DNA of 64,000 bases from Marixanthomonas spongiae (GCF_003095375.1 NZ_QEHR01000004.1:62001-126000); one strand, 5' to 3'. Counted from the first letter of the stretch, positions 1 to 64,000 are shown. Numbers and translations are program-made. The notes: generated from the letters alone by a model not told the origin.

Positions 1-431
1 AAGAGGTTCAGTTTAAACGGCAGGCTTATTCCGTGAATGATCATCCGTCGGGCGATGTATGGAAAATCAAATTCCTTTCCGTTGTGTGCACAGAGTACAT
101 GTTGCGGTTTATTAAAATGGGTTTGCAAAAGGGTTTTAAACTCCTTAAGCAATGTTGCTTCTTCTCCGTGAAAACTGGTTACCCGAAAGTTTCGGATATC
201 ACCTTTCATTTTAAAATACCCTACCGAAATGCACACTATCTTCCCAAACTCGGCCCAAATACCGGCACGGTCGTAAAATTCCTCAGGAGTGAAATCCTCT
301 TTGCGCTGGTAGCGGGTTTTTTGTTCATATAACTGTTTGGCAGTTTCGTCCAAATCATTGTAATCTGGATATTGCGGCACGGTTTCTATGTCCAGAAACA
401 GGACGTGCTCTGGGTTAATTCGTGTAAGCAT
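1..431 (-). CDS. PolB-like 3'-5' exonuclease, DEDD family (partial)
   Basis: The N-terminal 143 residues or so are in the window; the C-terminus runs off the left edge. The ExoI motif (D14-I-E16 in LFLDIETVP) and the ExoII motif (AHNGKEFDFPYI, with N and D) of RNase H-fold DEDD exonucleases are both visible. The arrangement resembles the predicted exonucleases related to the PolB proofreading domain. Family knowledge suggests 3'-end trimming of DNA or RNA, but no specific substrate is shown here. The ATG at 429-431 is the first start after in-frame stops. The ExoIII motif must lie outside the window. Confidence 0.85.
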   Translation of the reverse strand, partial: MLTRINPEHVLFLDIETVPQYPDYNDLDETAKQLYEQKTRYQRKEDFTPEEFYDRAGIWAEFGKIVCISVGYFKMKGDIRNFRVTSFHGEEATLLKEFKTLLQTHFNKPQHVLCAHNGKEFDFPYIARRMIIHGISLPFKLNL

Positions 432-477
432 ATTTCTGAAATTTTACAATCGGGGAGTGTTTAAAGCTACGAAAAAA

Positions 478-1617
478 TTACGAATCCTTGTTCAACATAC
501 GGTATGCTTCTTCCATATAGGTGTAAAAATCCTTTGTAAACGGATCGTCTTCTTTCTTGGCTCGGTGATGGCCCAAACGCACAATAATGACATCGTCTTC
601 GGGAACAACAATCACGTATTGTCCCAACATGCCTCGCATGGCAAATACATCCTTGCCCTCATGTTTATTGAGCCAAAAGCCATACCCATACTCCGGGCTT
701 TCCTCAAATCGTGGTTTAATAGATTTGGCCACAAAAGCCGAATCCAACAGTTGGTTGCCGTTCCACTTCCCAAAGTCTTTGTACAACTTGCCAAAACGGG
801 CAAAATCGCGGGCATTGCTACCTATGCAACAATAGGCTTTTACCAAGCGGTGCTCATCGTCATCTACTTGCCATAATGCCGGATTTTCGACGCCCAAAGG
901 TTGCCAGAAACTTTCCGAAAGATAGTTGGACAGTGGTTTTCCTACTGCTTTTTGAATGACCATCGCTAAGAGTTCGGTATCGCCACTCGAATATTTGAAT
1001 GAAGTGCCGGGCGTATCGACCACTTTTAAATTGAGGATGGTTTCGGCCAGGTTATCATCGTAATAGGCACGGGCCGTAACTCCAAAAGGATTTTTGTAGG
1101 ACTCGACCCAGTTTAATCCCGAAGCCATGGATGAGAGATCGCCCACCGTGAGCCCTGTGTTTTTATATTCAGGGTAAAAGTCGCTTACCGGTTGATTTAA
1201 GTTTTTAATATAACCCTCGTCAATCGCTTTTCCCAATAGTGCCGAAACCACGCTTTTGGCCATGGAAAACGAATTGGTCTGTGAGCTGTCGCTATACCCT
1301 TCGGCATAGTTTTCATACCAAATACTGTCGTTTTTAATAATGAGGAACGCTACGGTGCCCAGCTCCTTATTGGTTTCTTTCAATTTTTCGGTTGCTTTTG
1401 CCGTATTGTAGTCGTTTGCTTTTGGCCACGGCTGCGGATTGGTACTGGCCGGAATGGTGTCGCTTTCAAAATAATCGAAATCGTCAATAAAAGCCGTGGT
1501 ATGGCCAGTGAAATAGACTACACGGAGGCCTTTTAAAATGTAGTTGTAATCGGTTATGTACAAAAGCAATACGATTGTTGCAACAATGCCGAGTAGCCAA
1601 GCAAAGAATTTTTTCAT
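478..1617 (-). CDS. Serine hydrolase, beta-lactamase/class C family, membrane-anchored
   Basis: A 379-residue protein with one N-terminal hydrophobic helix (about residues 5-22), so the catalytic domain probably faces the periplasm. The penicillin-binding/class C motif S-x-x-K is present as S118-M-A-K121, followed by Y209-S-S211 in the place of the Y-x-N/S motif, and a late LGHH stretch in the place of the K/H-x-G motif. Family members are esterases, D-aminopeptidases or peptidoglycan-related hydrolases as well as beta-lactamases, so the substrate is open. It stands alone with its own TAnnTTTG element at 1640-1647. Confidence 0.85.
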   Translation of the reverse strand: MKKFFAWLLGIVATIVLLLYITDYNYILKGLRVVYFTGHTTAFIDDFDYFESDTIPASTNPQPWPKANDYNTAKATEKLKETNKELGTVAFLIIKNDSIWYENYAEGYSDSSQTNSFSMAKSVVSALLGKAIDEGYIKNLNQPVSDFYPEYKNTGLTVGDLSSMASGLNWVESYKNPFGVTARAYYDDNLAETILNLKVVDTPGTSFKYSSGDTELLAMVIQKAVGKPLSNYLSESFWQPLGVENPALWQVDDDEHRLVKAYCCIGSNARDFARFGKLYKDFGKWNGNQLLDSAFVAKSIKPRFEESPEYGYGFWLNKHEGKDVFAMRGMLGQYVIVVPEDDVIIVRLGHHRAKKEDDPFTKDFYTYMEEAYRMLNKDS

Positions 1618-1639
1618 TGAAATTAAATTTGGTTATTCC

Positions 1640-1647
1640 CAAATATA
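1640..1647 (-). promoter_or_regulatory. Bacteroidetes -7 element (TATATTTG) for the serine hydrolase gene
   Basis: Exact match to TAnnTTTG on the minus strand, 22 bases before the ATG at 1617. No convincing TTTG -33 partner was seen. Confidence 0.45.
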
Positions 1648-1691
1648 AATGAAAAAATGGTACTATTTAGACTGTTTTCAACTTACTTAAT

Positions 1692-2177
1692 TTAAAACAA
1701 CTCCCCTTGCTTAACGGGGCTTTCGTGTTGCAACAGCCACTTTTTACGATGCAGGCCACCTGCATATCCCGTTAATGAGCCATCACTGCCAATAACACGA
1801 TGACAGGGAATAATAATGGATATCGGGTTTTTGCCATTGGCCGAAGCCGCAGCACGAATCACTTTTGGGTCGCCCAAGGCATTGGCCATTTTTTGGTAAC
1901 TCGTGGTTTTGCCAAAAGGAATGGACTGTAACTGTTGCCACACTTTTTTCTGAAATTTCGTTCCGTTGGGGTTTAATGGGATATTAAACGTTTGCCTGGA
2001 GCCTTCAAAATATTCGGTGAGTTGCTCCATAGTTTTTTGAAGGGAATCGGGAAGCGTTTCTGAAATAGCTGTTTTTGAAACCTTCTCGTCATCAATAAAC
2101 ATCGCAGAAGCCAAACCCGAAGCATCGCCTATCAGTTCCATCCAGCCTATTGGGGTGTTTACATAAGCGGTTTTCAC
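1692..2177 (-). CDS. ogt: Methylated-DNA--[protein]-cysteine S-methyltransferase
   Basis: A 161-residue O6-alkylguanine-DNA alkyltransferase, which repairs O6-methylguanine by irreversible transfer of the alkyl group to its own cysteine. The active-site signature PCHRV is at residues 124-128 with nucleophile C125. The preceding helix-turn-helix region (FGKTTSYQKMANALG) and the asparagine hinge (ASANGKNP) are also clear. The start codon is GTG and overlaps the TGA of the upstream membrane protein gene by four bases (GTGA), so translation is probably coupled. Length and domain order are normal for the single-domain Ogt/Ada C-terminal type. Confidence 0.93.
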   Translation of the reverse strand: MKTAYVNTPIGWMELIGDASGLASAMFIDDEKVSKTAISETLPDSLQKTMEQLTEYFEGSRQTFNIPLNPNGTKFQKKVWQQLQSIPFGKTTSYQKMANALGDPKVIRAAASANGKNPISIIIPCHRVIGSDGSLTGYAGGLHRKKWLLQHESPVKQGELF

Positions 2178-3316
2178 GAGGGGTCTTGGTCTTTGGTCTT
2201 GCCTTGGTCTTGCTTGTAGTTTTTATCAGGAATGTCGTTCAGCTCAATGCCCATGCGTTTGGCGCGGCGTTCCCAGTTTTTTCGGGCTTGCACTTGCATA
2301 TCCTCGATAGCATCGCTTTCGTCCATGATTTCAAGGCCTAGAAGGGTTTCGATGATGTCTTCCATGGTGACCACGCCAATGGTATTCCCAAATTCATCTA
2401 CTACCGAAGCGATATGCACGCGTTGTTTAATGAACGTTTCAAACAAATCGGGTATGGGTTTATCGGCATCGACCACAAAAATATCGCGTTTGAGTTCCTG
2501 CAATTGCATTTCCCCGTGTTCTTCCACGATTTGCTCCAAAATATCGTCCCGCAACACAAAACCGGTTATGTTATGTGTTTTTTCACGATAGACCGGAATT
2601 CTGGAAAAGCGCAGGTTTTTATGATTGGAGTGAAATTCTTTCAGCGACATGTTCTCGTTTTCCAAGGTCACCACGGGAAAAGGCGTCATCACGTCTTTCG
2701 CCTTGACCGATTTAAATACCAATAGGTTTTTGATCACGGTGGTTTCGTTTTCTTCAAAAACACCTTCTTCTTCCGCAGCATCGGTTATGGCAATGAATTC
2801 TTCGCGGCTCATCGTACTCACGTGTGCTGATTTCCCGATTAAGCGCGTGGTAAGCATCAATAGCCATAAAATGCCGGTGTATTTAAGCGGAAATATGATA
2901 ATCTTTAAAAACTTGGCGGTAAAGTTCCCGAGGGATTTCCAGTAGGTGGCACCAATGGTTTTGGGTACTATTTCAGAAACCAATAAAATTAAAATCGTCA
3001 TAATGGCCGATATCAAACCTACAAAGTTGATTCCTAAAAAAGACATGCTGTATCCGCCTTCTACGGCGATAATTCCTGCTTGATTACCCACCAAAATCGC
3101 ACCAACCGTGTGGGCAATGGTATTGAGGGTTAAAATGGCAATGAGCGGTTTATCGATGTCTTTCTTAAAATTGGCCAAAGTCAAGGCGTAGGCTTTCCCT
3201 TCGTTTTTTTTCATTTTTATGTACGTAGGGGTAAAGCTCAACAATGCCGCCTCTAAAATGGAACATAAAAACGAGAAGAAAATAGAAAGTACCGCATACA
3301 GGATTAGTAATGTCAT
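2174..3316 (-). CDS. CNNM/CorC-type membrane protein with CBS pair
   Basis: A 380-residue protein with an N-terminal DUF21 transmembrane domain (hydrophobic helices within about residues 1-150) and a following CBS-domain pair, recognisable from VMTPFPVV near residue 210 and from VVDEFGNTIGVVTMEDIIE near 300. The family is linked to divalent-cation (magnesium or cobalt) transport; 'hemolysin' names for it are historical. The usual C-terminal CorC/HlyC domain is missing: after the CBS pair only a charged tail remains. This is not obviously GldE, which normally sits beside ssb or gldD. It is the first gene of a two-gene unit with ogt. Confidence 0.85.
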   Translation of the reverse strand: MTLLILYAVLSIFFSFLCSILEAALLSFTPTYIKMKKNEGKAYALTLANFKKDIDKPLIAILTLNTIAHTVGAILVGNQAGIIAVEGGYSMSFLGINFVGLISAIMTILILLVSEIVPKTIGATYWKSLGNFTAKFLKIIIFPLKYTGILWLLMLTTRLIGKSAHVSTMSREEFIAITDAAEEEGVFEENETTVIKNLLVFKSVKAKDVMTPFPVVTLENENMSLKEFHSNHKNLRFSRIPVYREKTHNITGFVLRDDILEQIVEEHGEMQLQELKRDIFVVDADKPIPDLFETFIKQRVHIASVVDEFGNTIGVVTMEDIIETLLGLEIMDESDAIEDMQVQARKNWERRAKRMGIELNDIPDKNYKQDQGKTKDQDPS

Positions 3317-3387
3317 TCCTTAAAGATAAATTTTGACTAAAATAAAAATTAAATGTCGATTTTTTTACAAGGTAATGTTAATAAGCA

Positions 3388-3415
3388 AAAAAAGGAGGCA
3401 TTTACGCCCCCTTTT
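3388..3415 (-). terminator. Rho-independent terminator after the 3448-3906 gene
   Basis: On the minus strand, an AAAAGGGGGC arm pairs with GCCTCCTTTT, with one G-U pair and a short loop, followed by a T run. It lies about 30 bases beyond the stop codon of the next gene upstream. Confidence 0.6.
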
Positions 3416-3447
3416 CCAAAACAACTAATCAATCACTACTAACTTAA

Positions 3448-3906
3448 CTACAATTGCTGTTTAATAATTTTTTCCCAATAATTGGCGCGGTTTAAACAAA
3501 CTTCGGCATCGGTGACGATCGAATCATCTTGTTCTTGGTAGAAAACAATCTCGTCTGTGGCCGAAGGGCTTTTCAGCTCCAAAGCTACGCGCGACAACGG
3601 TTGTTTGCGCTCTTTAAAGGTGGCGACGCGACACTCCTTAACAGTGTTTAAATCGACCGTTTTAAAGGTGTCTGCCAGTTTGTTTTTGTACGAAAACACC
3701 AATTTATGAACATTCTCGTCCAGACCGATGAGGGTGTTGCCAATCACTTCGGAAGTGTTTATTGATACCCCGTTTTGGGTAGACAGGCGTTGTAAGCTTT
3801 TTTTTAATCTTTTTTCAGTTGTACTGCTTTTTATGATTACGAATAAAATAGGCCCCATGAACAATAGCAATATGAAGAGCCCAATGAGGGTGGAACTTGT
3901 TTCCAT
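3448..3906 (-). CDS. Unrecognised protein with one N-terminal membrane helix
   Basis: 152 residues. A single hydrophobic segment spans about residues 7-27 (IGLFILLLFMGPILFVIIK) and is followed by a soluble, charged domain of about 120 residues. The region with VHKLVFSY and ALELKSPSATDEIVFYQ alternates like beta strands, and looks like a small PH-like or signalling domain, though this is only an impression. No catalytic motif is visible. The gene stands alone with its own terminator. I do not recognise the family. Confidence 0.6.
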   Translation of the reverse strand: METSSTLIGLFILLLFMGPILFVIIKSSTTEKRLKKSLQRLSTQNGVSINTSEVIGNTLIGLDENVHKLVFSYKNKLADTFKTVDLNTVKECRVATFKERKQPLSRVALELKSPSATDEIVFYQEQDDSIVTDAEVCLNRANYWEKIIKQQL

Positions 3907-4031
3907 TTTTTTTAAATTTTTGAATTGATTTTCAGTGAAATAAGACGTGTGTGAAAAGAACTAAACACGCATTGCCTGAACTAATTACAATTAATTAGCC
4001 TGGCTTAGTATCGTTTCAGAAAAAGAAACGT

Positions 4032-4391
4032 TCACCAAAAAAAATGGAAAGGGAACAACTGCTGTTCCAGTTGTTTTTTTACATCCCTAAAGTGCAATGA
4101 CGTTGCCGCTGTTACAGACGGAATGTAATACGCTACCGCATCATTTGCAGCAGCTTTAGTATAAAAAAGAGGGAGCGGATAAACAGGTTCATCCGTTTGT
4201 TCATAGGAAACCGTTATTTCTGCAACCTCTTCAAAAAACTGTTGTTTGGAAGAATTTTCAACGCTATAACTTGTGCTATTTGTACTGTTTGTTGCAACCT
4301 GTGTGTTAGGAGCAGCAAACGTTTGGCCCGAAACCAAAAAGAGGCTGAGCACCAAAAAGAAGTTAGCGATATGCGTTTTAAATGGTTTCAC
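4032..4391 (-). CDS. Small secreted protein of unknown function
   Basis: 119 residues with a clear N-terminal signal peptide (basic KPFKTH, hydrophobic core FFLVLSLFLVSG, predicted cleavage after QTFA at about residue 27). The mature part is short, rich in Asn, Ser and Thr, and has no motif I know. The reading frame begins with GTG, and a perfect TAnnTTTG element ends only four bases upstream of it, so the mRNA may have almost no leader. No ATG occurs before the signal peptide. Confidence 0.5.
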   Translation of the reverse strand: MKPFKTHIANFFLVLSLFLVSGQTFAAPNTQVATNSTNSTSYSVENSSKQQFFEEVAEITVSYEQTDEPVYPLPLFYTKAAANDAVAYYIPSVTAATSLHFRDVKKQLEQQLFPFHFFW

Positions 4392-4395
4392 AAAG

Positions 4396-4403
4396 CAAAG
4401 GTA
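4396..4403 (-). promoter_or_regulatory. Bacteroidetes -7 element (TACCTTTG) abutting a GTG start
   Basis: Exact TAnnTTTG on the minus strand; four bases (CTTT) separate it from the GTG start at 4391. This predicts transcription starting at or next to the start codon. Confidence 0.4.
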
Positions 4404-4464
4404 TGCACAAATTGAATTCGTTGTTCTAAAATTGTATTAAAATTTAGATGGTCTTGGTTTTATA

Positions 4465-4491
4465 CCTGCAAGGTTTTGAAAACCTTGCAGG
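4465..4491. terminator. Palindrome/hairpin, CCTnCAnGGTTTT family, after hemB
   Basis: A 13-base arm CCTGCAAGGTTTT (4465-4477), one central base, then its perfect complement (4479-4491). It begins five bases beyond the hemB stop. The same design recurs at 7257, 19154 and 29127 with compensated changes in the stem. Likely a bidirectional terminator or a dispersed repeat serving as one. Confidence 0.7.
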
Positions 4492-4496
4492 ATATG

Positions 4497-5486
4497 TTAA
4501 CTGATTAATTTTACCACATCCTTAGCAAAATAGCTTGCTATCAAGCTTGCACCGGCTCTTTTTATGGCGGTAATTTGTTCCAACACAACGGCATCATGGT
4601 CTAGCCAACCTTTTTCTGCGGCGGCTTTGATCATGGCATATTCACCGCTTACCTGATACACGGCAACCGGTACATTGACCGCATTGCGGATGTCGCGAAC
4701 AATATCCAAATAGCACAATCCCGGTTTTACCATGACAATGTCGGCGCCTTCTTCAATGTCCATTAGTGTTTCTTTAATGGCCTCTTCGCGGTTGGCGTAA
4801 TCCATTTGATAGGAGCTTTTATTTTTAGGCACGTCTTTTTCGTCCACTGGAGCAGAATCCAACGCATCGCGGAACGGCCCATAAAACGCAGAAGCGTATT
4901 TGGCACTGTAACTCATAATTCCTGTATCGTGAAAACCTTCATCCTCTAATAGTGTCCGCATTTCAAAAATACGGCCGTCCATCATATCGCTGGGCGCCAC
5001 AAAATCTGCTCCTGCTTTGGCGTGCGATAAGGCCATTTCGGCGAGCACGGCGGAAGAATCATCATTCAATATTTTCCCTTCGGAAACAATCCCATCATGA
5101 CCAAAAATGGAATAGGGGTCCAAGGCTACATCGGTCATTACGAGCATTTCTGGCACCGCATCTTTTACGGTTTTAATGGCGCGTTGCATTAACCCTTCGG
5201 CATTCAAAGCTTCGGTCCCGCTATTGTCTTTTAGGTTTTCGGGTACTTTTACAAAAAGCAAAACCGATTTCAGCCCTAAGCTCCATAGTTCTTTTACTTC
5301 TTTTGCCAATAAATCCAGGCTGTATCGGTAATAATTGGGCATCGAAGCGATTTCTTCTTTTACGCCTTTTCCTTCCACTACAAAGAGTGGCACCAAAAAA
5401 TCATTTGGAGAAAGGGTGGTTTCCCGTACTAAACTTCTAATGGCTTCGGTGGTTCGTAATCGACGGTTTCTTCGTAATGGATACAT
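4497..5486 (-). CDS. hemB: Delta-aminolevulinic acid dehydratase (porphobilinogen synthase)
   Basis: Condenses two 5-aminolevulinate molecules to porphobilinogen in tetrapyrrole synthesis, in the cytoplasm. About 329 residues from the ATG at 5486. Two active-site lysines are visible: one in SYSAKYASAFYGPF and the Schiff-base lysine in IVMVKPGLCYLDI. The metal-site segment reads DVALDPYSIFGHDG, with Ala and Asp where zinc-dependent enzymes have cysteines, so this is the cysteine-free, magnesium-type class. Upstream lies a short low-complexity array (5492-5535). A perfect hairpin follows the stop. Confidence 0.95.
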   Translation of the reverse strand: MYPLRRNRRLRTTEAIRSLVRETTLSPNDFLVPLFVVEGKGVKEEIASMPNYYRYSLDLLAKEVKELWSLGLKSVLLFVKVPENLKDNSGTEALNAEGLMQRAIKTVKDAVPEMLVMTDVALDPYSIFGHDGIVSEGKILNDDSSAVLAEMALSHAKAGADFVAPSDMMDGRIFEMRTLLEDEGFHDTGIMSYSAKYASAFYGPFRDALDSAPVDEKDVPKNKSSYQMDYANREEAIKETLMDIEEGADIVMVKPGLCYLDIVRDIRNAVNVPVAVYQVSGEYAMIKAAAEKGWLDHDAVVLEQITAIKRAGASLIASYFAKDVVKLIS

Positions 5487-5491
5487 ATTCA

Positions 5492-5535
5492 AGTTATGAG
5501 TTTTGAGTTTTGAGTTATGAGTTTTGAGTTCACGA
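5492..5535. repeat. Low-complexity tandem array of GAGTTWTGAGTTTT-like units
   Basis: Between hemB and the flippase gene, the motif 'gagtt(a/t)tga' recurs about five times in tandem with small changes. It resembles in style, but not in exact sequence, the AATTCAGAATT arrays that flank the IVP gene at 9480-9890. It may be a scar or a slippage-generated repeat. Confidence 0.6.
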
Positions 5536-5595
5536 GTTTTTCAGTTGGACTCAAGTTATTAAACTATATTATTTCAGTATGTTTGGCAGCTATAG

Positions 5596-7056
5596 TTACC
5601 GTTTAAGAATGTTGCTAATTTCCCTTCTTTCAGAAAAGAAAATCAAGAGCAAAAATACCAATAATAAGGCAGTACCAATGAGCAAATCGCCTTTAAATAC
5701 ATAGAAGGAAAGCACCGAAAAACCAGTTGCAAGCAATACGTAGCCTCCTATTCGTTTTACATCGTAGGGAACAGCATATTTGCGTTGCCCAAAATAATAC
5801 GAAAGCACCATCATACTTCCGTAGGCCGCCAAGGTCGCAATGGCCGAACCTTGATAACTAATTATCGGGATTAACGCAAAGTTTACCCCTAAAGTAATCA
5901 AGGCCCCAAAAACCGAAATATACGCGCCAAACTTGGTGCGGTCGGTCACTTTGTACCAAACGGACAGGTTATGGTAAATACCCAAAAACAGGTTTGCCAA
6001 TAAAATAAGTGGGACGACGGAAAGCGCTTCCCAATATTCAGACTTCGGGATTAAAATGCGTTTAAAAACATCGATATAGACAATAACAAATAGCAGAATG
6101 ATGCTTCCAAAAATGGAGAAATATTTGGTAATGGTCGCATAGGTCTGTTTCGCATTTTTACTTTGCGCATGATTGAAAAAAAACGGCTCAATCCCCAAAC
6201 GGAAGGCAGTGGCGAAAAGCGTCATAAAAACGCCTAATTTATAACAAGCGGCATAGACGCCAACTTCGGCTTCGGCGATGTTTTCTGGTAATAGGTATTT
6301 CAGCAAAATTTTATCGAAGGCTTCGTTTATGGAGAAAGCAATGCCCGCAACGAGAACCGGGAAAGCGTATTTAAACATACCTTTCCAAATGGTTTTACTA
6401 AAACCAAAGCCTATTTTAATGTACAACGGAAGCAGCACCGCCAAGGTAATGGCACTGGCGATTAAATTGGCGATAAATACATAAGCCACTTTATTTTCCT
6501 CGGAATACATTGCGCTCCAGAACGAATCGGGACTGTTTTCGGCCCAACCGGGAAGCACCAGAAAGAAAAAAAGGTTAAACCCTAAATTGACGCAAACGTT
6601 AAAGATTTTAATGACGGCATATTTCATCGGTTTTTCGTTGGCACGGTACCAAACAAAAGGCAAAACCGCTAAGGCATCCAATGCCAGAATCAGTAGGCCG
6701 TAGGTAACATATTCGGCTTTAAACTCTAAAAATGTTGCCAACGCATCATCAAAAAGCAAGGTAACGGTCAAAAACAAAACCGTGGAAACGGTAAGCGAGG
6801 TCAAAGCGGTGGATTGGACTTGGTTTTTTTGGTCTGCATGCTTATTGACAAACCGAAAAAAAGCGGTTTCCATTCCGTAGGAAAGCAAGACGTTCCCCAA
6901 AATTAAAAACGCCATTAGCGATGCGTAAATCCCGTATTGTTCCGTTCCTAACACCGAAACATATAAAGGGACCAAAACGATTGCCAAGGCCCTTGGAAGG
7001 ACGGTGGCCAGTCCGTAAACAAAAGTTTGCTTAAATAGTTTTTTAAAAACGCTCAA
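5596..7056 (-). CDS. Polysaccharide flippase, MATE/MOP superfamily (Wzx-like)
   Basis: A 486-residue protein made almost entirely of hydrophobic helices (about 12-14), with the family-typical opening FVYGLATVLPRALAIVLVPLYVSVLGTEQYG. Proteins of this type move lipid-linked glycans across the inner membrane. It is about 20 kb from the main polysaccharide locus, lies just upstream of hemB, and is followed at its 3' end by the low-complexity array. The second flippase in this window (46794-48104) is much more AT-rich, so the two probably serve different glycans. Confidence 0.85.
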   Translation of the reverse strand: MSVFKKLFKQTFVYGLATVLPRALAIVLVPLYVSVLGTEQYGIYASLMAFLILGNVLLSYGMETAFFRFVNKHADQKNQVQSTALTSLTVSTVLFLTVTLLFDDALATFLEFKAEYVTYGLLILALDALAVLPFVWYRANEKPMKYAVIKIFNVCVNLGFNLFFFLVLPGWAENSPDSFWSAMYSEENKVAYVFIANLIASAITLAVLLPLYIKIGFGFSKTIWKGMFKYAFPVLVAGIAFSINEAFDKILLKYLLPENIAEAEVGVYAACYKLGVFMTLFATAFRLGIEPFFFNHAQSKNAKQTYATITKYFSIFGSIILLFVIVYIDVFKRILIPKSEYWEALSVVPLILLANLFLGIYHNLSVWYKVTDRTKFGAYISVFGALITLGVNFALIPIISYQGSAIATLAAYGSMMVLSYYFGQRKYAVPYDVKRIGGYVLLATGFSVLSFYVFKGDLLIGTALLLVFLLLIFFSERREISNILKR

Positions 7057-7256
7057 TCTATTCTGTTTTGAAGCGTAAAAGTATTGAAATTATAGCAACA
7101 CACTGGTTTTGAAAAGATAAATTAGCTGACCTGTTATGGTTAAATATACTATCCACTATTTAAGTTTTTATACTAGAACCTTAACTAAAAACTTTATAAG
7201 TTAAGTTTTTTGGTTAATTCCTTAACTTAAAATAACAGGAATAAAGTAAAAATAAA

Positions 7257-7287
7257 CCTCACAGGTCCTGAAGACCTGTGAGGTTTT
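7257..7287. terminator. Hairpin terminator, CCTCACAGGTC arms
   Basis: Arms CCTCACAGGTC (7257-7267) and its perfect complement (7273-7283), loop CTGAA, then TTTT on the plus strand; AAACC precedes it, giving a T-rich tail on the minus strand. It sits 25 bases beyond the stop of the lipoprotein gene ending at 7309 and belongs to the family seen at 4465, 19154 and 29127. Confidence 0.65.
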
Positions 7288-7308
7288 AACACAGCAGATT
7301 TATTAAAT

Positions 7309-7827
7309 TTAATTATCTGACGTTGTGTTGCTCTGTGGATACGCAAGCATTTCTTTTTTACGGATATCGGTTATCTTAAAATATTCCGTGCTTCCGTTTT
7401 GCTCATAACTCACAACGGCTTCGTTGTCTGCTAAATTGAAAGGAAATGGTTCTGGCGGGGTGTTCTGCGCTTCTTTTCTTGGATCGCTGTCCATCACAAT
7501 ATCACGGTTTGTTTTATTTTTAAAATAACCAATGTAATGCTTTTTCGCTTGAGGGGAATTTTTTGCTTTTTCGGATTTGTTTCTGAAGAAAATACTGTCG
7601 ATCACCACATCTTCCTCCATATTTTTAAAAGTGATGTGCACGTTCGTTCCAGAACCACCTTCTTTAACACCGGCAACCCAATCTTGGTAAAAGACATCAT
7701 CAATACTAAACGGAGCGTTCTGGGTAAGTTTATAGGAATTCGTTTGGCTGCTGCCACAGTTTGAAAAACTAAAGAAGATAAACGAAGTGGTTGCGAGAAG
7801 CAGTATGTTTTTTATTGGTTTCATCAT
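7309..7827 (-). CDS. Lipoprotein of unknown function
   Basis: 172 residues. The N-terminus is a type II signal peptide ending in the lipobox FSNC with acylated C24, so the mature protein is membrane-anchored. There is no acidic surface-export signal after the cysteine (GSSQTN follows), so it probably faces the periplasm. The body has a beta-rich look (VHITFKNMEEDVVIDSIFFRNK) and no motif I recognise. It stands alone, with a terminator on its 3' side. Confidence 0.7.
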   Translation of the reverse strand: MMKPIKNILLLATTSFIFFSFSNCGSSQTNSYKLTQNAPFSIDDVFYQDWVAGVKEGGSGTNVHITFKNMEEDVVIDSIFFRNKSEKAKNSPQAKKHYIGYFKNKTNRDIVMDSDPRKEAQNTPPEPFPFNLADNEAVVSYEQNGSTEYFKITDIRKKEMLAYPQSNTTSDN

Positions 7828-7903
7828 GTTGTGTGCCTTGTTTTTCGGTAGGTAATTTACTGTTTTCTTTTGGTATTGGCAATTGGTCTTTTGTTTTTGC
7901 CTA

Positions 7904-7926
7904 CCAGATTCTGAAAACCTTTCTGG
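7904..7926. repeat. Degenerate copy of the 3'-end palindrome
   Basis: Arms CCAGA (7904-7908) and TCTGG (7922-7926) enclose GAAAACCTT, echoing the core of the perfect palindromes at 4465 and 29127. It lies just beyond the stop of the outer-membrane gene. Weak by itself. Confidence 0.35.
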
Positions 7927-7932
7927 ATATAT

Positions 7933-8472
7933 TTATAACTTATAGCCAAAACCAATAAATACCGTTGCCCCATCTGCCGCTGTTGCATCCACTGTTACAT
8001 TATGTGCTTTAAAATATGGAATGGTGAGTTTTACCATCCAATGTTCAGAAAAATTATAATTGCTGCCAATCCCTACGTTAAAGACCGTCAACGCACTGTT
8101 TTCAACATATCCGCGGGTCAGGTCCTCAAATCCATAGCCGTAACCTATTTGGGCGAACGCATTGAACTTGTTTTTATTGAACACATAATATTGCATCGAT
8201 GGGACTACGCCATACGAATGGATGGTCGTTCCGCTATCGTTTTTTAAAACCGTATTGTTGGTGGTAAAAAAACTGATACCTGCGGAAAGTTTAGGAAGAA
8301 TGAAAAACTCAGCTGTTACCAATCCCATCAATCCTAAATCGTCCGGGCCGTCTTGTGTAATAAACGGAGCGCCTTGGATGGAAAGGGAAATATCGCCTTT
8401 TTCATATTGTGAATACGCTGAAGTAAAAGCAATGAAAAACAGGAAAGAAGTGAGTAGTTTTTGAGATTTCAT
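7933..8472 (-). CDS. Outer-membrane beta-barrel protein
   Basis: 179 residues from the ATG at 8472, chosen because a signal peptide starts there (KSQKLLTSFLFFIAFTSAYSQ, cleavage about residue 22). The rest alternates polar and aromatic residues as in porin-like barrels and ends in VFIGFGYKL, a typical outer-membrane C-terminus. Segments such as MQYYVFNKNKFNAFAQIGYGYGF look like adjacent strands. Likely a small 8-stranded barrel of the OmpW/OmpX-like sort; no ligand can be inferred. Confidence 0.8.
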   Translation of the reverse strand: MKSQKLLTSFLFFIAFTSAYSQYEKGDISLSIQGAPFITQDGPDDLGLMGLVTAEFFILPKLSAGISFFTTNNTVLKNDSGTTIHSYGVVPSMQYYVFNKNKFNAFAQIGYGYGFEDLTRGYVENSALTVFNVGIGSNYNFSEHWMVKLTIPYFKAHNVTVDATAADGATVFIGFGYKL

Positions 8473-8540
8473 AAGAGTTGGATTAGTTGTTTTCTCAAAA
8501 CTATCAAATAATATTCCACTATTAGAAAATGGCATAAACA

Positions 8541-8575
8541 AAAAAAGCCTTCCGAAAGAAACGGAAGACTTTTTT
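8541..8575 (-). terminator. Rho-independent terminator of the ATP synthase operon
   Basis: Arms AAAAAAGCCTTCCG (8541-8554) and CGGAAGACTTTTTT (8562-8575) around a 7-base loop, with one mismatch. On the minus strand it ends in a long T run and lies 21 bases beyond the atpG stop. Confidence 0.8.
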
Positions 8576-8596
8576 GCACTAAGTAGGTATTATATT

Positions 8597-9469
8597 TTAT
8601 CCCGCCAAGGCTTCGGCACCACCAACAATTTCTAAAATTTCGTTGGTAATGGATGCTTGCCGTGCTTTGTTGTATTGCAACGTAAGGTCATCGCGAAGGT
8701 CTTTTGCGTTATCTGTGGCTTTGTGCATGGCTGTCATTCGGGCACCGTGTTCACTAGCTACACTATCGCGAATCGCTTTAAATAATTGTGTTTTCAAGCT
8801 TTTCGGAATCAGTTCTTCAACAATATCTTCTTTATTGGGCTCGAAAATATAGTTTGGTGTTGCTTTTTGTGCTTCAGCCTCATCAACTTCAGGTGGAAGA
8901 ATAGGTAGGAACTGCTCATTCATCACAATTTGAGTCGCTGCATTTTTAAATTTGTTATAGACCAATACAATTTTATCGTATTCTCCATCGGCAAATTTTT
9001 GCATTAACATTTCAGCAATTTCAGAAACATTATCAAAGGTTAGATCATCAAAAACTTCATTGTTATTGGTAATAACAGTTTCAGTCTTCTTTAAAATATC
9101 GTTTCCTTTTTTTCCAATGGTAAGGTAATCTACCTGTTTGCCAGCATATTGATCTGAAGCGATACGTTTTGAACCTTTGATGATATTACTGTTAAATGCA
9201 CCTGCCAAACCACGGTTAGACGTGATCGCTACCACCAACACCTTGTTGACTTCGCGCTGTTCTGAAAATTTACTTCCAGTATCGTCATCCAGGGTTGCAC
9301 TTAAATTTTGAAGCAACTCGGTTAGTTTATCGGCATACGGCCGCATCGCCGTGATGGCATCCTGTGCTTTTTTCAACTTTGCAGCCGATACCATTTTCAT
9401 GGCACTGGTGATCTGCATGGTTGACCCAACAGAGGTGATTCTACTTCGTATTTCTTTTAAATTAGCCAT
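8597..9469 (-). CDS. atpG: ATP synthase F1 gamma subunit
   Basis: The 290-residue central rotor shaft of F1. The N-terminal signature (MANLKEIRSRITSVGSTMQITSAMKMVSAAKLKKAQ) is split by no insertion, and the C-terminal helix (RMTAMHKATDNAKDLRDDLTLQYNKARQ) has the canonical form. In most bacteria atpG follows atpA directly. Here 415 bases separate them, filled by a four-helix-bundle gene and AT-rich repeats, so atpG is read only if transcription crosses that insert. It is the last gene of the operon and is followed by a strong terminator. Confidence 0.97.
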   Translation of the reverse strand: MANLKEIRSRITSVGSTMQITSAMKMVSAAKLKKAQDAITAMRPYADKLTELLQNLSATLDDDTGSKFSEQREVNKVLVVAITSNRGLAGAFNSNIIKGSKRIASDQYAGKQVDYLTIGKKGNDILKKTETVITNNNEVFDDLTFDNVSEIAEMLMQKFADGEYDKIVLVYNKFKNAATQIVMNEQFLPILPPEVDEAEAQKATPNYIFEPNKEDIVEELIPKSLKTQLFKAIRDSVASEHGARMTAMHKATDNAKDLRDDLTLQYNKARQASITNEILEIVGGAEALAG

Positions 9470-9488
9470 TTTTACAATTATGAATTAT

Positions 9489-9503
9489 GAATTCAGAATT
9501 ATG
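9489..9503. repeat. Inverted repeat, atpG-side copy, flanking the IVP gene
   Basis: The sequence gaattcagaattatg is the exact reverse complement of 9859-9873 on the other side of the IVP gene. Both copies are embedded in longer AATTCAGAATTATG-like arrays (9478-9530 and 9859-9890). Confidence 0.8.
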
Positions 9504-9516
9504 ACAAATTACTGAA

Positions 9517-9861
9517 TTATGAATTTTTAATTATCGTTACCAAAAGTTTCATCAATTCTTCACAATCTTCACGAAATCCTTTTGGCACTTCAGATAATTG
9601 TGTTTCTTCAATAATATCAAGCCAGTACGACGTTTCATCTGCTTCTTTTAAAGCTATTCCCAGCTTGTTTTTGAAATCTTTCGTACTGACAGCACGCTGT
9701 GATTCCCTCACATTGGCTCCAATACTGGTTCCAGCTTTTAACAACTGACTTCCTATTTCAAAATAACGCTTTGCTTTCAGTTTCTCAGAATACAGAACTA
9801 TTTTACAGGCAAAATAGAAAGATTTGTCAACTACGGCATTGTTTCTTTCTATGTACCCCAT
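9517..9861 (-). CDS. Four-helix-bundle protein, S23/IVP family
   Basis: 114 residues, typical of the family first found as the product of intervening sequences in 23S rRNA genes, and related to the Avd accessory protein of diversity-generating retroelements. Characteristic features are YFACKIVLYSEKL, the GTSIGANVRES loop and the DFKNKLGIALKEADETSYWL helix. It lies between atpA and atpG in the same orientation. Its ATG (9859-9861) and its stop (9517-9519) both fall inside the flanking repeats, which form a perfect 15-base inverted repeat. No reverse transcriptase or template repeat is nearby. Molecular role unknown; it probably forms a basic pentamer that binds nucleic acid, as described for family members. 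Confidence 0.9.
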   Translation of the reverse strand: MGYIERNNAVVDKSFYFACKIVLYSEKLKAKRYFEIGSQLLKAGTSIGANVRESQRAVSTKDFKNKLGIALKEADETSYWLDIIEETQLSEVPKGFREDCEELMKLLVTIIKNS

Positions 9862-9873
9862 AATTCTGAATTC
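9859..9873. repeat. Inverted repeat, atpA-side copy, flanking the IVP gene
   Basis: cataattctgaattc, the exact complement of 9489-9503. It contains the IVP start codon and continues into three more ATTCTGA units before the atpA stop codon. Confidence 0.8.
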
Positions 9874-9884
9874 TGAATTCTGAA

Positions 9885-11465
9885 TTACTTTTTATATTTC
9901 GCTGAAAGGTCTTTTGCCACGGCCGTTAAGGTATCGGTCACCTCATCGGTTAGCTTACCAGATTTCAACGTATCTAATGCATCTCTGTGTTTTGCGTTAA
10001 GCAACTCAAGATAGTCTCTTTCAAACTCTTTTACTTTTTCTACAGGAACATCGCGCAACAGGTTTTTAGAGCCTGCATAAATAATCGCGATTTGATCTTC
10101 AACTGTATAAGGCGTATTTTCCGGTTGTTTCAATATTTCTACGTTACGCTTTCCTTTCTCGATAACGTTTTTGGTAGCTGCATCAAGGTCTGAACCGAAC
10201 TTGGCAAACGCTTCCAATTCACGGAAAGCCGCTTGATCCAGTTTTAGGGTACCGGCAACTTTTTTCATCGATTTAATCTGTGCATTACCACCCACACGCG
10301 ATACCGAAATACCTACGTTAATTGCAGGACGGACACCTGAGTTAAATAAATCACCATCCAAGAAAATCTGTCCATCGGTAATCGAAATTACGTTGGTTGG
10401 GATATATGCTGAAACGTCACCCGCTTGTGTTTCAATAATAGGCAATGCAGTTAACGACCCACCACCTTTAACCATTGGTTTTAACACCTCGGGAAGGTCG
10501 TTCATTTCGCTGGCAATTTTATCGTCATCGATTACTTTTGCCGAACGCTCCAATAATCTTGAGTGCAAGAAGAAAACATCCCCAGGGTATGCTTCACGCC
10601 CCGGTGGACGACGAAGTAATAACGATACCTCACGGTATGCAACGGCTTGTTTTGACAAATCATCATAAATAATCAAGGCAGGACGGCCCGTATCACGGAA
10701 ATACTCGCCAATCGCCGCACCTGCGAAAGGTGCATAAACCTGCATAGGTGCAGGGTCTGATGCATTGGCGGCAACGATTGTTGTATAAGCCATCGCACCG
10801 GCATCTTCCAGTACTTGTGCTATATTGGCAACGGTAGAAGCTTTTTGTCCAACGGCAACATAAATACAATAAACCGACTCACCCGCATCGTAAAATTCTT
10901 TTTGGTTCAAAATGGTATCGATCGTAACGGTAGACTTCCCTGTTTGACGGTCACCAATCACCAATTCACGTTGTCCACGGCCTACCGGGATCATCGCATC
11001 AATAGATTTAATACCCGTTTGCAAGGGTTCGGTTACCGGCTCACGGTAAATAACACCAGGCGCCTTACGTTCCAACGGCATTTCGTAGGTTTCCCCTTCA
11101 ATAGGGCCTTTTCCGTCGATGGGCTGACCAAGGGTGTTGACCACACGGCCTACAATGCCTTCGCCAACGTTAATAGAAGCAATACGTTGCGTTCGCTTAA
11201 CAGTAGAACCTTCGCTGATTTCTTTTGAAGGGCCCAACAATACCACCCCTACGTTATCTTCTTCAAGGTTCAAAACGATGCCTTCCAGACCGTCTTCAAA
11301 TTCTACCAATTCTCCGTACTGCGCATTTGAAAGCCCGTAAATACGAGCAATACCATCACCTACGGTTAAAACAGTTCCTACTTCGTCCAGTGAAGCCGAT
11401 GCTTCAAAACCTGAAAGTTGTTCCTTTAAAATTGCTGAAACTTCAGCTGGTTTTACTTCTGCCAT
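9885..11465 (-). CDS. atpA: ATP synthase F1 alpha subunit
   Basis: 526 residues; the non-catalytic nucleotide-binding subunit of F1. The P-loop GDRQTGKS is at residues 171-178, and the signature [17 protein letters not shown] is intact. The N-terminus ([20 protein letters not shown]) is the usual delta-binding helix. The stop codon directly abuts the repeat array of the IVP insertion. Another AT-rich array (11466-11510) lies just upstream of the ATG. Confidence 0.98.
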
Positions 11466-11510
11466 TTTGATTTTAGATTTTAGATTTCAGAAATTAGATT
11501 TAAAACATCT
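11466..11510. repeat. Low-complexity array of TTTAGA units before atpA
   Basis: Between atpH and atpA the motif gattttaga/gatttcaga repeats about four times with small variations, ending at the atpA ATG. The remaining atpH-atpA spacer has no other feature. Confidence 0.55.
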
Positions 11511-11568
11511 ATAAAACTGAACTCTTTTATACTTGACCCACAAAATTTACGGGTTTACTATACTTGTT

Positions 11569-12102
11569 TTAGTTGAGCGTAAAGGCTCTTTTTAATCTGT
11601 TTAATTTGTTTGCGATACTCGCGTTGTATTGAAGGTCGCCCACACGAAGAATAAATCCTCCAATGATCGACTCATCAATCGTATTTTTAACGGTAACTTT
11701 ATCGCTACCGGTCATTTCTTTTACTTTTTCCAGTACCTTTTTTTCCAATTCTGGAGATAAGGGTACTGCGGTGGTCACTTTTGCAACCTGCAATCCTTGT
11801 TCTTTGTTGTACAGCTCAATATAGCTTTTTGCGACATTGCCCAACAACGCTGTGCGCTGGTTTGCAACCAAGAGAGCTATCAGGTTTTTGGTAACATCGT
11901 CTTGCCCACTGAAAACTTTCAACAGCACTTGTTTTTTGTCTTCGGCTTTAATGATGGGGCTGCTCAACATATTACGCAGTTCTTTGCTCTCTTCAAGGGT
12001 TTCCTGAATAGACTGCATATCACCAAACAACACGTTTTCGGTGCTGTTCTCGCCTGCTAATTGCAAGGCCGCTTTGGCGTATCGTATGGCTGCTCTGCTC
12101 AT
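11569..12102 (-). CDS. atpH: ATP synthase F1 delta subunit
   Basis: 177 residues, the peripheral-stalk component that joins alpha to the b subunit. The N-terminus AAIRYAKAALQLA and the C-terminal signature DESIIGGFILRVGDLQYNASIANKLNRLK are diagnostic. Length is normal. It begins 42 bases after atpF ends and is in the same operon. Confidence 0.95.
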   Translation of the reverse strand: MSRAAIRYAKAALQLAGENSTENVLFGDMQSIQETLEESKELRNMLSSPIIKAEDKKQVLLKVFSGQDDVTKNLIALLVANQRTALLGNVAKSYIELYNKEQGLQVAKVTTAVPLSPELEKKVLEKVKEMTGSDKVTVKNTIDESIIGGFILRVGDLQYNASIANKLNRLKRAFTLN

Positions 12103-12144
12103 AGTATTGCCCGCAGTTGCGGGTATCTTTAGGTTATACTTTAA

Positions 12145-12645
12145 TTAGTTCAATTTTGCGTCTGCCAACATATCATCGACCAATTCCAATTGCTCGTTTT
12201 TGGTGGACAGTTCTTTGCGCACTACTTTTTCGGCTATTTCGACTGAAAGTTCGGCTACGTGGCTTTTCAGTTCGGCCATTGCAGCTTTCTTCTCGCTTTC
12301 AATTGCCGTTTGGGCTTGCTTTATCATCTTGTCGGCTTCGGCCTGCGCTTCTTCTTTGGCATCGGCGATCATTTTGGTTTTGATCTCCCGTGCTTCTTTC
12401 ATCATCGCATCACGCTCGTTTCTGGCTTCTTGAAGCAGCTTCTCATTGTCTGCCTGCAAGTTGGCCATTTCCAATTTGGCTTTTTCGGCCGAATCCAAAG
12501 CCTGTTTTATGCCTTCTTCCCGGTCGTTAACGGCCTTTAATATAGGTTTCCAAGCAAATTTTTTGAGGACAATTATCAATATCACAAAAATGAGCAGTTG
12601 CCAAAAAAAGAGGCCAAACGAAAATTGTTCTATCAGTTTTTCCAT
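12145..12645 (-). CDS. atpF: ATP synthase Fo b subunit
   Basis: 166 residues with one N-terminal membrane helix (FGLFFWQLLIFVILIIVLKKFAW, about residues 9-30) followed by a long charged coiled coil rich in Ala, Glu and Lys, ending in the delta-binding tail. Only one b-type gene is present, so the stator is a homodimer. Confidence 0.95.
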   Translation of the reverse strand: MEKLIEQFSFGLFFWQLLIFVILIIVLKKFAWKPILKAVNDREEGIKQALDSAEKAKLEMANLQADNEKLLQEARNERDAMMKEAREIKTKMIADAKEEAQAEADKMIKQAQTAIESEKKAAMAELKSHVAELSVEIAEKVVRKELSTKNEQLELVDDMLADAKLN

Positions 12646-12724
12646 TATCTAAAATTTCAGAAAAAATTTAATTTTTAATAACACAGTAGCTACAACCAAC
12701 CGTTGCAGCCACTGTGCGTTTAGT

Positions 12725-12916
12725 TTAAGCTGCAAACAGTGCAGCAAATCCAATACCTTCAATAAGCGCCGCTGCAATAAGCATCGCTGTTTGAATTTTA
12801 CCAGAAGCTTCTGGCTGTCGTGCAATCGCTTCCATAGCTTGACCACCGATTCTACCGATACCAAGCGCAGCTCCGATTACAATTAAACCTGCTCCTACAA
12901 TTTCTGGGATTTCCAT
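12725..12916 (-). CDS. atpE: ATP synthase Fo c subunit
   Basis: 63 residues, two membrane helices joined by the polar loop R33-Q34-P35. The ion-binding carboxylate is E53 in LIEGIGFAAL. The glycine-rich first helix (GAGLIVIGAALGIGRIGG) packs the ring. The residues around E53 do not show the extra polar ligands expected for sodium binding, so protons are the likely coupling ion. Confidence 0.96.
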   Translation of the reverse strand: MEIPEIVGAGLIVIGAALGIGRIGGQAMEAIARQPEASGKIQTAMLIAAALIEGIGFAALFAA

Positions 12917-12949
12917 AATATATATAATTAAAAATTAAACGTTTAAAAA

Positions 12950-14041
12950 TTAGTGCGATTCCTCATTTGCCATACCAAAGTACAGCGCCGACAACATGGT
13001 AAATATATATGCCTGCAAGGCTGCGACCAATAGCTCCAATATAGCCAGTGCAAAGGCCAAACCAAAAGAAAGCGAACTTCCTATCCAGTTTTTGAAGATA
13101 AACATCAATGCAATGATGCTCATCAACACGACGTGGCCCGCGGTCATGTTTGCATACAGACGGATCATTAACGAGAACGGCTTGATAAATACCCCGAGCA
13201 ATTCAATTGGGGCCAAGACTATTCGCATTAACTTAGGTACGCCGGGCATCCAAAATATGTGGGCCCAGTAATTTTTATTGGCTGTAAAATGCGTAATTAA
13301 AAAGGTAATCAAGGCAAGGCCAAAGGTAACGGCAATGTTACCAGTGACATTTACGCCCAATGGGGTCATCCCCAATAAATTTAAAAACCAAACAAAGAAA
13401 AACACGGTCAACAGGTAACTCATGTATTTTCTGTAATTTTTTTCTCCTATGTTGGGAATGGCGATCTCGTCTCTTACAAATAATACGAGCGGTTCAAGAA
13501 AGCGCCCTATGCCGGTTGGTATCCCATTGTTTTTCTTATAGGAAGTAGCCAACGCGCGGAACATGAAAAACATTAAAATAGAGACCAGCACCATGGTCAC
13601 CACGTTTTTGGTGATGGAAAAATCCAAGGGTTTTTCGTTGGTGGCGTGGCCTTCATCGTCGTAGTTTATATCGCCTGCAGCATTGGTTTTATATATTTTT
13701 GAATGGTACAATTTATAATGTTCGCCATCTACTTCGGCCACGGTATTGCCGTGATTGAATTTTGATGAGGAGAACACCTTTATACCATCATCGAACAGGA
13801 TCACCGGCAACGGAAACCCATAATACTCCCCTTCTTCTTTATCTGAAAAGAAGGTAAAATAATACGAATCCAACAGGTGATGGTCTATAAACTCTTTTAT
13901 TTTGGAAGTTTGCTCTGTATCTTCATACTCAGTCAACGCCTTTGATTCTGGGCTTTCTTGAGGTTCTTGAGCTTGGGCAACAGTTAGACTCAATAAAACA
14001 ACTGCTGAAAATAAAATCTTAACTATAAATGGCTTTTGCAT
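12950..14041 (-). CDS. atpB: ATP synthase Fo a subunit
   Basis: 363 residues from the ATG at 14041. It has an N-terminal signal-like helix (FIVKILFSAVVLLSLTVAQAQ) and a long extracytoplasmic extension of roughly 120 residues before the first membrane helix of the conserved core, a feature of Bacteroidetes a subunits. The essential stator arginine is in SLMIRLYANMTAGHVVL (about R294). The C-terminus LQAYIFTMLSALYFGMA is canonical. A TAnnTTTG element lies 33 bases upstream, so the atp genes may have a promoter independent of the porW-bactofilin genes. Confidence 0.95.
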   Translation of the reverse strand: MQKPFIVKILFSAVVLLSLTVAQAQEPQESPESKALTEYEDTEQTSKIKEFIDHHLLDSYYFTFFSDKEEGEYYGFPLPVILFDDGIKVFSSSKFNHGNTVAEVDGEHYKLYHSKIYKTNAAGDINYDDEGHATNEKPLDFSITKNVVTMVLVSILMFFMFRALATSYKKNNGIPTGIGRFLEPLVLFVRDEIAIPNIGEKNYRKYMSYLLTVFFFVWFLNLLGMTPLGVNVTGNIAVTFGLALITFLITHFTANKNYWAHIFWMPGVPKLMRIVLAPIELLGVFIKPFSLMIRLYANMTAGHVVLMSIIALMFIFKNWIGSSLSFGLAFALAILELLVAALQAYIFTMLSALYFGMANEESH

Positions 14042-14074
14042 AATACACAAATAGTGATGTCCTTAAAATCGGTG

Positions 14075-14082
14075 CAAAAATA
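14075..14082 (-). promoter_or_regulatory. Bacteroidetes -7 element (TATTTTTG) for atpB
   Basis: Exact TAnnTTTG on the minus strand in the spacer before atpB; a TTG lies 23 bases further upstream as a possible weak -33. Confidence 0.5.
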
Positions 14083-14139
14083 CAGTTATATATTTTATTT
14101 GAAAACAATTTCAAGTCTTTTTTTCAAGACCCGAAACCC

Positions 14140-14526
14140 TCAATACTCTTGATTATTAAGCTGTTTGGAAAGATAGGCAACCTCAAGGCCAAGGCATACG
14201 GCGTAGGGGACGAAAAAAGCAACAAATTCGATGGTTTGCATGGCGCCGTCTGCATTATAGGCAGGATAGAAAACTAGAAAGAAAATAAGGAACTTCAACC
14301 CACTGCCGGCCATAAAAATAAAGCCGGATTGGCTCGATTTTTTTTTCAACGTTCGTTGCACCACGAGCAAGATGATACCGGCCAAGATAAAATTAACCAC
14401 ATAAGATAGTATTATTTTATGTTCAAAAAGTGGTTTTTCCAGTGTGTTCAACACTAAAAGATGAACGGCAAAGGTGACCAAAAGCACCGCAAAGAGAAAG
14501 ATTAAAAACCGGAAACTTTTACGCAT
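14140..14526 (-). CDS. Four-helix membrane protein (DUF6168-like) of the ATP synthase cluster
   Basis: 128 residues with four predicted membrane helices and few polar stretches, as in small assembly or ion-conductance proteins encoded before atpB. Position (immediately after the AtpZ/AtpI-like gene, sharing one base with it) suggests a role in Fo assembly, which is inference. The family assignment is from memory of similar flavobacterial proteins and is not certain. Confidence 0.65.
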   Translation of the reverse strand: MRKSFRFLIFLFAVLLVTFAVHLLVLNTLEKPLFEHKIILSYVVNFILAGIILLVVQRTLKKKSSQSGFIFMAGSGLKFLIFFLVFYPAYNADGAMQTIEFVAFFVPYAVCLGLEVAYLSKQLNNQEY

Positions 14527-14777
14527 TACTTATTCAACCTTTTGGTTTGCTGGACCACCAAATACAAGGATAGGCCAACACCCAAAAGCGTCCCGATAAT
14601 GAGAAAGAGTTTGCCACCGTTGTTGTATTTACTGTCGAGCCATAGCCCGCCTTTGATAAAAAGATAGATGACCACGCCCATCTCTATGGCAATTCCGCTA
14701 AGGGCAGCCCAGCGCCTTAATCCATTGTTATTGTTGTTGCCCACGTTATTTAAGGGGTTCGGTCGATTTTTTAGCAC
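14526..14777 (-). CDS. AtpZ/AtpI-like Fo assembly protein
   Basis: 83 residues, two membrane helices: IAIEMGVVIYLFIKGGLWL and LFLIIGTLLGVGLSLYLVVQQTK, the AtpZ/AtpI hairpin. AtpI-type proteins help build the c ring and may carry magnesium. The frame opens with a GTG at 14777 inside the bactofilin gene (32-base overlap); a second GTG at 14744, just after the bactofilin stop, gives a 72-residue protein without the asparagine-rich leader and is a realistic alternative start. Confidence 0.75.
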   Translation of the reverse strand: MLKNRPNPLNNVGNNNNNGLRRWAALSGIAIEMGVVIYLFIKGGLWLDSKYNNGGKLFLIIGTLLGVGLSLYLVVQQTKRLNK

Positions 14778-15216
14778 GTTGTTGCCGGTCGTACGGGCTC
14801 GGTTTTGGCGCTTCGCCTTCTTTTAAGGTCGTTTCAGTCTTGGATTGTTTTTCCTTATGCGAACCTTTCATCACGCAGGAAGCATTAAAAGTAGCTCCTG
14901 GCTCTACCGCGAGTTTTCCGGCAACTACTTCGCCTTCAATATGCGCGGTCGATTTTAAGGATAAGGTTCCTGAAACATCCAAACTCCCTTCAAACTTTCC
15001 TTCAATATCGGCATTTTCACAGGTGAGGGTTCCTTTTATCAATCCGCTTTTGCCCAACACCACCTTAGAGGGGGTTTTAATGGTGCCATTTATGGTGCCA
15101 TCTATCCTAAAAAAGCCTTCTGAAACCACATCACCTTCCAGAGTGGTGCCTTTATTGATTCGGTTTTGCCCGCTGTTGGGCTCTTGTGCGCTCCGTTCTT
15201 TTTTATCTGAAAACAT
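14746..15216 (-). CDS. Bactofilin (polymer-forming cytoskeletal protein)
   Basis: 156 residues. The central beta-helical domain (residues about 28-110) shows the short repeated V-x-G-x-I/L pattern of bactofilins, for example FFRIDGTINGTI, GLIKGTLTC and AHIEGEVV. The tails are disordered and charged. Bactofilins form nucleotide-free filaments that position cell-wall or envelope machinery. The gene lies between a PorW/SprE-like gene and the ATP synthase genes, 30 bases after the former, suggesting co-transcription. Confidence 0.9.
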   Translation of the reverse strand: MFSDKKERSAQEPNSGQNRINKGTTLEGDVVSEGFFRIDGTINGTIKTPSKVVLGKSGLIKGTLTCENADIEGKFEGSLDVSGTLSLKSTAHIEGEVVAGKLAVEPGATFNASCVMKGSHKEKQSKTETTLKEGEAPKPSPYDRQQRAKKSTEPLK

Positions 15217-15246
15217 AAATATGGGTTTTATTAGGTTTGTTATTCG

Positions 15247-17802
15247 TTATTCCACAGGTTCATTTTCACCGTTTAAGTAAGTGTTTAGGTTTTTGTGAAT
15301 TTGAACGATCTTGTAGTTAGGGGTCGAAATTTCAAAAGAAGGTTTCGTTATCTTGAATTCTTTGTTTTCTTTAAGCGCCTGTGCAAAATTGCGCCCGCCG
15401 GTCTTGGTGTTCAGCCCGTGGATCACAACCAGTCTGGTTTCTGGGGTATAATAATCCAGCGAGACGCTCATATTAGTGTAGCGATAGGCATCAATGGCTT
15501 CGTCCAATTTATCTTTTAATGCTTGGGCGGCCTCGGTTTCGGTGCTGTCAAATGTATAGACCACTTTCCAACTTTTGGCTTCGGCATCAGGGACAAAATC
15601 GCTGGACTCGATACTGCGCAATGTTTTTCCGTAGATAAATTCGGCTTGTTTTCCTTCTTCGGAATTAGGATAATTCAACGCTATGAAATTCAATGCTTTT
15701 TTATACGCATCGAACCCTTGCTGGCGGCCTATGGCGGTTGCTTTCAACAATTCGAACTTCGGTACGATATCGGTTCCTGTATATTGCGAAATGTAGGCGT
15801 CGCTTTGTTCTATAACATAGTCATACTTGGAGTTTTCAAAATCCTTGTACAATTGGTTGTACTTGTATTCTGGGCTGGACTCATCGGTTGCCAATGCTGT
15901 ATTGGGGTTACGCAAAATTTCAGCATATCGCGAATCGGGATGATTGGTTATGATGTCGTTTTTGTATTTAGTGGCCAACGGCTCGTTGCCCTGCTCATCA
16001 TAAATTTTATACAAATTGTATTTAGACGGAAGGATCAAGCGTTTTTCGGGCTTGTAGGTCAATAATTTTTCCAGCCGCTGAGTCGCAAGATCGTATTCCT
16101 TAAATTTTTCTTTATAGATAAGCCCCAATTGATAATAGGCAAAGTTACGGTCATCGGCCAAGCTATCGATCACTTTTTCATCGGTCGGTATTTTGGCGAT
16201 GTAAGTTTGCGGGTCAAACCGTTTGTTGCCCGTGATTACTTCAACGGGTTCTATTTCTTCTTCGGCAATTAATGACGATTGTTTTTCAGAACGCCTCCAG
16301 TTGTCTTCCAGTTCCCGGTCACCCCAAACTTTTTTGAATTGTTGTTTCCCGTAAGCGACTGTGGTAGGATTGTAAAAGTAAAACGTGCCTTGGTTTTTAG
16401 GTCCTCCAGGCCCCGAATTTTTTGTGTAGAACTCGTTATTGGCAATGCTCTGTTGTTCTTTTACCCTTGCCAAGGAGTCGGCTATGGCTTTTTCTTTCAG
16501 TTTTGTGGTGTAATCGGTAAAATAGGCCAGTTGTTCGGCTTCGCTCATTCTGGCAAAACGCAGGATGCTGTCGTTTTCAATGGCAATATCTTCGTATTTT
16601 ATAACGTCGTCCAGGTTATCGCGTTTCTTTTTAATACGGCGGTGTTTACGGGTGTTCTGTTCTAAGTTGGTCAAGGTACTGTCATAATATGCTCCAGCGG
16701 TCTTGTAATTTGCCGCATCGAAATTGATGATGGCCAATGTTTCATAGTTTTTGGACTGCAAGATTTGGTCTGGGGAGTTTTCCTTAATGGACTTGTTGTA
16801 ATATTTAACCGCTGTTTCTATACTGTCGAGGTTGTAGTAATATTCGCCTATCTGGTTGTATATTTTATCAAGAAAAGGTCGGTTTTCACGATTTTCGGCC
16901 AATTCGTTCAGTAACGTTAAAAAGGCGGTCTTATCTTCGTTGTCGTAATCGAAATTACGGGCCTTGGCAATATAGGCGTTTATCATGTACACCCGGGGCG
17001 ATTTGCGGTTCAGTTCAATTACTTGGTCAAAGGCCATATTGGCGCTGTCGCGCAGGCCCAAACGGTTGTAAAGCTGTCCTTTAATGTAGTTGTAGCGTCC
17101 TTTCAGTTCGTTGTTTTCAACGTTTGAAGCGGCAATTTTCATATACGGCAACGCTTCGGCAATGGAATCCATATTAACATAGGCTTCGGCCATAATGGCG
17201 GCAACGTCTGCTAATTCGGTTTCATCCATTTCAATCTTTTCGCGCTCTACATCTTCCAAAAGTTCTTGCAGGCTCTCCAGGGCTATTTCTTCATTGTCCA
17301 ACCGGATGTTCGCTTTTGCTTTCCACACATTGGCATTGGTAATGTTGTTACTGGTAGGGTAGCGGTCTAAAATAAAGTTGAAGGCATCCAAAGATGGGAT
17401 AAAGCGGCCGTCGTAGTACCGCGCCTTGCCCAGTAGCATATAGGCTTCGTCTATTTGTGGATTGTGCTCTTTGTTGTTTACATAGACCGAATGTTTTTGA
17501 ATAGCCTTGGCGGCTTTCTCTTCTGCACGGGCAAAATTGCCACTTTTAGTCTCTCCCGGGAGGGTCGCATTTTCGTCCAGGTCCAAACGCTCAACGGGCA
17601 GGATTTCCCAAAAATTGTCACGGTAGCCTGTGGCCAGTTCTTCTTTACCGTCTTCAAAAGCCAGATTTCCATTGTAGAGCGTGTTGTATTCTGCCGTTAC
17701 CGCATGGTAATTACGGCTCATAAAGGTGTTCTTTTTTCGCGAACAAGCCGCAAAAACCAGAACTGCCAATAAAAAAAGTGTGGTTCTATAAATGCCTTTC
17801 AA
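15247..17802 (-). CDS. porW: TPR lipoprotein, PorW/SprE family (T9SS and gliding)
   Basis: 851 residues. A type II signal peptide ends in FAAC with acylated C20; the following SRKK lacks a surface-export signal, so a periplasm-facing anchor is expected. The rest is largely helical tetratricopeptide-like repeats (for example DSIAEALPYMKIAASN and DSIETAVKYYNKSIKEN). The opening after the lipobox (NTFMSRNYHAVTAEYNTLYNGNLAFEDGKEEL, described here in parts) and the length match SprE of Flavobacterium johnsoniae/PorW of Porphyromonas, needed for type IX secretion and gliding. The assignment rests on memory of that family. The start codon is TTG: an in-frame TAA lies five codons upstream and no ATG precedes the signal peptide. 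Confidence 0.8.
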   Translation of the reverse strand: MKGIYRTTLFLLAVLVFAACSRKKNTFMSRNYHAVTAEYNTLYNGNLAFEDGKEELATGYRDNFWEILPVERLDLDENATLPGETKSGNFARAEEKAAKAIQKHSVYVNNKEHNPQIDEAYMLLGKARYYDGRFIPSLDAFNFILDRYPTSNNITNANVWKAKANIRLDNEEIALESLQELLEDVEREKIEMDETELADVAAIMAEAYVNMDSIAEALPYMKIAASNVENNELKGRYNYIKGQLYNRLGLRDSANMAFDQVIELNRKSPRVYMINAYIAKARNFDYDNEDKTAFLTLLNELAENRENRPFLDKIYNQIGEYYYNLDSIETAVKYYNKSIKENSPDQILQSKNYETLAIINFDAANYKTAGAYYDSTLTNLEQNTRKHRRIKKKRDNLDDVIKYEDIAIENDSILRFARMSEAEQLAYFTDYTTKLKEKAIADSLARVKEQQSIANNEFYTKNSGPGGPKNQGTFYFYNPTTVAYGKQQFKKVWGDRELEDNWRRSEKQSSLIAEEEIEPVEVITGNKRFDPQTYIAKIPTDEKVIDSLADDRNFAYYQLGLIYKEKFKEYDLATQRLEKLLTYKPEKRLILPSKYNLYKIYDEQGNEPLATKYKNDIITNHPDSRYAEILRNPNTALATDESSPEYKYNQLYKDFENSKYDYVIEQSDAYISQYTGTDIVPKFELLKATAIGRQQGFDAYKKALNFIALNYPNSEEGKQAEFIYGKTLRSIESSDFVPDAEAKSWKVVYTFDSTETEAAQALKDKLDEAIDAYRYTNMSVSLDYYTPETRLVVIHGLNTKTGGRNFAQALKENKEFKITKPSFEISTPNYKIVQIHKNLNTYLNGENEPVE

Positions 17803-17968
17803 AATGATGTCAATTTAGTATGGTACTGTAACTTAAAAGCGTCGTTTTTAGTATATAATTATAAGAAATAGGCTGTAAAAATAAGGTTCTTTTTGGTTTC
17901 TTTAAGGTTATAACGTTAAAAATTGGCGGGAATTGGTCTATTTGTGTCCTTTAAACTATTTTACTTTG

Positions 17969-17976
17969 TAAATTTG
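17969..17976 (+). promoter_or_regulatory. Bacteroidetes -7 element (TAAATTTG) for the PaaE-like gene
   Basis: Exact TAnnTTTG followed by C, 16 bases before the ATG at 17993. A TTTG at 17941-17944 is a possible -33, with a slightly long 24-base spacer. Confidence 0.55.
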
Positions 17977-17992
17977 CGAAAAATTGAAATCT

Positions 17993-19054
17993 ATGAGTGG
18001 CTTTCACGCGCTACCCGTTTCCGAAATAAACAAGGAAACCCCCAACGCTATATCGATTACCTTTTCTATTCCCGAAGATTTGAAAGAACTTTTTTCGTTC
18101 AAAGCGGGGCAATATATTACCATAAAACATACGCTTGACGATACCGAACTGCGTCGTGCCTATTCCATATGCTGCACCCCAGACAGCGGCATTTTAAAGG
18201 TGAGTGTAAAAAAAGTAGATGGCGGCACATTTTCGGTTTTCGCCAATACCAAGCTAAAAGTGGGCGATACCTTGGAAGTGTTCCCGCCAGAAGGTAAGTT
18301 TGTTTTTGACCCCAAAGATGAAGAAGCCAACGAAATCTCGGACCACTATGCTGCTTTTGCTGCCGGAAGCGGGATTACACCCGTGCTCTCCATTGTTAAA
18401 ACCATATTGAAAGAAGTGCCAAACAGCACCTTCTTGTTGGTCTATGGAAACCAATCGTTGGTTGAGACCATGTTCCACAGCGAGCTTTTGGAGCTTCAAA
18501 AGCAATACGAAGATCGGTTGTTTATTGAATTTGTTTATAGCCGAAAGTTGGAAAACGATGCTATATTTGGGCGTATTGAACGCTCTACGGTCAATATGCT
18601 GCTGAAAAACAAATTCAAGGACCGAACCTTTAACTCCTTTTACCTTTGCGGCCCCGAACCGATGATTGATGAAGTGTCTTCTACTTTAAAAGAAAACGGC
18701 ATCAACGAAAAACAGATTCATTTTGAATTGTTCAATACCGCCGAAAAAGGGTTGCTGACCAAAAAACATGATGGCGACACCCAAGTGACCATCACCCTGG
18801 ATGATGAAGTGGAAACTTTTTCCATGCCTCAGAAAAAATCGGTGTTGGATGCTGCGCTGGATCACGATTTAGATCCGCCATATTCTTGTCAAGGCGGGAT
18901 TTGCAGTACCTGCATTGCCCGTATCAAAGAAGGTAAAGCCGAAATGCGCAAAAACCAAATTTTGACCGATGATGAGATTGCCGAAGGACTTATTTTAACC
19001 TGTCAAGCACATCCTACTACCGAAACGTTATCGGTTGATTATGATGATGTGTAA
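17993..19054 (+). CDS. PaaE-like flavin/ferredoxin oxidoreductase with C-terminal [2Fe-2S] domain
   Basis: 353 residues in three domains: FAD-binding barrel with the R-x-Y-S motif (RRAYSICC), NAD(P)-binding domain (AAGSGITPVLSIVKT), and a plant-type ferredoxin domain with four cluster cysteines at about C299, C304, C307 and C337 (CQGGICSTC then CQAHP). This is the architecture of PaaE, the reductase of phenylacetyl-CoA epoxidase, and of related monooxygenase reductases. No paaABCD genes or other oxygenase are nearby, so the electron acceptor is unknown. The ATG at 17993 is preferred over a TTG nine bases earlier. Confidence 0.88.
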   Translation: MSGFHALPVSEINKETPNAISITFSIPEDLKELFSFKAGQYITIKHTLDDTELRRAYSICCTPDSGILKVSVKKVDGGTFSVFANTKLKVGDTLEVFPPEGKFVFDPKDEEANEISDHYAAFAAGSGITPVLSIVKTILKEVPNSTFLLVYGNQSLVETMFHSELLELQKQYEDRLFIEFVYSRKLENDAIFGRIERSTVNMLLKNKFKDRTFNSFYLCGPEPMIDEVSSTLKENGINEKQIHFELFNTAEKGLLTKKHDGDTQVTITLDDEVETFSMPQKKSVLDAALDHDLDPPYSCQGGICSTCIARIKEGKAEMRKNQILTDDEIAEGLILTCQAHPTTETLSVDYDDV

Positions 19055-19068
19055 AACCCTCACTTAAT

Positions 19069-19085
19069 CTCTCCCAAGGGGAGAG
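19069..19085. terminator. Short hairpin CTCTCCC-AAG-GGGAGAG after the reductase gene
   Basis: A perfect 7-base stem with a 3-base loop, 14 bases beyond the stop codon. There is no long T run, so it could equally be a dispersed repeat. Confidence 0.45.
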
Positions 19086-19153
19086 GGACTTGATTGTGAT
19101 TTTTTTACACAATAATCGATATTTTAATTTATAGCTTTTTAATTGAATAGATT

Positions 19154-19186
19154 AGACCTCAAAGGTTTCAAAAACCTTTGAGGTCT
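19154..19186. terminator. Bidirectional terminator/palindrome between convergent genes
   Basis: A perfect 15-base stem (AGACCTCAAAGGTTT and complement) with loop CAA, followed by TCTTCTTT on the plus strand, between the reductase (+) and GT9 (-) genes. Same family as 4465 and 29127. Confidence 0.75.
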
Positions 19187-19209
19187 TCTTTAATGTTAAT
19201 TTTAAATAA

Positions 19210-20241
19210 CTAAAAAACTTTAAAAACAGCTTCAACAACCGTTTTCGGAGCGATGCTTTTCATTACATTTTCATATCCTTCAGGAAATTTGTTTCCATAA
19301 ATAGAGGTAGGTATTAACGGGTATTGTTCCCTATCTGCCGTTAACTGGTTTGCAATAGGCTGATTAAAAGGTACAAAACCAGCAAACGGATGCGTAACGC
19401 CCCAAAGCGTAATGACCGGAATGCCAAACATGGCTGCCAAATGTCCATTGCCACTATCCATAGAGAGCATGCCGTCTAAATTTGAAATCAGTGCCAGTTC
19501 TTCTTCAAAAGTCAATTGGCCAGCAACATTGGTTACTTGCGTGAAATTTGAAGCCAACTTATTCAAAAGCTCTTCTTCTTTTTTACCACCGCCAAATAAG
19601 AAGATTTTAAACTTTTCGGTTTTGTGTAATTCTGAAATTACTACTTTCATCAATTCCAACGGATACATTTTACTTTCGTGAGCCGCAAAAGGTGCAATCC
19701 CGATAGCTTTTTTGGTATGTTTTCCTATTAAATTGTGCAACCTCTTGTTAAGCTGTTGCCTTTCGGGAACAGTATGTTGAGAAAGGTCTAACGGAAAGCC
19801 TAATTTTTCAAAAACATCGGCGTATCGTTGGTGCGTTGTTTTTAATTGAGTGAATTTTTTGTTTTCTGAAGCAGTGAGTTCTCGTTTTTCTTCTCTTCCT
19901 TTATCAATCGTAGCAGTTTGTACACCGCGTACCCGTAGGTAATTCGATATTATTTTTGACCGGATTACATTGTGTAAATCGGCCACTGCATCTATTCCTG
20001 CTGATTTTGCTTCGTTAGCCAACTTTAACAACCCAAAACCCTTGTGTTTTCCATACACATCGGCTTCTAAAAATTCTACAGTCGGTATGGTATTAAAAAA
20101 AGGTTTAAAGTGCTTTTTTGAAACTACTGTGAGTTTAACTTCAGGATATGTTTTAGCAAAAACCTGCAAGACCGGTACCGTCATAGCCACATCACCCATT
20201 GCAGAGAGGCGGATTACGAGGATGTGAGTGGGTTTGGGCAT
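19210..20241 (-). CDS. Glycosyltransferase family 9 (heptosyltransferase-like)
   Basis: 343 residues. N-terminus ILVIRLSAMGDVAMTVPVLQVFAKTYP is the GT9 hallmark, as are MLSMDSGNGHLAAMFGIPVITLWGVTHP and IGIAPFAAHESKMYP in the donor-binding half. Family members transfer ADP-heptose or related sugars during lipopolysaccharide core assembly on the inner-membrane face. It lies near a DUF4254 gene with the same orientation, a pairing common in this group. Acceptor and donor are not determined by sequence. Confidence 0.9.
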   Translation of the reverse strand: MPKPTHILVIRLSAMGDVAMTVPVLQVFAKTYPEVKLTVVSKKHFKPFFNTIPTVEFLEADVYGKHKGFGLLKLANEAKSAGIDAVADLHNVIRSKIISNYLRVRGVQTATIDKGREEKRELTASENKKFTQLKTTHQRYADVFEKLGFPLDLSQHTVPERQQLNKRLHNLIGKHTKKAIGIAPFAAHESKMYPLELMKVVISELHKTEKFKIFLFGGGKKEEELLNKLASNFTQVTNVAGQLTFEEELALISNLDGMLSMDSGNGHLAAMFGIPVITLWGVTHPFAGFVPFNQPIANQLTADREQYPLIPTSIYGNKFPEGYENVMKSIAPKTVVEAVFKVF

Positions 20242-20259
20242 GGTTTTAACTTTGATGCC

Positions 20260-20321
20260 GGTGGCTTCGATACAATTTAATTTGGTGATGTACCATCACG
20301 GAATTAAATCACTCAGCCACC
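20260..20321. repeat. Dispersed palindrome, GGTGG...CCACC family, copy 1
   Basis: Ends GGTGGCT (20260-20266) and AGCCACC (20315-20321) are perfectly inverted. Inside are a TTTAATT/AATTAAA pair and a GTGATG-tac-CATCAC hairpin. Read on the minus strand it has the GGTGGyTGAGTG...TGTATCGAArCCACC pattern shared with copy 2. Confidence 0.7.
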
Positions 20322-20401
20322 TTAGGTTTGGCAGTTTGAATACGATGTAAGATATATCTCAAAAATTTTGAAACCCTTTAACTACCCCGTCAGCAAGCTG
20401 C

Positions 20402-20428
20402 CACCCCTCCTTGAAAAAAGGAGGGGTG
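20402..20428. terminator. Hairpin CACCCCTCCTT / AAGGAGGGGTG
   Basis: A perfect 11-base stem with a 5-base loop, eight bases beyond the stop of the DUF4254 gene. The surrounding CTACCCCGTCAGCAAGCTG text is of a type I associate with repeats in flavobacterial genomes. Could serve as terminator for the minus-strand gene. Confidence 0.55.
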
Positions 20429-20436
20429 CTCTAAAA

Positions 20437-21045
20437 TTACTTTTCGCCGCGAAGAACTGGGTTTAGCTCGTCGTCGTTGTACATTTTCATTTGTTTGTAC
20501 ACTTTCATGTACTTATCGCCATTGGCAATATCGTCCAGCAACTGGTTAATGGCGGTGCTTAAGTCAACTCGTTGTTCCAGCAATACATTCAATTTAGCTT
20601 TACAAGCGGCTTGGTGTTTTTGCGAGGCATCTTTGCGATTGGCCTCTTCGTTCATATGGTATATTTTCAATGCCAGTATGGACAAGCGGTCAATGCCCCA
20701 AGCTGGGCTCTCGGTGTTGATGCTGGCATTATCTTTCACTTTTACGTCTTTGAACTTCTCTAGAAAATAGCTATCGATATATTCTACTGTATCGGTACGG
20801 TCTTGATTAGAGGCATCGATTTGCCGTTTCAATTTTAATGCGCCCACAGGATCAATGTTTGGATCGCGAATGATATCTTCATAATGCCATTGCACGGTAT
20901 CGATCCAGCATTTCCTATACAATAAATGTTCGATTAGCTCTGAATCCTTATCATACGGATTGGTAAACGGCTGGTCCACCGAATCGATTTCGTGATATTT
21001 ATTGATTACTTCCTTAAATATTTTGTTGGCTTTGTCGCTGAACAT
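20437..21045 (-). CDS. DUF4254 family protein
   Basis: 202 residues, helical and soluble, with the family-typical opening (ANKIFKEVINKYHEIDSVDQP) and YRKCWIDTVQWHYEDIIRDP. Function unknown; the family is often found beside lipopolysaccharide glycosyltransferases, as here. It is flanked on both sides by copies of the GGTGG...CCACC palindrome and has a TAnnTTTG element 34 bases upstream. Confidence 0.85.
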   Translation of the reverse strand: MFSDKANKIFKEVINKYHEIDSVDQPFTNPYDKDSELIEHLLYRKCWIDTVQWHYEDIIRDPNIDPVGALKLKRQIDASNQDRTDTVEYIDSYFLEKFKDVKVKDNASINTESPAWGIDRLSILALKIYHMNEEANRKDASQKHQAACKAKLNVLLEQRVDLSTAINQLLDDIANGDKYMKVYKQMKMYNDDELNPVLRGEK

Positions 21046-21066
21046 AGTGTTTTTGTTTTTTAAATC

Positions 21067-21148
21067 GGTGGTTTCGTTACAAATTTACGAAATGCTTTTG
21101 CAATTTGTGAATTCACCACCTGAATAATGGCAGGAAAGCTCAACCACC
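21067..21148. repeat. Dispersed palindrome, GGTGG...CCACC family, diverged copy 3
   Basis: Begins GGTGGTTTCG (21067) and ends GCTCAACCACC (21148); in reverse orientation this is GGTGGTTGAG...CGAAACCACC, the same termini as copies 1 and 2, with a longer, unrelated interior. A second CACCACC ends at 21120. Confidence 0.5.
21080..21087 (-). promoter_or_regulatory. Bacteroidetes -7 element (TAAATTTG) for the DUF4254 gene
   Basis: Exact TAnnTTTG on the minus strand, 34 bases before the ATG at 21045. It lies inside the diverged palindrome. Confidence 0.45.
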
Positions 21149-21204
21149 TCACAATTGGACTTTTATTATTATCAATTAATGCATCTTAGAAAAAATAATC
21201 CTTG

Positions 21205-21249
21205 GGTGGTTGAGTGTTCCGCCAAAAGGCGGAATGTATCGAAACCACC
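21205..21249. repeat. Dispersed palindrome, GGTGG...CCACC family, copy 2
   Basis: Ends GGTGGTT (21205-21211) and AACCACC (21243-21249). The centre is a perfect TTCCGCC-AAAA-GGCGGAA hairpin (21217-21234). It ends five bases beyond the stop of the methyltransferase gene and may act as its terminator. Confidence 0.7.
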
Positions 21250-21254
21250 GATTC

Positions 21255-22256
21255 CTATTTTTTCTCCAATATATGCAAATATTCAACGGTTGCATTGGCT
21301 TTATGGTTTCGGTTTTCGGTTTTATCGGCTTTAAAGCGTTGGTATTGCTTTGTTTCTAAACTGTACTTCCCAAAACGTTTCATTATGGTTTCCACCTCAT
21401 CCCGGCTCATTAGTCCTTCGTTGTTGTAACTTAAAAAAATGTGGTCGAACTGGGCGTTTTCAATCAATTCGGTGAACGATTGCAGTACCTCTCCTTTTTT
21501 GCAATAATCGCTTTTGTAATACTCCCGAAGGCCGGTTTTCCCTTTAGGCACAAAGGTATCGTATTTTGCAATAGTATTGAGCAGATGATAGTTGGCACCG
21601 TATTGCCGCGCGTTGTAGGGTGGGTCTAAGTATAAAATATCGCCTTCAATTTCCGTAATGAGTTGGTTGCTGTCTTTTTGAAATACTTGGTGTGAATGTT
21701 CTGTTTTCTGAAACACTGCTGGTTTAATTATCATTTTTTTTGCCGCGGAAGCTTTTATTTTTTTTAAGAATGCGCCATAAACCGAAGCGGTGTTCGCCAC
21801 CTTATCGGCACTTTCCAATAACGAAGCCAAGAGAAAGTAATATTGGTTTTTATCTATTTCTGAAGCATTGCGCCAAACTTCAATTTGTTGGCGGGCGGCG
21901 TCTATTTTCTGTCCGTTTTCCGAAGTGAAATACAGCCGTCTTGCTTTTCCACCTTCAGAATAATTATCGAAAACAAATCCTTTTTGGGGTTTTAGGTCGT
22001 TCAATTGAGAAAGCAACATTTCAGAAGAAGCTATTTCAGTATGGTTACCAATATAATTCCTGTTCAACACATAGCTGTAAAACTCCACATCGTTGGCAAT
22101 TATTTGCTTTACGTGGGTTTTAAAGGTGCGGCCTACAATCCCGGTTCCGGCGAAGAGGTCGCAGAAAGTTTTTTGGGACAAATCACTTCCGCAGACCGAG
22201 GTGACGGTGTCGAAAATAAAGGAAGATAGTTTATGTTTAGAGCCTATGTAATTCAT
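21255..22256 (-). CDS. DNA N6-adenine methyltransferase, D12 class (candidate type II modification enzyme)
   Basis: 333 residues from the ATG at 22256. The AdoMet-binding motif I is FCDLFAGTGIVG at residues 31-42, and catalytic motif IV is D211-P-P-Y214. The opening NYIGSKHKLSSFI is typical of D12-class modification enzymes. The ATG overlaps the TGA of the upstream nuclease-like gene (ATGA), which strongly suggests a coupled restriction-modification pair. Target sequence cannot be read from the protein. Expected action: methylation of adenine in a short recognition site to protect host DNA. Confidence 0.88.
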   Translation of the reverse strand: MNYIGSKHKLSSFIFDTVTSVCGSDLSQKTFCDLFAGTGIVGRTFKTHVKQIIANDVEFYSYVLNRNYIGNHTEIASSEMLLSQLNDLKPQKGFVFDNYSEGGKARRLYFTSENGQKIDAARQQIEVWRNASEIDKNQYYFLLASLLESADKVANTASVYGAFLKKIKASAAKKMIIKPAVFQKTEHSHQVFQKDSNQLITEIEGDILYLDPPYNARQYGANYHLLNTIAKYDTFVPKGKTGLREYYKSDYCKKGEVLQSFTELIENAQFDHIFLSYNNEGLMSRDEVETIMKRFGKYSLETKQYQRFKADKTENRNHKANATVEYLHILEKK

Positions 22257-22897
22257 GTTGTCACCCAAATAATTGCACTTAACGCTTGTGAATTGTCTGC
22301 AAAAGTAAGGGAATGTAGCTTGTTAGGATTGAAATTGGAAACATATTTTTCTATTTCGGCTTTAAGCAAGGAAAGATTGGCTTTCAGCTTCCAATGCTCC
22401 CCGTTTTTATCAAAAACCACAATGAACAAGCGGTTTTTTAAGTGATGTCGTTGTTGTATGCTTTGATTATCATACAACCACTCAATCAATTCTTTTTCAT
22501 GTGTTTTTGCATACGCCCAAGACTTTTTAAACTGCTTGGGGAACACCGTGGTTTTATGGTCAAACGGGATGTTTTGTATGCTAAAATCGACCAAGCGGTC
22601 TTTTGGATTATCTGTTGGGGTTACTTGGGTTAAGTTTGTGAAAATATGCTCCACAGCAGTAGCGCTCCAAAAGTTGTACCAGCGGTTTATGGTGTAATTG
22701 AAAAGGTCGCGTTTGTTTAAGTTATGTACCCTAACCACCTTGGCCATTTTTGGCATCAATGCCTCCCAAGTCTCCGTTCTGTATATAAAGTTGGTATAAC
22801 CGTCCCACAAATTGTTTTGTTTACGACCCCATACATACGGATACTGTAAGCGCTTTTGCAGTTCTGCTTCTAATGCTTTAAGGTTTAAAGTTTTCAT
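22253..22897 (-). CDS. Candidate type II restriction endonuclease, PD-(D/E)XK-like
   Basis: 214 residues, not matched to a family I know. Residues 102-115 read LVDFSIQNIPFDHK, giving D104 and D113-x-K115 with the spacing of a PD-(D/E)XK nuclease core; E83 in the preceding helix (TAVEHIF) could complete the site. No membrane segment. It is coupled at both ends by four-base ATGA overlaps: to the upstream DUF6427 gene and to the downstream adenine methyltransferase gene. That context is the main reason for calling it a restriction enzyme. It could instead be a nuclease-fold protein of another function. Confidence 0.65.
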   Translation of the reverse strand: MKTLNLKALEAELQKRLQYPYVWGRKQNNLWDGYTNFIYRTETWEALMPKMAKVVRVHNLNKRDLFNYTINRWYNFWSATAVEHIFTNLTQVTPTDNPKDRLVDFSIQNIPFDHKTTVFPKQFKKSWAYAKTHEKELIEWLYDNQSIQQRHHLKNRLFIVVFDKNGEHWKLKANLSLLKAEIEKYVSNFNPNKLHSLTFADNSQALSAIIWVTT

Positions 22898-23817
22898 ATA
22901 AATAACAATACAATAGGAACCAAAACCACCAACCAGAGCAACCCTTCCTTAAAACGGGCTTCTTGTACGTTTTCAATATAATTGGTTACAATCACCGATA
23001 AGGGAGCAATGATAAAAAACAGCTCGGCTCCTGTTTTTTCAGGGCTAAACAAGGCAATGGCCATACAAACAGCTAGTGTTATAAGTAACAAAATAGCATT
23101 GGGTTTTTCCTTTTTTGACAACGAAGCGATTTTTAGGAGCCTAAAGGGCAAGGACCAAATTAAAAACGTGGCCATAATAGCGGCCGGAAGTAATATTTTA
23201 ATGTTATTATAAGCAGAAAAGTCTAAACTTATCGTTGGAATCCACTCAGCTATCCATAAAAATGAGTCGTCCACCAGTAGGTGAAAGCTTACCGCCAAAA
23301 TAAATACGGCCATAAAACCAATAAACGGGATGATAAACAGCCGGTGGTTGGTTTCGGGTTTCTGCAAGATGGAGAAAAACAATAATACAAAAAACATCAG
23401 GCTCCAAAAGTAAAACAATGCCGCCACGGTTATCCACAACGAGGCGTCGAGTATTTTTCGTTCAGTGTTTTTTTCAGAAGAAAGGCTCACCAACCTCCTA
23501 AAAGCCATTAGCAAAAACACATTGGCGAGCAGAATGTCCCGGTTCAAGAAAATAACGGGCAAGGTGATTAAAAAACAGGTGAAGAGCAGGACGGTGTACG
23601 TGTTTTTATAGGTAAGGTCGTTTTTGCGCACGATGAAATCCAAAAGAAAAATAGCAAAGACCGACCAGCCTATAAAAAACAGGTTGACCAGCAATTGCGA
23701 AAAGCCGAGGGCGTTTTCAACCCGTACCAAGGCCCCAAACACATAGCCCAGAAAGATGACCGCCCCGAAGACCACGAAATTAATTGGTTTGGATTTTCCG
23801 AAAAAACTTGTAAGCAT
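22894..23817 (-). CDS. DUF6427-like polytopic membrane protein
   Basis: 307 residues with about eight to ten membrane helices and an opening (MLTSFFGKSKPINFVVFGAVIFL) I associate with the flavobacterial DUF6427 family, usually found by purD. No transport or catalytic motif seen. Its last four bases overlap the start of the nuclease-like gene. Divergent from the small gene at 23857. Confidence 0.7.
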   Translation of the reverse strand: MLTSFFGKSKPINFVVFGAVIFLGYVFGALVRVENALGFSQLLVNLFFIGWSVFAIFLLDFIVRKNDLTYKNTYTVLLFTCFLITLPVIFLNRDILLANVFLLMAFRRLVSLSSEKNTERKILDASLWITVAALFYFWSLMFFVLLFFSILQKPETNHRLFIIPFIGFMAVFILAVSFHLLVDDSFLWIAEWIPTISLDFSAYNNIKILLPAAIMATFLIWSLPFRLLKIASLSKKEKPNAILLLITLAVCMAIALFSPEKTGAELFFIIAPLSVIVTNYIENVQEARFKEGLLWLVVLVPIVLLFI

Positions 23818-23830
23818 AGCGGGTATTGTC

Positions 23831-23838
23831 TATTTTTG
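23831..23838 (+). promoter_or_regulatory. Bacteroidetes promoter (CTTG...TATTTTTG)
   Basis: Exact TAnnTTTG at 23831-23838 with CTTG at 23807-23810 as a near -33 element, 20-base spacer; 18 bases before the ATG at 23857. Confidence 0.55.
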
Positions 23839-23856
23839 CGGTATAAATATACAGAT

Positions 23857-24090
23857 ATGGAATGGAAAGACTTCTTTTACGGTATTGCAGATTTATTTGA
23901 AAATGTACTTTTTATACCGTACGATGCCCTGCGCGACTTAGAGTTGGACAGTTGGTTTTTGGCCAATATTTTTTCGTGGATATTTATCCTTATTGGCGCA
24001 ACAGCCTTTGTTTATTGGATGCTCCAATTGAAAAAGTTTGACGAAAACACCGAGGACACCTATACGTACGAAGAAGGAAATTTAAGTTAG
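23857..24090 (+). CDS. Small membrane protein, DUF6341-like
   Basis: 77 residues with one membrane helix (IFSWIFILIGATAFVYWMLQL) and an acidic tail. An N-terminal amphipathic part reads DFFYGIADLFENVLFIPYDALR. The gene overlaps purD tail to tail by nine bases. The pairing of this small protein, DUF6427 and purD is common in flavobacteria. Function unknown. Confidence 0.75.
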   Translation: MEWKDFFYGIADLFENVLFIPYDALRDLELDSWFLANIFSWIFILIGATAFVYWMLQLKKFDENTEDTYTYEEGNLS

Positions 24091-25353
24091 GTCGAAACCG
24101 ATATCGGTTCTATAATACATCCTGTCGAAAGTTAGTTTTTCTATGTTTTGGTAGGATTTTTTTAGTGCTTTTTTGTAATCATCGCCTAACGAGGTAACCG
24201 CCAACACCCTTCCGCCACTGGTGACTAACTTACCCTCTTTGCCTGTGGTCCCAGCGTGAAAAATGATGGAATCTTTAATTTTATCAATTCCTGAAATTTC
24301 TTTTCCTTTTTGGTAGGCTTCGGGATATCCTCCTGAAACAAGCATGACCGTTGCTGCCGCACGATTATCTATTTCTAAGGCTATCGTATCCAATTTTTGC
24401 TGAAACGTGGCTTGCAATAATTTCCCAAGGTCGGTTTTTATCCTTGGTAGCACCACTTCGGTTTCGGGATCGCCCATACGCACGTTGTATTCAATTACAT
24501 ACGGCTGGTTGTTTACCTTTATCAAGCCTATGAACACAAACCCTTTGTAATCAATTTTTTCTTTCTGAAATCCTTCAACCGTTGGTTTTACAATGCGTTC
24601 TTCAATTTTTTGCATAAACACTTCATCGGCAAAAGGAACTGGAGAAATAGCGCCCATCCCGCCGGTGTTCAAGCCTTTGTCGCCTTCGCCAATGCGTTTG
24701 TAGTCTTTGGCGGTAGGCAGGATTTTATAGTTTTTGCCATCGGTCAATACAAAAACGCTCAGCTCGATTCCGTCTAGAAATTCTTCTATGACCACCGTTT
24801 TGCTGGCTTCACCAAATTTTCCGCCCAACATATGTTCCAGTTCGGTTTTTGCTTGGTCTAAGTCTTCAATAATCAAGACGCCCTTTCCGGCGGCCAAACC
24901 ATCGGCTTTTAATACATACGGCGGTTTTAGGGTTTCCAGAAATTCTTTTCCGGCTTTCAACGATTCTTTGGTAAAACTTTCGTAGGCTGCCGTCGGGATG
25001 TTATGCATCGCCATAAACTCTTTGGCGCGTTCTTTACTGCCTTCCAACAACGCCCCTCTTTTTGAAGGGCCGATGAGCATGACATCCTTTACTGTTTCAG
25101 AAGCAGAAAAATAATCTGAAATTCCTTGCACCAACGGGTCTTCGGGACCAACGACAACCATTTTAATATTGTTTTCTATCACCGCATCTTCAATCGCTTT
25201 AAAATCGGTTACTTTAATATTTAAATTGGTGGCTATGGCTTGGGTACCGGCATTTCCAGGCGCAACAAACAAGGCATCGCACAATTCGCTTTTTTTAAGT
25301 TGATGGGCAAAAGTATGTTCGCGGCCACCGGAGCCTAAGATTAAGATGTTCAT
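24082..25353 (-). CDS. purD: Phosphoribosylamine--glycine ligase (GARS)
   Basis: Second step of de novo purine synthesis: ATP-dependent joining of glycine to phosphoribosylamine. 423 residues from the ATG at 25353, chosen because the family always begins with M-x-ILILGSGGREHTFA. The ATP-grasp core is clear (YVLKADGLAAGKGVLI, FVFIGLIKVNNQPYVIEYNVRMGDPETE). Single domain, not fused to purM or purN. A TAnnTTTG element lies 21 bases upstream. Confidence 0.97.
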   Translation of the reverse strand: MNILILGSGGREHTFAHQLKKSELCDALFVAPGNAGTQAIATNLNIKVTDFKAIEDAVIENNIKMVVVGPEDPLVQGISDYFSASETVKDVMLIGPSKRGALLEGSKERAKEFMAMHNIPTAAYESFTKESLKAGKEFLETLKPPYVLKADGLAAGKGVLIIEDLDQAKTELEHMLGGKFGEASKTVVIEEFLDGIELSVFVLTDGKNYKILPTAKDYKRIGEGDKGLNTGGMGAISPVPFADEVFMQKIEERIVKPTVEGFQKEKIDYKGFVFIGLIKVNNQPYVIEYNVRMGDPETEVVLPRIKTDLGKLLQATFQQKLDTIALEIDNRAAATVMLVSGGYPEAYQKGKEISGIDKIKDSIIFHAGTTGKEGKLVTSGGRVLAVTSLGDDYKKALKKSYQNIEKLTFDRMYYRTDIGFDLT

Positions 25354-25374
25354 AAAGAAGATTTTATTGGACTT

Positions 25375-25382
25375 CAAAAATA
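25375..25382 (-). promoter_or_regulatory. Bacteroidetes -7 element (TATTTTTG) for purD
   Basis: Exact TAnnTTTG on the minus strand in the 63-base divergent spacer between purD and the CapK-like gene. Confidence 0.5.
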
Positions 25383-25416
25383 ATTGTTTGTAACTTGAAC
25401 CCCTAATTTTTTTAGG

Positions 25417-26742
25417 TTGAATTTATTTGAAACGACGTTACGGCTAAAGGGCTTTCCCATTCGGGAGGCAAAAAAGCGTTTGCAGGAAATACAGCAACTT
25501 TCAGAAACCGAGCATCAAGCATACGTGCACGATGCCCGGCAGAAAATTTTCGATTTTCACTTGCGGGAAAATCTTTTTTACCGGGATTTTATTGGCGATG
25601 CCCTCTTTGAAAAATGGGAAGACATCCCTGTTTTGACCAAAAAAGATTTGCAAATCCCTTTAAAGAAGCGGCTGTCCCAAGGTTTTACCAAAAAAAACAG
25701 TTATACCAGCAACACTTCCGGCTCTAGCGGGACGCCGTTGTTTTTTGCGAAAGATAAATTTTGCCATGCCATGACATGGGCAGTGATTATCGACCGTTTT
25801 GGTTGGTTTGGAATCGAGTTGGACACTTCATTTCAGGCACGTTTTTATGGCATTCCGTTGAATGTAAAAGATTACCAAAAGGAACGGTTAAAAGACCGGT
25901 TGAGCAATCGCTACCGGTTTCCTATTTTTGATCTTTCCGAAGAGAAACTGGAAGAATTTTTATCTATCTTCCGAAGAAAAAAATTTGATTACATCAATGG
26001 CCATACCAGTTCCATCGTGTTGTTTGCTAAATACCTTCAGAAAAGAAGCATTATCCTTTCGGAAGTTTGTCGCACGTTGAAATATTGTATCACGACCAGC
26101 GAAATGCTTTTCCCAACAGACAAATTTCTATTAGAAAACCAATTGGGAGTTCCCGTGGCGAACGAATATGGCGCCAGCGAGTTGGACCTTATCGCTTTCA
26201 CCAACGAAAAGGGTGCATTTCAAATTAATACAGAAACTCTTTTTGTAGAATTATTGGACGATAATGACCAATCTGTTCCATTTGATACTGCGGGTCGCGT
26301 GGTAGTTACTTCACTCTTTAACAAAGCACATCCTTTTATTCGTTATGAGGTGGGCGATATTGGCGTTATGGATGAAGCTTCTACGGTAAAAGAACCCATT
26401 TTAAAGCAATTAATTGGCCGGTCTAACGATAATGCTATTTTAAAAGACGGAAAAACCGTCCCTGGCCATACATTCTATTACGTTACCAAAAGCATTGTGG
26501 AAGAGGACGGGAATGTAAAGGAATTTATTGTAGAGCAGACTGCCTTAGATGCGTTTACTATTGTGTATGTTTCTGAACGGGAACTTACAGAAAAAGAAGT
26601 GAAAAAAGCAAACCAGTCCTTGACACAATACGTAGACGGCGACCTCAACATCACCTACAAGCGCGTAGAAGTATTGCACCGCAACCAAAGTGGGAAATTA
26701 AAGCAATTTGTGTCGAAAATAGATTTGATACAAGAGAATTGA
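25417..26742 (+). CDS. CapK/PaaK-like adenylate-forming enzyme
   Basis: 441 residues of the phenylacetate-CoA ligase/coenzyme F390 synthetase family. The nucleotide-binding loop is T100-SGSSGT-P107, followed by conserved YGASELDLIAFTN and HPFIRYEVGDIG. CapK-type members occur in capsule loci, where they may activate acyl or amino-acid decorations; substrate unknown. The start appears to be TTG at 25417: an in-frame TGA lies about 20 bases upstream and no ATG is near. First gene of the plus-strand arm of the polysaccharide locus. Confidence 0.82.
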   Translation: MNLFETTLRLKGFPIREAKKRLQEIQQLSETEHQAYVHDARQKIFDFHLRENLFYRDFIGDALFEKWEDIPVLTKKDLQIPLKKRLSQGFTKKNSYTSNTSGSSGTPLFFAKDKFCHAMTWAVIIDRFGWFGIELDTSFQARFYGIPLNVKDYQKERLKDRLSNRYRFPIFDLSEEKLEEFLSIFRRKKFDYINGHTSSIVLFAKYLQKRSIILSEVCRTLKYCITTSEMLFPTDKFLLENQLGVPVANEYGASELDLIAFTNEKGAFQINTETLFVELLDDNDQSVPFDTAGRVVVTSLFNKAHPFIRYEVGDIGVMDEASTVKEPILKQLIGRSNDNAILKDGKTVPGHTFYYVTKSIVEEDGNVKEFIVEQTALDAFTIVYVSERELTEKEVKKANQSLTQYVDGDLNITYKRVEVLHRNQSGKLKQFVSKIDLIQEN

Positions 26743-26813
26743 TATTTTAGATAAGGAATTTCAAAACTTTCTTAAATGTCCCTAATAATCAATATAGAGG
26801 AAAAAGTTATTTG

Positions 26814-26821
26814 TATTTTTG
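26814..26821 (+). promoter_or_regulatory. Bacteroidetes -7 element (TATTTTTG) for wecB
   Basis: Exact TAnnTTTG, 27 bases before the wecB ATG at 26849; no clear -33. Confidence 0.5.
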
Positions 26822-26848
26822 AATGGCTTGCATAAAAAATATATTAAA

Positions 26849-27931
26849 ATGAAGATAACAATCGTTGCTGGAGCCCGTCCCAATTTTATGAAAATTGCTC
26901 CCATAATTCACGCGATTGAAAAAAAAGAGGGCATAACCTACAGGCTTGTGCACACAGGGCAACATTACAATAAAAACCTGAGCGAAACTTTTTTTACTGA
27001 ATTAAACATCCCAAAACCCGCAGTAAACCTAGAGGTAAAGAGCGGATCGCAAGCCACCCAAACGGCTGCTATCATGGTCGCTTTTGAAAAAGATCTGGAA
27101 GAAAATAAAACAGACCTTGTGTTGGTAGTTGGTGATGTTACCTCAACCATGGCTTGTGCTATTGTAGCCAAAAAAGCCCACGTGAAAGTGGCTCACGTAG
27201 AAGCCGGTATACGCTCTGGAGACCTTACGATGCCAGAAGAAATAAACAGGATGGTGACCGATAGCATCACCGATTATTTCTTTACCACCTCGGTCTCAGC
27301 CAATAAAAACCTGTTAAAGGCTGGAACACCTGAGAACCGTATTTTTTTTGTTGGAAACGTAATGATAGACACGCTTAAAAAAAACTTACCTTTAATTAAA
27401 AGACCTAATTTTTGGGATATTTTACACCTAAAAGAAAAGCAATTTTATGTGCTAACATTACATCGGCCGTCTAATGTAGATGCCAAAAAAGATTTCTCAA
27501 AGTTATTACAAAAAATAATGGATGAATCTGATGACACCCCTGTGATTTTTCCAGTACATCCGCGTACGCAAAATATATTGAACGAGGCCAATCTCAATTT
27601 TGAAAACCTGCATTTTGTGGAACCACAAGGATATCTATCGTTTATTTACCTTATAAAAAATGCGAAAGCCGTTCTTACAGATTCAGGCGGGATTACTGAA
27701 GAAGCCTCAGTTTTAAATATTCCTTGCATAACATTCAGGAATTCAACAGAACGGCCTGAAACTTGCGAGCTGGGTACAAACAGACTGGTTGGTACTGATT
27801 TTAAAAAAATAGACCGTGCTTTTAAAGACTTAAAAGCCAATAATTGGAACACCTACACAGAAATACCTAAGTGGGACGGACATACAGCAACCCGTATTGT
27901 AGAAATTATTGCTAATGGCTATGAACAATAA
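26849..27931 (+). CDS. wecB: UDP-N-acetylglucosamine 2-epimerase, non-hydrolysing
   Basis: Interconverts UDP-GlcNAc and UDP-ManNAc. 360 residues. Signatures: GARPNFMKIAPI at the N-terminus, HVEAGIRSGD, MPEEINRMVTD, and TDSGGITEEASVLNIPCITFRNSTERPE. The ATG at 26849 matches the family start. UDP-ManNAc would suit the WecG/TagA-type transferase at 34391. A degenerate fragment of a different wecB copy lies at 48147. The 3' end overlaps the following glycosyltransferase by 11 bases. Confidence 0.95.
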   Translation: MKITIVAGARPNFMKIAPIIHAIEKKEGITYRLVHTGQHYNKNLSETFFTELNIPKPAVNLEVKSGSQATQTAAIMVAFEKDLEENKTDLVLVVGDVTSTMACAIVAKKAHVKVAHVEAGIRSGDLTMPEEINRMVTDSITDYFFTTSVSANKNLLKAGTPENRIFFVGNVMIDTLKKNLPLIKRPNFWDILHLKEKQFYVLTLHRPSNVDAKKDFSKLLQKIMDESDDTPVIFPVHPRTQNILNEANLNFENLHFVEPQGYLSFIYLIKNAKAVLTDSGGITEEASVLNIPCITFRNSTERPETCELGTNRLVGTDFKKIDRAFKDLKANNWNTYTEIPKWDGHTATRIVEIIANGYEQ

Positions 27932-29084
27932 GGAGGTTTTATTAATCTCCAATTACTTCCCGCCAGAAAAAGGGGCGGCCCCAAACCGCATGCACACCTT
28001 AGCTGTTAATTTAAACAGAGCGAATTACAACGTTCACGTGGTCTGCCCAATGCCCAATTACCCCAAAGGCGCTATTTTTAAAGAATTTAAAGGCAGTATT
28101 TACAAAAAAGAGGTGGAAGCTGCAGGCACCATCCATCGGCTGTGGCTGTGGCCCAGCAATTCCAGCAATAAGTTTGTTCGCTTACTTTCCATGCTGTCTT
28201 TTTCGATGAGCCTTTCATTCTTCTTTCTATTTAAAAGAAGTCCCAAAAAGATATTTATACAATATTCACCTGTTTTTGTAGGCTTTACCGCTGTTTTTTG
28301 GACGTGGTTGCTTGGCAAAAAAAGGATTTTAAATGTATCGGACCTTTGGCCCTTGGCAGGTTTGGAAATGGGTTTGCTTCATAAAGGAGCGTATTACTCG
28401 GTTTTGGAATGGATGGAGCATTTCTGTTATAAAAAGTCGCATCTGGTGGTTGGGCAGTCTGAAGAAATTCTAACCCACGTAAAAGCAAGATGTAATACAG
28501 CTCCTTTTTTATACCGAAATATCCCAGATTTCAACCCTCCGTCATTTATGGAAACTTCACTTGAAAAACCCATTACCCTCGTCTATGCCGGTTTATTGGG
28601 CATCGCACAGGGATTGACGGAAATATGTTCTAAAATACAGCTTCCCGATGACGTTGAACTGCATATTTATGGCGCCGGACCAGAGACAGATAAGATCTCA
28701 AAAATCAACAAGAAAAATATCGTTTACCACGGCGAAATAGACCGGACCGAACTCCATAAAACCCTGCAACAATATGATCTTGCATTTATACCGCTGACCA
28801 ATAGGATTTACGGCTCGGTACCTTCAAAATTGTTTGAATATACCCGTTTGGGGCTTGCAGTGATTTATTTTGCAGGTGGCGAAGGCGGAAAGTTGGTTGA
28901 AACACACCAATTGGGATGGAACATACCAGTTTCAGACTTTGATGCGTTACAAGCCTTTATTTCTGAATTATCCATAGAAAAATTAAAAGCATTAAAAAAA
29001 GAGGAGGTACAAAAGAAAGCGGTTAAGGCCTTTAATTTTCAAAAGCAGTTTAACAACTTTGTAAAAGCATTAGAAAGCCTTTAA
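27921..29084 (+). CDS. Glycosyltransferase family 4
   Basis: 387 residues from the ATG at 27921. The N-terminal half opens VLLISNYFPPEKGAAPNRMHTLAVNL, typical of GT4 enzymes with the GT-B fold; the C-terminal half has YAGLLGIAQGLTEI and IPLTNRIYGSVPSKLFEYTRLGLAVIYFAGGEGG, the donor-binding region. No membrane helix. Translation is probably coupled to wecB. It may add a ManNAc- or GlcNAc-type residue to the lipid-linked glycan; sugar specificity is not readable. Confidence 0.88.
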   Translation: MNNKEVLLISNYFPPEKGAAPNRMHTLAVNLNRANYNVHVVCPMPNYPKGAIFKEFKGSIYKKEVEAAGTIHRLWLWPSNSSNKFVRLLSMLSFSMSLSFFFLFKRSPKKIFIQYSPVFVGFTAVFWTWLLGKKRILNVSDLWPLAGLEMGLLHKGAYYSVLEWMEHFCYKKSHLVVGQSEEILTHVKARCNTAPFLYRNIPDFNPPSFMETSLEKPITLVYAGLLGIAQGLTEICSKIQLPDDVELHIYGAGPETDKISKINKKNIVYHGEIDRTELHKTLQQYDLAFIPLTNRIYGSVPSKLFEYTRLGLAVIYFAGGEGGKLVETHQLGWNIPVSDFDALQAFISELSIEKLKALKKEEVQKKAVKAFNFQKQFNNFVKALESL

Positions 29085-29126
29085 AATTATGTTTTTAAGA
29101 TAAAATGGCATGGTAGGCTTCCTATA

Positions 29127-29153
29127 CCTACAGGGTTTTAAAAACCCTGTAGG
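29127..29153. terminator. Bidirectional terminator/palindrome between convergent genes
   Basis: Arms CCTACAGGGTTTT (29127-29139) and complement (29141-29153) around one base. It separates the plus-strand GT4 gene from the minus-strand initiating transferase. Same layout as 4465-4491 with paired base changes. Confidence 0.75.
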
Positions 29154-29159
29154 AAAAGA

Positions 29160-30515
29160 TCAATACGCTTTTTTATCGCCCTTTATAGCGTTATAAATGG
29201 TTTGGAACACGATTTTAATATCCAAGAACAACGACCAGTTTTCCAAATAGAAAATATCGTACTTAACCCGGTTGATGATGTCGTTTTCGGTTTCCACTTC
29301 ACCTCGGTAACCGCTTACTTGGGCCAAACCGGTGATGCCCGGTTTTATGAAGTGGCGCACCATAAACTTATCGATACGCTCGGCATACATATGCGTGTGG
29401 CTTACCATATGAGGACGTGGCCCTACGACCGACATATCGCCTTTCAATACGTTGATAAATTGCGGCATCTCATCGATACTGGTTTTACGTAAAATACGCC
29501 CTACCGATGTAACCCTTGTATCCCCTTTGCTGATCTGGTGCAAATGGGCCATGGGGTTAGGCTTCATGGAACGGAATTTATAACAAAAAAACTCTTTATA
29601 ATCCAAGCCGTTCCTTTTCTGCTTGAAAAAAACAGGGCCTTTGGATTCCAGTTTTATGAGGATGGCCAAGATTGGGGTAAGCCAAGAAAGAATTCCGATT
29701 ATCACTATTAATGATAAAATAATATCGAAACTTCTTTTTATAAACTGATTAAACGGTTCGTCCATCGGTATTTTGCGCAATGACAATATGGGCAACACCC
29801 CGTAATAGCTAAAATCCAGTTTTTTGCTGTAAATTTCTTTATTGTCGGGCAGAAACTTTAATGTTTTCAAGTTATTGTCCACATAGTCGATCAATAGTAT
29901 AAGCTCGGGATTATCCAGTTCGGCTACGGAAGAATATATTTCGTCAATATTGTTCTCATTGATGTAATCGATACAGGCTTCAATGGTTGTTTTCCCTTTT
30001 CCTTTTAAGTTGAACGTCTTATCCAAATGGTACCCGTACTCCGGATTATCGGAAAAAAACTTGCGCAACTGGTCGGTTTTTTTGTTCAGGCCAATGATCA
30101 CTACCTTCCTTCGGTTGCCACCTGTCCATAACCGGTATTTTTTTAAGAGGAAATAAATAGTGAACTTGACCACCGTAATACAGGCCATGACCAAAAGCAC
30201 ATAGTTTATTACGGCAAGGGGACTGTGGTTCTCTACATTGAAAATACCAAAGTAGGCAAAAACGATCAAGAAGAAGATGACGAACTGTTTCCCGATGAGC
30301 GACATGATTTTTGCTACGTGGGTGAAACGGTATATTTCGTAAAAACTGGATTTTAATGAAAGGATAACCCATCCTAAAGTTACAAAAGCAGTGAAATTGA
30401 TGATATCATACGTTTCAGAAAAGAAATAAAAAGCCCATAAATGAATGATCAACAGATCAATCACATAACTTAATGGCCTTAAATAGCCCGAATATCGTCC
30501 GCTTTTAAAAATCAT
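29160..30515 (-). CDS. Polyprenyl glycosylphosphotransferase (initiating sugar transferase)
   Basis: 451 residues. The N-terminal part has about four to five membrane helices and a nucleotide-binding-like domain; the C-terminal part is the bacterial sugar transferase domain with IKRSFDIILSLIVI, PVFFKQKRNGLDYKEF, SIDEMPQFINVLKGDMSVVGPRPHM and PGITGLAQVSGYRGE. Such enzymes load the first sugar-1-phosphate onto undecaprenyl phosphate and start repeat-unit assembly. It follows UXS with no gap, making it the last gene of the wzy-ugd-UXS unit. WcaJ-like (glucose) is likely but unproved. Confidence 0.92.
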   Translation of the reverse strand: MIFKSGRYSGYLRPLSYVIDLLIIHLWAFYFFSETYDIINFTAFVTLGWVILSLKSSFYEIYRFTHVAKIMSLIGKQFVIFFLIVFAYFGIFNVENHSPLAVINYVLLVMACITVVKFTIYFLLKKYRLWTGGNRRKVVIIGLNKKTDQLRKFFSDNPEYGYHLDKTFNLKGKGKTTIEACIDYINENNIDEIYSSVAELDNPELILLIDYVDNNLKTLKFLPDNKEIYSKKLDFSYYGVLPILSLRKIPMDEPFNQFIKRSFDIILSLIVIIGILSWLTPILAILIKLESKGPVFFKQKRNGLDYKEFFCYKFRSMKPNPMAHLHQISKGDTRVTSVGRILRKTSIDEMPQFINVLKGDMSVVGPRPHMVSHTHMYAERIDKFMVRHFIKPGITGLAQVSGYRGEVETENDIINRVKYDIFYLENWSLFLDIKIVFQTIYNAIKGDKKAY

Positions 30516-31505
30516 CTACTTCTTGATATGGTCTGAAAAATTTTTGTGTTCGCTCTTCTGCAAAGCCTCTTTTGAAAAACCTTTAAAGTATTCATAGGTG
30601 GTTTTCAATCCTTCTGCCCTAGATATTTTTGGTTCCCAGCCCAGAATTTCCTTTGCCTTTGCAATATCGGGCTGTCGTTGCATGGGATCGTCTTTGGGCA
30701 GGGGCTTGAATACGATTTTCTGCTGGGTTCCGGTTAATTTTATGATTTCTTCGGCGAAATCGAGAATGCTGATTTCATGCGGATTGCCAATATTGACGGG
30801 TAATGAATAATCGCTCATCAAGAGTTTGTAAAGCCCTTCCACTTGGTCATCGACATAACAAAACGAACGAGTTTGCGAGCCATCGCCAAAAACGGTCAAA
30901 TCTTCGCCACGTAAGGCCTGACCCAAAAATGCCGGGATCACACGGCCATCGTTTAAGCGCATTCTGGGGCCGTAGGTGTTAAAAATTCGGGCAATGCGGG
31001 TTTCCAAGCCGTGAAAGCGGTGGTAGGCCATGGTGATGGACTCTTGAAAGCGCTTGGCTTCGTCGTAAACGCCCCGAGGGCCTATGGTGTTCACATTTCC
31101 GTAGTATGCTTCGTTTTGAGGATGCACCAAGGGGTCGCCATACACTTCGGAAGTGGAGGCGATCAAGATACGGGCGTTTTTTTCTTTGGCCAACCCCAAT
31201 AAATTGTGCGTGCCCAAAGACCCCACTTTCAACGTTTGAATTGGTATTTTTAGGTAATCAATGGGGCTTGCAGGCGATGCAAAGTGTAAAATGTAATCCA
31301 CTTTTCCCGGTACGTGCACAAATTTGGTAACGTCGTGATGGTAAAAATGAAAGTCTTTGTGCTGAAAAAGATGCGCTATGTTCTTTAAATCTCCAGTGAT
31401 CAGGTTGTCCATGCCTATTACCTCAAACCCTTCTGCGATAAAACGATCGCACAAGTGAGAGCCCAAAAAGCCTGCGGCACCAGTTATGACTATCTTTTTT
31501 TTCAT
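30516..31505 (-). CDS. UDP-glucuronate decarboxylase (UDP-xylose synthase)
   Basis: 329-residue extended SDR enzyme. Rossmann motif G9-AAGFLG15, catalytic Y147-DEA-K151 within the [12 protein letters not shown] signature of UXS, and STSEVYGDP. It converts UDP-glucuronate to UDP-xylose using bound NAD. Three bases separate it from ugd upstream, which makes the UDP-glucuronate. Length is close to that of soluble UXS. Confidence 0.93.
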
Positions 31506-31508
31506 CTT

Positions 31509-32810
31509 TTAATTTCTTCCTATGGAAACGTAGGTAAAGCCTTCATTTTTAACATCATCAACTTGGTACAGGTTTCTGCCGTCGAAAATGACCGGTTTTT
31601 TTAATTTCTGTTTTATTTTACTGAAATCGGGCGTCCTAAAGATGCTCCATTCGGTACAAATCAAGAGCGTATCGGCTCCTTCCAAGGCATCGTACATAGA
31701 ATCGGCATAGCTTAGGGTGTCGCCAAATTGTTTTTTAATATTGGGCATCGCTTCTGGGTCGAAAACGGTGAGCTGCGCCCCTTTTTCGAGCAATGCATGC
31801 ATCATATCTATGGCTGGGGCCTCGCGAACATCATCGGTTTCAGGCTTAAAGGCCAGCCCCCAAACAGCGATGTGTTTTCCTTGTAAACCATCTTTAAAAT
31901 AGTTTTCCATCTTGGGAAGCAGGATTGTTTTTTGTTTTTTGTTCACTTCAATGACCGAATTCAATATCTTAAAATCATAATCTTCATCTTTTCCGGCTTT
32001 TTGGAGCGCTTTTACGTCTTTTGGAAAACAGGACCCACCGTAACCAATCCCGGGAAACAAAAACCGTTTGCCAATACGGGAGTCGGTGCCCATCCCGGCA
32101 CGGACTTTATCCACATCGGCACCTACTTTTTCGCAATAGTTGGCAATCTCGTTCATAAACGTGATCTTGGTCGCCAAAAAGGAGTTGGCGGCGTACTTGG
32201 TGAGTTCGGCCGATTTTTCGTCCATGACGATAATGGGATTTCCAGAACGTACAAACGGCGCGTAGAGCTTCTGCATGAGCTCGGTCGCTTGTTCACTGCT
32301 GGACCCAATGACAATGCGTTCGGGCTTTAAAAAGTCGTCCACGGCAAAGCCTTCCCTTAAAAATTCGGGATTGGAAACTACATCAAATTTGCAGTTGGCA
32401 TTTTCGGCAATTATCGCTTTTACTTTTTCGGCAGTACCTACGGGAACGGTGCTTTTATCGACAATTACTTTGTAGGTTTTTATTTTCTTTCCTATTGCTG
32501 AAGCAACGTTTAATACATACGAAAGATCTGCCGAGCCATCTTCATCTTCGGGCGTGGGCAATGCCAAGAATACAATTTCGCCATGCTCCAAGCCTTCATC
32601 CAATGATGTTGTAAATTGAAGGCGGTTGGCTTCAATATTACGTTCGAAAAGGACATCGAGATGCGGTTCGTAAATAGGGACTGTGCCATTGCGCATGGCC
32701 TCGACCTTCTCTTTGTCGATATCCACGCATAGCACTTCGTTTCCTGTCTCGGCAAGGCATGTGCCCGTAACGAGCCCTACGTAACCTGTTCCTACAACTG
32801 TTATATTCAT
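31509..32810 (-). CDS. ugd: UDP-glucose 6-dehydrogenase
   Basis: 433 residues. NAD-binding VVGTGYVGLVTGTCLA at the N-terminus; catalytic cysteine C261 in GIGYGGSCFPKDVKALQ; C-terminal UDP-binding domain with AVWGLAFKPETDDVREAPAI. Oxidises UDP-glucose to UDP-glucuronate in the cytoplasm. Immediately followed by UXS. A TAnnTTTG element at 32923 offers a promoter independent of the upstream wzy-like gene. Confidence 0.96.
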   Translation of the reverse strand: MNITVVGTGYVGLVTGTCLAETGNEVLCVDIDKEKVEAMRNGTVPIYEPHLDVLFERNIEANRLQFTTSLDEGLEHGEIVFLALPTPEDEDGSADLSYVLNVASAIGKKIKTYKVIVDKSTVPVGTAEKVKAIIAENANCKFDVVSNPEFLREGFAVDDFLKPERIVIGSSSEQATELMQKLYAPFVRSGNPIIVMDEKSAELTKYAANSFLATKITFMNEIANYCEKVGADVDKVRAGMGTDSRIGKRFLFPGIGYGGSCFPKDVKALQKAGKDEDYDFKILNSVIEVNKKQKTILLPKMENYFKDGLQGKHIAVWGLAFKPETDDVREAPAIDMMHALLEKGAQLTVFDPEAMPNIKKQFGDTLSYADSMYDALEGADTLLICTEWSIFRTPDFSKIKQKLKKPVIFDGRNLYQVDDVKNEGFTYVSIGRN

Positions 32811-32922
32811 CGGTTTGTTTTATTTGTTTCTATGCAACCACCATCCTCTTGGCGATTTTACTTTGTTGAAAAAACCTTAAAAAAAGGATGTTTTTATGGT
32901 TTAACGTCTTGGTTTTCGAGTG

Positions 32923-32930
32923 CAAAAATA
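32923..32930 (-). promoter_or_regulatory. Bacteroidetes -7 element (TATTTTTG) before ugd
   Basis: Exact TAnnTTTG on the minus strand in the 135-base spacer; it would give a leader of about 110 bases. Weaker than other cases because of the distance. Confidence 0.35.
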
Positions 32931-32945
32931 CAATTTGCTGGCATT

Positions 32946-34151
32946 TTACCTCTCTTTTATGGTTTTGTTTTCAGCACTATGCGACCTGGACAATACGATG
33001 ATTAAAATAAACCCAATATAATAGGCGCCAATCTGCCTATGGAACACATTTTCTACCATACAGTAGGCTACCAACGACAGCAATAATGCAACGGGAAGGT
33101 ACTGGTTCCTGTTTTTTATGAAAAGAGCAACAATCAAACCACTGAACAGCAAAAGCCCTATAAGACCTGCGCTTAGATAAAAGTCCAGGAATTGATTGTG
33201 GGTGTTGTACCGGTGGTTTATAAAACTCTTTCTTTTATTGGGGTTGGTTATATGTTCGTAACAGGAAACCAGTTGGTCCTTGGTGTTGTAAAAACCCATA
33301 CCGGTCCAGTTGATGCCTTGTTCTTTGGCTATATTCCATCCACATTCCCAAGTAACCGAACGGAGTTCCCAGGTCATGGTATTGGACACCAAGTTGGTTA
33401 ACAGTGAGGGTTGTTTATCTTCCTTTTGGCTAAACCCTACGTAAAACAACGTGCTTAAAATGGCCACCAACAAAAGGAATATGGGGACACGTATGCGTTT
33501 TTTCGAACCATACAGCTGTCGCAGTACCAATAAGCACAGCAACAGCAACAATGCTATTTTTGTACTTATCAAAAATAAAAACAGGATGTTGATAATGATA
33601 TTGGCCAGATAATATTTGTTTTTTGGGTGAAATTTAGGCCGCATCAAACTATAGGACACCAAAATGCTGAGTACTGCCAAAAGCCCCAAATACAAGCGAT
33701 CTACTAACAAGGCCTCGATAACTTTGGGAGAATCGCCAAAATGAAAATCCTGAAGGGTATTGGTCATTATTACGATATTGATGACCGAAAAGACAATGGC
33801 GGCAAAAGAAGAAAAGAGGATGGCCTTTTTTATTTTGTCGAAATCGTGAACGGGGATGTACAGCACAACCAAACCAACGGCGATCAGCACCTTTTTAATA
33901 ATGCTGAAATCTTCAGCCAAAGTGCCCGAAACTGCCGCATTGCCAATCAAATATCCAAAAAAAAGCACTAATAGTAGAATGAGCGAACGGTCGATTTTTT
34001 TAAAATCTTCTTTTTTTATGATAAACGGAAAGGTAACGACCAAAATACCCAACAAGATATTGGGCAGGGCGCGTATGTAGTCTTCAAAAGGGATGGTTAC
34101 GAACAGCAACAGGTAAACGTACGGGTAAATTGCGGAAAGGAGGATTTTCAT
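32946..34151 (-). CDS. O-antigen ligase/polymerase-like membrane protein (Wzy/WaaL type), copy 1
   Basis: 401 residues, about 10-12 membrane helices. A large loop before the C-terminal helices contains WGMGFYNTKD-like text and NTHNQFLDFYLSAGLIGLLLF, the histidine-containing motif of the Wzy_C/O-antigen ligase family. Either polymerisation or ligation of undecaprenyl-linked units is possible. It opens the wzy-ugd-UXS-transferase unit and has its own -7 element at 34195. Confidence 0.85.
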   Translation of the reverse strand: MKILLSAIYPYVYLLLFVTIPFEDYIRALPNILLGILVVTFPFIIKKEDFKKIDRSLILLLVLFFGYLIGNAAVSGTLAEDFSIIKKVLIAVGLVVLYIPVHDFDKIKKAILFSSFAAIVFSVINIVIMTNTLQDFHFGDSPKVIEALLVDRLYLGLLAVLSILVSYSLMRPKFHPKNKYYLANIIINILFLFLISTKIALLLLLCLLVLRQLYGSKKRIRVPIFLLLVAILSTLFYVGFSQKEDKQPSLLTNLVSNTMTWELRSVTWECGWNIAKEQGINWTGMGFYNTKDQLVSCYEHITNPNKRKSFINHRYNTHNQFLDFYLSAGLIGLLLFSGLIVALFIKNRNQYLPVALLLSLVAYCMVENVFHRQIGAYYIGFILIIVLSRSHSAENKTIKER

Positions 34152-34194
34152 ATACCTAAGTTACGGTTCAGATTAAAAGCTGAAAGATAAAAAA

Positions 34195-34202
34195 CAAAAA
34201 TA
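34195..34202 (-). promoter_or_regulatory. Bacteroidetes -7 element (TATTTTTG) before the 32946-34151 gene
   Basis: Exact TAnnTTTG on the minus strand, 43 bases before the ATG and after the terminator at 34322, which supports a separate transcription unit. Confidence 0.5.
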
Positions 34203-34224
34203 CAATAACCTTGTTCTCGATACT

Positions 34225-34253
34225 AATTTGTGAACCCTATGGGCCCACAAATT
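34225..34253. other. Intergenic inverted repeat AATTTGTG...CACAAATT
   Basis: Perfect 8-base arms enclose an inner CCC-tat-GGG pair with a symmetric two-base mismatch on each side. It lies just upstream of the -7 element at 34195-34202 on the minus strand, a position where an operator could be. Confidence 0.45.
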
Positions 34254-34321
34254 CACTTGAACCGACAAAACAACTAAATAGCCATTCATCGGTTTACTAT
34301 AATGCCCCAGATTATTGTAGG

Positions 34322-34351
34322 AAAAAACATTGATTTTCTTACAAATCAATG
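34322..34351 (-). terminator. Rho-independent terminator of the wecG-like gene
   Basis: On the minus strand: CATTTGAT-like 9-base perfect stem (CATTGATTT and complement), 6-base loop, then six T. It lies 40 bases beyond the stop of the transferase gene. Confidence 0.75.
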
Positions 34352-34357
34352 AACTAT

Positions 34358-34401
34358 CTATGGAGTATCTATGGGGCATCTATGAGGTGCCTATGGGCGT
34401 G
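34358..34401. repeat. 11-base tandem repeat, about four copies, over the wecG-like stop codon
   Basis: Successive units CTATGGAGTAT, CTATGGGGCAT, CTATGAGGTGC, CTATGGGCGTG. The stop codon of the transferase is in the fourth unit (34391-34393). Confidence 0.65.
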
Positions 34402-35158
34402 AGTTTTCTTTAGCGCTGCCATTAAAAAACTTCTCCTTAAAAACCAGCATAATAAACTTGGTATTACCCACTAAATACCGTTTCCACATACGTTTTGGTT
34501 CTTGCAGGAAGCGGTAAAACCATTCGAGGCCGGATTTTTGCATCCATTGCGGGGCGCGTTTTATTTTGCCAGCAAAGACATCGAAACTGCCACCAACGCC
34601 CATGATGAAATTAACTTTGGAAAGTGCTTTTTTATATTTGTGAAGAAAATTTTCCTTTTTGGGAGATGTTATGGCTACAAATAGCATTTGGGCACCAGAA
34701 TCAACAATGTCCTTAACAATATCAGGCTCATCTTCTTCCTGAAAATAACCATTTCTGTAGCCTGCAATAATAGATGGGCTGTATTTTTCTTTATAAATAT
34801 CAACCAGTTTTGAAACAACCTCATCTTTTGCACCAAGAAGATAGATTTTATACTTTTTTTTATGTGCCAGTTCTATTAGGTTTGCCATTAAATCTGGGCC
34901 AGCTACACGTTCCTTTAACGGTACGCCCAAAAATTTTGACGCCCAGACCACTGCTTGTCCATCTACATTAACGATGTCGGCGCTATTAATACTTTTGCGA
35001 AGGTCATTATCTTTTTGCAATGAAACCAACACTGAGGCATTTACCGCCGCATGATGCAGTTGCCTGTTCTCGACAATGGCCTGCTCTACCAAATCCAGTG
35101 TATCTCGCATGGAAAGGTTGTGAATATTGGTGTTTAAGAAACTTATTTTAGGGCTCAT
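34391..35158 (-). CDS. WecG/TagA/CpsF-family glycosyltransferase
   Basis: 255 residues of GT26. Signatures: VNVDGQAVVWASKFLGVPLKERVAGPDLM (in two parts), KIYLLGAKDEVV, AITSPKKENFLHKYK and GVGGSFDVFAGKIKRAPQWMQKSGLEWFYRFLQEPKR at the C-terminus. Family members transfer N-acetylmannosamine or its uronate to a lipid-linked acceptor on the inner face of the membrane, which fits the wecB gene in the same locus. Confidence 0.92.
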   Translation of the reverse strand: MSPKISFLNTNIHNLSMRDTLDLVEQAIVENRQLHHAAVNASVLVSLQKDNDLRKSINSADIVNVDGQAVVWASKFLGVPLKERVAGPDLMANLIELAHKKKYKIYLLGAKDEVVSKLVDIYKEKYSPSIIAGYRNGYFQEEDEPDIVKDIVDSGAQMLFVAITSPKKENFLHKYKKALSKVNFIMGVGGSFDVFAGKIKRAPQWMQKSGLEWFYRFLQEPKRMWKRYLVGNTKFIMLVFKEKFFNGSAKENSRP

Positions 35159-35181
35159 GGTGCGTTTACAAAATTCAGCGG

Positions 35182-35189
35182 CAAAAGTA
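35182..35189 (-). promoter_or_regulatory. Bacteroidetes -7 element (TACTTTTG) for the wecG-like gene
   Basis: Exact TAnnTTTG followed by C, 23 bases before the ATG at 35158. Confidence 0.5.
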
Positions 35190-35218
35190 GGGGTAATTGC
35201 ATATAAATAAAAGTATTT

Positions 35219-35947
35219 TTAAGTTACCTTTTTTAAAACAATATAAGCATACCCCGTAAGTGCTGGCACTGGGTTTTTAACAAGCCAATGTGCTTTTTTT
35301 TGTTCTAAATAATCTAAAAAGGGCACTTTTTTTCGATAGTAGCCGTGCCCAAAAAAACCGATATATTCTATGACCTCAAAACCCAGTGCTTCAAATCGCT
35401 TAATCGATTTCCTTGAAGGTCCGCGACTCCAACTGTAATATGCAGGAAATTTTTCGTGTTGATGCCGATCAGTTCTGGGGTTGAAAAAGTTCAGCAATTT
35501 ATCGGTGAAGTTTTCTGGTAATATGCGATTTACCAAAAAGGGAAGCGCATACAATGTGGAAAAGCAATGCGCCGTAACCCCGTTTGGTTCCAGAAGATCG
35601 TACAGGTTTTTATAGTACGTTTCTCCATCTTTTATGTGTTCGTTGACCATCCTACTGAAAATAAGCTGGTATTTTTCTGAATGATTTTCAGCAATGTCTG
35701 GAGTACATAAATCTGCCTTCCAAGTTGAATACACCTTCGAGGCTTTTAATAGTTCTTCACCCGATACGTCATTTGTGGTATATGTGATCCCTGATTTTGA
35801 AACAATATCCGGGGTTAGCGTAGGGTTTGCCCCAGACCCAATTTCCAAAACTTTTTGGGCATTGTATGTTTCTATCAGTTGCAGTAACAATTCAGGAGCT
35901 TTTTCCCATCCGGGAAATTCAGAGGTATGACGGTACTTTATATTCAT
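35219..35947 (-). CDS. Class I SAM-dependent methyltransferase
   Basis: 242 residues. The AdoMet site is VLEIGSGANPTLTPDIV near residue 35, followed by an acidic strand end (YTTNDVSGEEL) and the YQLIFSRMVNEHI region where class I enzymes keep motif II. It lies within the glycan locus, so it probably methylates a sugar or a lipid-linked intermediate; this is inference. A -7 element ends four bases before the ATG, suggesting a nearly leaderless mRNA. Confidence 0.85.
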   Translation of the reverse strand: MNIKYRHTSEFPGWEKAPELLLQLIETYNAQKVLEIGSGANPTLTPDIVSKSGITYTTNDVSGEELLKASKVYSTWKADLCTPDIAENHSEKYQLIFSRMVNEHIKDGETYYKNLYDLLEPNGVTAHCFSTLYALPFLVNRILPENFTDKLLNFFNPRTDRHQHEKFPAYYSWSRGPSRKSIKRFEALGFEVIEYIGFFGHGYYRKKVPFLDYLEQKKAHWLVKNPVPALTGYAYIVLKKVT

Positions 35948-35951
35948 TCGG

Positions 35952-35959
35952 CAAAAATA
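35952..35959 (-). promoter_or_regulatory. Bacteroidetes -7 element (TATTTTTG) abutting the methyltransferase start
   Basis: Exact TAnnTTTG on the minus strand; four bases (CCGA) separate it from the ATG at 35947. Confidence 0.45.
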
Positions 35960-36040
35960 CTCTTAATTAAATAAAAACGATTTTTGTAATTGCAAAGAGT
36001 TTAAGCAATACCTTAACTGCTGAAATTATGCTTTTTTAAT

Positions 36041-37273
36041 TTATTCATGAAGTTTTTTTCTGCTATCAATCTTGTTTTTATACAGGTAAAATGCTAATGT
36101 AAAATATAAAAGCCAAAAGTATGTAGAAGAATGCGGTAATTCTAAAACAACATTGAAACTTGCCCAAATCGCCACTCCCACTACTGCCAGTAGTAAAAAC
36201 TTAATTAAATTATTTTTTACTTGCAACGGTCCATAAAAGATTTTTCTAATTGGATAAAAAAGCAATAAAGTCCACCCCCCTAAATGATATAACATAGTTA
36301 TAAATGAATTGTGGGGAGGGACAAGGTAAATACTTTCCGGTCTTTTAAATACTGAAACAAAACTGTTTACTTGTTGAGCGACTTCTGCGGACAGATATGG
36401 GACACCAAAACCATTGCCATATATAATACTGAAGTTTTCCGTGATTTTTGTTAGCAATTTATTCCAATAAAAAAGCCTTGCATCAGCATTTCCATCTGTA
36501 AATGATGCTACGAAAAACCATAATGCCATACAGCTCAATATTGCAAATGTTGATATTAAAATCTTGATTTTTAGAGATGCACTTAAAAAATAGAAAAATA
36601 AAAAAATAAGTATCACAGCCAAATAAGCAGAGTCGTGGCCAAAGCTCAGTGAAACTATCAATAACAATAAAAAGACCCCTATTTTTATATAACTTTTTAG
36701 AAATACAAGACCCAAAGCTGTTGCAGCCATGACCGAGGGAACGGTTAAAGGCGAAAAATAATTGCGTTTCAAGAAGGGGTTTTCTCCGTCACCCAAAAAA
36801 ATATAAAATACATATCCCAATTGTAACATGACCGCTAAAATGGCTATCGTCACTATTGTTTGTATTAAAATTTGCAATCCGTTTTTAAGCCCTGCTACTG
36901 CCCTAAATATAAAATAAGATTGAATAAGGTAACCAAACACCATAAATTGCCTAAGGTATATGTATAAATCACCCTCTGGATGGAATTTAAATATAATTGA
37001 GATTCCTAAATAAATTAATGAAATCAATCCTAATATCTCAATAGACTTTAACCTAAAGCCTGATTTAAACGTTATGGAAAACAAAAATGTAACTAAAAGG
37101 ATTACATCATGGTAATATAGGTGAGAGTAAAATGCACTTTTCGTATACGCCCTGCCTAAAAACAAAAGAAGCAGTAAATCAATGAGGATAAGCCCAATAA
37201 AAGCTTTTTCTTTTAAAGTTAAAGAAAGGTAATTAGCTTTAAAAGAAGCTACATTAAACATACTTTGTTTCAT
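36041..37273 (-). CDS. O-antigen polymerase-like membrane protein (Wzy type), copy 2
   Basis: About 410 residues from the ATG at 37273; a TTG eight codons upstream is a less likely start. Ten or more membrane helices. The long loop carries YGNGFGVPYLS and, before the last helices, PPHNSFITMLYHLGGWTLLLF, the His-Asn motif seen in Wzy/WaaL proteins. Much more AT-rich than the core genes. Likely polymerises repeat units on the periplasmic face. Confidence 0.78.
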   Translation of the reverse strand: MKQSMFNVASFKANYLSLTLKEKAFIGLILIDLLLLLFLGRAYTKSAFYSHLYYHDVILLVTFLFSITFKSGFRLKSIEILGLISLIYLGISIIFKFHPEGDLYIYLRQFMVFGYLIQSYFIFRAVAGLKNGLQILIQTIVTIAILAVMLQLGYVFYIFLGDGENPFLKRNYFSPLTVPSVMAATALGLVFLKSYIKIGVFLLLLIVSLSFGHDSAYLAVILIFLFFYFLSASLKIKILISTFAILSCMALWFFVASFTDGNADARLFYWNKLLTKITENFSIIYGNGFGVPYLSAEVAQQVNSFVSVFKRPESIYLVPPHNSFITMLYHLGGWTLLLFYPIRKIFYGPLQVKNNLIKFLLLAVVGVAIWASFNVVLELPHSSTYFWLLYFTLAFYLYKNKIDSRKKLHE

Positions 37274-37310
37274 TGTTTGCAAAGACCCTTTATTCAAATC
37301 AAATATTTGG

Positions 37311-37318
37311 CAAAATTA
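37311..37318 (-). promoter_or_regulatory. Bacteroidetes -7 element (TAATTTTG)
   Basis: Exact TAnnTTTG followed by C on the minus strand, 37 bases before the ATG at 37273. Confidence 0.45.
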
Positions 37319-37389
37319 AGGATTAAATACTCTTTTGCTTTTAAGAAAAAGAATAAAATATGGTTTTAAAGAAGAGGATTAAATTTTTT

Positions 37390-39261
37390 TTAAATACTAC
37401 AATTACCATCTATTATGTCTTGTTGGGTGGGATTGTAACCATTATTAGAGACATCATAAGTTCCAACATAACCATTGGATATAAGATTGGTGATTCCACA
37501 AAAATCCCTTAATTCAACGTTGCCATATATTATTAGCTCTTCTACACTATATAAGCTAGAAAGCCAGTCAAGATTAACAAGGTCGCTTCTAAAACCGAAA
37601 CCGCTTATCCTTAACCTTTCTGTAACCAAACCTAAATTTTTCATGCTTATTGTAGAAAGAGCACTAGATGCATCTATATCTAATACTCCTATCTGGGTAA
37701 TATTATCTGCGATAAACGTTTCTAAATTATTATTGTTAAATAAATGAATATCAAACACTTCAGATATATTTTCAATATTGATATCACTAATATTATCACA
37801 ACTAACAACATATAAAGATCCTTCTATTATTGATATATTATTTATGGGCAAGTCGGTTAAACTGGAATTATTTTCGAACCTAACATGTTTCGCTCTAGTC
37901 ATATTACCAAAATATACTTCAGCTAAGGAATTATTTCCATTGATAAAGAATGATGTGGGTTCTGCCCTATCCTGTAGGTTCTCCAAATTTAAAACCGAAA
38001 CTCGTGATCCCCTAAGCGTTAAGCTCTTTAAATCTGAAAGAATAGGAAGCCCCAGCGTAGTAAGTTGGTCGTTGTGTGTTATTTCTAAATCTTCTGCTTT
38101 AATAAGGCTATTTGCTTCTATTTTTTCCAACAATGGATTGTCTTTTATCTCTAAATTTCCTGCTATAGTAAGATTATTTACTTCTATTTCCCTTAAACTT
38201 CGATTACCAAATATTGTAATATTGCCATTTAATTGGGTTAAATTTTTTAAAGCAATAGAAGCAATAGCAGTACTGCTAAAAGAAAACTTATCTTCAACAG
38301 TTGTTAAGCCGTCTAGGTTTATCGATGATAATTTCTCAACAATTATCTTACCAGCTTTGGTAATACTTTTTAAATTTACATCAAGATCTAAACGGTTATC
38401 AATAATGGTAATTGATATGGGTTCTGATGGGGTTTGTATATTTTCAAAATTTATACTTGTTAGCTGTGTATTTTCAATGTGCAATGTTTTCAAGCTCGTT
38501 AAGTTATCTGCCTTGAGAGATCTTAAAGCTACGTTGCGAACAAAAGAAAAAGTACCATTGATTTTTTTTAGGTTTTCAAGGTTTAAATTAGATAGCTTAT
38601 TGTTCTCAATTAAATACAAATGATCTATTTCTTCAATATTAGCTATATTTAGCTGTGTAAGTGAATAACAATTATTCAATGTGAACGAACCCACCTTAGT
38701 TGCGCCAATAGTGATAGTTTCAAAACGAGAGTCAGTAGATTCAAAACCTCCAAGAACTGTTACATTTTCAAAATTTAAATTAACAACCCTAGTATTAATG
38801 AATTTTACATGCTCCCGGATTGCTGTTAAATTGTAAAGCCCTTCAATATTCCTAAGAGATTCATTATCATCTAGTTCAATAGTGTTTATAGCTGTAACAC
38901 CACTAAAACTATTTAGGTTTTCAAGTATTGGGTTTTTGCTTATCAATAAGTTATCAATGTCTGTTAGGTTACCAAGGCCGTCAAGACTTGTTAAAACGGT
39001 ATTATTTTGGATATTCAGGGTATTAACCTTTTTAAGGGTGCTTAATGAGCTTAGATCATCGATGTCATTTTGGTCAATGCAGCCTATACAGATTGTGCCT
39101 TCTACACTGGTGTATCCCATTTTGCCAAAATCTTCTACTTCTTTTTGAGTACGCAATGTTACATCGCCCACATAATTATTTGTAGCGTTTGTGGGATCAT
39201 CATCTTTATTACAGGCTATAACCAATAATAATAGTAGTGAAAATAATAGTGTTTTTTTCAT
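37390..39261 (-). CDS. Leucine-rich-repeat surface lipoprotein
   Basis: 623 residues. Signal peptide ends at lipobox VIAC (C17), then N-K-D-D-D, which matches the lipoprotein export signal described in Capnocytophaga (x-K-D/E-D/E-x directly after the cysteine), so surface display is likely. The rest is an array of irregular leucine-rich repeats of about 20-24 residues (LTSLDGLGNLTDIDNLLIS and many similar), ending in the NNGYNPTQQDIIDGNCS tail common in Bacteroidetes LRR proteins. It has no T9SS sorting domain. It follows the FG-GAP protein gene by 20 bases, so the two are probably co-expressed. Role likely adhesion or binding; unproved. Confidence 0.85.
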   Translation of the reverse strand: MKKTLLFSLLLLLVIACNKDDDPTNATNNYVGDVTLRTQKEVEDFGKMGYTSVEGTICIGCIDQNDIDDLSSLSTLKKVNTLNIQNNTVLTSLDGLGNLTDIDNLLISKNPILENLNSFSGVTAINTIELDDNESLRNIEGLYNLTAIREHVKFINTRVVNLNFENVTVLGGFESTDSRFETITIGATKVGSFTLNNCYSLTQLNIANIEEIDHLYLIENNKLSNLNLENLKKINGTFSFVRNVALRSLKADNLTSLKTLHIENTQLTSINFENIQTPSEPISITIIDNRLDLDVNLKSITKAGKIIVEKLSSINLDGLTTVEDKFSFSSTAIASIALKNLTQLNGNITIFGNRSLREIEVNNLTIAGNLEIKDNPLLEKIEANSLIKAEDLEITHNDQLTTLGLPILSDLKSLTLRGSRVSVLNLENLQDRAEPTSFFINGNNSLAEVYFGNMTRAKHVRFENNSSLTDLPINNISIIEGSLYVVSCDNISDINIENISEVFDIHLFNNNNLETFIADNITQIGVLDIDASSALSTISMKNLGLVTERLRISGFGFRSDLVNLDWLSSLYSVEELIIYGNVELRDFCGITNLISNGYVGTYDVSNNGYNPTQQDIIDGNCSI

Positions 39262-39281
39262 TGAAAATTATCTTTTATATA

Positions 39282-41759
39282 CTATTCAAGTATTGCTTTT
39301 TTTACATCTACTTTTGAAGTAGAATCTATTAATTTTACAAAATAGAGTCCTGTGGTTAACTTGTGTAAGTCTATAAGTTCAATACCTTCTTGATTATCTT
39401 CCTGCATTACAAGCTGTCCTAATTTGTTATAAACGCTAACACTTACAATTTTTGTCTCAGAATGTATACTTACAAAACCATTTGACGGGTTCGGGTAGAG
39501 CGCTAAACTTGATATTTCATTTTCAATTTCGTTCACACTTAATGGCCCAGCATTCTCATACCAATCTATTGATGCTCCGTACCGATTGGCTGACAATACA
39601 TCCATTTTATTATCTCCATTAATATCGGCTGCAAACACAGAATTGGCACCATATCTATCTGTTGTTATAATACGTTGAGGGCCAAAATTTCCTTGACCAT
39701 CCGTGTTTTTATAATATGCCACTTTTGAGTCATTACGCGATGCCGACATTACATCCAAATAACCATCGCCGTCCAAATCATCTGCATATACTGAAGATGC
39801 GCCATCGGCATTTGTTGTTATCGTTTTTGGAGGGCCAAAATTTCCCAAGCCATCTGTATTTTCATACCATACAATTTCGTCATCTTCAAATAAAGCTGCC
39901 ATAACATCAACATCACCATCATTATCAAGATCGGCAGCAGAAACTGAAGATGCCTCATTTGCAACAGATGAGATGATTTTTTGGTTGCTAAAACTCCCTA
40001 GACCATCTGTATTCTCATACCAAGCTACTTTGTTGTCAAGTAATGAAGCGGAGAGTATATCTATATCACCATCATTGTCTATATCAATTGCAAATACAGA
40101 TTTAGCACCACTTGCTTCATTGGTTATAAGATTCGGTCCCCCAAAATTGCCCAAACCGTCTAAATTTTCATACCAAATAACTTTACCAGTAATAAAACTG
40201 TAATATGACGCTACTACATCAAGATCGTTATCTCCATCAATATCTACTGCATAAACAGATGTTGGATGGTCATCACTACCATTTAAAGAAATTGCACGTA
40301 TACTACTAAAATGACCCAATCCATCAGTGTTTTCATACCAGCCTATTTTCCCAAGAGTTACATATGAGGAACAGCCAAGAACATCTATATCACCATCACC
40401 GTCAATATCACCGGTATGAACAGAATTAGTAAGAAGAAGATTGGACGTTATGTTATGAGCAAACCTAAAATTACCCTGCCCATCTGCATTTTCGTACCAA
40501 GCGAGTTTATCATCACCATAAGATGCTGATAGGACATCTATATCGTTATCTCCATCAATATCTACTGCATACACGGCAAAAGCGTCTTCCACCCGGGCAG
40601 AAACAATTATACGGTCGCCAAAATCACCCAAGCCATCCGTATTTTCGTACCATGCCAAACTAAAGTTGCCAAAATTAATAGAAAACGCATCAATATCATC
40701 ATCTCCATCTAAATCTGAAGCAAATACATTTCCGATGTACGTGTTGTTTAATGTGGTTATTATTTGCTCCGGCCCAAAAGTTCCCAACCCATCTGTGTTT
40801 TCATGCCAAACTACCATTCCCGTTAAAGTAGGATATGTAATAGAAATAAGTACATCAAGATCTCCATCGCCGTCTATATCTGTAGGAAAAGCCGATTTTG
40901 ATGAAGCAGGATTTGAGATTGCTTGTTTTGATCCAAATGTTCCCAATCCATCGGTATTTTCAAACCAGACTGTTTCATTTACCCCAGTACTAGGAGTCCA
41001 AGTAATACTAACAATATCCATATCACCATCGCCATCTATATCGGCAGGATAAACTTTGGTGGTAAATCTATCTGTTATGGATTGTGGTAACCCAAAATCA
41101 CCTTGTCCTGTCGTATTTTCGAACCAAGCCACGTATAAACCGCCTGAGCCAGATATTATATCCATATCGCCATCGCCATCTAAATCTGCAGCAGAAACTG
41201 AATTTGCTGAACTTGCTACATAAGTTAATACTTGTTGTGGCCCAAAATTTCCAAGGCCATCCAAATTTTCATGCCACGCAACTTTTGCTCCCCCAGCAGA
41301 TAAAACATCAAGATCACCATCTCCATCTAAATCAGCCGTATAAATAGCTGCCGGAAGACCTGTTGTTATTGTTCGTATAGGACTAAAATTCCCTAGACCA
41401 TCGATATTTTCAACCCATGCTAAAATGTTGTTGCCACTATCGCTAAAAAGTATATCCATATCACCATCGCCATCTAAATCGGCAGCATGTAAAGCAGGTG
41501 ATTCATCAATTTCAGATGTTATAACTTTTAAAACTGCAAATTTTCCATGACCATCGGCATTTTCATACCAGCCTATAACATCATTAGCACTTATTATCAT
41601 ATCTTGATCGCTGTCTCCATCAAGATCAGCACTTATTACAACCCTTGCACCAGTCACAGAGGTGGTTTTATCAATAATTACATGGTTCTGAAAATCAATT
41701 TGTGCGTAGTTAGTAAAGTATAGAAAAAATGTGATGATTAAAAAAATATATATTTTCAT
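39282..41759 (-). CDS. Secreted FG-GAP/VCBS-repeat protein with T9SS sorting domain
   Basis: 825 residues from the ATG at 41759, where a signal peptide begins (KIYIFLIITFFLYFTNYAQ). I count 14 repeats of about 50-55 residues, each with an acidic calcium-loop pattern (DxDGDGDxD) and a W-Y/F-E-N-x-D-G-x-G-x-F segment; the last repeat is slightly diverged. These fold as beta-propeller blades, giving two seven-bladed propellers or similar. The last 75 or so residues are a type A T9SS C-terminal domain (YPNPSNGFVSIHS... YFVKLID). It should be exported through the type IX system and attached to the surface. Its place inside a glycan locus is unusual. Confidence 0.92.
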   Translation of the reverse strand: MKIYIFLIITFFLYFTNYAQIDFQNHVIIDKTTSVTGARVVISADLDGDSDQDMIISANDVIGWYENADGHGKFAVLKVITSEIDESPALHAADLDGDGDMDILFSDSGNNILAWVENIDGLGNFSPIRTITTGLPAAIYTADLDGDGDLDVLSAGGAKVAWHENLDGLGNFGPQQVLTYVASSANSVSAADLDGDGDMDIISGSGGLYVAWFENTTGQGDFGLPQSITDRFTTKVYPADIDGDGDMDIVSITWTPSTGVNETVWFENTDGLGTFGSKQAISNPASSKSAFPTDIDGDGDLDVLISITYPTLTGMVVWHENTDGLGTFGPEQIITTLNNTYIGNVFASDLDGDDDIDAFSINFGNFSLAWYENTDGLGDFGDRIIVSARVEDAFAVYAVDIDGDNDIDVLSASYGDDKLAWYENADGQGNFRFAHNITSNLLLTNSVHTGDIDGDGDIDVLGCSSYVTLGKIGWYENTDGLGHFSSIRAISLNGSDDHPTSVYAVDIDGDNDLDVVASYYSFITGKVIWYENLDGLGNFGGPNLITNEASGAKSVFAIDIDNDGDIDILSASLLDNKVAWYENTDGLGSFSNQKIISSVANEASSVSAADLDNDGDVDVMAALFEDDEIVWYENTDGLGNFGPPKTITTNADGASSVYADDLDGDGYLDVMSASRNDSKVAYYKNTDGQGNFGPQRIITTDRYGANSVFAADINGDNKMDVLSANRYGASIDWYENAGPLSVNEIENEISSLALYPNPSNGFVSIHSETKIVSVSVYNKLGQLVMQEDNQEGIELIDLHKLTTGLYFVKLIDSTSKVDVKKAILE

Positions 41760-41914
41760 AATATTGGAATTGGAATGAAACTTCAAGTAATCTAAATATA
41801 CAGAAAATATTTTCTTTAGATTTTAGAAAGACAAGATAAGGGTATTGAGATCTTACTTAAGACAAGAAATCGCTTCTTCACTCTTAATCTTGTTTAAGTG
41901 TTGATATTTAACGG

Positions 41915-43018
41915 CTAATGTTTAGCCAAGATATCATCAATTATAGTTTCGAAATTTTGAATGAACATTTCTTCTGTATATTTTTCATTAAATTCCTTCT
42001 TATTGTTTTCTTTAATAGATTTTAGCTTTTCTGGATTTTGAATTAAGTATTTCATCCTTTCCGCTAAAGCCTCTATATCCTTTTGAGGCACCAAGAAACC
42101 ATTTTTATTTTCTTGCACCATACTGGGTATGGCACCATTATCTGTAGATAAAACCACCAAACCTGTTTGGTATGCTTCGAGAATGGACAATGGAAAGCAT
42201 TCATTTTTATAATAGGTAGGAAGTACAAACACATCTGATTTTAAAAGATGTTCATATTTTTTATCACTGTATGCTGGCCCAAATAACTTGACGTTTATCA
42301 ACTTGTTTTGACTAATGTATTCTTCAAGCTGCTCTATGGTAACATCAGAGGATGGACCTACAATATGGGCTTTAAATTGATTGTCGTACTCTTTTAAACT
42401 TCTAATGGCCTGAAGAAACACTAAAATTCCTTTGTCTTTCATTAAGTTTGACAAATAGATAAACGTAGGAATGCTATTGCTTCTTTTGGCATCAAGCCTA
42501 TTCATATCAATATGCTTGATTCCATTAGGTAAAAAATATGGGGTTTTAGGGTAAATCTGCTTTATATCATCCTTAAGAGCTTCGGCCAATTGTATAACCT
42601 CAACGTTTTTAAAAACGAATTTATATATCTTTCTTTTTAGTTTATTGTTTATTTCATTCTTGATGCCTTTTCCGTGTAGATGAAATACAATATTTTTTCT
42701 GAAAATTTTTAAGATACATACCGAAAATGCGTCTTTATAAAATGCGAAACCGAGTGGTGAAAGCGTAAAATAGACAAGGTCATATTTATTAGACAGGAGT
42801 TTTCCCATCAATTTAAAATATATTGAACATGCTCCAAAAATTTTACCTAGCGAGAAGTTTCCTAATCCTTCCATTTTTTTTGACAATTGGATAGGAATGA
42901 CATCTATATGGTATTTATCGTTCAACAGCTCACTTTCTGCCAGTAGTTTGTTCATCAAGGAAGCTCCGTGAACCGGTGGTGGCAATTGCACCAAAAATAA
43001 AATCTTATTCTTTTTCAT
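41915..43018 (-). CDS. Glycosyltransferase family 4
   Basis: 367 residues, GT-B fold. The N-terminus has LFLVQLPPPVHGASLMNKLL; the donor site is in DVFVLPTYYKNECFPLSILEAYQTGLVVLSTDNG with the E-x7-E pattern. The start overlaps the end of the upstream polymerase-like gene by 14 bases. AT-rich like its neighbours. Confidence 0.88.
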   Translation of the reverse strand: MKKNKILFLVQLPPPVHGASLMNKLLAESELLNDKYHIDVIPIQLSKKMEGLGNFSLGKIFGACSIYFKLMGKLLSNKYDLVYFTLSPLGFAFYKDAFSVCILKIFRKNIVFHLHGKGIKNEINNKLKRKIYKFVFKNVEVIQLAEALKDDIKQIYPKTPYFLPNGIKHIDMNRLDAKRSNSIPTFIYLSNLMKDKGILVFLQAIRSLKEYDNQFKAHIVGPSSDVTIEQLEEYISQNKLINVKLFGPAYSDKKYEHLLKSDVFVLPTYYKNECFPLSILEAYQTGLVVLSTDNGAIPSMVQENKNGFLVPQKDIEALAERMKYLIQNPEKLKSIKENNKKEFNEKYTEEMFIQNFETIIDDILAKH

Positions 43019-44234
43019 TTTTTAATAAAACTAAATAATAGAGGCTGGTAAAAAACACAATTCCTTTATTGACCCCTAAAATATTTTCTGTTATACCGCA
43101 AATGGCGATTAATGCAAGTATGGTAAACAGTAAAAAATCATTTCGCTCAAAGCTAATATATAACCCTGAGTCTAAAAAGAAAAGATAGCATAACACACCT
43201 AAAACACCTAATTCAACCAAGTAGTTGATATATTCATTATGGGTGTTGAATTTTTTTTGGTAACCAATAGTGAAATTTTTTTTCTTATACATCTCATTCA
43301 ATCTGTTTTGGGTACACCCCATTCCGCTGCCAAAAATCACATTGTTTTCTTTTACTACCGCAAGTGCAGCTTCCCATTTTGCCAACCGGATGTTTAATGA
43401 GTTCCAGTTGGTGCTGTGAATATCATCTTCTATAGTATATTCAAAAACGTGGCCTTTAAACACTTTTGCTTTGTTTAAAAACAACGTTGCCGGAAGCAAA
43501 ATTGCGAGTGCCAACAGCCCTAATCTTATATAATTTAACTTGTCTTTGTACGTGAAAAGGAAAAACACCAGTAATACAATAAAGTAAGCAACTAGCACCG
43601 AAAAAGACTGAAGTAGGTATATCCCCACTGCTAAAAAAGCCAATAGGATACCGATGTAGATTTTTCCTTTTTTTTCGCAATTTTTAAACTTGTTGAGAAA
43701 TATACTGGAGGAAAAAACTAAATACATCCCAAAATATACCGCATGAAGGTTTAATGGTTTGCTAAATCTATGGTATAGAAAGAAATTTTCGTTTACTAAA
43801 TTTTCAGGATTGAATATATATAAAGAACCTGTGCTCCATACATTATAGGTTGCCATTAACAAGCAATAAAGCAAAGCCAATAAACATACATAGGCAAAGA
43901 CATTGAGCAGTTTTTTAATTTGGCTTCTGTTTATATGCAATGTAGGCACAAAAAGGAAGAACAGTATAAATGAAAGGGTTTTCTCCAAGCCTTTGAGTCC
44001 ATTTGCCAAATCGCAAGAATAAAGTAATGAACCTACAGAAAGAACAAATAGAACAGGAAAAAACAGCCACGTAGTTTTTTTTATAAGTTTAACCCTTTTA
44101 ATGTTTAAGAGGCTAAAAAATATAAAAATAAAAATAGCGATATTGTTAAGGATCATGGGCAACGGAATAGTAGCAAGAACTATCCCGAATGAAACATAAT
44201 GTAGTCTATCAATTAAGTTGCTGTTCCACCTCAT
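43005..44234 (-). CDS. O-antigen ligase/polymerase-like membrane protein, copy 3
   Basis: 409 residues, about 11 membrane helices. The loop contains FGSGMGCTQNRLNEMYKK and KKFNTHNEYINYLVELGVLGVLCYLFF, the same His-Asn-containing element as copies 1 and 2. It overlaps the next polymerase-like gene by 26 bases and the GT4 gene by 14, so three genes are read as one coupled unit. Confidence 0.82.
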   Translation of the reverse strand: MRWNSNLIDRLHYVSFGIVLATIPLPMILNNIAIFIFIFFSLLNIKRVKLIKKTTWLFFPVLFVLSVGSLLYSCDLANGLKGLEKTLSFILFFLFVPTLHINRSQIKKLLNVFAYVCLLALLYCLLMATYNVWSTGSLYIFNPENLVNENFFLYHRFSKPLNLHAVYFGMYLVFSSSIFLNKFKNCEKKGKIYIGILLAFLAVGIYLLQSFSVLVAYFIVLLVFFLFTYKDKLNYIRLGLLALAILLPATLFLNKAKVFKGHVFEYTIEDDIHSTNWNSLNIRLAKWEAALAVVKENNVIFGSGMGCTQNRLNEMYKKKNFTIGYQKKFNTHNEYINYLVELGVLGVLCYLFFLDSGLYISFERNDFLLFTILALIAICGITENILGVNKGIVFFTSLYYLVLLKNEKE

Positions 44235-45477
44235 GCTCTTTAATGTTCAGGTTAATAAACAATTCCAAAAACAATATCACCGAAAAGTAATCAAACCAAT
44301 AATCCAGAACAAAAAAGCCCAATATTGAAAGCATAAGTATTCTGCCATAAGTCATTTTATACCAATTTTTTATCATATAAAACATATATAGCCCAAATAA
44401 GATAAGGCCCATTAAACCAAACTCACCAATTATTTGGTTGTAAAATGAAAAAGGTTGATTGTGGGTGCCATCTTTATATGCGATTGACAATATTTTTTTG
44501 TTCCATAAAGGGAAATGATTTTTTGAAAATGCCTCTGATTTATACTCCCAATCTTTAGGAAACCAATCTGTATAATCACCTGCCGTTAAAAATGCTGTTC
44601 TAGACGAAAATTTCCCCGCTCCTTCACCATAAATAAAGCTTTTTGGGCTACTTGTCCAATTTTCGAGGGTTTCCCAAAAAGAGATCATTTTTCTTGGTGG
44701 ATCTACATTACTGCTAAGGTTTTCTGTAAGTATAAGTTTTACGTAACTAATATTAGTAGGAGTTACAACTGTCAAAATCAAAAAAACTATCACAATACTA
44801 GAAACAATTTTAATTTTAGTTTTTAGCCCGAAAGTAAAAAAGACATATATTGATGCAATAATCGAGAATATGAATACGCCGCTCATATACGTTGACAACA
44901 GCATAGCAATTATGGCGAAAACAACCTTACGATTTCTTTTATACGCATAAAAAACAGTGTAAAAAGACATAATTATCATAGAGATCGATGAGTTCGAGAA
45001 AACACCTTTTAAATGATCTCCGGTTGATTGCCCATAAGAATACATTGTACTTGCAAAAGGGTTGAGCGTTTTAGTTGCAAAAATTACACCTCCAAGTTGT
45101 ACTATAATTATAATGAAGTTTATAATAAAAAAAATGTCTATTAACTTCTTAGTCTTGTCTATATCAAAATTTATTACAATGGTCTTTATCACTAAATAGG
45201 CGAGTAAAGCCAAAAACCAAAATAAGAATGCTATTAGGGAATTAAGATTATAGTTTAAGGAATAGCTGTCATCAAAAAATAAGAGAAACTGTGTGGCCGA
45301 CAAGAAGCATAAACCTGAATAAAAAAGAAACCGTTCATCAATAAGGATTTTATTTTTGCTTAAAAGCAAAATAATAATACCAAAAAAACCCAAAAGAAAA
45401 AGCTGAAATACGAGGTTGCCTGATAATAAGAATATTACCAAAAGTAAATAATACTGAATAGTATTTTTGCTCAACAT
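44209..45477 (-). CDS. O-antigen polymerase-like membrane protein, copy 4
   Basis: 422 residues, about 10-12 membrane helices and a long loop with FIYGEGAGKFSSRTAF and KDGTHNQPFSFYNQIIGEFGLMGLILF. The His-Asn element places it with Wzy-type proteins. Very AT-rich. One of the four Wzy/WaaL-like proteins probably joins the finished glycan to its acceptor; sequence alone does not say which. Confidence 0.78.
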   Translation of the reverse strand: MLSKNTIQYYLLLVIFLLSGNLVFQLFLLGFFGIIILLLSKNKILIDERFLFYSGLCFLSATQFLLFFDDSYSLNYNLNSLIAFLFWFLALLAYLVIKTIVINFDIDKTKKLIDIFFIINFIIIIVQLGGVIFATKTLNPFASTMYSYGQSTGDHLKGVFSNSSISMIIMSFYTVFYAYKRNRKVVFAIIAMLLSTYMSGVFIFSIIASIYVFFTFGLKTKIKIVSSIVIVFLILTVVTPTNISYVKLILTENLSSNVDPPRKMISFWETLENWTSSPKSFIYGEGAGKFSSRTAFLTAGDYTDWFPKDWEYKSEAFSKNHFPLWNKKILSIAYKDGTHNQPFSFYNQIIGEFGLMGLILFGLYMFYMIKNWYKMTYGRILMLSILGFFVLDYWFDYFSVILFLELFINLNIKEHEVEQQLN

Positions 45478-45498
45478 ATTATATCTTTAGACTTTAGA

Positions 45499-46794
45499 TT
45501 AGTCCAACTTATTAACCTCTAAATTAATTTCGTTGAATTTTTCAATAAACCTATCAGTTCTATTATTTAAGGTCTTTCTTATTTCTACTTTATTTTCGAT
45601 TATAAAATCTACATTATCAATCAACTCTTTGGCAGTTAAGTTGTGAATATCCAACAAAAGATTTTTTTGCCCGAGTTCATCAACAACACCTTGCGTTTTA
45701 AAGCCTTGATATCTAATTGGTAATATTGGTGTAGCAACACTTGCAGCCAAAATACACGAGTGCAAACGTGTTCCTATTAATAGTTCACATTTTTTATATA
45801 ACGCCATCATTTCGTAAACAGATAAGTCCTTTGTATAAAATTCTACTTTTACATTTTTAGAAATTAAGGCTTTATTAACAGTTTTAATTATATCAATATC
45901 GCTTTCACCATGATGTTTTACAGTAACTTGTGGAATAAAGATGGGGGTTAACCCATAATTTTCATGTGCATAAATACACGTTTCAATTATTGATTTTATG
46001 TAATTCTCCTTTGCTTGTACTGGATTTTCTGCTTCGGGAAAATTCCAGTTAACCATGGTAATACCTAAATATTTTTTATTAGAAGACAACTTTATTGATA
46101 AGGTATCATCTATCTTCTTTTTTAGATAGAAAGCCAAGTCTGGAATAACCTTCGTTTTAAAGTCCAAATCGTACTTTTCAATAAAATTATAACTCACTCT
46201 TTCTCTTACAAAAATCTTATCACAGTACGCTAAGTACTTTGCAGCTATTTTTTCGCTTTTTTCGCTCGCAAAACCACCAAAACTCTGTCCCATAATTATA
46301 ACTTTCTTTTTCAAAAGATGGGCTGTTTTAATTGGTTGAAGGGTTCGCCACAAAAAAAGATTACCTCTTAAATCCTCCCTTTCGTTGTAAATAAACTGTC
46401 CCCCTTTTATTAAAATTAGATCTGACTTTTTAATGTCTTGGATAGCCTGAAACTGCTTTCCTCCCAAAATTCTACCTAAAACAGAGCTGAATAAAGATAA
46501 TTTTAATTGAACCACTTCTTTCGTCAAACGGTAAACCGCTAAGAGGTCATTTATTTTTGATTTGTTTTCAGAGGTATAAGGAGTGGGAAGAACACCCTGT
46601 TTTATTTCAATATCAAATTTAGACATAAACCTATTATGAAACAGGAATGCTTCACGATCCTTTTCTCTAAATGTTGAGTGTAATATTATTTTTGAATTTG
46701 GGTACTTAGCTTTTACTATTAAGAAACAAGCCATTGTGATGGCCAAGTCTCCCTTGTTTGAGTCAGAATACCCGTGAGTTATTAAAATATTCAT
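45499..46794 (-). CDS. Polysaccharide pyruvyl transferase family protein
   Basis: 431 residues. Conserved pieces of the family: ILITHGYSDSNKGDLAITMACFLIVKAKYP at the start, KKVIIMGQSFGGF, SDLILIKGGQFIY and LLIGTRLHSCILAASVATPILPIRYQGFK near the end. Such enzymes add pyruvate ketals from phosphoenolpyruvate, giving the glycan a negative charge; some relatives have other roles. The ATG shares one base with the stop of wzx. Confidence 0.88.
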   Translation of the reverse strand: MNILITHGYSDSNKGDLAITMACFLIVKAKYPNSKIILHSTFREKDREAFLFHNRFMSKFDIEIKQGVLPTPYTSENKSKINDLLAVYRLTKEVVQLKLSLFSSVLGRILGGKQFQAIQDIKKSDLILIKGGQFIYNEREDLRGNLFLWRTLQPIKTAHLLKKKVIIMGQSFGGFASEKSEKIAAKYLAYCDKIFVRERVSYNFIEKYDLDFKTKVIPDLAFYLKKKIDDTLSIKLSSNKKYLGITMVNWNFPEAENPVQAKENYIKSIIETCIYAHENYGLTPIFIPQVTVKHHGESDIDIIKTVNKALISKNVKVEFYTKDLSVYEMMALYKKCELLIGTRLHSCILAASVATPILPIRYQGFKTQGVVDELGQKNLLLDIHNLTAKELIDNVDFIIENKVEIRKTLNNRTDRFIEKFNEINLEVNKLD

Positions 46795-48104
46795 TAAATT
46801 ACATTTAGTTTGTTCCTATTTGTTACAAGTGTTAAAACTCCCATAACAAACAAAAAGGTAATATATATAAGCTTACTTGATTCTATAAAGGAATTTATGA
46901 CAATAAATAATGCTGAAATTAACAAAAATGAAGATATTGACTTAAAGCGATTAAGTAAAAACTTTTTTTCACTGATTGCAACAACATTTAAAAAGGATAA
47001 TAGAAATTCTCCAAAAAGGATACTCAACGCAATCAAATACAATTGATTGCCAAAAGTATAGTAAAATACAATACTTGCAAGTATTGTACTCCCAGCTGCC
47101 AAAATAATATTTCTAGAGTATTCTCTGTCTTTATCATCCAATAACAGCCTGGCTCCAGTACTTGTTGTAAAAGATGAAACAAACCCTGCGAGGCCAATAA
47201 TAAAAAAGGTGTTTTGATAAGAAGAGAAGTCTTCGCTAAAAAAAACAGGGGTAATTACATCTAAAAAGAAGGCTAAAGAAACAAACAAGATTAAGCCCCC
47301 AATTGTAGCCATTTGATCAACCTTGAGAGCTACTGCTACTTTAGTGAGATCCTTATAAAAACTCTGAACTATTATTTGTCTAACACCTTTGAATATCATA
47401 TAAAATTTTAAGATTATATATATAATGGCTATTGTTGAAGAGACATAAAAAAACGATATAACGTTTACTAAACTAATTCCTATAAAAAGAAACAAAACAC
47501 TGGCAATACCCAATCCTAAATGAAGCCAATATTTTTTTAAATTTTTGAGGTTTGGTTTAATAAAATATGAGACTTTAAGGCTACGAGATACTATAATTCC
47601 AGCAATAATATAAGATATAATAATACTAACAACATAAATTATAATTAATTGTTCTCTCCAATAAATAGACACTATAAACAGCGTTGTGGCTGGGACTATT
47701 ACTCTAATTAAAGAAACAAAAGCCCCTAATTCTGGTTTTCCCCTTCCGTAAAGTGCATAATCACCATTCAAAGCAAAAATTGGAGAAAAAAGAAATAAAA
47801 TGTTCTTGGTTACAATAAAACCACTTAAACTAAAAATTATTAAAAACAAACATAAGGTAAGTCTTGCGGATTGAGTATCATAATACTCTTTTTTCCAGTC
47901 ATCCATTAATGCAATTTTTCTTGTTGCTGATAACTGGATGCCAAAAGAAACTATTGAAACAATCAATATGATGAGACTATCTATTTCGCCTATAACAGAT
48001 ATAGTATCATTAGATATATTTGTTGACAAATATTTAAGAATGAAAATATTCGACAAATGGGCTACCCCAGTAAATAATCCTACTATTGCAAGTCTTTTTA
48101 TCAT
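46794..48104 (-). CDS. wzx: Oligosaccharide flippase (Wzx-like)
   Basis: 436 residues, about 12 membrane helices, MOP superfamily. First helix region AIVGLFTGVAHLSNIFILKYL. It should move the lipid-linked repeat unit to the periplasmic face for the Wzy-type polymerases encoded next to it. Low GC, poor similarity to the other flippase in this window by eye. Confidence 0.85.
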   Translation of the reverse strand: MIKRLAIVGLFTGVAHLSNIFILKYLSTNISNDTISVIGEIDSLIILIVSIVSFGIQLSATRKIALMDDWKKEYYDTQSARLTLCLFLIIFSLSGFIVTKNILFLFSPIFALNGDYALYGRGKPELGAFVSLIRVIVPATTLFIVSIYWREQLIIIYVVSIIISYIIAGIIVSRSLKVSYFIKPNLKNLKKYWLHLGLGIASVLFLFIGISLVNVISFFYVSSTIAIIYIILKFYMIFKGVRQIIVQSFYKDLTKVAVALKVDQMATIGGLILFVSLAFFLDVITPVFFSEDFSSYQNTFFIIGLAGFVSSFTTSTGARLLLDDKDREYSRNIILAAGSTILASIVFYYTFGNQLYLIALSILFGEFLLSFLNVVAISEKKFLLNRFKSISSFLLISALFIVINSFIESSKLIYITFLFVMGVLTLVTNRNKLNVI

Positions 48105-48146
48105 TTAATTGCCATAAAAAACCAATACCGAGCCAAGCATTTTAAG

Positions 48147-48269
48147 CTATAGAGCCTTTTCGCATACTTTAATTTCAAAACCCGAAATGCCTAAAAGCCC
48201 TAAGACAGTAAGAACCATTTTTATGGCTTCGGGACGCGTACCGAAAACAATTAGGTTTTTTTTCTTCAT
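48147..48269 (-). pseudogene. Truncated wecB remnant (UDP-GlcNAc 2-epimerase N-terminus)
   Basis: A 40-codon frame between rmlD and wzx. Its first 18 residues, MKKKNLIVFGTRPEAIKM, are the hallmark of non-hydrolysing UDP-GlcNAc 2-epimerases, and FEIKVC at residues 31-36 matches the next conserved block (usually FEVKVCVTGQH). The twelve residues between have the right number but are degenerate, and the frame stops after 40 residues. The ATG lies two bases beyond the rmlD stop. The intact wecB at 26849 has a different N-terminus (VAGARPNFMKI), so this is the relic of another copy, or possibly a cassette junction. Confidence 0.75.
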
Positions 48270-48271
48270 AA

Positions 48272-49120
48272 TCAATTGTTCAAAATAGTTTGGAGGCTTT
48301 CTTTCCAGGATTTCATTTCAAATTTCAAAATCTGTTCAGCTTTTTCCGTATTTAGCACACTGTACTTGGGCCGCGCTGCAAAAGTAGGATAATGGTCTGT
48401 TTTGGCAAGTTTTATCGCATCATTTTGATGGGAATAGTCGAGAATGGCTGCGGCAAAATCATACCAAGTGGCCTCGCCCGCATTGCTATAATGGTACAAA
48501 CCGTAGTGTTTGTTTTTTGAAACGATAACCTGCAACAATACCTTGGCCAAATCATTCGCATTGGTAGGGGTTCCCGTTTGCTCTGTTGTGATGGTGATTT
48601 CCTCACGGTCTTTAGCAAACTTAAGGATGGTGTTTAAAAAATTATGCCCGTGGGTGGAATACAGCCAAGAAGTCCTGAAAATAAAATAATTAGCACCTAT
48701 TTCTTCAATGTACTGCTCGCCTTTCAGTTTTGATGCCCCGTAAATGTTGAGCGGGTTTGTGGCGTCGGTTTCCACGTAGGGCGTTGATTTTTTCCCGTCA
48801 AAAACATAATCGGTAGAAATGTGGAGCAAGGTAGTACCGGCGGCCTTGCACGTGATGGCCAAGTGCTTTACTGCCTCGGCATTGCTGCTGAAGGCTTTTT
48901 CAAGTTCCTTTTCGGCTTGTTCCACATGGGTGTAAGCGGCCGTGTTTATGCAATAATCGATATTGTTTTCTGAAAAATAAAGCGTGATGGCCTCACGGTC
49001 TTCCATATCGAGCTCGTGCCGGGAAGCGAAGAAAAATTGCAGGTTGGGATAGGCCTTTGAAGCCTCTTGCAAGCACTTTCCCAATTGCCCATTTGCGCCT
49101 GTTACCAATACATTCGTCAT
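48272..49120 (-). CDS. rmlD: dTDP-4-dehydrorhamnose reductase
   Basis: Last step of dTDP-L-rhamnose synthesis. 282-residue SDR protein: VTGANGQLGKCLQEA at the N-terminus, YGASKLKGEQYI with catalytic Tyr and Lys, HISTDYVFDGKKSTPYVE. Start overlaps the rmlC stop by four bases. Confidence 0.96.
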   Translation of the reverse strand: MTNVLVTGANGQLGKCLQEASKAYPNLQFFFASRHELDMEDREAITLYFSENNIDYCINTAAYTHVEQAEKELEKAFSSNAEAVKHLAITCKAAGTTLLHISTDYVFDGKKSTPYVETDATNPLNIYGASKLKGEQYIEEIGANYFIFRTSWLYSTHGHNFLNTILKFAKDREEITITTEQTGTPTNANDLAKVLLQVIVSKNKHYGLYHYSNAGEATWYDFAAAILDYSHQNDAIKLAKTDHYPTFAARPKYSVLNTEKAEQILKFEMKSWKESLQTILNN

Positions 49121-49662
49121 AAAATTGCTTCCTTAAAAGTGGGCAGTTGTTGGTCTTTTTCTGAAATGATCAACGCCTCTTCAGGCAGATGCCAATCCAA
49201 CTGTAAGGTTGCGTCCTTATAGCTGATTCCTCCTTCGGAAGTTTTATCGTAGAAGTTATCGCACTTATACGCAAAGACAGAGGTTTCAGAAAGGGTTACA
49301 AAGCCGTGGGCAAACCCTCGTGGCACAAAGAGTTGCTTTTGCTCCACATCGTCCAAGACGATGCTGAAATGTTTTCCGAAAGTTTCCGAATCTTTTCTGA
49401 TATCCACAACAATATCGAGCACTTTGCCTTTTACCACGCGCACTAATTTACTTTGTGCCATGGGTCCTTTTTGAAAATGCAGCCCCCTTAATACGCCATA
49501 AGTAGAGCTGGATTGGTTGTCTTGCACAAAATCGATGTCCAGGCCGGTGGTTTCCTTGAAGGTATTTTTATTGTAGGTTTCAGAAAAAAAGCCCCTTTCA
49601 TCTTGAAATATGCGGGGTTTTAATATAAAACAGTCTTTTAATGTGGTTTGTTGTAGTTCCAA
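49117..49662 (-). CDS. rmlC: dTDP-4-dehydrorhamnose 3,5-epimerase
   Basis: 181-residue cupin. Typical text: KDCFILKPRIFQDERGFFSETYN, GVLRGLHFQKGPMAQSKLVRV with the catalytic histidine, PRGFAHGFVTLSE. It epimerises C3 and C5 of dTDP-4-keto-6-deoxyglucose. One base separates it from rmlA. Confidence 0.96.
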   Translation of the reverse strand: MELQQTTLKDCFILKPRIFQDERGFFSETYNKNTFKETTGLDIDFVQDNQSSSTYGVLRGLHFQKGPMAQSKLVRVVKGKVLDIVVDIRKDSETFGKHFSIVLDDVEQKQLFVPRGFAHGFVTLSETSVFAYKCDNFYDKTSEGGISYKDATLQLDWHLPEEALIISEKDQQLPTFKEAIL

Positions 49663-49663
49663 A

Positions 49664-50521
49664 TCAGTCCAATTGCATTAAATGGTTTCCGTAGCCGCTT
49701 TTTAACAAGGGTTTGGCGAGTTTTTGTAATTGTTGTTTGTCAATATAGCCCATTTCGTAGGCCGTTTCTTCAATGGCACCAATTTTCAACCCTTGCCGTT
49801 CTTCGATCACTTCCACAAACTGGGCCGCTTGCATTAAAGAAGCAAAGGTGCCGGTATCCAACCAGGCGGTGCCTTTGTCCAAAATGCTCACGCTTAACTT
49901 CCCTTGTTTTAGGTAGGCGTTATTTACATCGGTTATTTCCAGTTCCCCGCGTGCGCTGGGTTGTATGTTGCTGGCGATGTTCACCACGTTATTGTCGTAA
50001 AAATAAATGCCAGGCACGGCGTAGTTGGACTTGGGTGTTTTGGGTTTTTCTTCAATGGAAAGGGCTTTTCCCGCTTTATCAAACTCCACCACCCCATAGC
50101 GTTCGGGGTCGTGCACGTGATAGGCGTAAATTATCCCGCCATCGGGGTTGTTGTTTGCTTGGAGCAGTTCTTTTAATCCGCTTCCGTAGAAAATGTTATC
50201 GCCTAAGATGAGGGCTACTTTATCATTGCCGATGAAGTCCTTTCCAATTATAAAAGCTTCGGCAAGACCGTTGGGTTCTTCTTGAACCGCATATTGAAAA
50301 TCGCATCCGTATTTTGAACCGTCGCCCAGTAATTTTTCAAACAACGGTAGATCTTCTGGGGTTGAAATGATCAATATCTCTTGAATACCGGCATGCATAA
50401 GGGTTGACAAGGGGTAATAAATCATGGGTTTATCGTACACGGGCATCAATTGTTTGCTCACTGCCAGGGTGAGTGGATGCAGCCGTGTGCCGGAGCCTCC
50501 TGCTAATATGATTCCTTTCAT
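49664..50521 (-). CDS. rmlA: Glucose-1-phosphate thymidylyltransferase
   Basis: 285 residues. [22 protein letters not shown] is the nucleotidyltransferase signature, with [15 protein letters not shown] and GLAEAFIIG following. Makes dTDP-glucose from dTTP and glucose 1-phosphate. It normally follows rmlB directly; here a toxin-antitoxin pair lies between. Confidence 0.97.
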
Positions 50522-50582
50522 AAGTTGTCTAGTTTACATTTGGCATAGTTAAAACTACAAATCATGGCTAATTGTTTTTCAG

Positions 50583-50867
50583 TTAAAACAAATCTGAGTG
50601 AGTCCCTATTCTAATCAATTTTATGGTCTTGGGGGCTTCTATTTGAAACCAGATAATCAAAAGGTCGGGTTTTATGTGGCACTCCCAATTGTCTTTGTAA
50701 TTTCCCTTCAGTTTGTGCGGTTTCATGTGTTGCGGAATGCCATTTATCCCGCTATCCTCCAATATATGCAACACTTTTCGGGCGGTTTCAAAATCCGATG
50801 CATTTCTTTTGAACACCTTTTTAAGGTCTTTTTTAAATTTAGTAGTCCTTATTAGCGTGTACATCAA
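50583..50867 (-). CDS. YafQ-type mRNA interferase toxin (RelE/ParE superfamily)
   Basis: 94 residues, basic. The motifs KFKKDLKKVFKR, HKLKGNYKDNWECHIKPDLLIIW and LIRIGTHSDLF match YafQ, including the late histidine expected at the active site. YafQ-type toxins cleave mRNA in the ribosomal A site. Its start overlaps the antitoxin stop by four bases. It sits between rmlB and rmlA. Confidence 0.85.
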   Translation of the reverse strand: MMYTLIRTTKFKKDLKKVFKRNASDFETARKVLHILEDSGINGIPQHMKPHKLKGNYKDNWECHIKPDLLIIWFQIEAPKTIKLIRIGTHSDLF

Positions 50868-51103
50868 TCGGTCTCGTTTACAATCTCATCCAAAAATTGG
50901 TCTAAATCGTCGATTACAGTAAGGTTCACGTCATTGTGGGCGTCTTCAATAGCTTTTTTAGTCTCTTCGTTTGGAATGTTTCCTACCTCCCGGTACAACA
51001 GATATTCAATGTAATTGTTCAGGCTTCGTTTTTGGGCCTTTGCTTTAGCCTTTACCAGCTCTAACAATTCCTTGTCGAAACGCAATGCAGTTTGTACTTT
51101 CAT
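50864..51103 (-). CDS. Antitoxin of the YafQ-type pair (ribbon-helix-helix-like)
   Basis: 79 residues. The N-terminus (MKVQTALRFDKELLELVKAKAKAQKRSLNNYIEYLL, in parts) fits a ribbon-helix-helix DNA-binding dimer; the acidic C-terminus (LTVIDDLDQFLDEIVNETD) should wrap the toxin. Upstream of the toxin and overlapping it by four bases, as usual; the pair probably represses its own promoter. Confidence 0.85.
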   Translation of the reverse strand: MKVQTALRFDKELLELVKAKAKAQKRSLNNYIEYLLYREVGNIPNEETKKAIEDAHNDVNLTVIDDLDQFLDEIVNETD

Positions 51104-51189
51104 AATACACAGTTTGTTTATGCTTGACAGACTCAGGCTTTGTTTTCTTCAAAAGTAACCAATAACAAGGTGCTATACAACTGTTATTT

Positions 51190-52206
51190 TTAAAGCCTAT
51201 CTTTATTTTCCAAATACCAAGCCACTGTTTTTCGGATGCCGCTTTCAAAGTTTTCTTCAGCTTTCCAGCCCAGTTCATTTTCAATTTTTGAAGCATCTAT
51301 AGCGTACCTAAAATCGTGGCCCGGTCTATCGGTCACAAAAGTGATTTGTTTTTTATAGGAACTTTTTTTTGGCTTCAGTTCATCTAAAATATCGCAAATG
51401 GTATGTGCGATGTAGAGGTTTTCCCGTTCGTTGCGGCCACCAATGTTATAGGTTTCGCCCAATTTCCCTGTTTCCAAAGCCAAATTAATGCCTTTGCAAT
51501 GGTCTTCTACATACAGCCAATCACGGACGTTCTTGCCATCGCCATAAATTGGAATGGGCTCGCCCGAAATTGCTTTTCTTATAATGGTGGGAATCAACTT
51601 TTCTTTATGCTGGTTGGGGCCGTAGTTATTGGAGCAGTTGGTGGTCACCACCGGCAAGCCGTAGGTGTGGAAGTAGCTGCGCACAATAAAATCTGACGAC
51701 GCTTTTGAAGCGCTGTACGGGCTGTTGGGCGCATAGGGGGTCTGTTCGGTGAACAATCCTGTTTTGCCCAAGGTGCCGTATACCTCATCGGTAGAAACGT
51801 GCAGGAATCTTGCTCTCTTAAAGCTTTCCTTTAGTTTGTTTGGCCCTTCCATCCACGTGGTGTATGCTTGATGAAGGAGGTTAAAAGTACCATTAATGTT
51901 GGTTTCAATAAAAGCTGCAGGACCGGTAATGGAATTGTCCACATGCGACTCGGCAGCAAAATGAATCACTTTTTGAAATTGGTGTTTTTCAAAAAGTGAT
52001 TCTAAAAGGTGTTTATCACAAATGTCGCCTTCGATAAAATGATAGTTTGGAAGCTGCGAAACCGCCTCCAAATTTTTCAAATTACCGGCATAGGTAAGTT
52101 TGTCGAGCACAAAAACGTGGTCGTTTGTGTGGGCGAGGTAGTATTGGGTAAAAATAGACCCGATAAATCCTGCCCCTCCGGTAATCAGTACGTTAGTATT
52201 GCTCAA
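51190..52206 (-). CDS. rmlB: dTDP-glucose 4,6-dehydratase
   Basis: 338-residue [21 protein letters not shown] at the N-terminus, [42 protein letters not shown]. Converts dTDP-glucose to dTDP-4-keto-6-deoxyglucose. The first codon is TTG: no ATG or GTG is available before the Rossmann motif, and AGCAATACTAAC follows it directly. Confidence 0.95.
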
Positions 52207-52261
52207 AACTTTTTTTTAGATTAGTCTAAAGGATTTTTAACACGATTATTCGTATTAAAAG

Positions 52262-53257
52262 CTATGCCCTTCGTTTATTTTCATCTTCTTCTTTGGCCAA
52301 TTTACCAGCATAATTGAACACCCTTTTCAACATTGCAAATACCAAGAAAAGAAAAATCAAAATTAGGGGATATACTATTATTTTGTTCATTAGTATGTTC
52401 GGTTCGTCTTCGACCAAAACCGATTTAGTAACTGGGACGCTGATGTCTTTTGAAAACAACAAGTCTTGCTTCAGTTGGTTCGCATCTTCCTTAAACTGAA
52501 TCTTCGCCCTGACCAAACCTGTTAAATCCTTATCAAGAGTTATTGGGGCAGTTTCTGAACTGGTGGCTTCTGTGGAGTTGTAGCTGTTTAGTACCTTGTC
52601 TATTTGTTCAATCGTAGTTTCATTTACAGTAATCAATTCCTGCATATTGGCATATCCCACTTTTTTCAAGTTTTCCATCGCCGGTGTTGTATTAATGTAA
52701 TCCATAAAACGGTCAATGGTCTTTGGTGTGGCGTTGTGGGCAAGGTACAATTTCATATTATGGTATTTGAAATCCAATTTAAGCGTGCTGTTGAGCGTAT
52801 TGTCCTTCTCAAACTCATAATCTTCAAATAACACTTCTAGTGTGCGGTTTTCCCTGCCGTACATCGTGGCAATTTCTTCAAAACTCACTACGGGCTCTAT
52901 CCATACTCCAGTAACAAGCGGGTTTTTATCCCATAAACCGGCCTGTTTCAAAAAAACTGTATCTTGATTGGCAACTTTATCATTGTAGGTGTCGATGGTA
53001 CCATACACGTAACTTACAGTATTGAAATTAATGCGGGTAAGTACGTCGGCCTCTTTTGGGGTTTTGACGTTTTTCTGTGAAAAATACCCTGCAACAGCCC
53101 CTATAATTACGAGCGCTAAAAGGATGATCCAGTTTTTAAGCAAAAACAGGATAAAACGGTAGGCAGCGATAAAGCATTTTTTGAAAAAATTGCCTACCAG
53201 CCTAAAGAGATAAAATAAATCTATTTCTTCGGAAGAATTAGTGGTTTGGTTGCTCAT
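52262..53257 (-). CDS. Wzz-like chain-length determinant
   Basis: 331 residues with the two-helix topology of polysaccharide co-polymerases: helix at about 42-59 and at about 293-310, with a large periplasmic domain rich in helix between. The C-terminal segment after helix two is basic and lacks a kinase domain. It probably sets glycan chain length with one of the Wzy proteins. It follows the DUF6909-like gene by 13 bases. Confidence 0.75.
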   Translation of the reverse strand: MSNQTTNSSEEIDLFYLFRLVGNFFKKCFIAAYRFILFLLKNWIILLALVIIGAVAGYFSQKNVKTPKEADVLTRINFNTVSYVYGTIDTYNDKVANQDTVFLKQAGLWDKNPLVTGVWIEPVVSFEEIATMYGRENRTLEVLFEDYEFEKDNTLNSTLKLDFKYHNMKLYLAHNATPKTIDRFMDYINTTPAMENLKKVGYANMQELITVNETTIEQIDKVLNSYNSTEATSSETAPITLDKDLTGLVRAKIQFKEDANQLKQDLLFSKDISVPVTKSVLVEDEPNILMNKIIVYPLILIFLFLVFAMLKRVFNYAGKLAKEEDENKRRA

Positions 53258-53270
53258 GGGTTAAAGGGTG

Positions 53271-54956
53271 TTATTGGTCTAATATTTGTTTTATTATTTT
53301 TTCGGTAATCACGTAAGTGGGCTTTACACCACTGGTTCCCAATCCGCCAGATGCCAACGTGCTTCCTGTTTCCAACGGGTTGTCCGAAGCGTAATATGCA
53401 TACCGCACCTGTACTTTCGAACTGATGCTCCCGCGTATTTTTGCCGCTGCCTGTATGGCTTTTTGGTAATGCGCACCTTCCATTTCGAGCCCGATCACAT
53501 TCCAGGTGGATTCGTGGAAAAACCGCAACACGTCCCTGTTTTGCAACGAAGTGCCCAAGACGGTGATCATGGTGCCGGTACATACGTTAACGTTATCCTC
53601 TTTAAAATCTGATATGTGCAATTGGTTGTCAAACGGGTAATTATCTGCCGTGCCTTCAAATACGTGGGCCGAAGGAATCATAATGTCCCCTTTTCCACCT
53701 TCCAAAATACCGGCCTTGCCCATGATGGAAACGGATGCCACGTTTAAAAAATGGGAATTGCCATTCGTATCTTTATAGGGTTTCAACAACTCGTCCATTG
53801 TTTCGTAGGCCTGTTCGCCAAAAGCATAGTCCATAACGATGATCACGGGTTTATCTTTTGTTTCTATTGCATCGTTGGTATAAATACCGTCCGGAAATTT
53901 ACTCGAATCGAACACCTGCACATCTATGTTGGCCCCGCTGTCGTCATCAATAAAGACCATGCCGTTTTTTAATGCCGTTTTGGTCACTTTATCCCGTAAT
54001 TTACTATTGGCCGGGTTGCTTAAAGACTCAAAAAGTTGAAAAGGTTGCTTCTTTTTTGCTTCCGAAGTCAAAGCGGTATTGGCATACAAGGTGTTCATCA
54101 CGCTATGCATGTTGGCACTAATGATGTGCAACGGCCTTTGCAACAGCTGTTTTTCTTCTAAAGTTTCTTTTATTTTCAATGCCCATTTTTCACCGTGAAT
54201 GTGGTGCCCCAACCGTTCTCGGAGCACGGGGCTGAAGGTAATGATTCGTTTGTTGTTGTTCACCACCTCATCAAGGGCCAGTTTCCCTAAATAATAGATA
54301 ATATTCAAAAAGCGGTGAGGGTCTTCTTTTGTAGCAAATTTTGGATAGACGTCCTGGACCTCTTCAAAGGTCCTGCCCAAAAAGTTGGCTGTATGCGTCA
54401 AGGCAATTTCCTTCTCTTCTTTGGTGAGTTCTTCTTTTTTCTGAATGGCATGTTCCAGTTTTTTCCAATCCCGGATCACCTTGCCTTTTTCGTCAATCAT
54501 GATGTGCTTCATGATTTTATGCGATTCCACATATAAAAAAGTGAGGTGGGTGAGCACATCATAAATTTCCGAGCGACCACGCGTTACCTCAATGTTCATC
54601 TGTTCTTCATCGATGCGGTAACAGTTCCGGCGCCGTTTTAGCGGGATAATGGTTTTAAAGTGCGAATTTTTATATCCCTCGTCACTGGTCAAATTAATAA
54701 AACGACATTCTTCAATTCCCGTAGGGAGCCTATCTATAACGTACAAGAGCCCTTGCAGTTCTATTTTTTCTTCTGAAATGGAACCGTAAATTTCCGGACG
54801 TAGCGTTAACAGTGATTCCCGCAAGGTTTCGCCCGAAACGCCCATGGGCTTGTAAAACCCGCGGTTGAACAAATGGCGCATCGTGATGTACAATCGTTCT
54901 ATGGCACTGGTGCTTTCTTGGGCGCGGGTCCTGGTATGTGATTTTAACTTCTTCAT
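53271..54956 (-). CDS. DUF6909-like protein with nucleoside-phosphorylase-like C-terminus
   Basis: 561 residues, no signal or membrane segment. I recognise it as a conserved Bacteroidetes protein (DUF6909-like) of unknown function. Near residue 495 the text NVIGLEMEGAHYQKAIQAA closely resembles the EMEG substrate motif of nucleoside phosphorylases and MTA/SAH nucleosidases, and PVIIVMDYAFGEQAYE precedes it. That suggests a nucleoside-processing fold, which is inference. First gene of the unit that includes wzz; its -7 element lies five bases before the ATG. Confidence 0.7.
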   Translation of the reverse strand: MKKLKSHTRTRAQESTSAIERLYITMRHLFNRGFYKPMGVSGETLRESLLTLRPEIYGSISEEKIELQGLLYVIDRLPTGIEECRFINLTSDEGYKNSHFKTIIPLKRRRNCYRIDEEQMNIEVTRGRSEIYDVLTHLTFLYVESHKIMKHIMIDEKGKVIRDWKKLEHAIQKKEELTKEEKEIALTHTANFLGRTFEEVQDVYPKFATKEDPHRFLNIIYYLGKLALDEVVNNNKRIITFSPVLRERLGHHIHGEKWALKIKETLEEKQLLQRPLHIISANMHSVMNTLYANTALTSEAKKKQPFQLFESLSNPANSKLRDKVTKTALKNGMVFIDDDSGANIDVQVFDSSKFPDGIYTNDAIETKDKPVIIVMDYAFGEQAYETMDELLKPYKDTNGNSHFLNVASVSIMGKAGILEGGKGDIMIPSAHVFEGTADNYPFDNQLHISDFKEDNVNVCTGTMITVLGTSLQNRDVLRFFHESTWNVIGLEMEGAHYQKAIQAAAKIRGSISSKVQVRYAYYASDNPLETGSTLASGGLGTSGVKPTYVITEKIIKQILDQ

Positions 54957-54961
54957 TGCTG

Positions 54962-54969
54962 CAAATATA
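54962..54969 (-). promoter_or_regulatory. Bacteroidetes -7 element (TATATTTG) abutting the DUF6909-like start
   Basis: Exact TAnnTTTG followed by C on the minus strand; five bases (CAGCA) to the ATG at 54956, so the transcript would have little or no leader. Confidence 0.5.
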
Positions 54970-55218
54970 CATGAATACCTTTATGCGAACACTGAAAGTG
55001 TTAAATCACAAAAAAAAACAAAATTCCAAAACGCAAAAAAGAAGGCGCCTATTTAAACCATAGGCTATTGGAATGCATTTATTGTGAGAATAGAAATGGA
55101 TTTTTGGTTAATATATCCCTCCCAGCCTACCCAAAGGAAGGGTAATGCGTTATTGCTCCTTCCCATTTTGGAAGTTGTCCGATTTTTGAAACGGGAGATT
55201 GAGGCACGGACTTTAACT

Positions 55219-56712
55219 TTATTTCTGTAAATTAAGTAGTTTTTCGGCTATCTTGCGATCATTAGCGAGTCTCGGCAGTTTATTTTGACCTCCCAGTTTG
55301 CCCTGCGATTTCATATACCGTGTAAAACTGCCTCGCTGTAGCGGCTTAATCTGCAACGGTTGCAGTATCTTGCCTTCAATTAAATCGAAATAATACGCGT
55401 TTTGCTGTTGCATCGCTTTATCAATGGTATTTTCTATTTGCTGAAGTGATTCGGGCTCGTTTTCAAACTCGATAAGCCATTGGTGATAGGGCAGCCCTTC
55501 ATTTGGGTTGGTTTGTGGGGCGACCGTGAATTCTGAAATAGCAAAACCGTGCTGCTGTATTGCTTCTTGCATCGCCTGCTCAACCTCCTTGCCAATCACA
55601 TGTTCCCCAAAAGCCGAAATAAAGTGCTTGATCCTTCCTGAAACAACTACCCTATATGGCTTTGTTGACGTAAATTGAACCGTGTCGCCCACATTATAAG
55701 CCCACAGCCCGGCGTTGGTAGAAACGATCATTACGTAATTTACCCCCACCTTCACCTCGCCAATGGTTAGACGTTTGGGGCTTTTATCGAAGAAATGTTC
55801 GGCTTCAATAAATTCATAAAAAATCCCTGAATCCAACAGCAGCAGCATCCCGTTGGCATCCTGTTTGTCCTGAAACGCAAAAAACCCTTCCGAAGCGGGA
55901 AAAAGTTCGATACTGTCCACTTTCCGGCCAATCAAGGCTTCAAATTTGGCCCGGTACGGCTCGTAATTGACGCCGCCATAAATGAACAACTGGAAATTTT
56001 TGAAAAGTTCGCCCACTTTTTTCCCGGTTTTTTCCTGCAACCGTTCAAAATACATTTGTACCCAAGACGGGATACCGCTTATTACCGTCATGTTTTCATC
56101 TTTGGTTTCCTGCACAATAGCATCGACTTTGGTTTCCCAGTCGGGTATGCAATTGGTTTTCCAGCTGGGCATCCGGTTTTTTTGAAGGTATTTGGGCACA
56201 TAATGCGCCACGATGCCCGAGAGCCGACCCAGTTTAATGCCGTTTTGTTCGGAAAGTTCGGGGCTTCCCTGTAAAAAAATCATTTTCCCGTCAACAAAAC
56301 TGGCATCACCTTTTTCGTGAATATAGCACAATATTGCGTTTCGGGCAGCTTCTACGTGATGGGGCATCGATTCTTTGGTAATGGGAATGTATTTTGCCCC
56401 ACTGGTGGTGCCCGAAGTTTTGGCAAAATAGATGGGGTTTCCAGGCCATAAAACATCTTTTTCACCCGCCACTACCCGATCTACATAGGGTTTTAGGTCT
56501 TCGTATTCCCTAACAGGTACTTTTTCGGCAAAATCGGTGGTGGATTCTATGTTTTGGAAGTCATGAGCTTTACCAAAAGCAGTGTCCTTTGCTTCAGCAA
56601 TAAGGGTCTCAAAAACTTTTTGCTGGGTCCTGACGGGGTTTTGTGCCCATTTCTGAATTTTGGAGACAACAATTTTAGCGAAAATTTTGGCGGCAAAGGA
56701 TTTTAGGAACAT
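55219..56712 (-). CDS. GH3 auxin-responsive-promoter family protein (acyl-adenylate enzyme)
   Basis: 497 residues. Matches bacterial GH3-type proteins: nucleotide motif FAKTSGTTSGAKYIPITKESM, FIYGGVNYEPYRAKFEALIG, ELFPASEGFFAFQD and LWAYNVGDTVQFTS. Plant GH3 enzymes join amino acids to hormones; bacterial substrates are unknown. Single gene in a 262-base and a 266-base spacer setting, with no clear hairpin after it. Confidence 0.9.
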   Translation of the reverse strand: MFLKSFAAKIFAKIVVSKIQKWAQNPVRTQQKVFETLIAEAKDTAFGKAHDFQNIESTTDFAEKVPVREYEDLKPYVDRVVAGEKDVLWPGNPIYFAKTSGTTSGAKYIPITKESMPHHVEAARNAILCYIHEKGDASFVDGKMIFLQGSPELSEQNGIKLGRLSGIVAHYVPKYLQKNRMPSWKTNCIPDWETKVDAIVQETKDENMTVISGIPSWVQMYFERLQEKTGKKVGELFKNFQLFIYGGVNYEPYRAKFEALIGRKVDSIELFPASEGFFAFQDKQDANGMLLLLDSGIFYEFIEAEHFFDKSPKRLTIGEVKVGVNYVMIVSTNAGLWAYNVGDTVQFTSTKPYRVVVSGRIKHFISAFGEHVIGKEVEQAMQEAIQQHGFAISEFTVAPQTNPNEGLPYHQWLIEFENEPESLQQIENTIDKAMQQQNAYYFDLIEGKILQPLQIKPLQRGSFTRYMKSQGKLGGQNKLPRLANDRKIAEKLLNLQK

Positions 56713-56978
56713 AACGACATCGTTATTAAGAAAATTAGCGGTTTTTATAAAAAGTAGTCGTCTCCGACTTGGGGATAATTAGATGTGAGACTTGAGCTGT
56801 GAGAGTGGGTTACTCATTTATAAATCAGTTTTTATTGATAATACGTTGATCAAATTATAATTTCACAAGGCAAACCCAAAAACAAGGGGTAAATTCAAGT
56901 ATGGTTTCAAAAGACTCTAAAAACAGGCTGTTTAAGGGTGTTTTAAATTGTTTTATTCCCTCCTGAAATAGACGCAAA

Positions 56979-57800
56979 TCATTCCTTTTCCAAATTGTTT
57001 AAAGACCAAGTCAACGCTTTTTCTTTAGTTGCCCTAAAAATGGTATTGTGTTTTTCGTTTGGTTCGTCGGTATATTTCCACGTTAATTGGCTTGGAGCAT
57101 TGTTTTTTAACGTTTTTGCCAGGTCGTTGGTGTAAGGGGAAATGTCTGCTGCATCGGAGCCCGCAAACCAGAGTTTAGTTTCTTTATTTGGGAAATTTGC
57201 CATCAATTTGGAAGCTTGCTGTACCAAGTAATGGTCGTTCCACCATAAGGCTGGGTCCATAGCGATGTAAAAATCGAAGGTTTCGGGCTTTAGCAAGAAC
57301 GTTTCGACCACAAAAAGCCCTGCAGCCGACTCGCCTATGATTCCTTTTTTGCCATTGGTGCGGTATTTGTTATTGATTTGGGGCATTAATTCGTCACTTA
57401 TAAATACCCTGAAATTTTTCGCACCATCAGAAAGTGGTGCTACCTCTTCGTCTTTTTTAATTTTCGATGGGCCGGTCAAGTCCCTTCTTCGCTCTGTGTT
57501 CTCTATGCCAACAAGGATCGTGGGAGGGATGCTATTGTTTTCAATCAATTTGGCTAGCGTGTTTGCGATATGCGGAAAATCTTCTTTAATCCCTCCATCC
57601 GGCATATAAAGCACTGTATAAGCAGTTTCGTTTTCTTGATATCCAGGCGGTGTCCATACATTGATTACCCTAGTTTCCCCAACCTTTTCAGAATCTATGG
57701 TCAAGCTGTCGTGCTCAGGCACGGGATCGTTGTACTGTTTTGCATTCACACAGCTTACAAGAAGTACAGTGGTCAATAATAGATAGCTTAGTTGTTTCAT
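56979..57800 (-). CDS. Alpha/beta-hydrolase of the esterase D/IroE family, lipoprotein
   Basis: 273 residues. Signal peptide with lipobox LVSC (C17). The nucleophile elbow is G-E-S-A-A-G in KKGIIGESAAGLFVVE, the oxyanion region is VLYMPDGG, and the late histidine lies in NEKHNTIFRATKEKAL. Similar enzymes hydrolyse siderophore esters or acetyl esters. It is 26 bases after the M23 peptidase gene. Confidence 0.85.
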   Translation of the reverse strand: MKQLSYLLLTTVLLVSCVNAKQYNDPVPEHDSLTIDSEKVGETRVINVWTPPGYQENETAYTVLYMPDGGIKEDFPHIANTLAKLIENNSIPPTILVGIENTERRRDLTGPSKIKKDEEVAPLSDGAKNFRVFISDELMPQINNKYRTNGKKGIIGESAAGLFVVETFLLKPETFDFYIAMDPALWWNDHYLVQQASKLMANFPNKETKLWFAGSDAADISPYTNDLAKTLKNNAPSQLTWKYTDEPNEKHNTIFRATKEKALTWSLNNLEKE

Positions 57801-57826
57801 ATTTTGGTTTTAAAGGTTAAATTTTG

Positions 57827-58693
57827 CTATTCAAAATCTATGAAATTTGTTGGGTTAATGGGGTAGCCGTCGCGCCAAAGCTCAAAATGAAGGTGGGGTC
57901 CTGTGGTAAGTTCGCCGGTGCTCCCTACCGTGGCAATTACTTCGCCCGCTTTTACCAGTTCGCCCTGTTCCTTGGTCAAAGAGGCATTGTGTTTGTACAC
58001 GGAAAGCAGCTCGTTACGGTGTTTGATGATGATGACGTAGCCGGTCTCGGCGGTCCATTCGGCAAAGATGACCGTACCATCGGCTATTGCCTTGACTGGG
58101 GCGTTTTTTATGGTTACGACATCAACGGCATAGTGTTTTTCGGTAGGGTTGTAATCTTGGGTAATGGTTCCGGAAACCGGGGAATACAGCGCATAATTGA
58201 TGCCGGGATTGGTGAGCAAGGGGTTGTATTTATCTTCTTGGGCCACTTTTTCACGTAAGAGCGAATCTTCCTTAGAAGCTGAAAAATCCACTTCCGAAGC
58301 ATCGAGATCGGCAGCGTTGATAATGGAGTCTTTGTTAAAATGAACCGTTTTAACGTCGCCTGTGAGCACTTTTCGTATCGAGGCAAGGTATTGGTTGTTT
58401 ATGTCCAGTTCGCGCTGTATGGAGTCTGTTTTGTATGTTAAACGGGTGGCACGCTGTTTCAGTTTGGTTGAAGAATACCCCGGAATGTACTCCCGAAGCG
58501 GTGTAAAAGCGATCAACACAGTGGTTCCGGCAATCAATAACAAAGCAGAGACCACGCTGAACACGAACACGTTTAAGCGGTTGAGTTTAAAGGAAAAGCG
58601 TTCTTCAAAAGTATCTTCATTGAGCACGACCAACCGGTATTTGTGCAGCAGTTTCCTTTTTATCTTTTTTGTCCGTTTTTCTTTTTTAGCCAT
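57827..58693 (-). CDS. M23 family metallopeptidase (LytM-type, membrane-anchored)
   Basis: 288 residues from the ATG at 58693. Topology: basic N-terminus, one membrane helix (about residues 35-55), coiled coil (RATRLTYKTDSIQREL), then the M23 domain with the zinc site in KHYAVDVVTI and the H-x-H motif in GPHLHFELWRDG. Expected role: peptidoglycan endopeptidase or activator in the periplasm. The zinc motif H-x3-D is complete, so it should be catalytically active. Confidence 0.92.
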   Translation of the reverse strand: MAKKEKRTKKIKRKLLHKYRLVVLNEDTFEERFSFKLNRLNVFVFSVVSALLLIAGTTVLIAFTPLREYIPGYSSTKLKQRATRLTYKTDSIQRELDINNQYLASIRKVLTGDVKTVHFNKDSIINAADLDASEVDFSASKEDSLLREKVAQEDKYNPLLTNPGINYALYSPVSGTITQDYNPTEKHYAVDVVTIKNAPVKAIADGTVIFAEWTAETGYVIIIKHRNELLSVYKHNASLTKEQGELVKAGEVIATVGSTGELTTGPHLHFELWRDGYPINPTNFIDFE

Positions 58694-58711
58694 AGTGTAT
58701 GCTTGCAACTA

Positions 58712-58719
58712 CAAATATA
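58712..58719 (-). promoter_or_regulatory. Bacteroidetes -7 element (TATATTTG) for the M23 peptidase gene
   Basis: Exact TAnnTTTG on the minus strand, 18 bases before the ATG, in the divergent spacer shared with tatA. Confidence 0.5.
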
Positions 58720-58783
58720 AAACAATCTTACGCCCTCTTGCACTAAACTTACATGGAAAACGTTCTATGTAAGGATTTCTTGT

Positions 58784-58791
58784 TACCTTTG
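58784..58791 (+). promoter_or_regulatory. Bacteroidetes -7 element (TACCTTTG) for tatA
   Basis: Exact TAnnTTTG followed by C, 16 bases before the tatA ATG. Confidence 0.55.
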
Positions 58792-58807
58792 CCCTATAAA
58801 ATCATAT

Positions 58808-59002
58808 ATGATGACTGCACTATTTATACCCCTTGCTATAGGCCCTTGGCAAATTGTTTTAATCGTATTGGTCGTTTTGCTATTGTTTGGCGGACGTAAA
58901 ATACCGGAATTGATGCGCGGACTGGGCAGCGGCATCAAAGAATTCAAAGATGCCTCAAAAGACGAAAATGAAGAAACCAAACACGTGGAAGACAAAAAAT
59001 AA
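58808..59002 (+). CDS. tatA: Twin-arginine translocase TatA/TatE subunit
   Basis: 64 residues: one N-terminal membrane helix ([19 protein letters not shown]), the conserved [20 protein letters not shown] amphipathic helix and an acidic-basic tail. It forms the pore of the Tat pathway for folded proteins. No tatC is in the window. The start may be either of two adjacent ATGs. Confidence 0.94.
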
Positions 59003-59027
59003 GCCTTCTCGGTTGTTAAAAAATTAA

Positions 59028-59060
59028 AAACCCGTTGCTTTTTATGAAAGCAGCGGGTTT
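59028..59060. terminator. Bidirectional terminator between tatA and the DUF4837 gene
   Basis: Arms AAACCCGTTGCTTT and AAAGCAGCGGGTTT with one G-T pair and a 5-base loop, T run on the plus strand and A-rich start that gives a T run on the minus strand. It lies between two convergent genes. Confidence 0.8.
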
Positions 59061-59082
59061 TTGGTTAAGGTACTTTATTATT

Positions 59083-60060
59083 TTAGTTAGTAAACCTTGC
59101 CGACCGCAATATAGACTCCAGCTCAAACTGCAAGTCCCTTTTTTGTACGGATGGCGCATAGGTAAAGCCCTCTAAAATCAAATACCGGTCGTTCTCTTCG
59201 TCTTTTACCGCAAAGTTCACAAAAGGACCACCCATAAAAGCGCCTTTTACTTCCCAAGTGCCTTTGGTCTCATAGGCAAATTTTCCGTCTATTTCGCTTT
59301 TAAAAAGGTAAGGGGCATAGGCATCTTCGGTAATAAACCGGCCTTCGTCCTCAACGGGAAGGTACCCGCCACCAATGGAATCGCGCATCTTGATGATTTG
59401 GCCCACTGCCATGCTATCGTTGGTAATGGTGTTGAGCGGTACTTCGTAGATCAATACATTGGTCGTACCCGATTTCAGGCTTTTCCGCATCCAGTAAAAA
59501 TCCTTGCCGGCATGGGCAATGCGATAGGCCGAAGGCACTTTTATGCTAATGCCGAAGTACTGTTTAAGCGAATCGGTATCCAACAGGGACACTTTGGTGC
59601 GCCGTTGCCGTTCTTTTATTTCTGAAGCATGGAACGCTTCGATAATCTGGTCGTGTTTTTCTGAAATCAATTCAACCAGTCCTTCTTCCGAAGTAGCCGT
59701 GACAATAGCCCCTACCTGTGGCCTGGCGTATTCGTTTTTGGCTATTTTCACGTTATTTTCTTCTCCAAGGTCCACATAGAGGAATATACGGTTGGTACGG
59801 GCAAAATCGGTAAAGGTTGAAACCGGCATTTGATTGATGGTAAACAACGGCTCGTCCTGCGGGAGCCCATCGGTGGGAGCCGCAAAATGGGCCCGAATTG
59901 CTTCGCCCACGGGACCGTTCCATAAATCATTGTTGATAACCACTTGAAGGTGGTTGATGTTCCCCACCGAATTGGGGAGGTAAGAGGTGTCTTTTTTGCC
60001 TGTGCCGTTACATGACATTAGCGTAAAAACCGCTATAATAGCGATGTACATTGGTTTCAT
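59083..60060 (-). CDS. DUF4837 family lipoprotein
   Basis: 325 residues. Lipobox LMSC (C17) then N-G-T-G, no surface-export signal, so an inner-facing lipoprotein is expected. The family is conserved in flavobacteria; function unknown. Repeated strand-rich text such as VVINNDLWNGPVGEAIRAHF is typical. It starts 19 bases after the LysM transglycosylase gene, with which it is likely co-transcribed. Confidence 0.88.
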   Translation of the reverse strand: MKPMYIAIIAVFTLMSCNGTGKKDTSYLPNSVGNINHLQVVINNDLWNGPVGEAIRAHFAAPTDGLPQDEPLFTINQMPVSTFTDFARTNRIFLYVDLGEENNVKIAKNEYARPQVGAIVTATSEEGLVELISEKHDQIIEAFHASEIKERQRRTKVSLLDTDSLKQYFGISIKVPSAYRIAHAGKDFYWMRKSLKSGTTNVLIYEVPLNTITNDSMAVGQIIKMRDSIGGGYLPVEDEGRFITEDAYAPYLFKSEIDGKFAYETKGTWEVKGAFMGGPFVNFAVKDEENDRYLILEGFTYAPSVQKRDLQFELESILRSARFTN

Positions 60061-60079
60061 AATAGTGTTTTTGTTGGTT

Positions 60080-61630
60080 TTAGCCTTTTTGGATCTTTAA
60101 TTTCATTCCCGGCTTTAATTTAGTACCACTAATATCGTTCCAATTTTTGATTTTCTCCACCGTAACCCCAGGAAATTTTTGCGAAATGCTCCAAAGCGAG
60201 TCGCCATTCTTTACCGTGTAAAGCTTTACCGCTTTTGTCGAGGCTGTGTTTTTTGAAGCCCCTCCCATTGGCTTACGCGGGTGTATGGTCAAGCGTTGCC
60301 CAATGCGCAACCGGTTGCTCCTAAGGCCGTTCCAGCGTTTTATTTGGCTTACGCGCACCCCGTAGCGTTCGGCTATTTTACCCAAATAATCGCCTTTTCG
60401 CACGCGATAGCGTATGCGGGCCGGTTGGTCTATAACTTCTTCCAACGGTTTTTCACGTTCATTAAGCTTTTTTTCTGCATAGGCATAAATTGCCTCTTCA
60501 TTGGCCACAAACTTCCCTATTTGGTCTATAGGAAGCCGCAACACATAATTCTCATCTTTTACGACCGGGATGATACCTAGTTTATACGAAGGGTTCAAAT
60601 ATTCTATTTCTTCTTTGGGGATGGACGTGATTTCGGCAATTTGATCGAAGGTGATCATCTTCTTTACCTTAACGGTATCGGTCGCGATAAATGGAATTTG
60701 CGGGCCGGAGCTTTTAAAGCCCAGTTCCTCGGCATATTCAAAAATATACATGGTGGCCAGAAATGCGGGTACGTACCCTGCTGTTTCCCGCGGAAGGTGG
60801 GTGCGGATGTTCCAATAATTCCGCTTTCCCCCCGAACGGCGAATGGCCTTTGCCACGTTTCCAGGACCTGAATTGTACGCCGCCAATGCCAAATCCCAAT
60901 CTCCCAAACTGTTATAGAGGCTAAACAGGTACTTGCTGGCCGCTTCGGTAGCCATAATAGGGTCGGAACGCTCATCAACATATGAGTTTACATCCAACCC
61001 AAACATTTTTCCCGTACTGAACATAAACTGCCACAAGCCGGTGGCGCCTACGCGCGAAACGGCCCGGGGGTCCAATGCAGATTCTACAATAGCAAGGTAT
61101 TTCATTTCCAGCGGTAAACCATAGCGGTCCAGCTGCTCTTCAAACATAGGAAAATAATAATCGCTCAAAGACATTAAACGGGACAGGCTTTTTCTGCGGT
61201 TTTTTAAATAACCGTTTATAACACTTTCTAAGGACGCGTTATACTCCACATTAAACGGGGTTCGGGCGTTGAGCTCAGCCAAACGTTGTTTTAGCACCTC
61301 GGTGGAAACCGCTTTGTAGGGCAGGGGCTCGTAGGTTTGATTTTGCACCGTTCCGTACATTTCCTCAAAACGGCCTGTTGAGAACAACTCTTGCAACCAA
61401 AGGCTATCCACTTTTCGGGCGTGGGCCATATCATTTAATGTAAAGATGGCCGTATCTTTAAGTTGCGTGGCCACAACGGTTTTTGGCAACTCGGCATCCA
61501 CTTTTTGGGTGGTGATGGAATCTACAATCGTAATCTTTTTTTTCTGAAGGGAGTCTATGGGCTTCTCTTGGGCAACCGTTGCAACAGCGCCAAAGAGCAA
61601 AAGGTTAAGGACAAAAAAAAGTGTTTTCAT
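60080..61630 (-). CDS. Membrane-bound lytic transglycosylase with two LysM domains (MltD-like)
   Basis: 516 residues. Signal peptide (FFVLNLLLFGAVATVAQ), then the SLT domain with catalytic glutamate in LAIVESALDPRAVSRVGATGLWQFM and AAYNSGPGNVAKAIRRSG. Two C-terminal LysM domains follow (YRVRKGDYLGKIAERYGV, LYTVKNGDSLWSISQKFPG). It cleaves peptidoglycan glycan strands with 1,6-anhydro ends. No lipobox cysteine is seen, so it is likely soluble in the periplasm. Confidence 0.93.
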   Translation of the reverse strand: MKTLFFVLNLLLFGAVATVAQEKPIDSLQKKKITIVDSITTQKVDAELPKTVVATQLKDTAIFTLNDMAHARKVDSLWLQELFSTGRFEEMYGTVQNQTYEPLPYKAVSTEVLKQRLAELNARTPFNVEYNASLESVINGYLKNRRKSLSRLMSLSDYYFPMFEEQLDRYGLPLEMKYLAIVESALDPRAVSRVGATGLWQFMFSTGKMFGLDVNSYVDERSDPIMATEAASKYLFSLYNSLGDWDLALAAYNSGPGNVAKAIRRSGGKRNYWNIRTHLPRETAGYVPAFLATMYIFEYAEELGFKSSGPQIPFIATDTVKVKKMITFDQIAEITSIPKEEIEYLNPSYKLGIIPVVKDENYVLRLPIDQIGKFVANEEAIYAYAEKKLNEREKPLEEVIDQPARIRYRVRKGDYLGKIAERYGVRVSQIKRWNGLRSNRLRIGQRLTIHPRKPMGGASKNTASTKAVKLYTVKNGDSLWSISQKFPGVTVEKIKNWNDISGTKLKPGMKLKIQKG

Positions 61631-61744
61631 AATCGCAATAGCCTGGGGTTTAGCTTAAAATATCATTAAAAATACATAAAAAGGAAAAAAAGGGCAATCC
61701 TTTTAGGTGATTATTCCTTTGTGGTAACGGGTAAAAGGCGGTTT

Positions 61745-62932
61745 TTATTCTTTCATGGCTTTGATTCCGGGAAGGGTTTTTCCTTCCAGCATTTCGAGCA
61801 TGGCCCCGCCACCGGTAGAAACGTAGCTCACTTTATCGGTAAAGTCGAATTTTTTTACCGCCGCCACCGAATCGCCACCGCCCACGAGCGAAAAAGCGCC
61901 GTTTTTGGTCGCTTCGGCAATGGCGTTGCCCAAACTTATGGTCCCTTTGGCAAACGGTTCCATCTCAAAAACCCCGGCTGGGCCGTTCCATAGGATTGTA
62001 TTGGATTGTGAGATGACGGAAGCAAACAATTCGTTCGATTTTGGACCCACGTCCAAGCCCATCCAGCCTTCGGGAATGGTATCTATGTCGTTTACGTCGG
62101 TAGCGGCCATTTCAGAAAAACTATCCGCAATAACCGCATCAGAAGGCAGATGAACCGAAACCCCTTTTTCTTTTGCCTTTTCAAGGATTTCCAGGGCCAA
62201 ATCCAGCTTGTCGTCCTCTACCAGTGATGCACCAACGTTTCCGCCCTGGGCTTTTATAAAAGTAAACGCCATTCCGCCACCGATGATCAAATGGTCAATT
62301 TTGTCTAATATGTTTTCAATAACCGTGATTTTTGAAGAAACTTTCGCCCCGCCAATAATAGCCGTCACGGGTGGTTTTCCATCGGTCAACACCTTGTTTA
62401 CGTGTTCAATTTCCGAAGCCAATAGCAATCCAAAACATTTGTTATCAGGGAAAAAATCAGCGATAATAGCGGTAGAAGCGTGTGCGCGGTGGGCCGTGCC
62501 AAACGCATCGTTTACATAATAGTCGCCCAATTTGGCGAGTTTTTCAGCAAACGCACGGTCGCCCTGTTTTTCTTCAGGATGGTACCTTAGGTTTTCCAGC
62601 AACAGTATCTCGCCTGATTTTAAATCGGCCACCGCCTGTTCTACGGTTTCACCTACACAATCGTCCACAAATTTGACGTTTACGCCCAAAACCTCGGTGG
62701 CGGCCTCGACTACGTGCCGTAAAGAAAATTGGGCTTCTTTGTTTTTGGGGCGGCCAAGGTGCGACATCAATATACAGCTTCCTTCGTCTTCCAGGATGTT
62801 GATTATCGTTGGTTTTGCGGCCTCTATTCGGGTGGTGTCGGTCACTTCGCGGTCTTCGTTCAACGGAACATTGAAATCCACGCGTATCAATACCCTTTTC
62901 CCTTTAAAATTTATGTCGTTTACTGTTTTCAT
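61745..62932 (-). CDS. pgk: Phosphoglycerate kinase
   Basis: 395 residues, glycolysis: 1,3-bisphosphoglycerate plus ADP to 3-phosphoglycerate plus ATP. N-terminal RVLIRVDFNVPLNE with substrate-binding residues, mid-protein LMSHLGRPK and the C-terminal GGGDSVAAVKKF nucleotide site. Normal length, complete. Own -7 element at 62952. Confidence 0.98.
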   Translation of the reverse strand: MKTVNDINFKGKRVLIRVDFNVPLNEDREVTDTTRIEAAKPTIINILEDEGSCILMSHLGRPKNKEAQFSLRHVVEAATEVLGVNVKFVDDCVGETVEQAVADLKSGEILLLENLRYHPEEKQGDRAFAEKLAKLGDYYVNDAFGTAHRAHASTAIIADFFPDNKCFGLLLASEIEHVNKVLTDGKPPVTAIIGGAKVSSKITVIENILDKIDHLIIGGGMAFTFIKAQGGNVGASLVEDDKLDLALEILEKAKEKGVSVHLPSDAVIADSFSEMAATDVNDIDTIPEGWMGLDVGPKSNELFASVISQSNTILWNGPAGVFEMEPFAKGTISLGNAIAEATKNGAFSLVGGGDSVAAVKKFDFTDKVSYVSTGGGAMLEMLEGKTLPGIKAMKE

Positions 62933-62951
62933 GCTTAAAATTTTACAGTTG

Positions 62952-62959
62952 CAAATATA
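62952..62959 (-). promoter_or_regulatory. Bacteroidetes -7 element (TATATTTG) for pgk
   Basis: Exact TAnnTTTG followed by C on the minus strand, 19 bases before the pgk ATG. Confidence 0.5.
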
Positions 62960-63064
62960 GTTTTTTAAACGGCAACTGCTTACCTGTTTAACAAAGCAGC
63001 GGCCATAGGTTCATTTGACGAAAATTTCCGAAGTCGTGCTTACCGGCAGGCTGGAAAAAAAATG

Positions 63065-63072
63065 TAGCTTTG
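63065..63072 (+). promoter_or_regulatory. Bacteroidetes -7 element (TAGCTTTG) abutting the holB start
   Basis: Exact TAnnTTTG; only three bases (CGT) separate it from the ATG at 63076, predicting a nearly leaderless transcript. Confidence 0.5.
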
Positions 63073-63075
63073 CGT

Positions 63076-64000
63076 ATGGATTTTTCTGAAGTTATTGGCC
63101 AAAAACACTTGCAATCGCACTTATTGACCACCATTGAGAACGGGCGGATACCGCATGCACAGTTGTTTATAGGAAAAGCAGGGACCGGCGTGTTGCCTGC
63201 TGCCATTGCCTATGCCAACGCCATTTTGTGCAGTGCCCATACTACAGGTAGCGAAGCGTATTCGGCCTGCACCAAACAAACGGCGAATTTTGCGCATCCC
63301 GACCTTCATTTTGTCTATCCGGTAAACACAAACGATACCATTAAAAAGCATCCGGTTTCTGATAAGTTTAGTGACGAATGGCGGGAATTTTTGAAAGAAA
63401 ATCCTTACGGGTCGTTGTTTCAATGGTTTCAAAAGCTGGGCATTGAAAAAAAGCAAGGGATGATAAGGGTTGATGAGGCCGCAGATATGATGAAAAAACT
63501 ATCCTTGAAATCATACCAAGGCGGTTACAAAGTGATGATCGTTTGGATGGCCGATAAAATGAACACAGAATGCGGCAATAAAATCTTAAAACTCATAGAA
63601 GAACCCCCGAAAAAGACGGTGCTTTTACTGCTTACCGAAGACGAGCAACAAATTATGGGCACCATACAGTCCCGTTGCCAAAAACTGCACTTTCCGTTGC
63701 TTTCTGAAGAAGATACTGCCCATTTTTTAATGAATAAACACCAAATTGATGAAAACACCGCGCTTAAAATAGCGCATCGGGCCAACGGTGACGCCAACAG
63801 GGCCTTGCAACTCGCCAGTGAAGACGGGGACGACCTGGCGTTTGAACGGTTGTTTATAGATTGGGTGCGCACCGCTTTTAAGGCAAAGGGAAACAAAAAT
63901 GCCATCAACAGCTTATTGAAATGGAGCGATACGGTTGCCGCTTTGGGGCGCGAAACGCAAAAAAAATTTTTGGTGTATTGTATTGAAGTCTTCCGTCAAG
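63076..64000 (+). CDS. holB: DNA polymerase III delta' subunit (partial)
   Basis: About 308 residues are in the window; the frame continues past the right edge. N-terminal text DFSEVIGQKHLQSHLLTTIENGRIPHAQLF, then IRVDEAADMMKKLSLKSYQGGYKVMIVWMADKM, KILKLIEEPPKKTVLLLLTE and TIQSRCQKLHFP are typical of the clamp-loader delta' subunit. The Walker A-like loop reads GKAGTGVLPAA, without the GKT/S triplet, as in delta' proteins, which do not bind ATP. Transcribed away from pgk. Confidence 0.93.
   Translation, partial: MDFSEVIGQKHLQSHLLTTIENGRIPHAQLFIGKAGTGVLPAAIAYANAILCSAHTTGSEAYSACTKQTANFAHPDLHFVYPVNTNDTIKKHPVSDKFSDEWREFLKENPYGSLFQWFQKLGIEKKQGMIRVDEAADMMKKLSLKSYQGGYKVMIVWMADKMNTECGNKILKLIEEPPKKTVLLLLTEDEQQIMGTIQSRCQKLHFPLLSEEDTAHFLMNKHQIDENTALKIAHRANGDANRALQLASEDGDDLAFERLFIDWVRTAFKAKGNKNAINSLLKWSDTVAALGRETQKKFLVYCIEVFRQ

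Follow-up and report, generated by a model that had tools for sequence, protein, structure and literature searches.

FG-GAP proteins of the Bacteroidota that serve as type A cargo of the type IX secretion system (T9SS; TIGR04183, PF13517) carry a signal peptide, FG-GAP repeats and a C-terminal sorting domain, and the LRR or BspA-type lipoproteins of the Bacteroidota (PF13306, PF01030) combine a lipobox and export signal with an LRR solenoid and receptor-L-like end units. The two neighboring genes described here encode one protein of each build. The FG-GAP protein has several relatives in its own genome, and its gene is distinctive only by its position inside a glycan cassette. The LRR protein, of 623 aa, differs from the described lipoproteins of its type in being found only in a glycan cassette and in having apparently been exchanged between species, with a dS far below that of its neighbors. 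In Capnocytophaga, the optimal lipoprotein export signal has been defined experimentally as C-X-K-(D/E)2-X, and the consensus of F. johnsoniae is SDDFE (PMC5080379). The predicted signal of the LRR protein, C-N-K-D-D-D, is like the former and unlike the latter.

The locus itself resembles the serotype-variable O-antigen/exopolysaccharide cassettes, such as those of the wzy-based serotypes of Flavobacterium psychrophilum: a low-GC Wzx/Wzy cassette lies between conserved rml genes and genes of the ugd/purD side. The cassette studied here, known from its genes, differs in that a surface lipoprotein is linked to it and that one of its slots varies in content.

Organization of the locus

The window is the whole stretch of Marixanthomonas spongiae DNA that was analyzed, 64,000 nucleotides in length (NZ_QEHR01000004.1:62001-126000). 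Its relevant features are the following.

34391..35158, minus strand: WecG/TagA/CpsF glycosyltransferase, conserved cassette end
36041..37297, minus strand: Wzy-like polytopic membrane protein (WzyA), cassette marker; no Pfam match; relatives in other exopolysaccharide loci
37390..39261, minus strand: LRR (BspA/receptor-L type) predicted surface lipoprotein, 623 aa; lipobox C17 followed by NKDDD; cassette-linked and, it appears, recently exchanged
39262..41811, no strand: variable slot, from the end of homology past the glycosyltransferase to the LRR start; contents differ in 3/3 cassettes
39282..41759, minus strand: FG-GAP protein with 14 repeats, signal peptide and type A T9SS sorting domain; strain-specific occupant of the slot
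41915..43018, minus strand: group 1 glycosyltransferase (GT4), upstream neighbor
43005..44234, minus strand: Wzy_C/O-antigen ligase-like protein
44209..45477, minus strand: second Wzy-like membrane protein, cassette member; no Pfam match
45499..46794, minus strand: polysaccharide pyruvyl transferase
46794..48104, minus strand: Wzx-like membrane protein; no Pfam match; putative flippase

The two ORFs singled out by an earlier, sequence-only reading of the window were found again on the minus strand. In the sense of transcription the order is GT4, FG-GAP, LRR and WzyA, with spacings of ~155, 20 and ~92 bases, respectively. The sequence-only reading had placed the two genes between Wzy-type genes, which is correct on the LRR side, where WzyA adjoins, but not on the other, where the immediate neighbor is GT4 and the Wzy_C protein comes only after it. 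The GC content is ~30-37% across a block at roughly 35.5 to 48 kb of the window, which is bounded by the conserved rmlABCD genes on one side and by wecG, ugd, an epimerase and a WbaP-type sugar transferase on the other. The low-GC block forms the variable cassette of what is a surface polysaccharide locus of the Wzx/Wzy type. An Rfam search of 30-52 kb of the window gave no match, and a promoter scan was uninformative (37 sites vs 35.4 by chance). Elsewhere in the window, at 21255-22897, a D12-class adenine DNA methyltransferase gene adjoins one for a 214-aa protein without a Pfam match. An additional 156-aa ORF lies close to the matching position in UBA3356, a metagenome assembly of the same genus, which suggests that the two genomes differ here in a restriction-modification region.

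Slot contents in three cassettes

In UBA3356 the locus is collinear with the window gene by gene, and Ulvibacter litoralis, of another genus, has the same cassette. The LRR gene stands between GT4 and WzyA in both, as it does in the window, and the FG-GAP gene is missing from both. Homology between UBA3356 and the window ends ~100 bases past GT4 and restarts a few bases ahead of the point where the LRR reading frame begins. The slot is ~300 bases long in UBA3356 and holds a 189-bp element bearing 23-nt inverted ends; in U. litoralis it is occupied by the gene, on the opposite strand, for an unrelated 613-aa surface lipoprotein with an Ig-like domain and DUF285 repeats. No two of the three cassettes thus share the same slot contents, so that the pair is not conserved, and the absence of the FG-GAP gene from two of the three rules out a conserved two-gene surface module. 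The expectation that related loci would keep the pair was thus not borne out.

The 189-bp element (L064:9738-9926) also contains an inner palindrome of the GTTGAGCGCAGCCGAAACC type. Palindromes of this type recur at other gene ends in the genus and its relatives (L052, L058, L070, L073, L080).

The FG-GAP protein and its relatives

Counted from its ATG, the FG-GAP product has 825 aa. It contains exactly 14 DxDxDGDxD loops, 48-55 residues apart, and matches FG-GAP_3 with an E value of 3.8e-83 (13 FG-GAP_3 stretches). Its C-terminus matches Por_Secre_tail (E 2.1e-13) and scores 43 bits against TIGR04183, above the curated cut-off of 23, in agreement with its earlier description as a 14-repeat protein with a T9SS domain. 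The AlphaFold model, built from the single sequence without an alignment, has a pLDDT of 32. In a PDB search the only matches were weak ones, against the sorting domain and against FG-GAP-like regions of large proteins of the TcdB/YenB type, and these say nothing specific on function.

Relatives of the FG-GAP gene in the window genome and in the genus adjoin dnaK, mevalonate genes and other unrelated genes (neighbors were named by reading translations by eye), and none adjoins an LRR gene in the loci read. With its relatives in such unrelated places and the gene itself absent from two of three cassette copies, the proposed link between the pair and the glycan is not supported. The window genome of 3.4 Mb encodes 73 type A sorting domains, so that ~0.64 would be expected per 30 kb, and it encodes SprA of the T9SS translocon (2894 bits). 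Given 73 type A cargo genes in this genome, the placement of one of them in a glycan locus needs no explanation. We also considered a foreign origin of the gene, as its low GC3 might indicate; this was ruled out because relatives elsewhere have a GC3 of 0.16-0.30 too. Low GC3 is a trait of the family and hence no sign of cassette origin. By its distribution, the FG-GAP gene is an incidental occupant of the slot, a member of a dispersed family whose product is predicted to be exported by the ordinary T9SS.

A recurrent pair of another kind was seen among the shorter FG-GAP genes. Twice in the window genome and once in UBA3356, a gene for an FG-GAP protein of 456-465 aa directly adjoins one for an exported protein of ~505 aa (L052:10193-13167, L053:7994-10943, L058:7605-10484).

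The LRR lipoprotein

The LRR protein matches LRR_5 in a profile search (E 2.3e-8) and has receptor-L-like end units. Its lipobox, VIAC, is followed by NKDDD, which is invariant in the three orthologues and fits the optimal Capnocytophaga signal given above; the export signal that had been read from the window sequence is thereby upheld. The AlphaFold model is a long solenoid with a mean pLDDT of 83. Foldseek matched the model to LRR proteins at low TM-scores, and a PDB search returned internalin B-type LRRs, with nothing function-specific. A 478-aa LRR relative is encoded elsewhere in the window's own genome, and the plasmids searched held no LRR match. In the literature searched, we found no report of LRR lipoproteins within exopolysaccharide loci.

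Relatives of the protein form an expanded surface-protein array in U. litoralis, where seven consecutive tandem genes for LRR lipoproteins lie outside any glycan locus (L071:6678-16337). LRR proteins with a T9SS tail occur in exopolysaccharide loci of two other genera (L124 in G311 and L152 in G185); they are apparently not orthologues of the window protein.

Co-occurrence of the LRR gene with the cassette

Among 397 family genomes, close WzyA homologues (E<1e-200) were found in the window genome, UBA3356 and U. litoralis only, and full-length LRR orthologues were found in the same three genomes and no others. The chance of drawing the same three of 397 genomes is about 1 in 10 million, although the true significance is smaller because the carriers are related; with only three known carriers, two of them in one genus, the co-occurrence does not amount to three independent events. 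A second draw of 326 order-wide genomes, in which UBA3356 and U. litoralis are not listed, had both WzyA and the LRR gene in the window genome only. The suggested co-occurrence with a wzy gene is therefore seen for the LRR gene, present in 3/3 WzyA carriers, and fails for the FG-GAP gene, present in 1/3. Likewise, of the surface module said to be tied to the glycan, there remains the LRR lipoprotein, which among the genomes sampled is confined to WzyA carriers, and not the pair.

Over aligned residues, the LRR protein is 91% identical to that of UBA3356 and 64% identical to that of U. litoralis, which is shorter and lacks a block of repeats of ~130 residues. The UBA3356 gene is frameshifted near its 3' end; this genome may be able to do without the protein, or the frameshift may be an assembly error.

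Divergence of the LRR gene and its neighbors

We compared dS for 32 genes between the window and UBA3356. The LRR gene had the lowest value of the 32 pairs, 0.129 (bootstrap 0.09-0.17), as well as the highest dN/dS, 0.29. The cassette genes from WzyA to Wzx had dS values of 0.54-1.04, and the flanking genes ranged from 1.1 to saturated. Nucleotide identity along the LRR gene was mostly 93-99%, with a few 100-base steps at 85-90% and 78-82% at the 3' edge. Low GC3 could be part of the cause of the low dS; the Wzx gene, with a similar GC3 (0.227 against 0.245 for LRR) and yet a dS of 0.65, argues against a composition effect. These tiers are read most simply as an exchange of the LRR allele between the lineages at a time when the other cassette genes had already diverged. 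The GT4 and WzyA genes of the window are about equally close to the copies of U. litoralis and UBA3356, which indicates that this part of the cassette crossed genera.

Identity to U. litoralis is 82-89% for GT4 and WzyA and 66-69% for the upstream cassette genes, a mosaic whose boundary falls between the genes for GT4 and Wzy_C.

Secreted proteins in exopolysaccharide loci

We read more than 40 exopolysaccharide loci anchored on WecG or WzyA, many of which hold a lipoprotein or secreted protein, and 32 of them could be scored. By crude signal-peptide patterns, 24/333 genes (7.2%) were secreted in these loci vs 39/280 (13.9%) in the background, which was collected via LRR and FG-GAP baits that were removed before counting; 20/32 loci vs 80/109 background windows had a secreted gene. 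No enrichment of secreted proteins was thus found in the 32 exopolysaccharide loci; the frequency is, if anything, lower. In five genera (G071, G261, G146, G395, G310), a lipoprotein of 252-261 aa lies between wzy-like genes; some of these proteins have similar C-terminal ends, and they may represent a common accessory protein of exopolysaccharide loci.

The common flavobacterial O-glycosylation motif is D(S/T)(A/I/L/V/M/T). The two window proteins have 1 and 0 such sequons, as compared with 5.9 and 2.8 in shuffles, and general O-glycosylation was rejected on this count.

Discussion

We favor, at a probability of about 60%, the interpretation that the window encodes two independent surface proteins, of which the LRR lipoprotein is tied to the cassette and separately exchanged and the FG-GAP protein is incidental. 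Gene content, slot variation, co-occurrence and the tiers of dS are read directly from the genomes compared; we infer surface display, a binding partner and selection. The LRR protein looks like a solenoid lipoprotein, predicted to be exposed at the surface, that is linked to the cassette and has alleles that move independently. It would be exported by Sec and lipidated at C17, and its CNKDDD signal would flip it to the outer face of the outer membrane, where it would present a long LRR beta-solenoid at the cell surface. The gene would be inherited and transferred with the cassette, and its alleles would also be swapped separately by recombination between cassettes. Such separate exchange would be expected if the protein is exposed at the surface and its variants are under selection from whatever the cell surface meets, candidates being the partner glycan, a phage, a grazer or a substrate. 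Most likely the protein would work at the surface together with the cassette polymer, in polymer retention or like-cell binding. Polymer holding, like-to-like adhesion and a surface met by phages or grazers would all fit. The FG-GAP protein would be a propeller protein with calcium loops that leaves the cell by the ordinary T9SS, and one copy of a dispersed family that may have landed in a slot tolerating different surface genes.

One could envision instead a functional surface pair, for example a T9SS adhesin with a lipoprotein partner, co-transcribed, dedicated to the glycan and recently assembled in this lineage. The narrow gap between the genes on one strand, in which no terminator was found, and the predicted surface location of both products are consistent with this idea. 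However, the other two cassettes have no FG-GAP gene, so that the LRR protein lacks such a partner in UBA3356 and Ulvibacter, and FG-GAP relatives never adjoin LRR genes in the loci read; we regard such a pair as improbable. An alternative that concerns the FG-GAP protein is covalent anchoring of the cargo to the glycan of the locus by a PorU-type sortase, in the manner of P. gingivalis, where linkage of cargo to A-LPS is established (PMC8545088). The type A domain, the presence of the T9SS and the nearby Wzy-type locus would agree with it, but the gene is not conserved with the cassette. Moreover, all 73 type A cargo genes would require the same anchor, and the position of one of them beside the locus would then not matter. 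We consider this explanation highly improbable.

It could also be that both genes are incidental in a hypervariable, AT-rich island and that the linkage of LRR to the cassette has no functional meaning and comes from the common descent of the three loci sampled. The lack of enrichment of secreted genes in exopolysaccharide loci and the frameshift in UBA3356 speak for this, whereas the LRR gene has kept its place through a cross-genus transfer and its dS points to exchange apart from its neighbors. On balance, we think this somewhat unlikely. A bolder form of our interpretation, which we put forward tentatively and hold to be doubtful, is that the LRR protein is a dedicated outer-surface partner of the polymer, acting as a retention factor or as a like-to-like adhesin, that selection acts jointly on the cassette and the LRR allele although the two recombine separately, and that changes of glycan type and protein receptor on one cell are linked. 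In that case, the slot between GT4 and LRR would serve for the trading of additional surface proteins.

On the interpretation that we favor, a tempting gene pair splits into an incidental part, the FG-GAP gene, and a meaningful part, the LRR gene. If the LRR link holds, the glycan cassette brings along a surface lipoprotein of its own, and a protein exposed on the same surface could be exchanged together with the glycan type. This would matter for the tie between the host range of phages and the surface identity of marine flavobacteria, which could then be tested in named strains, Ulvibacter litoralis DSM 16195 among them.
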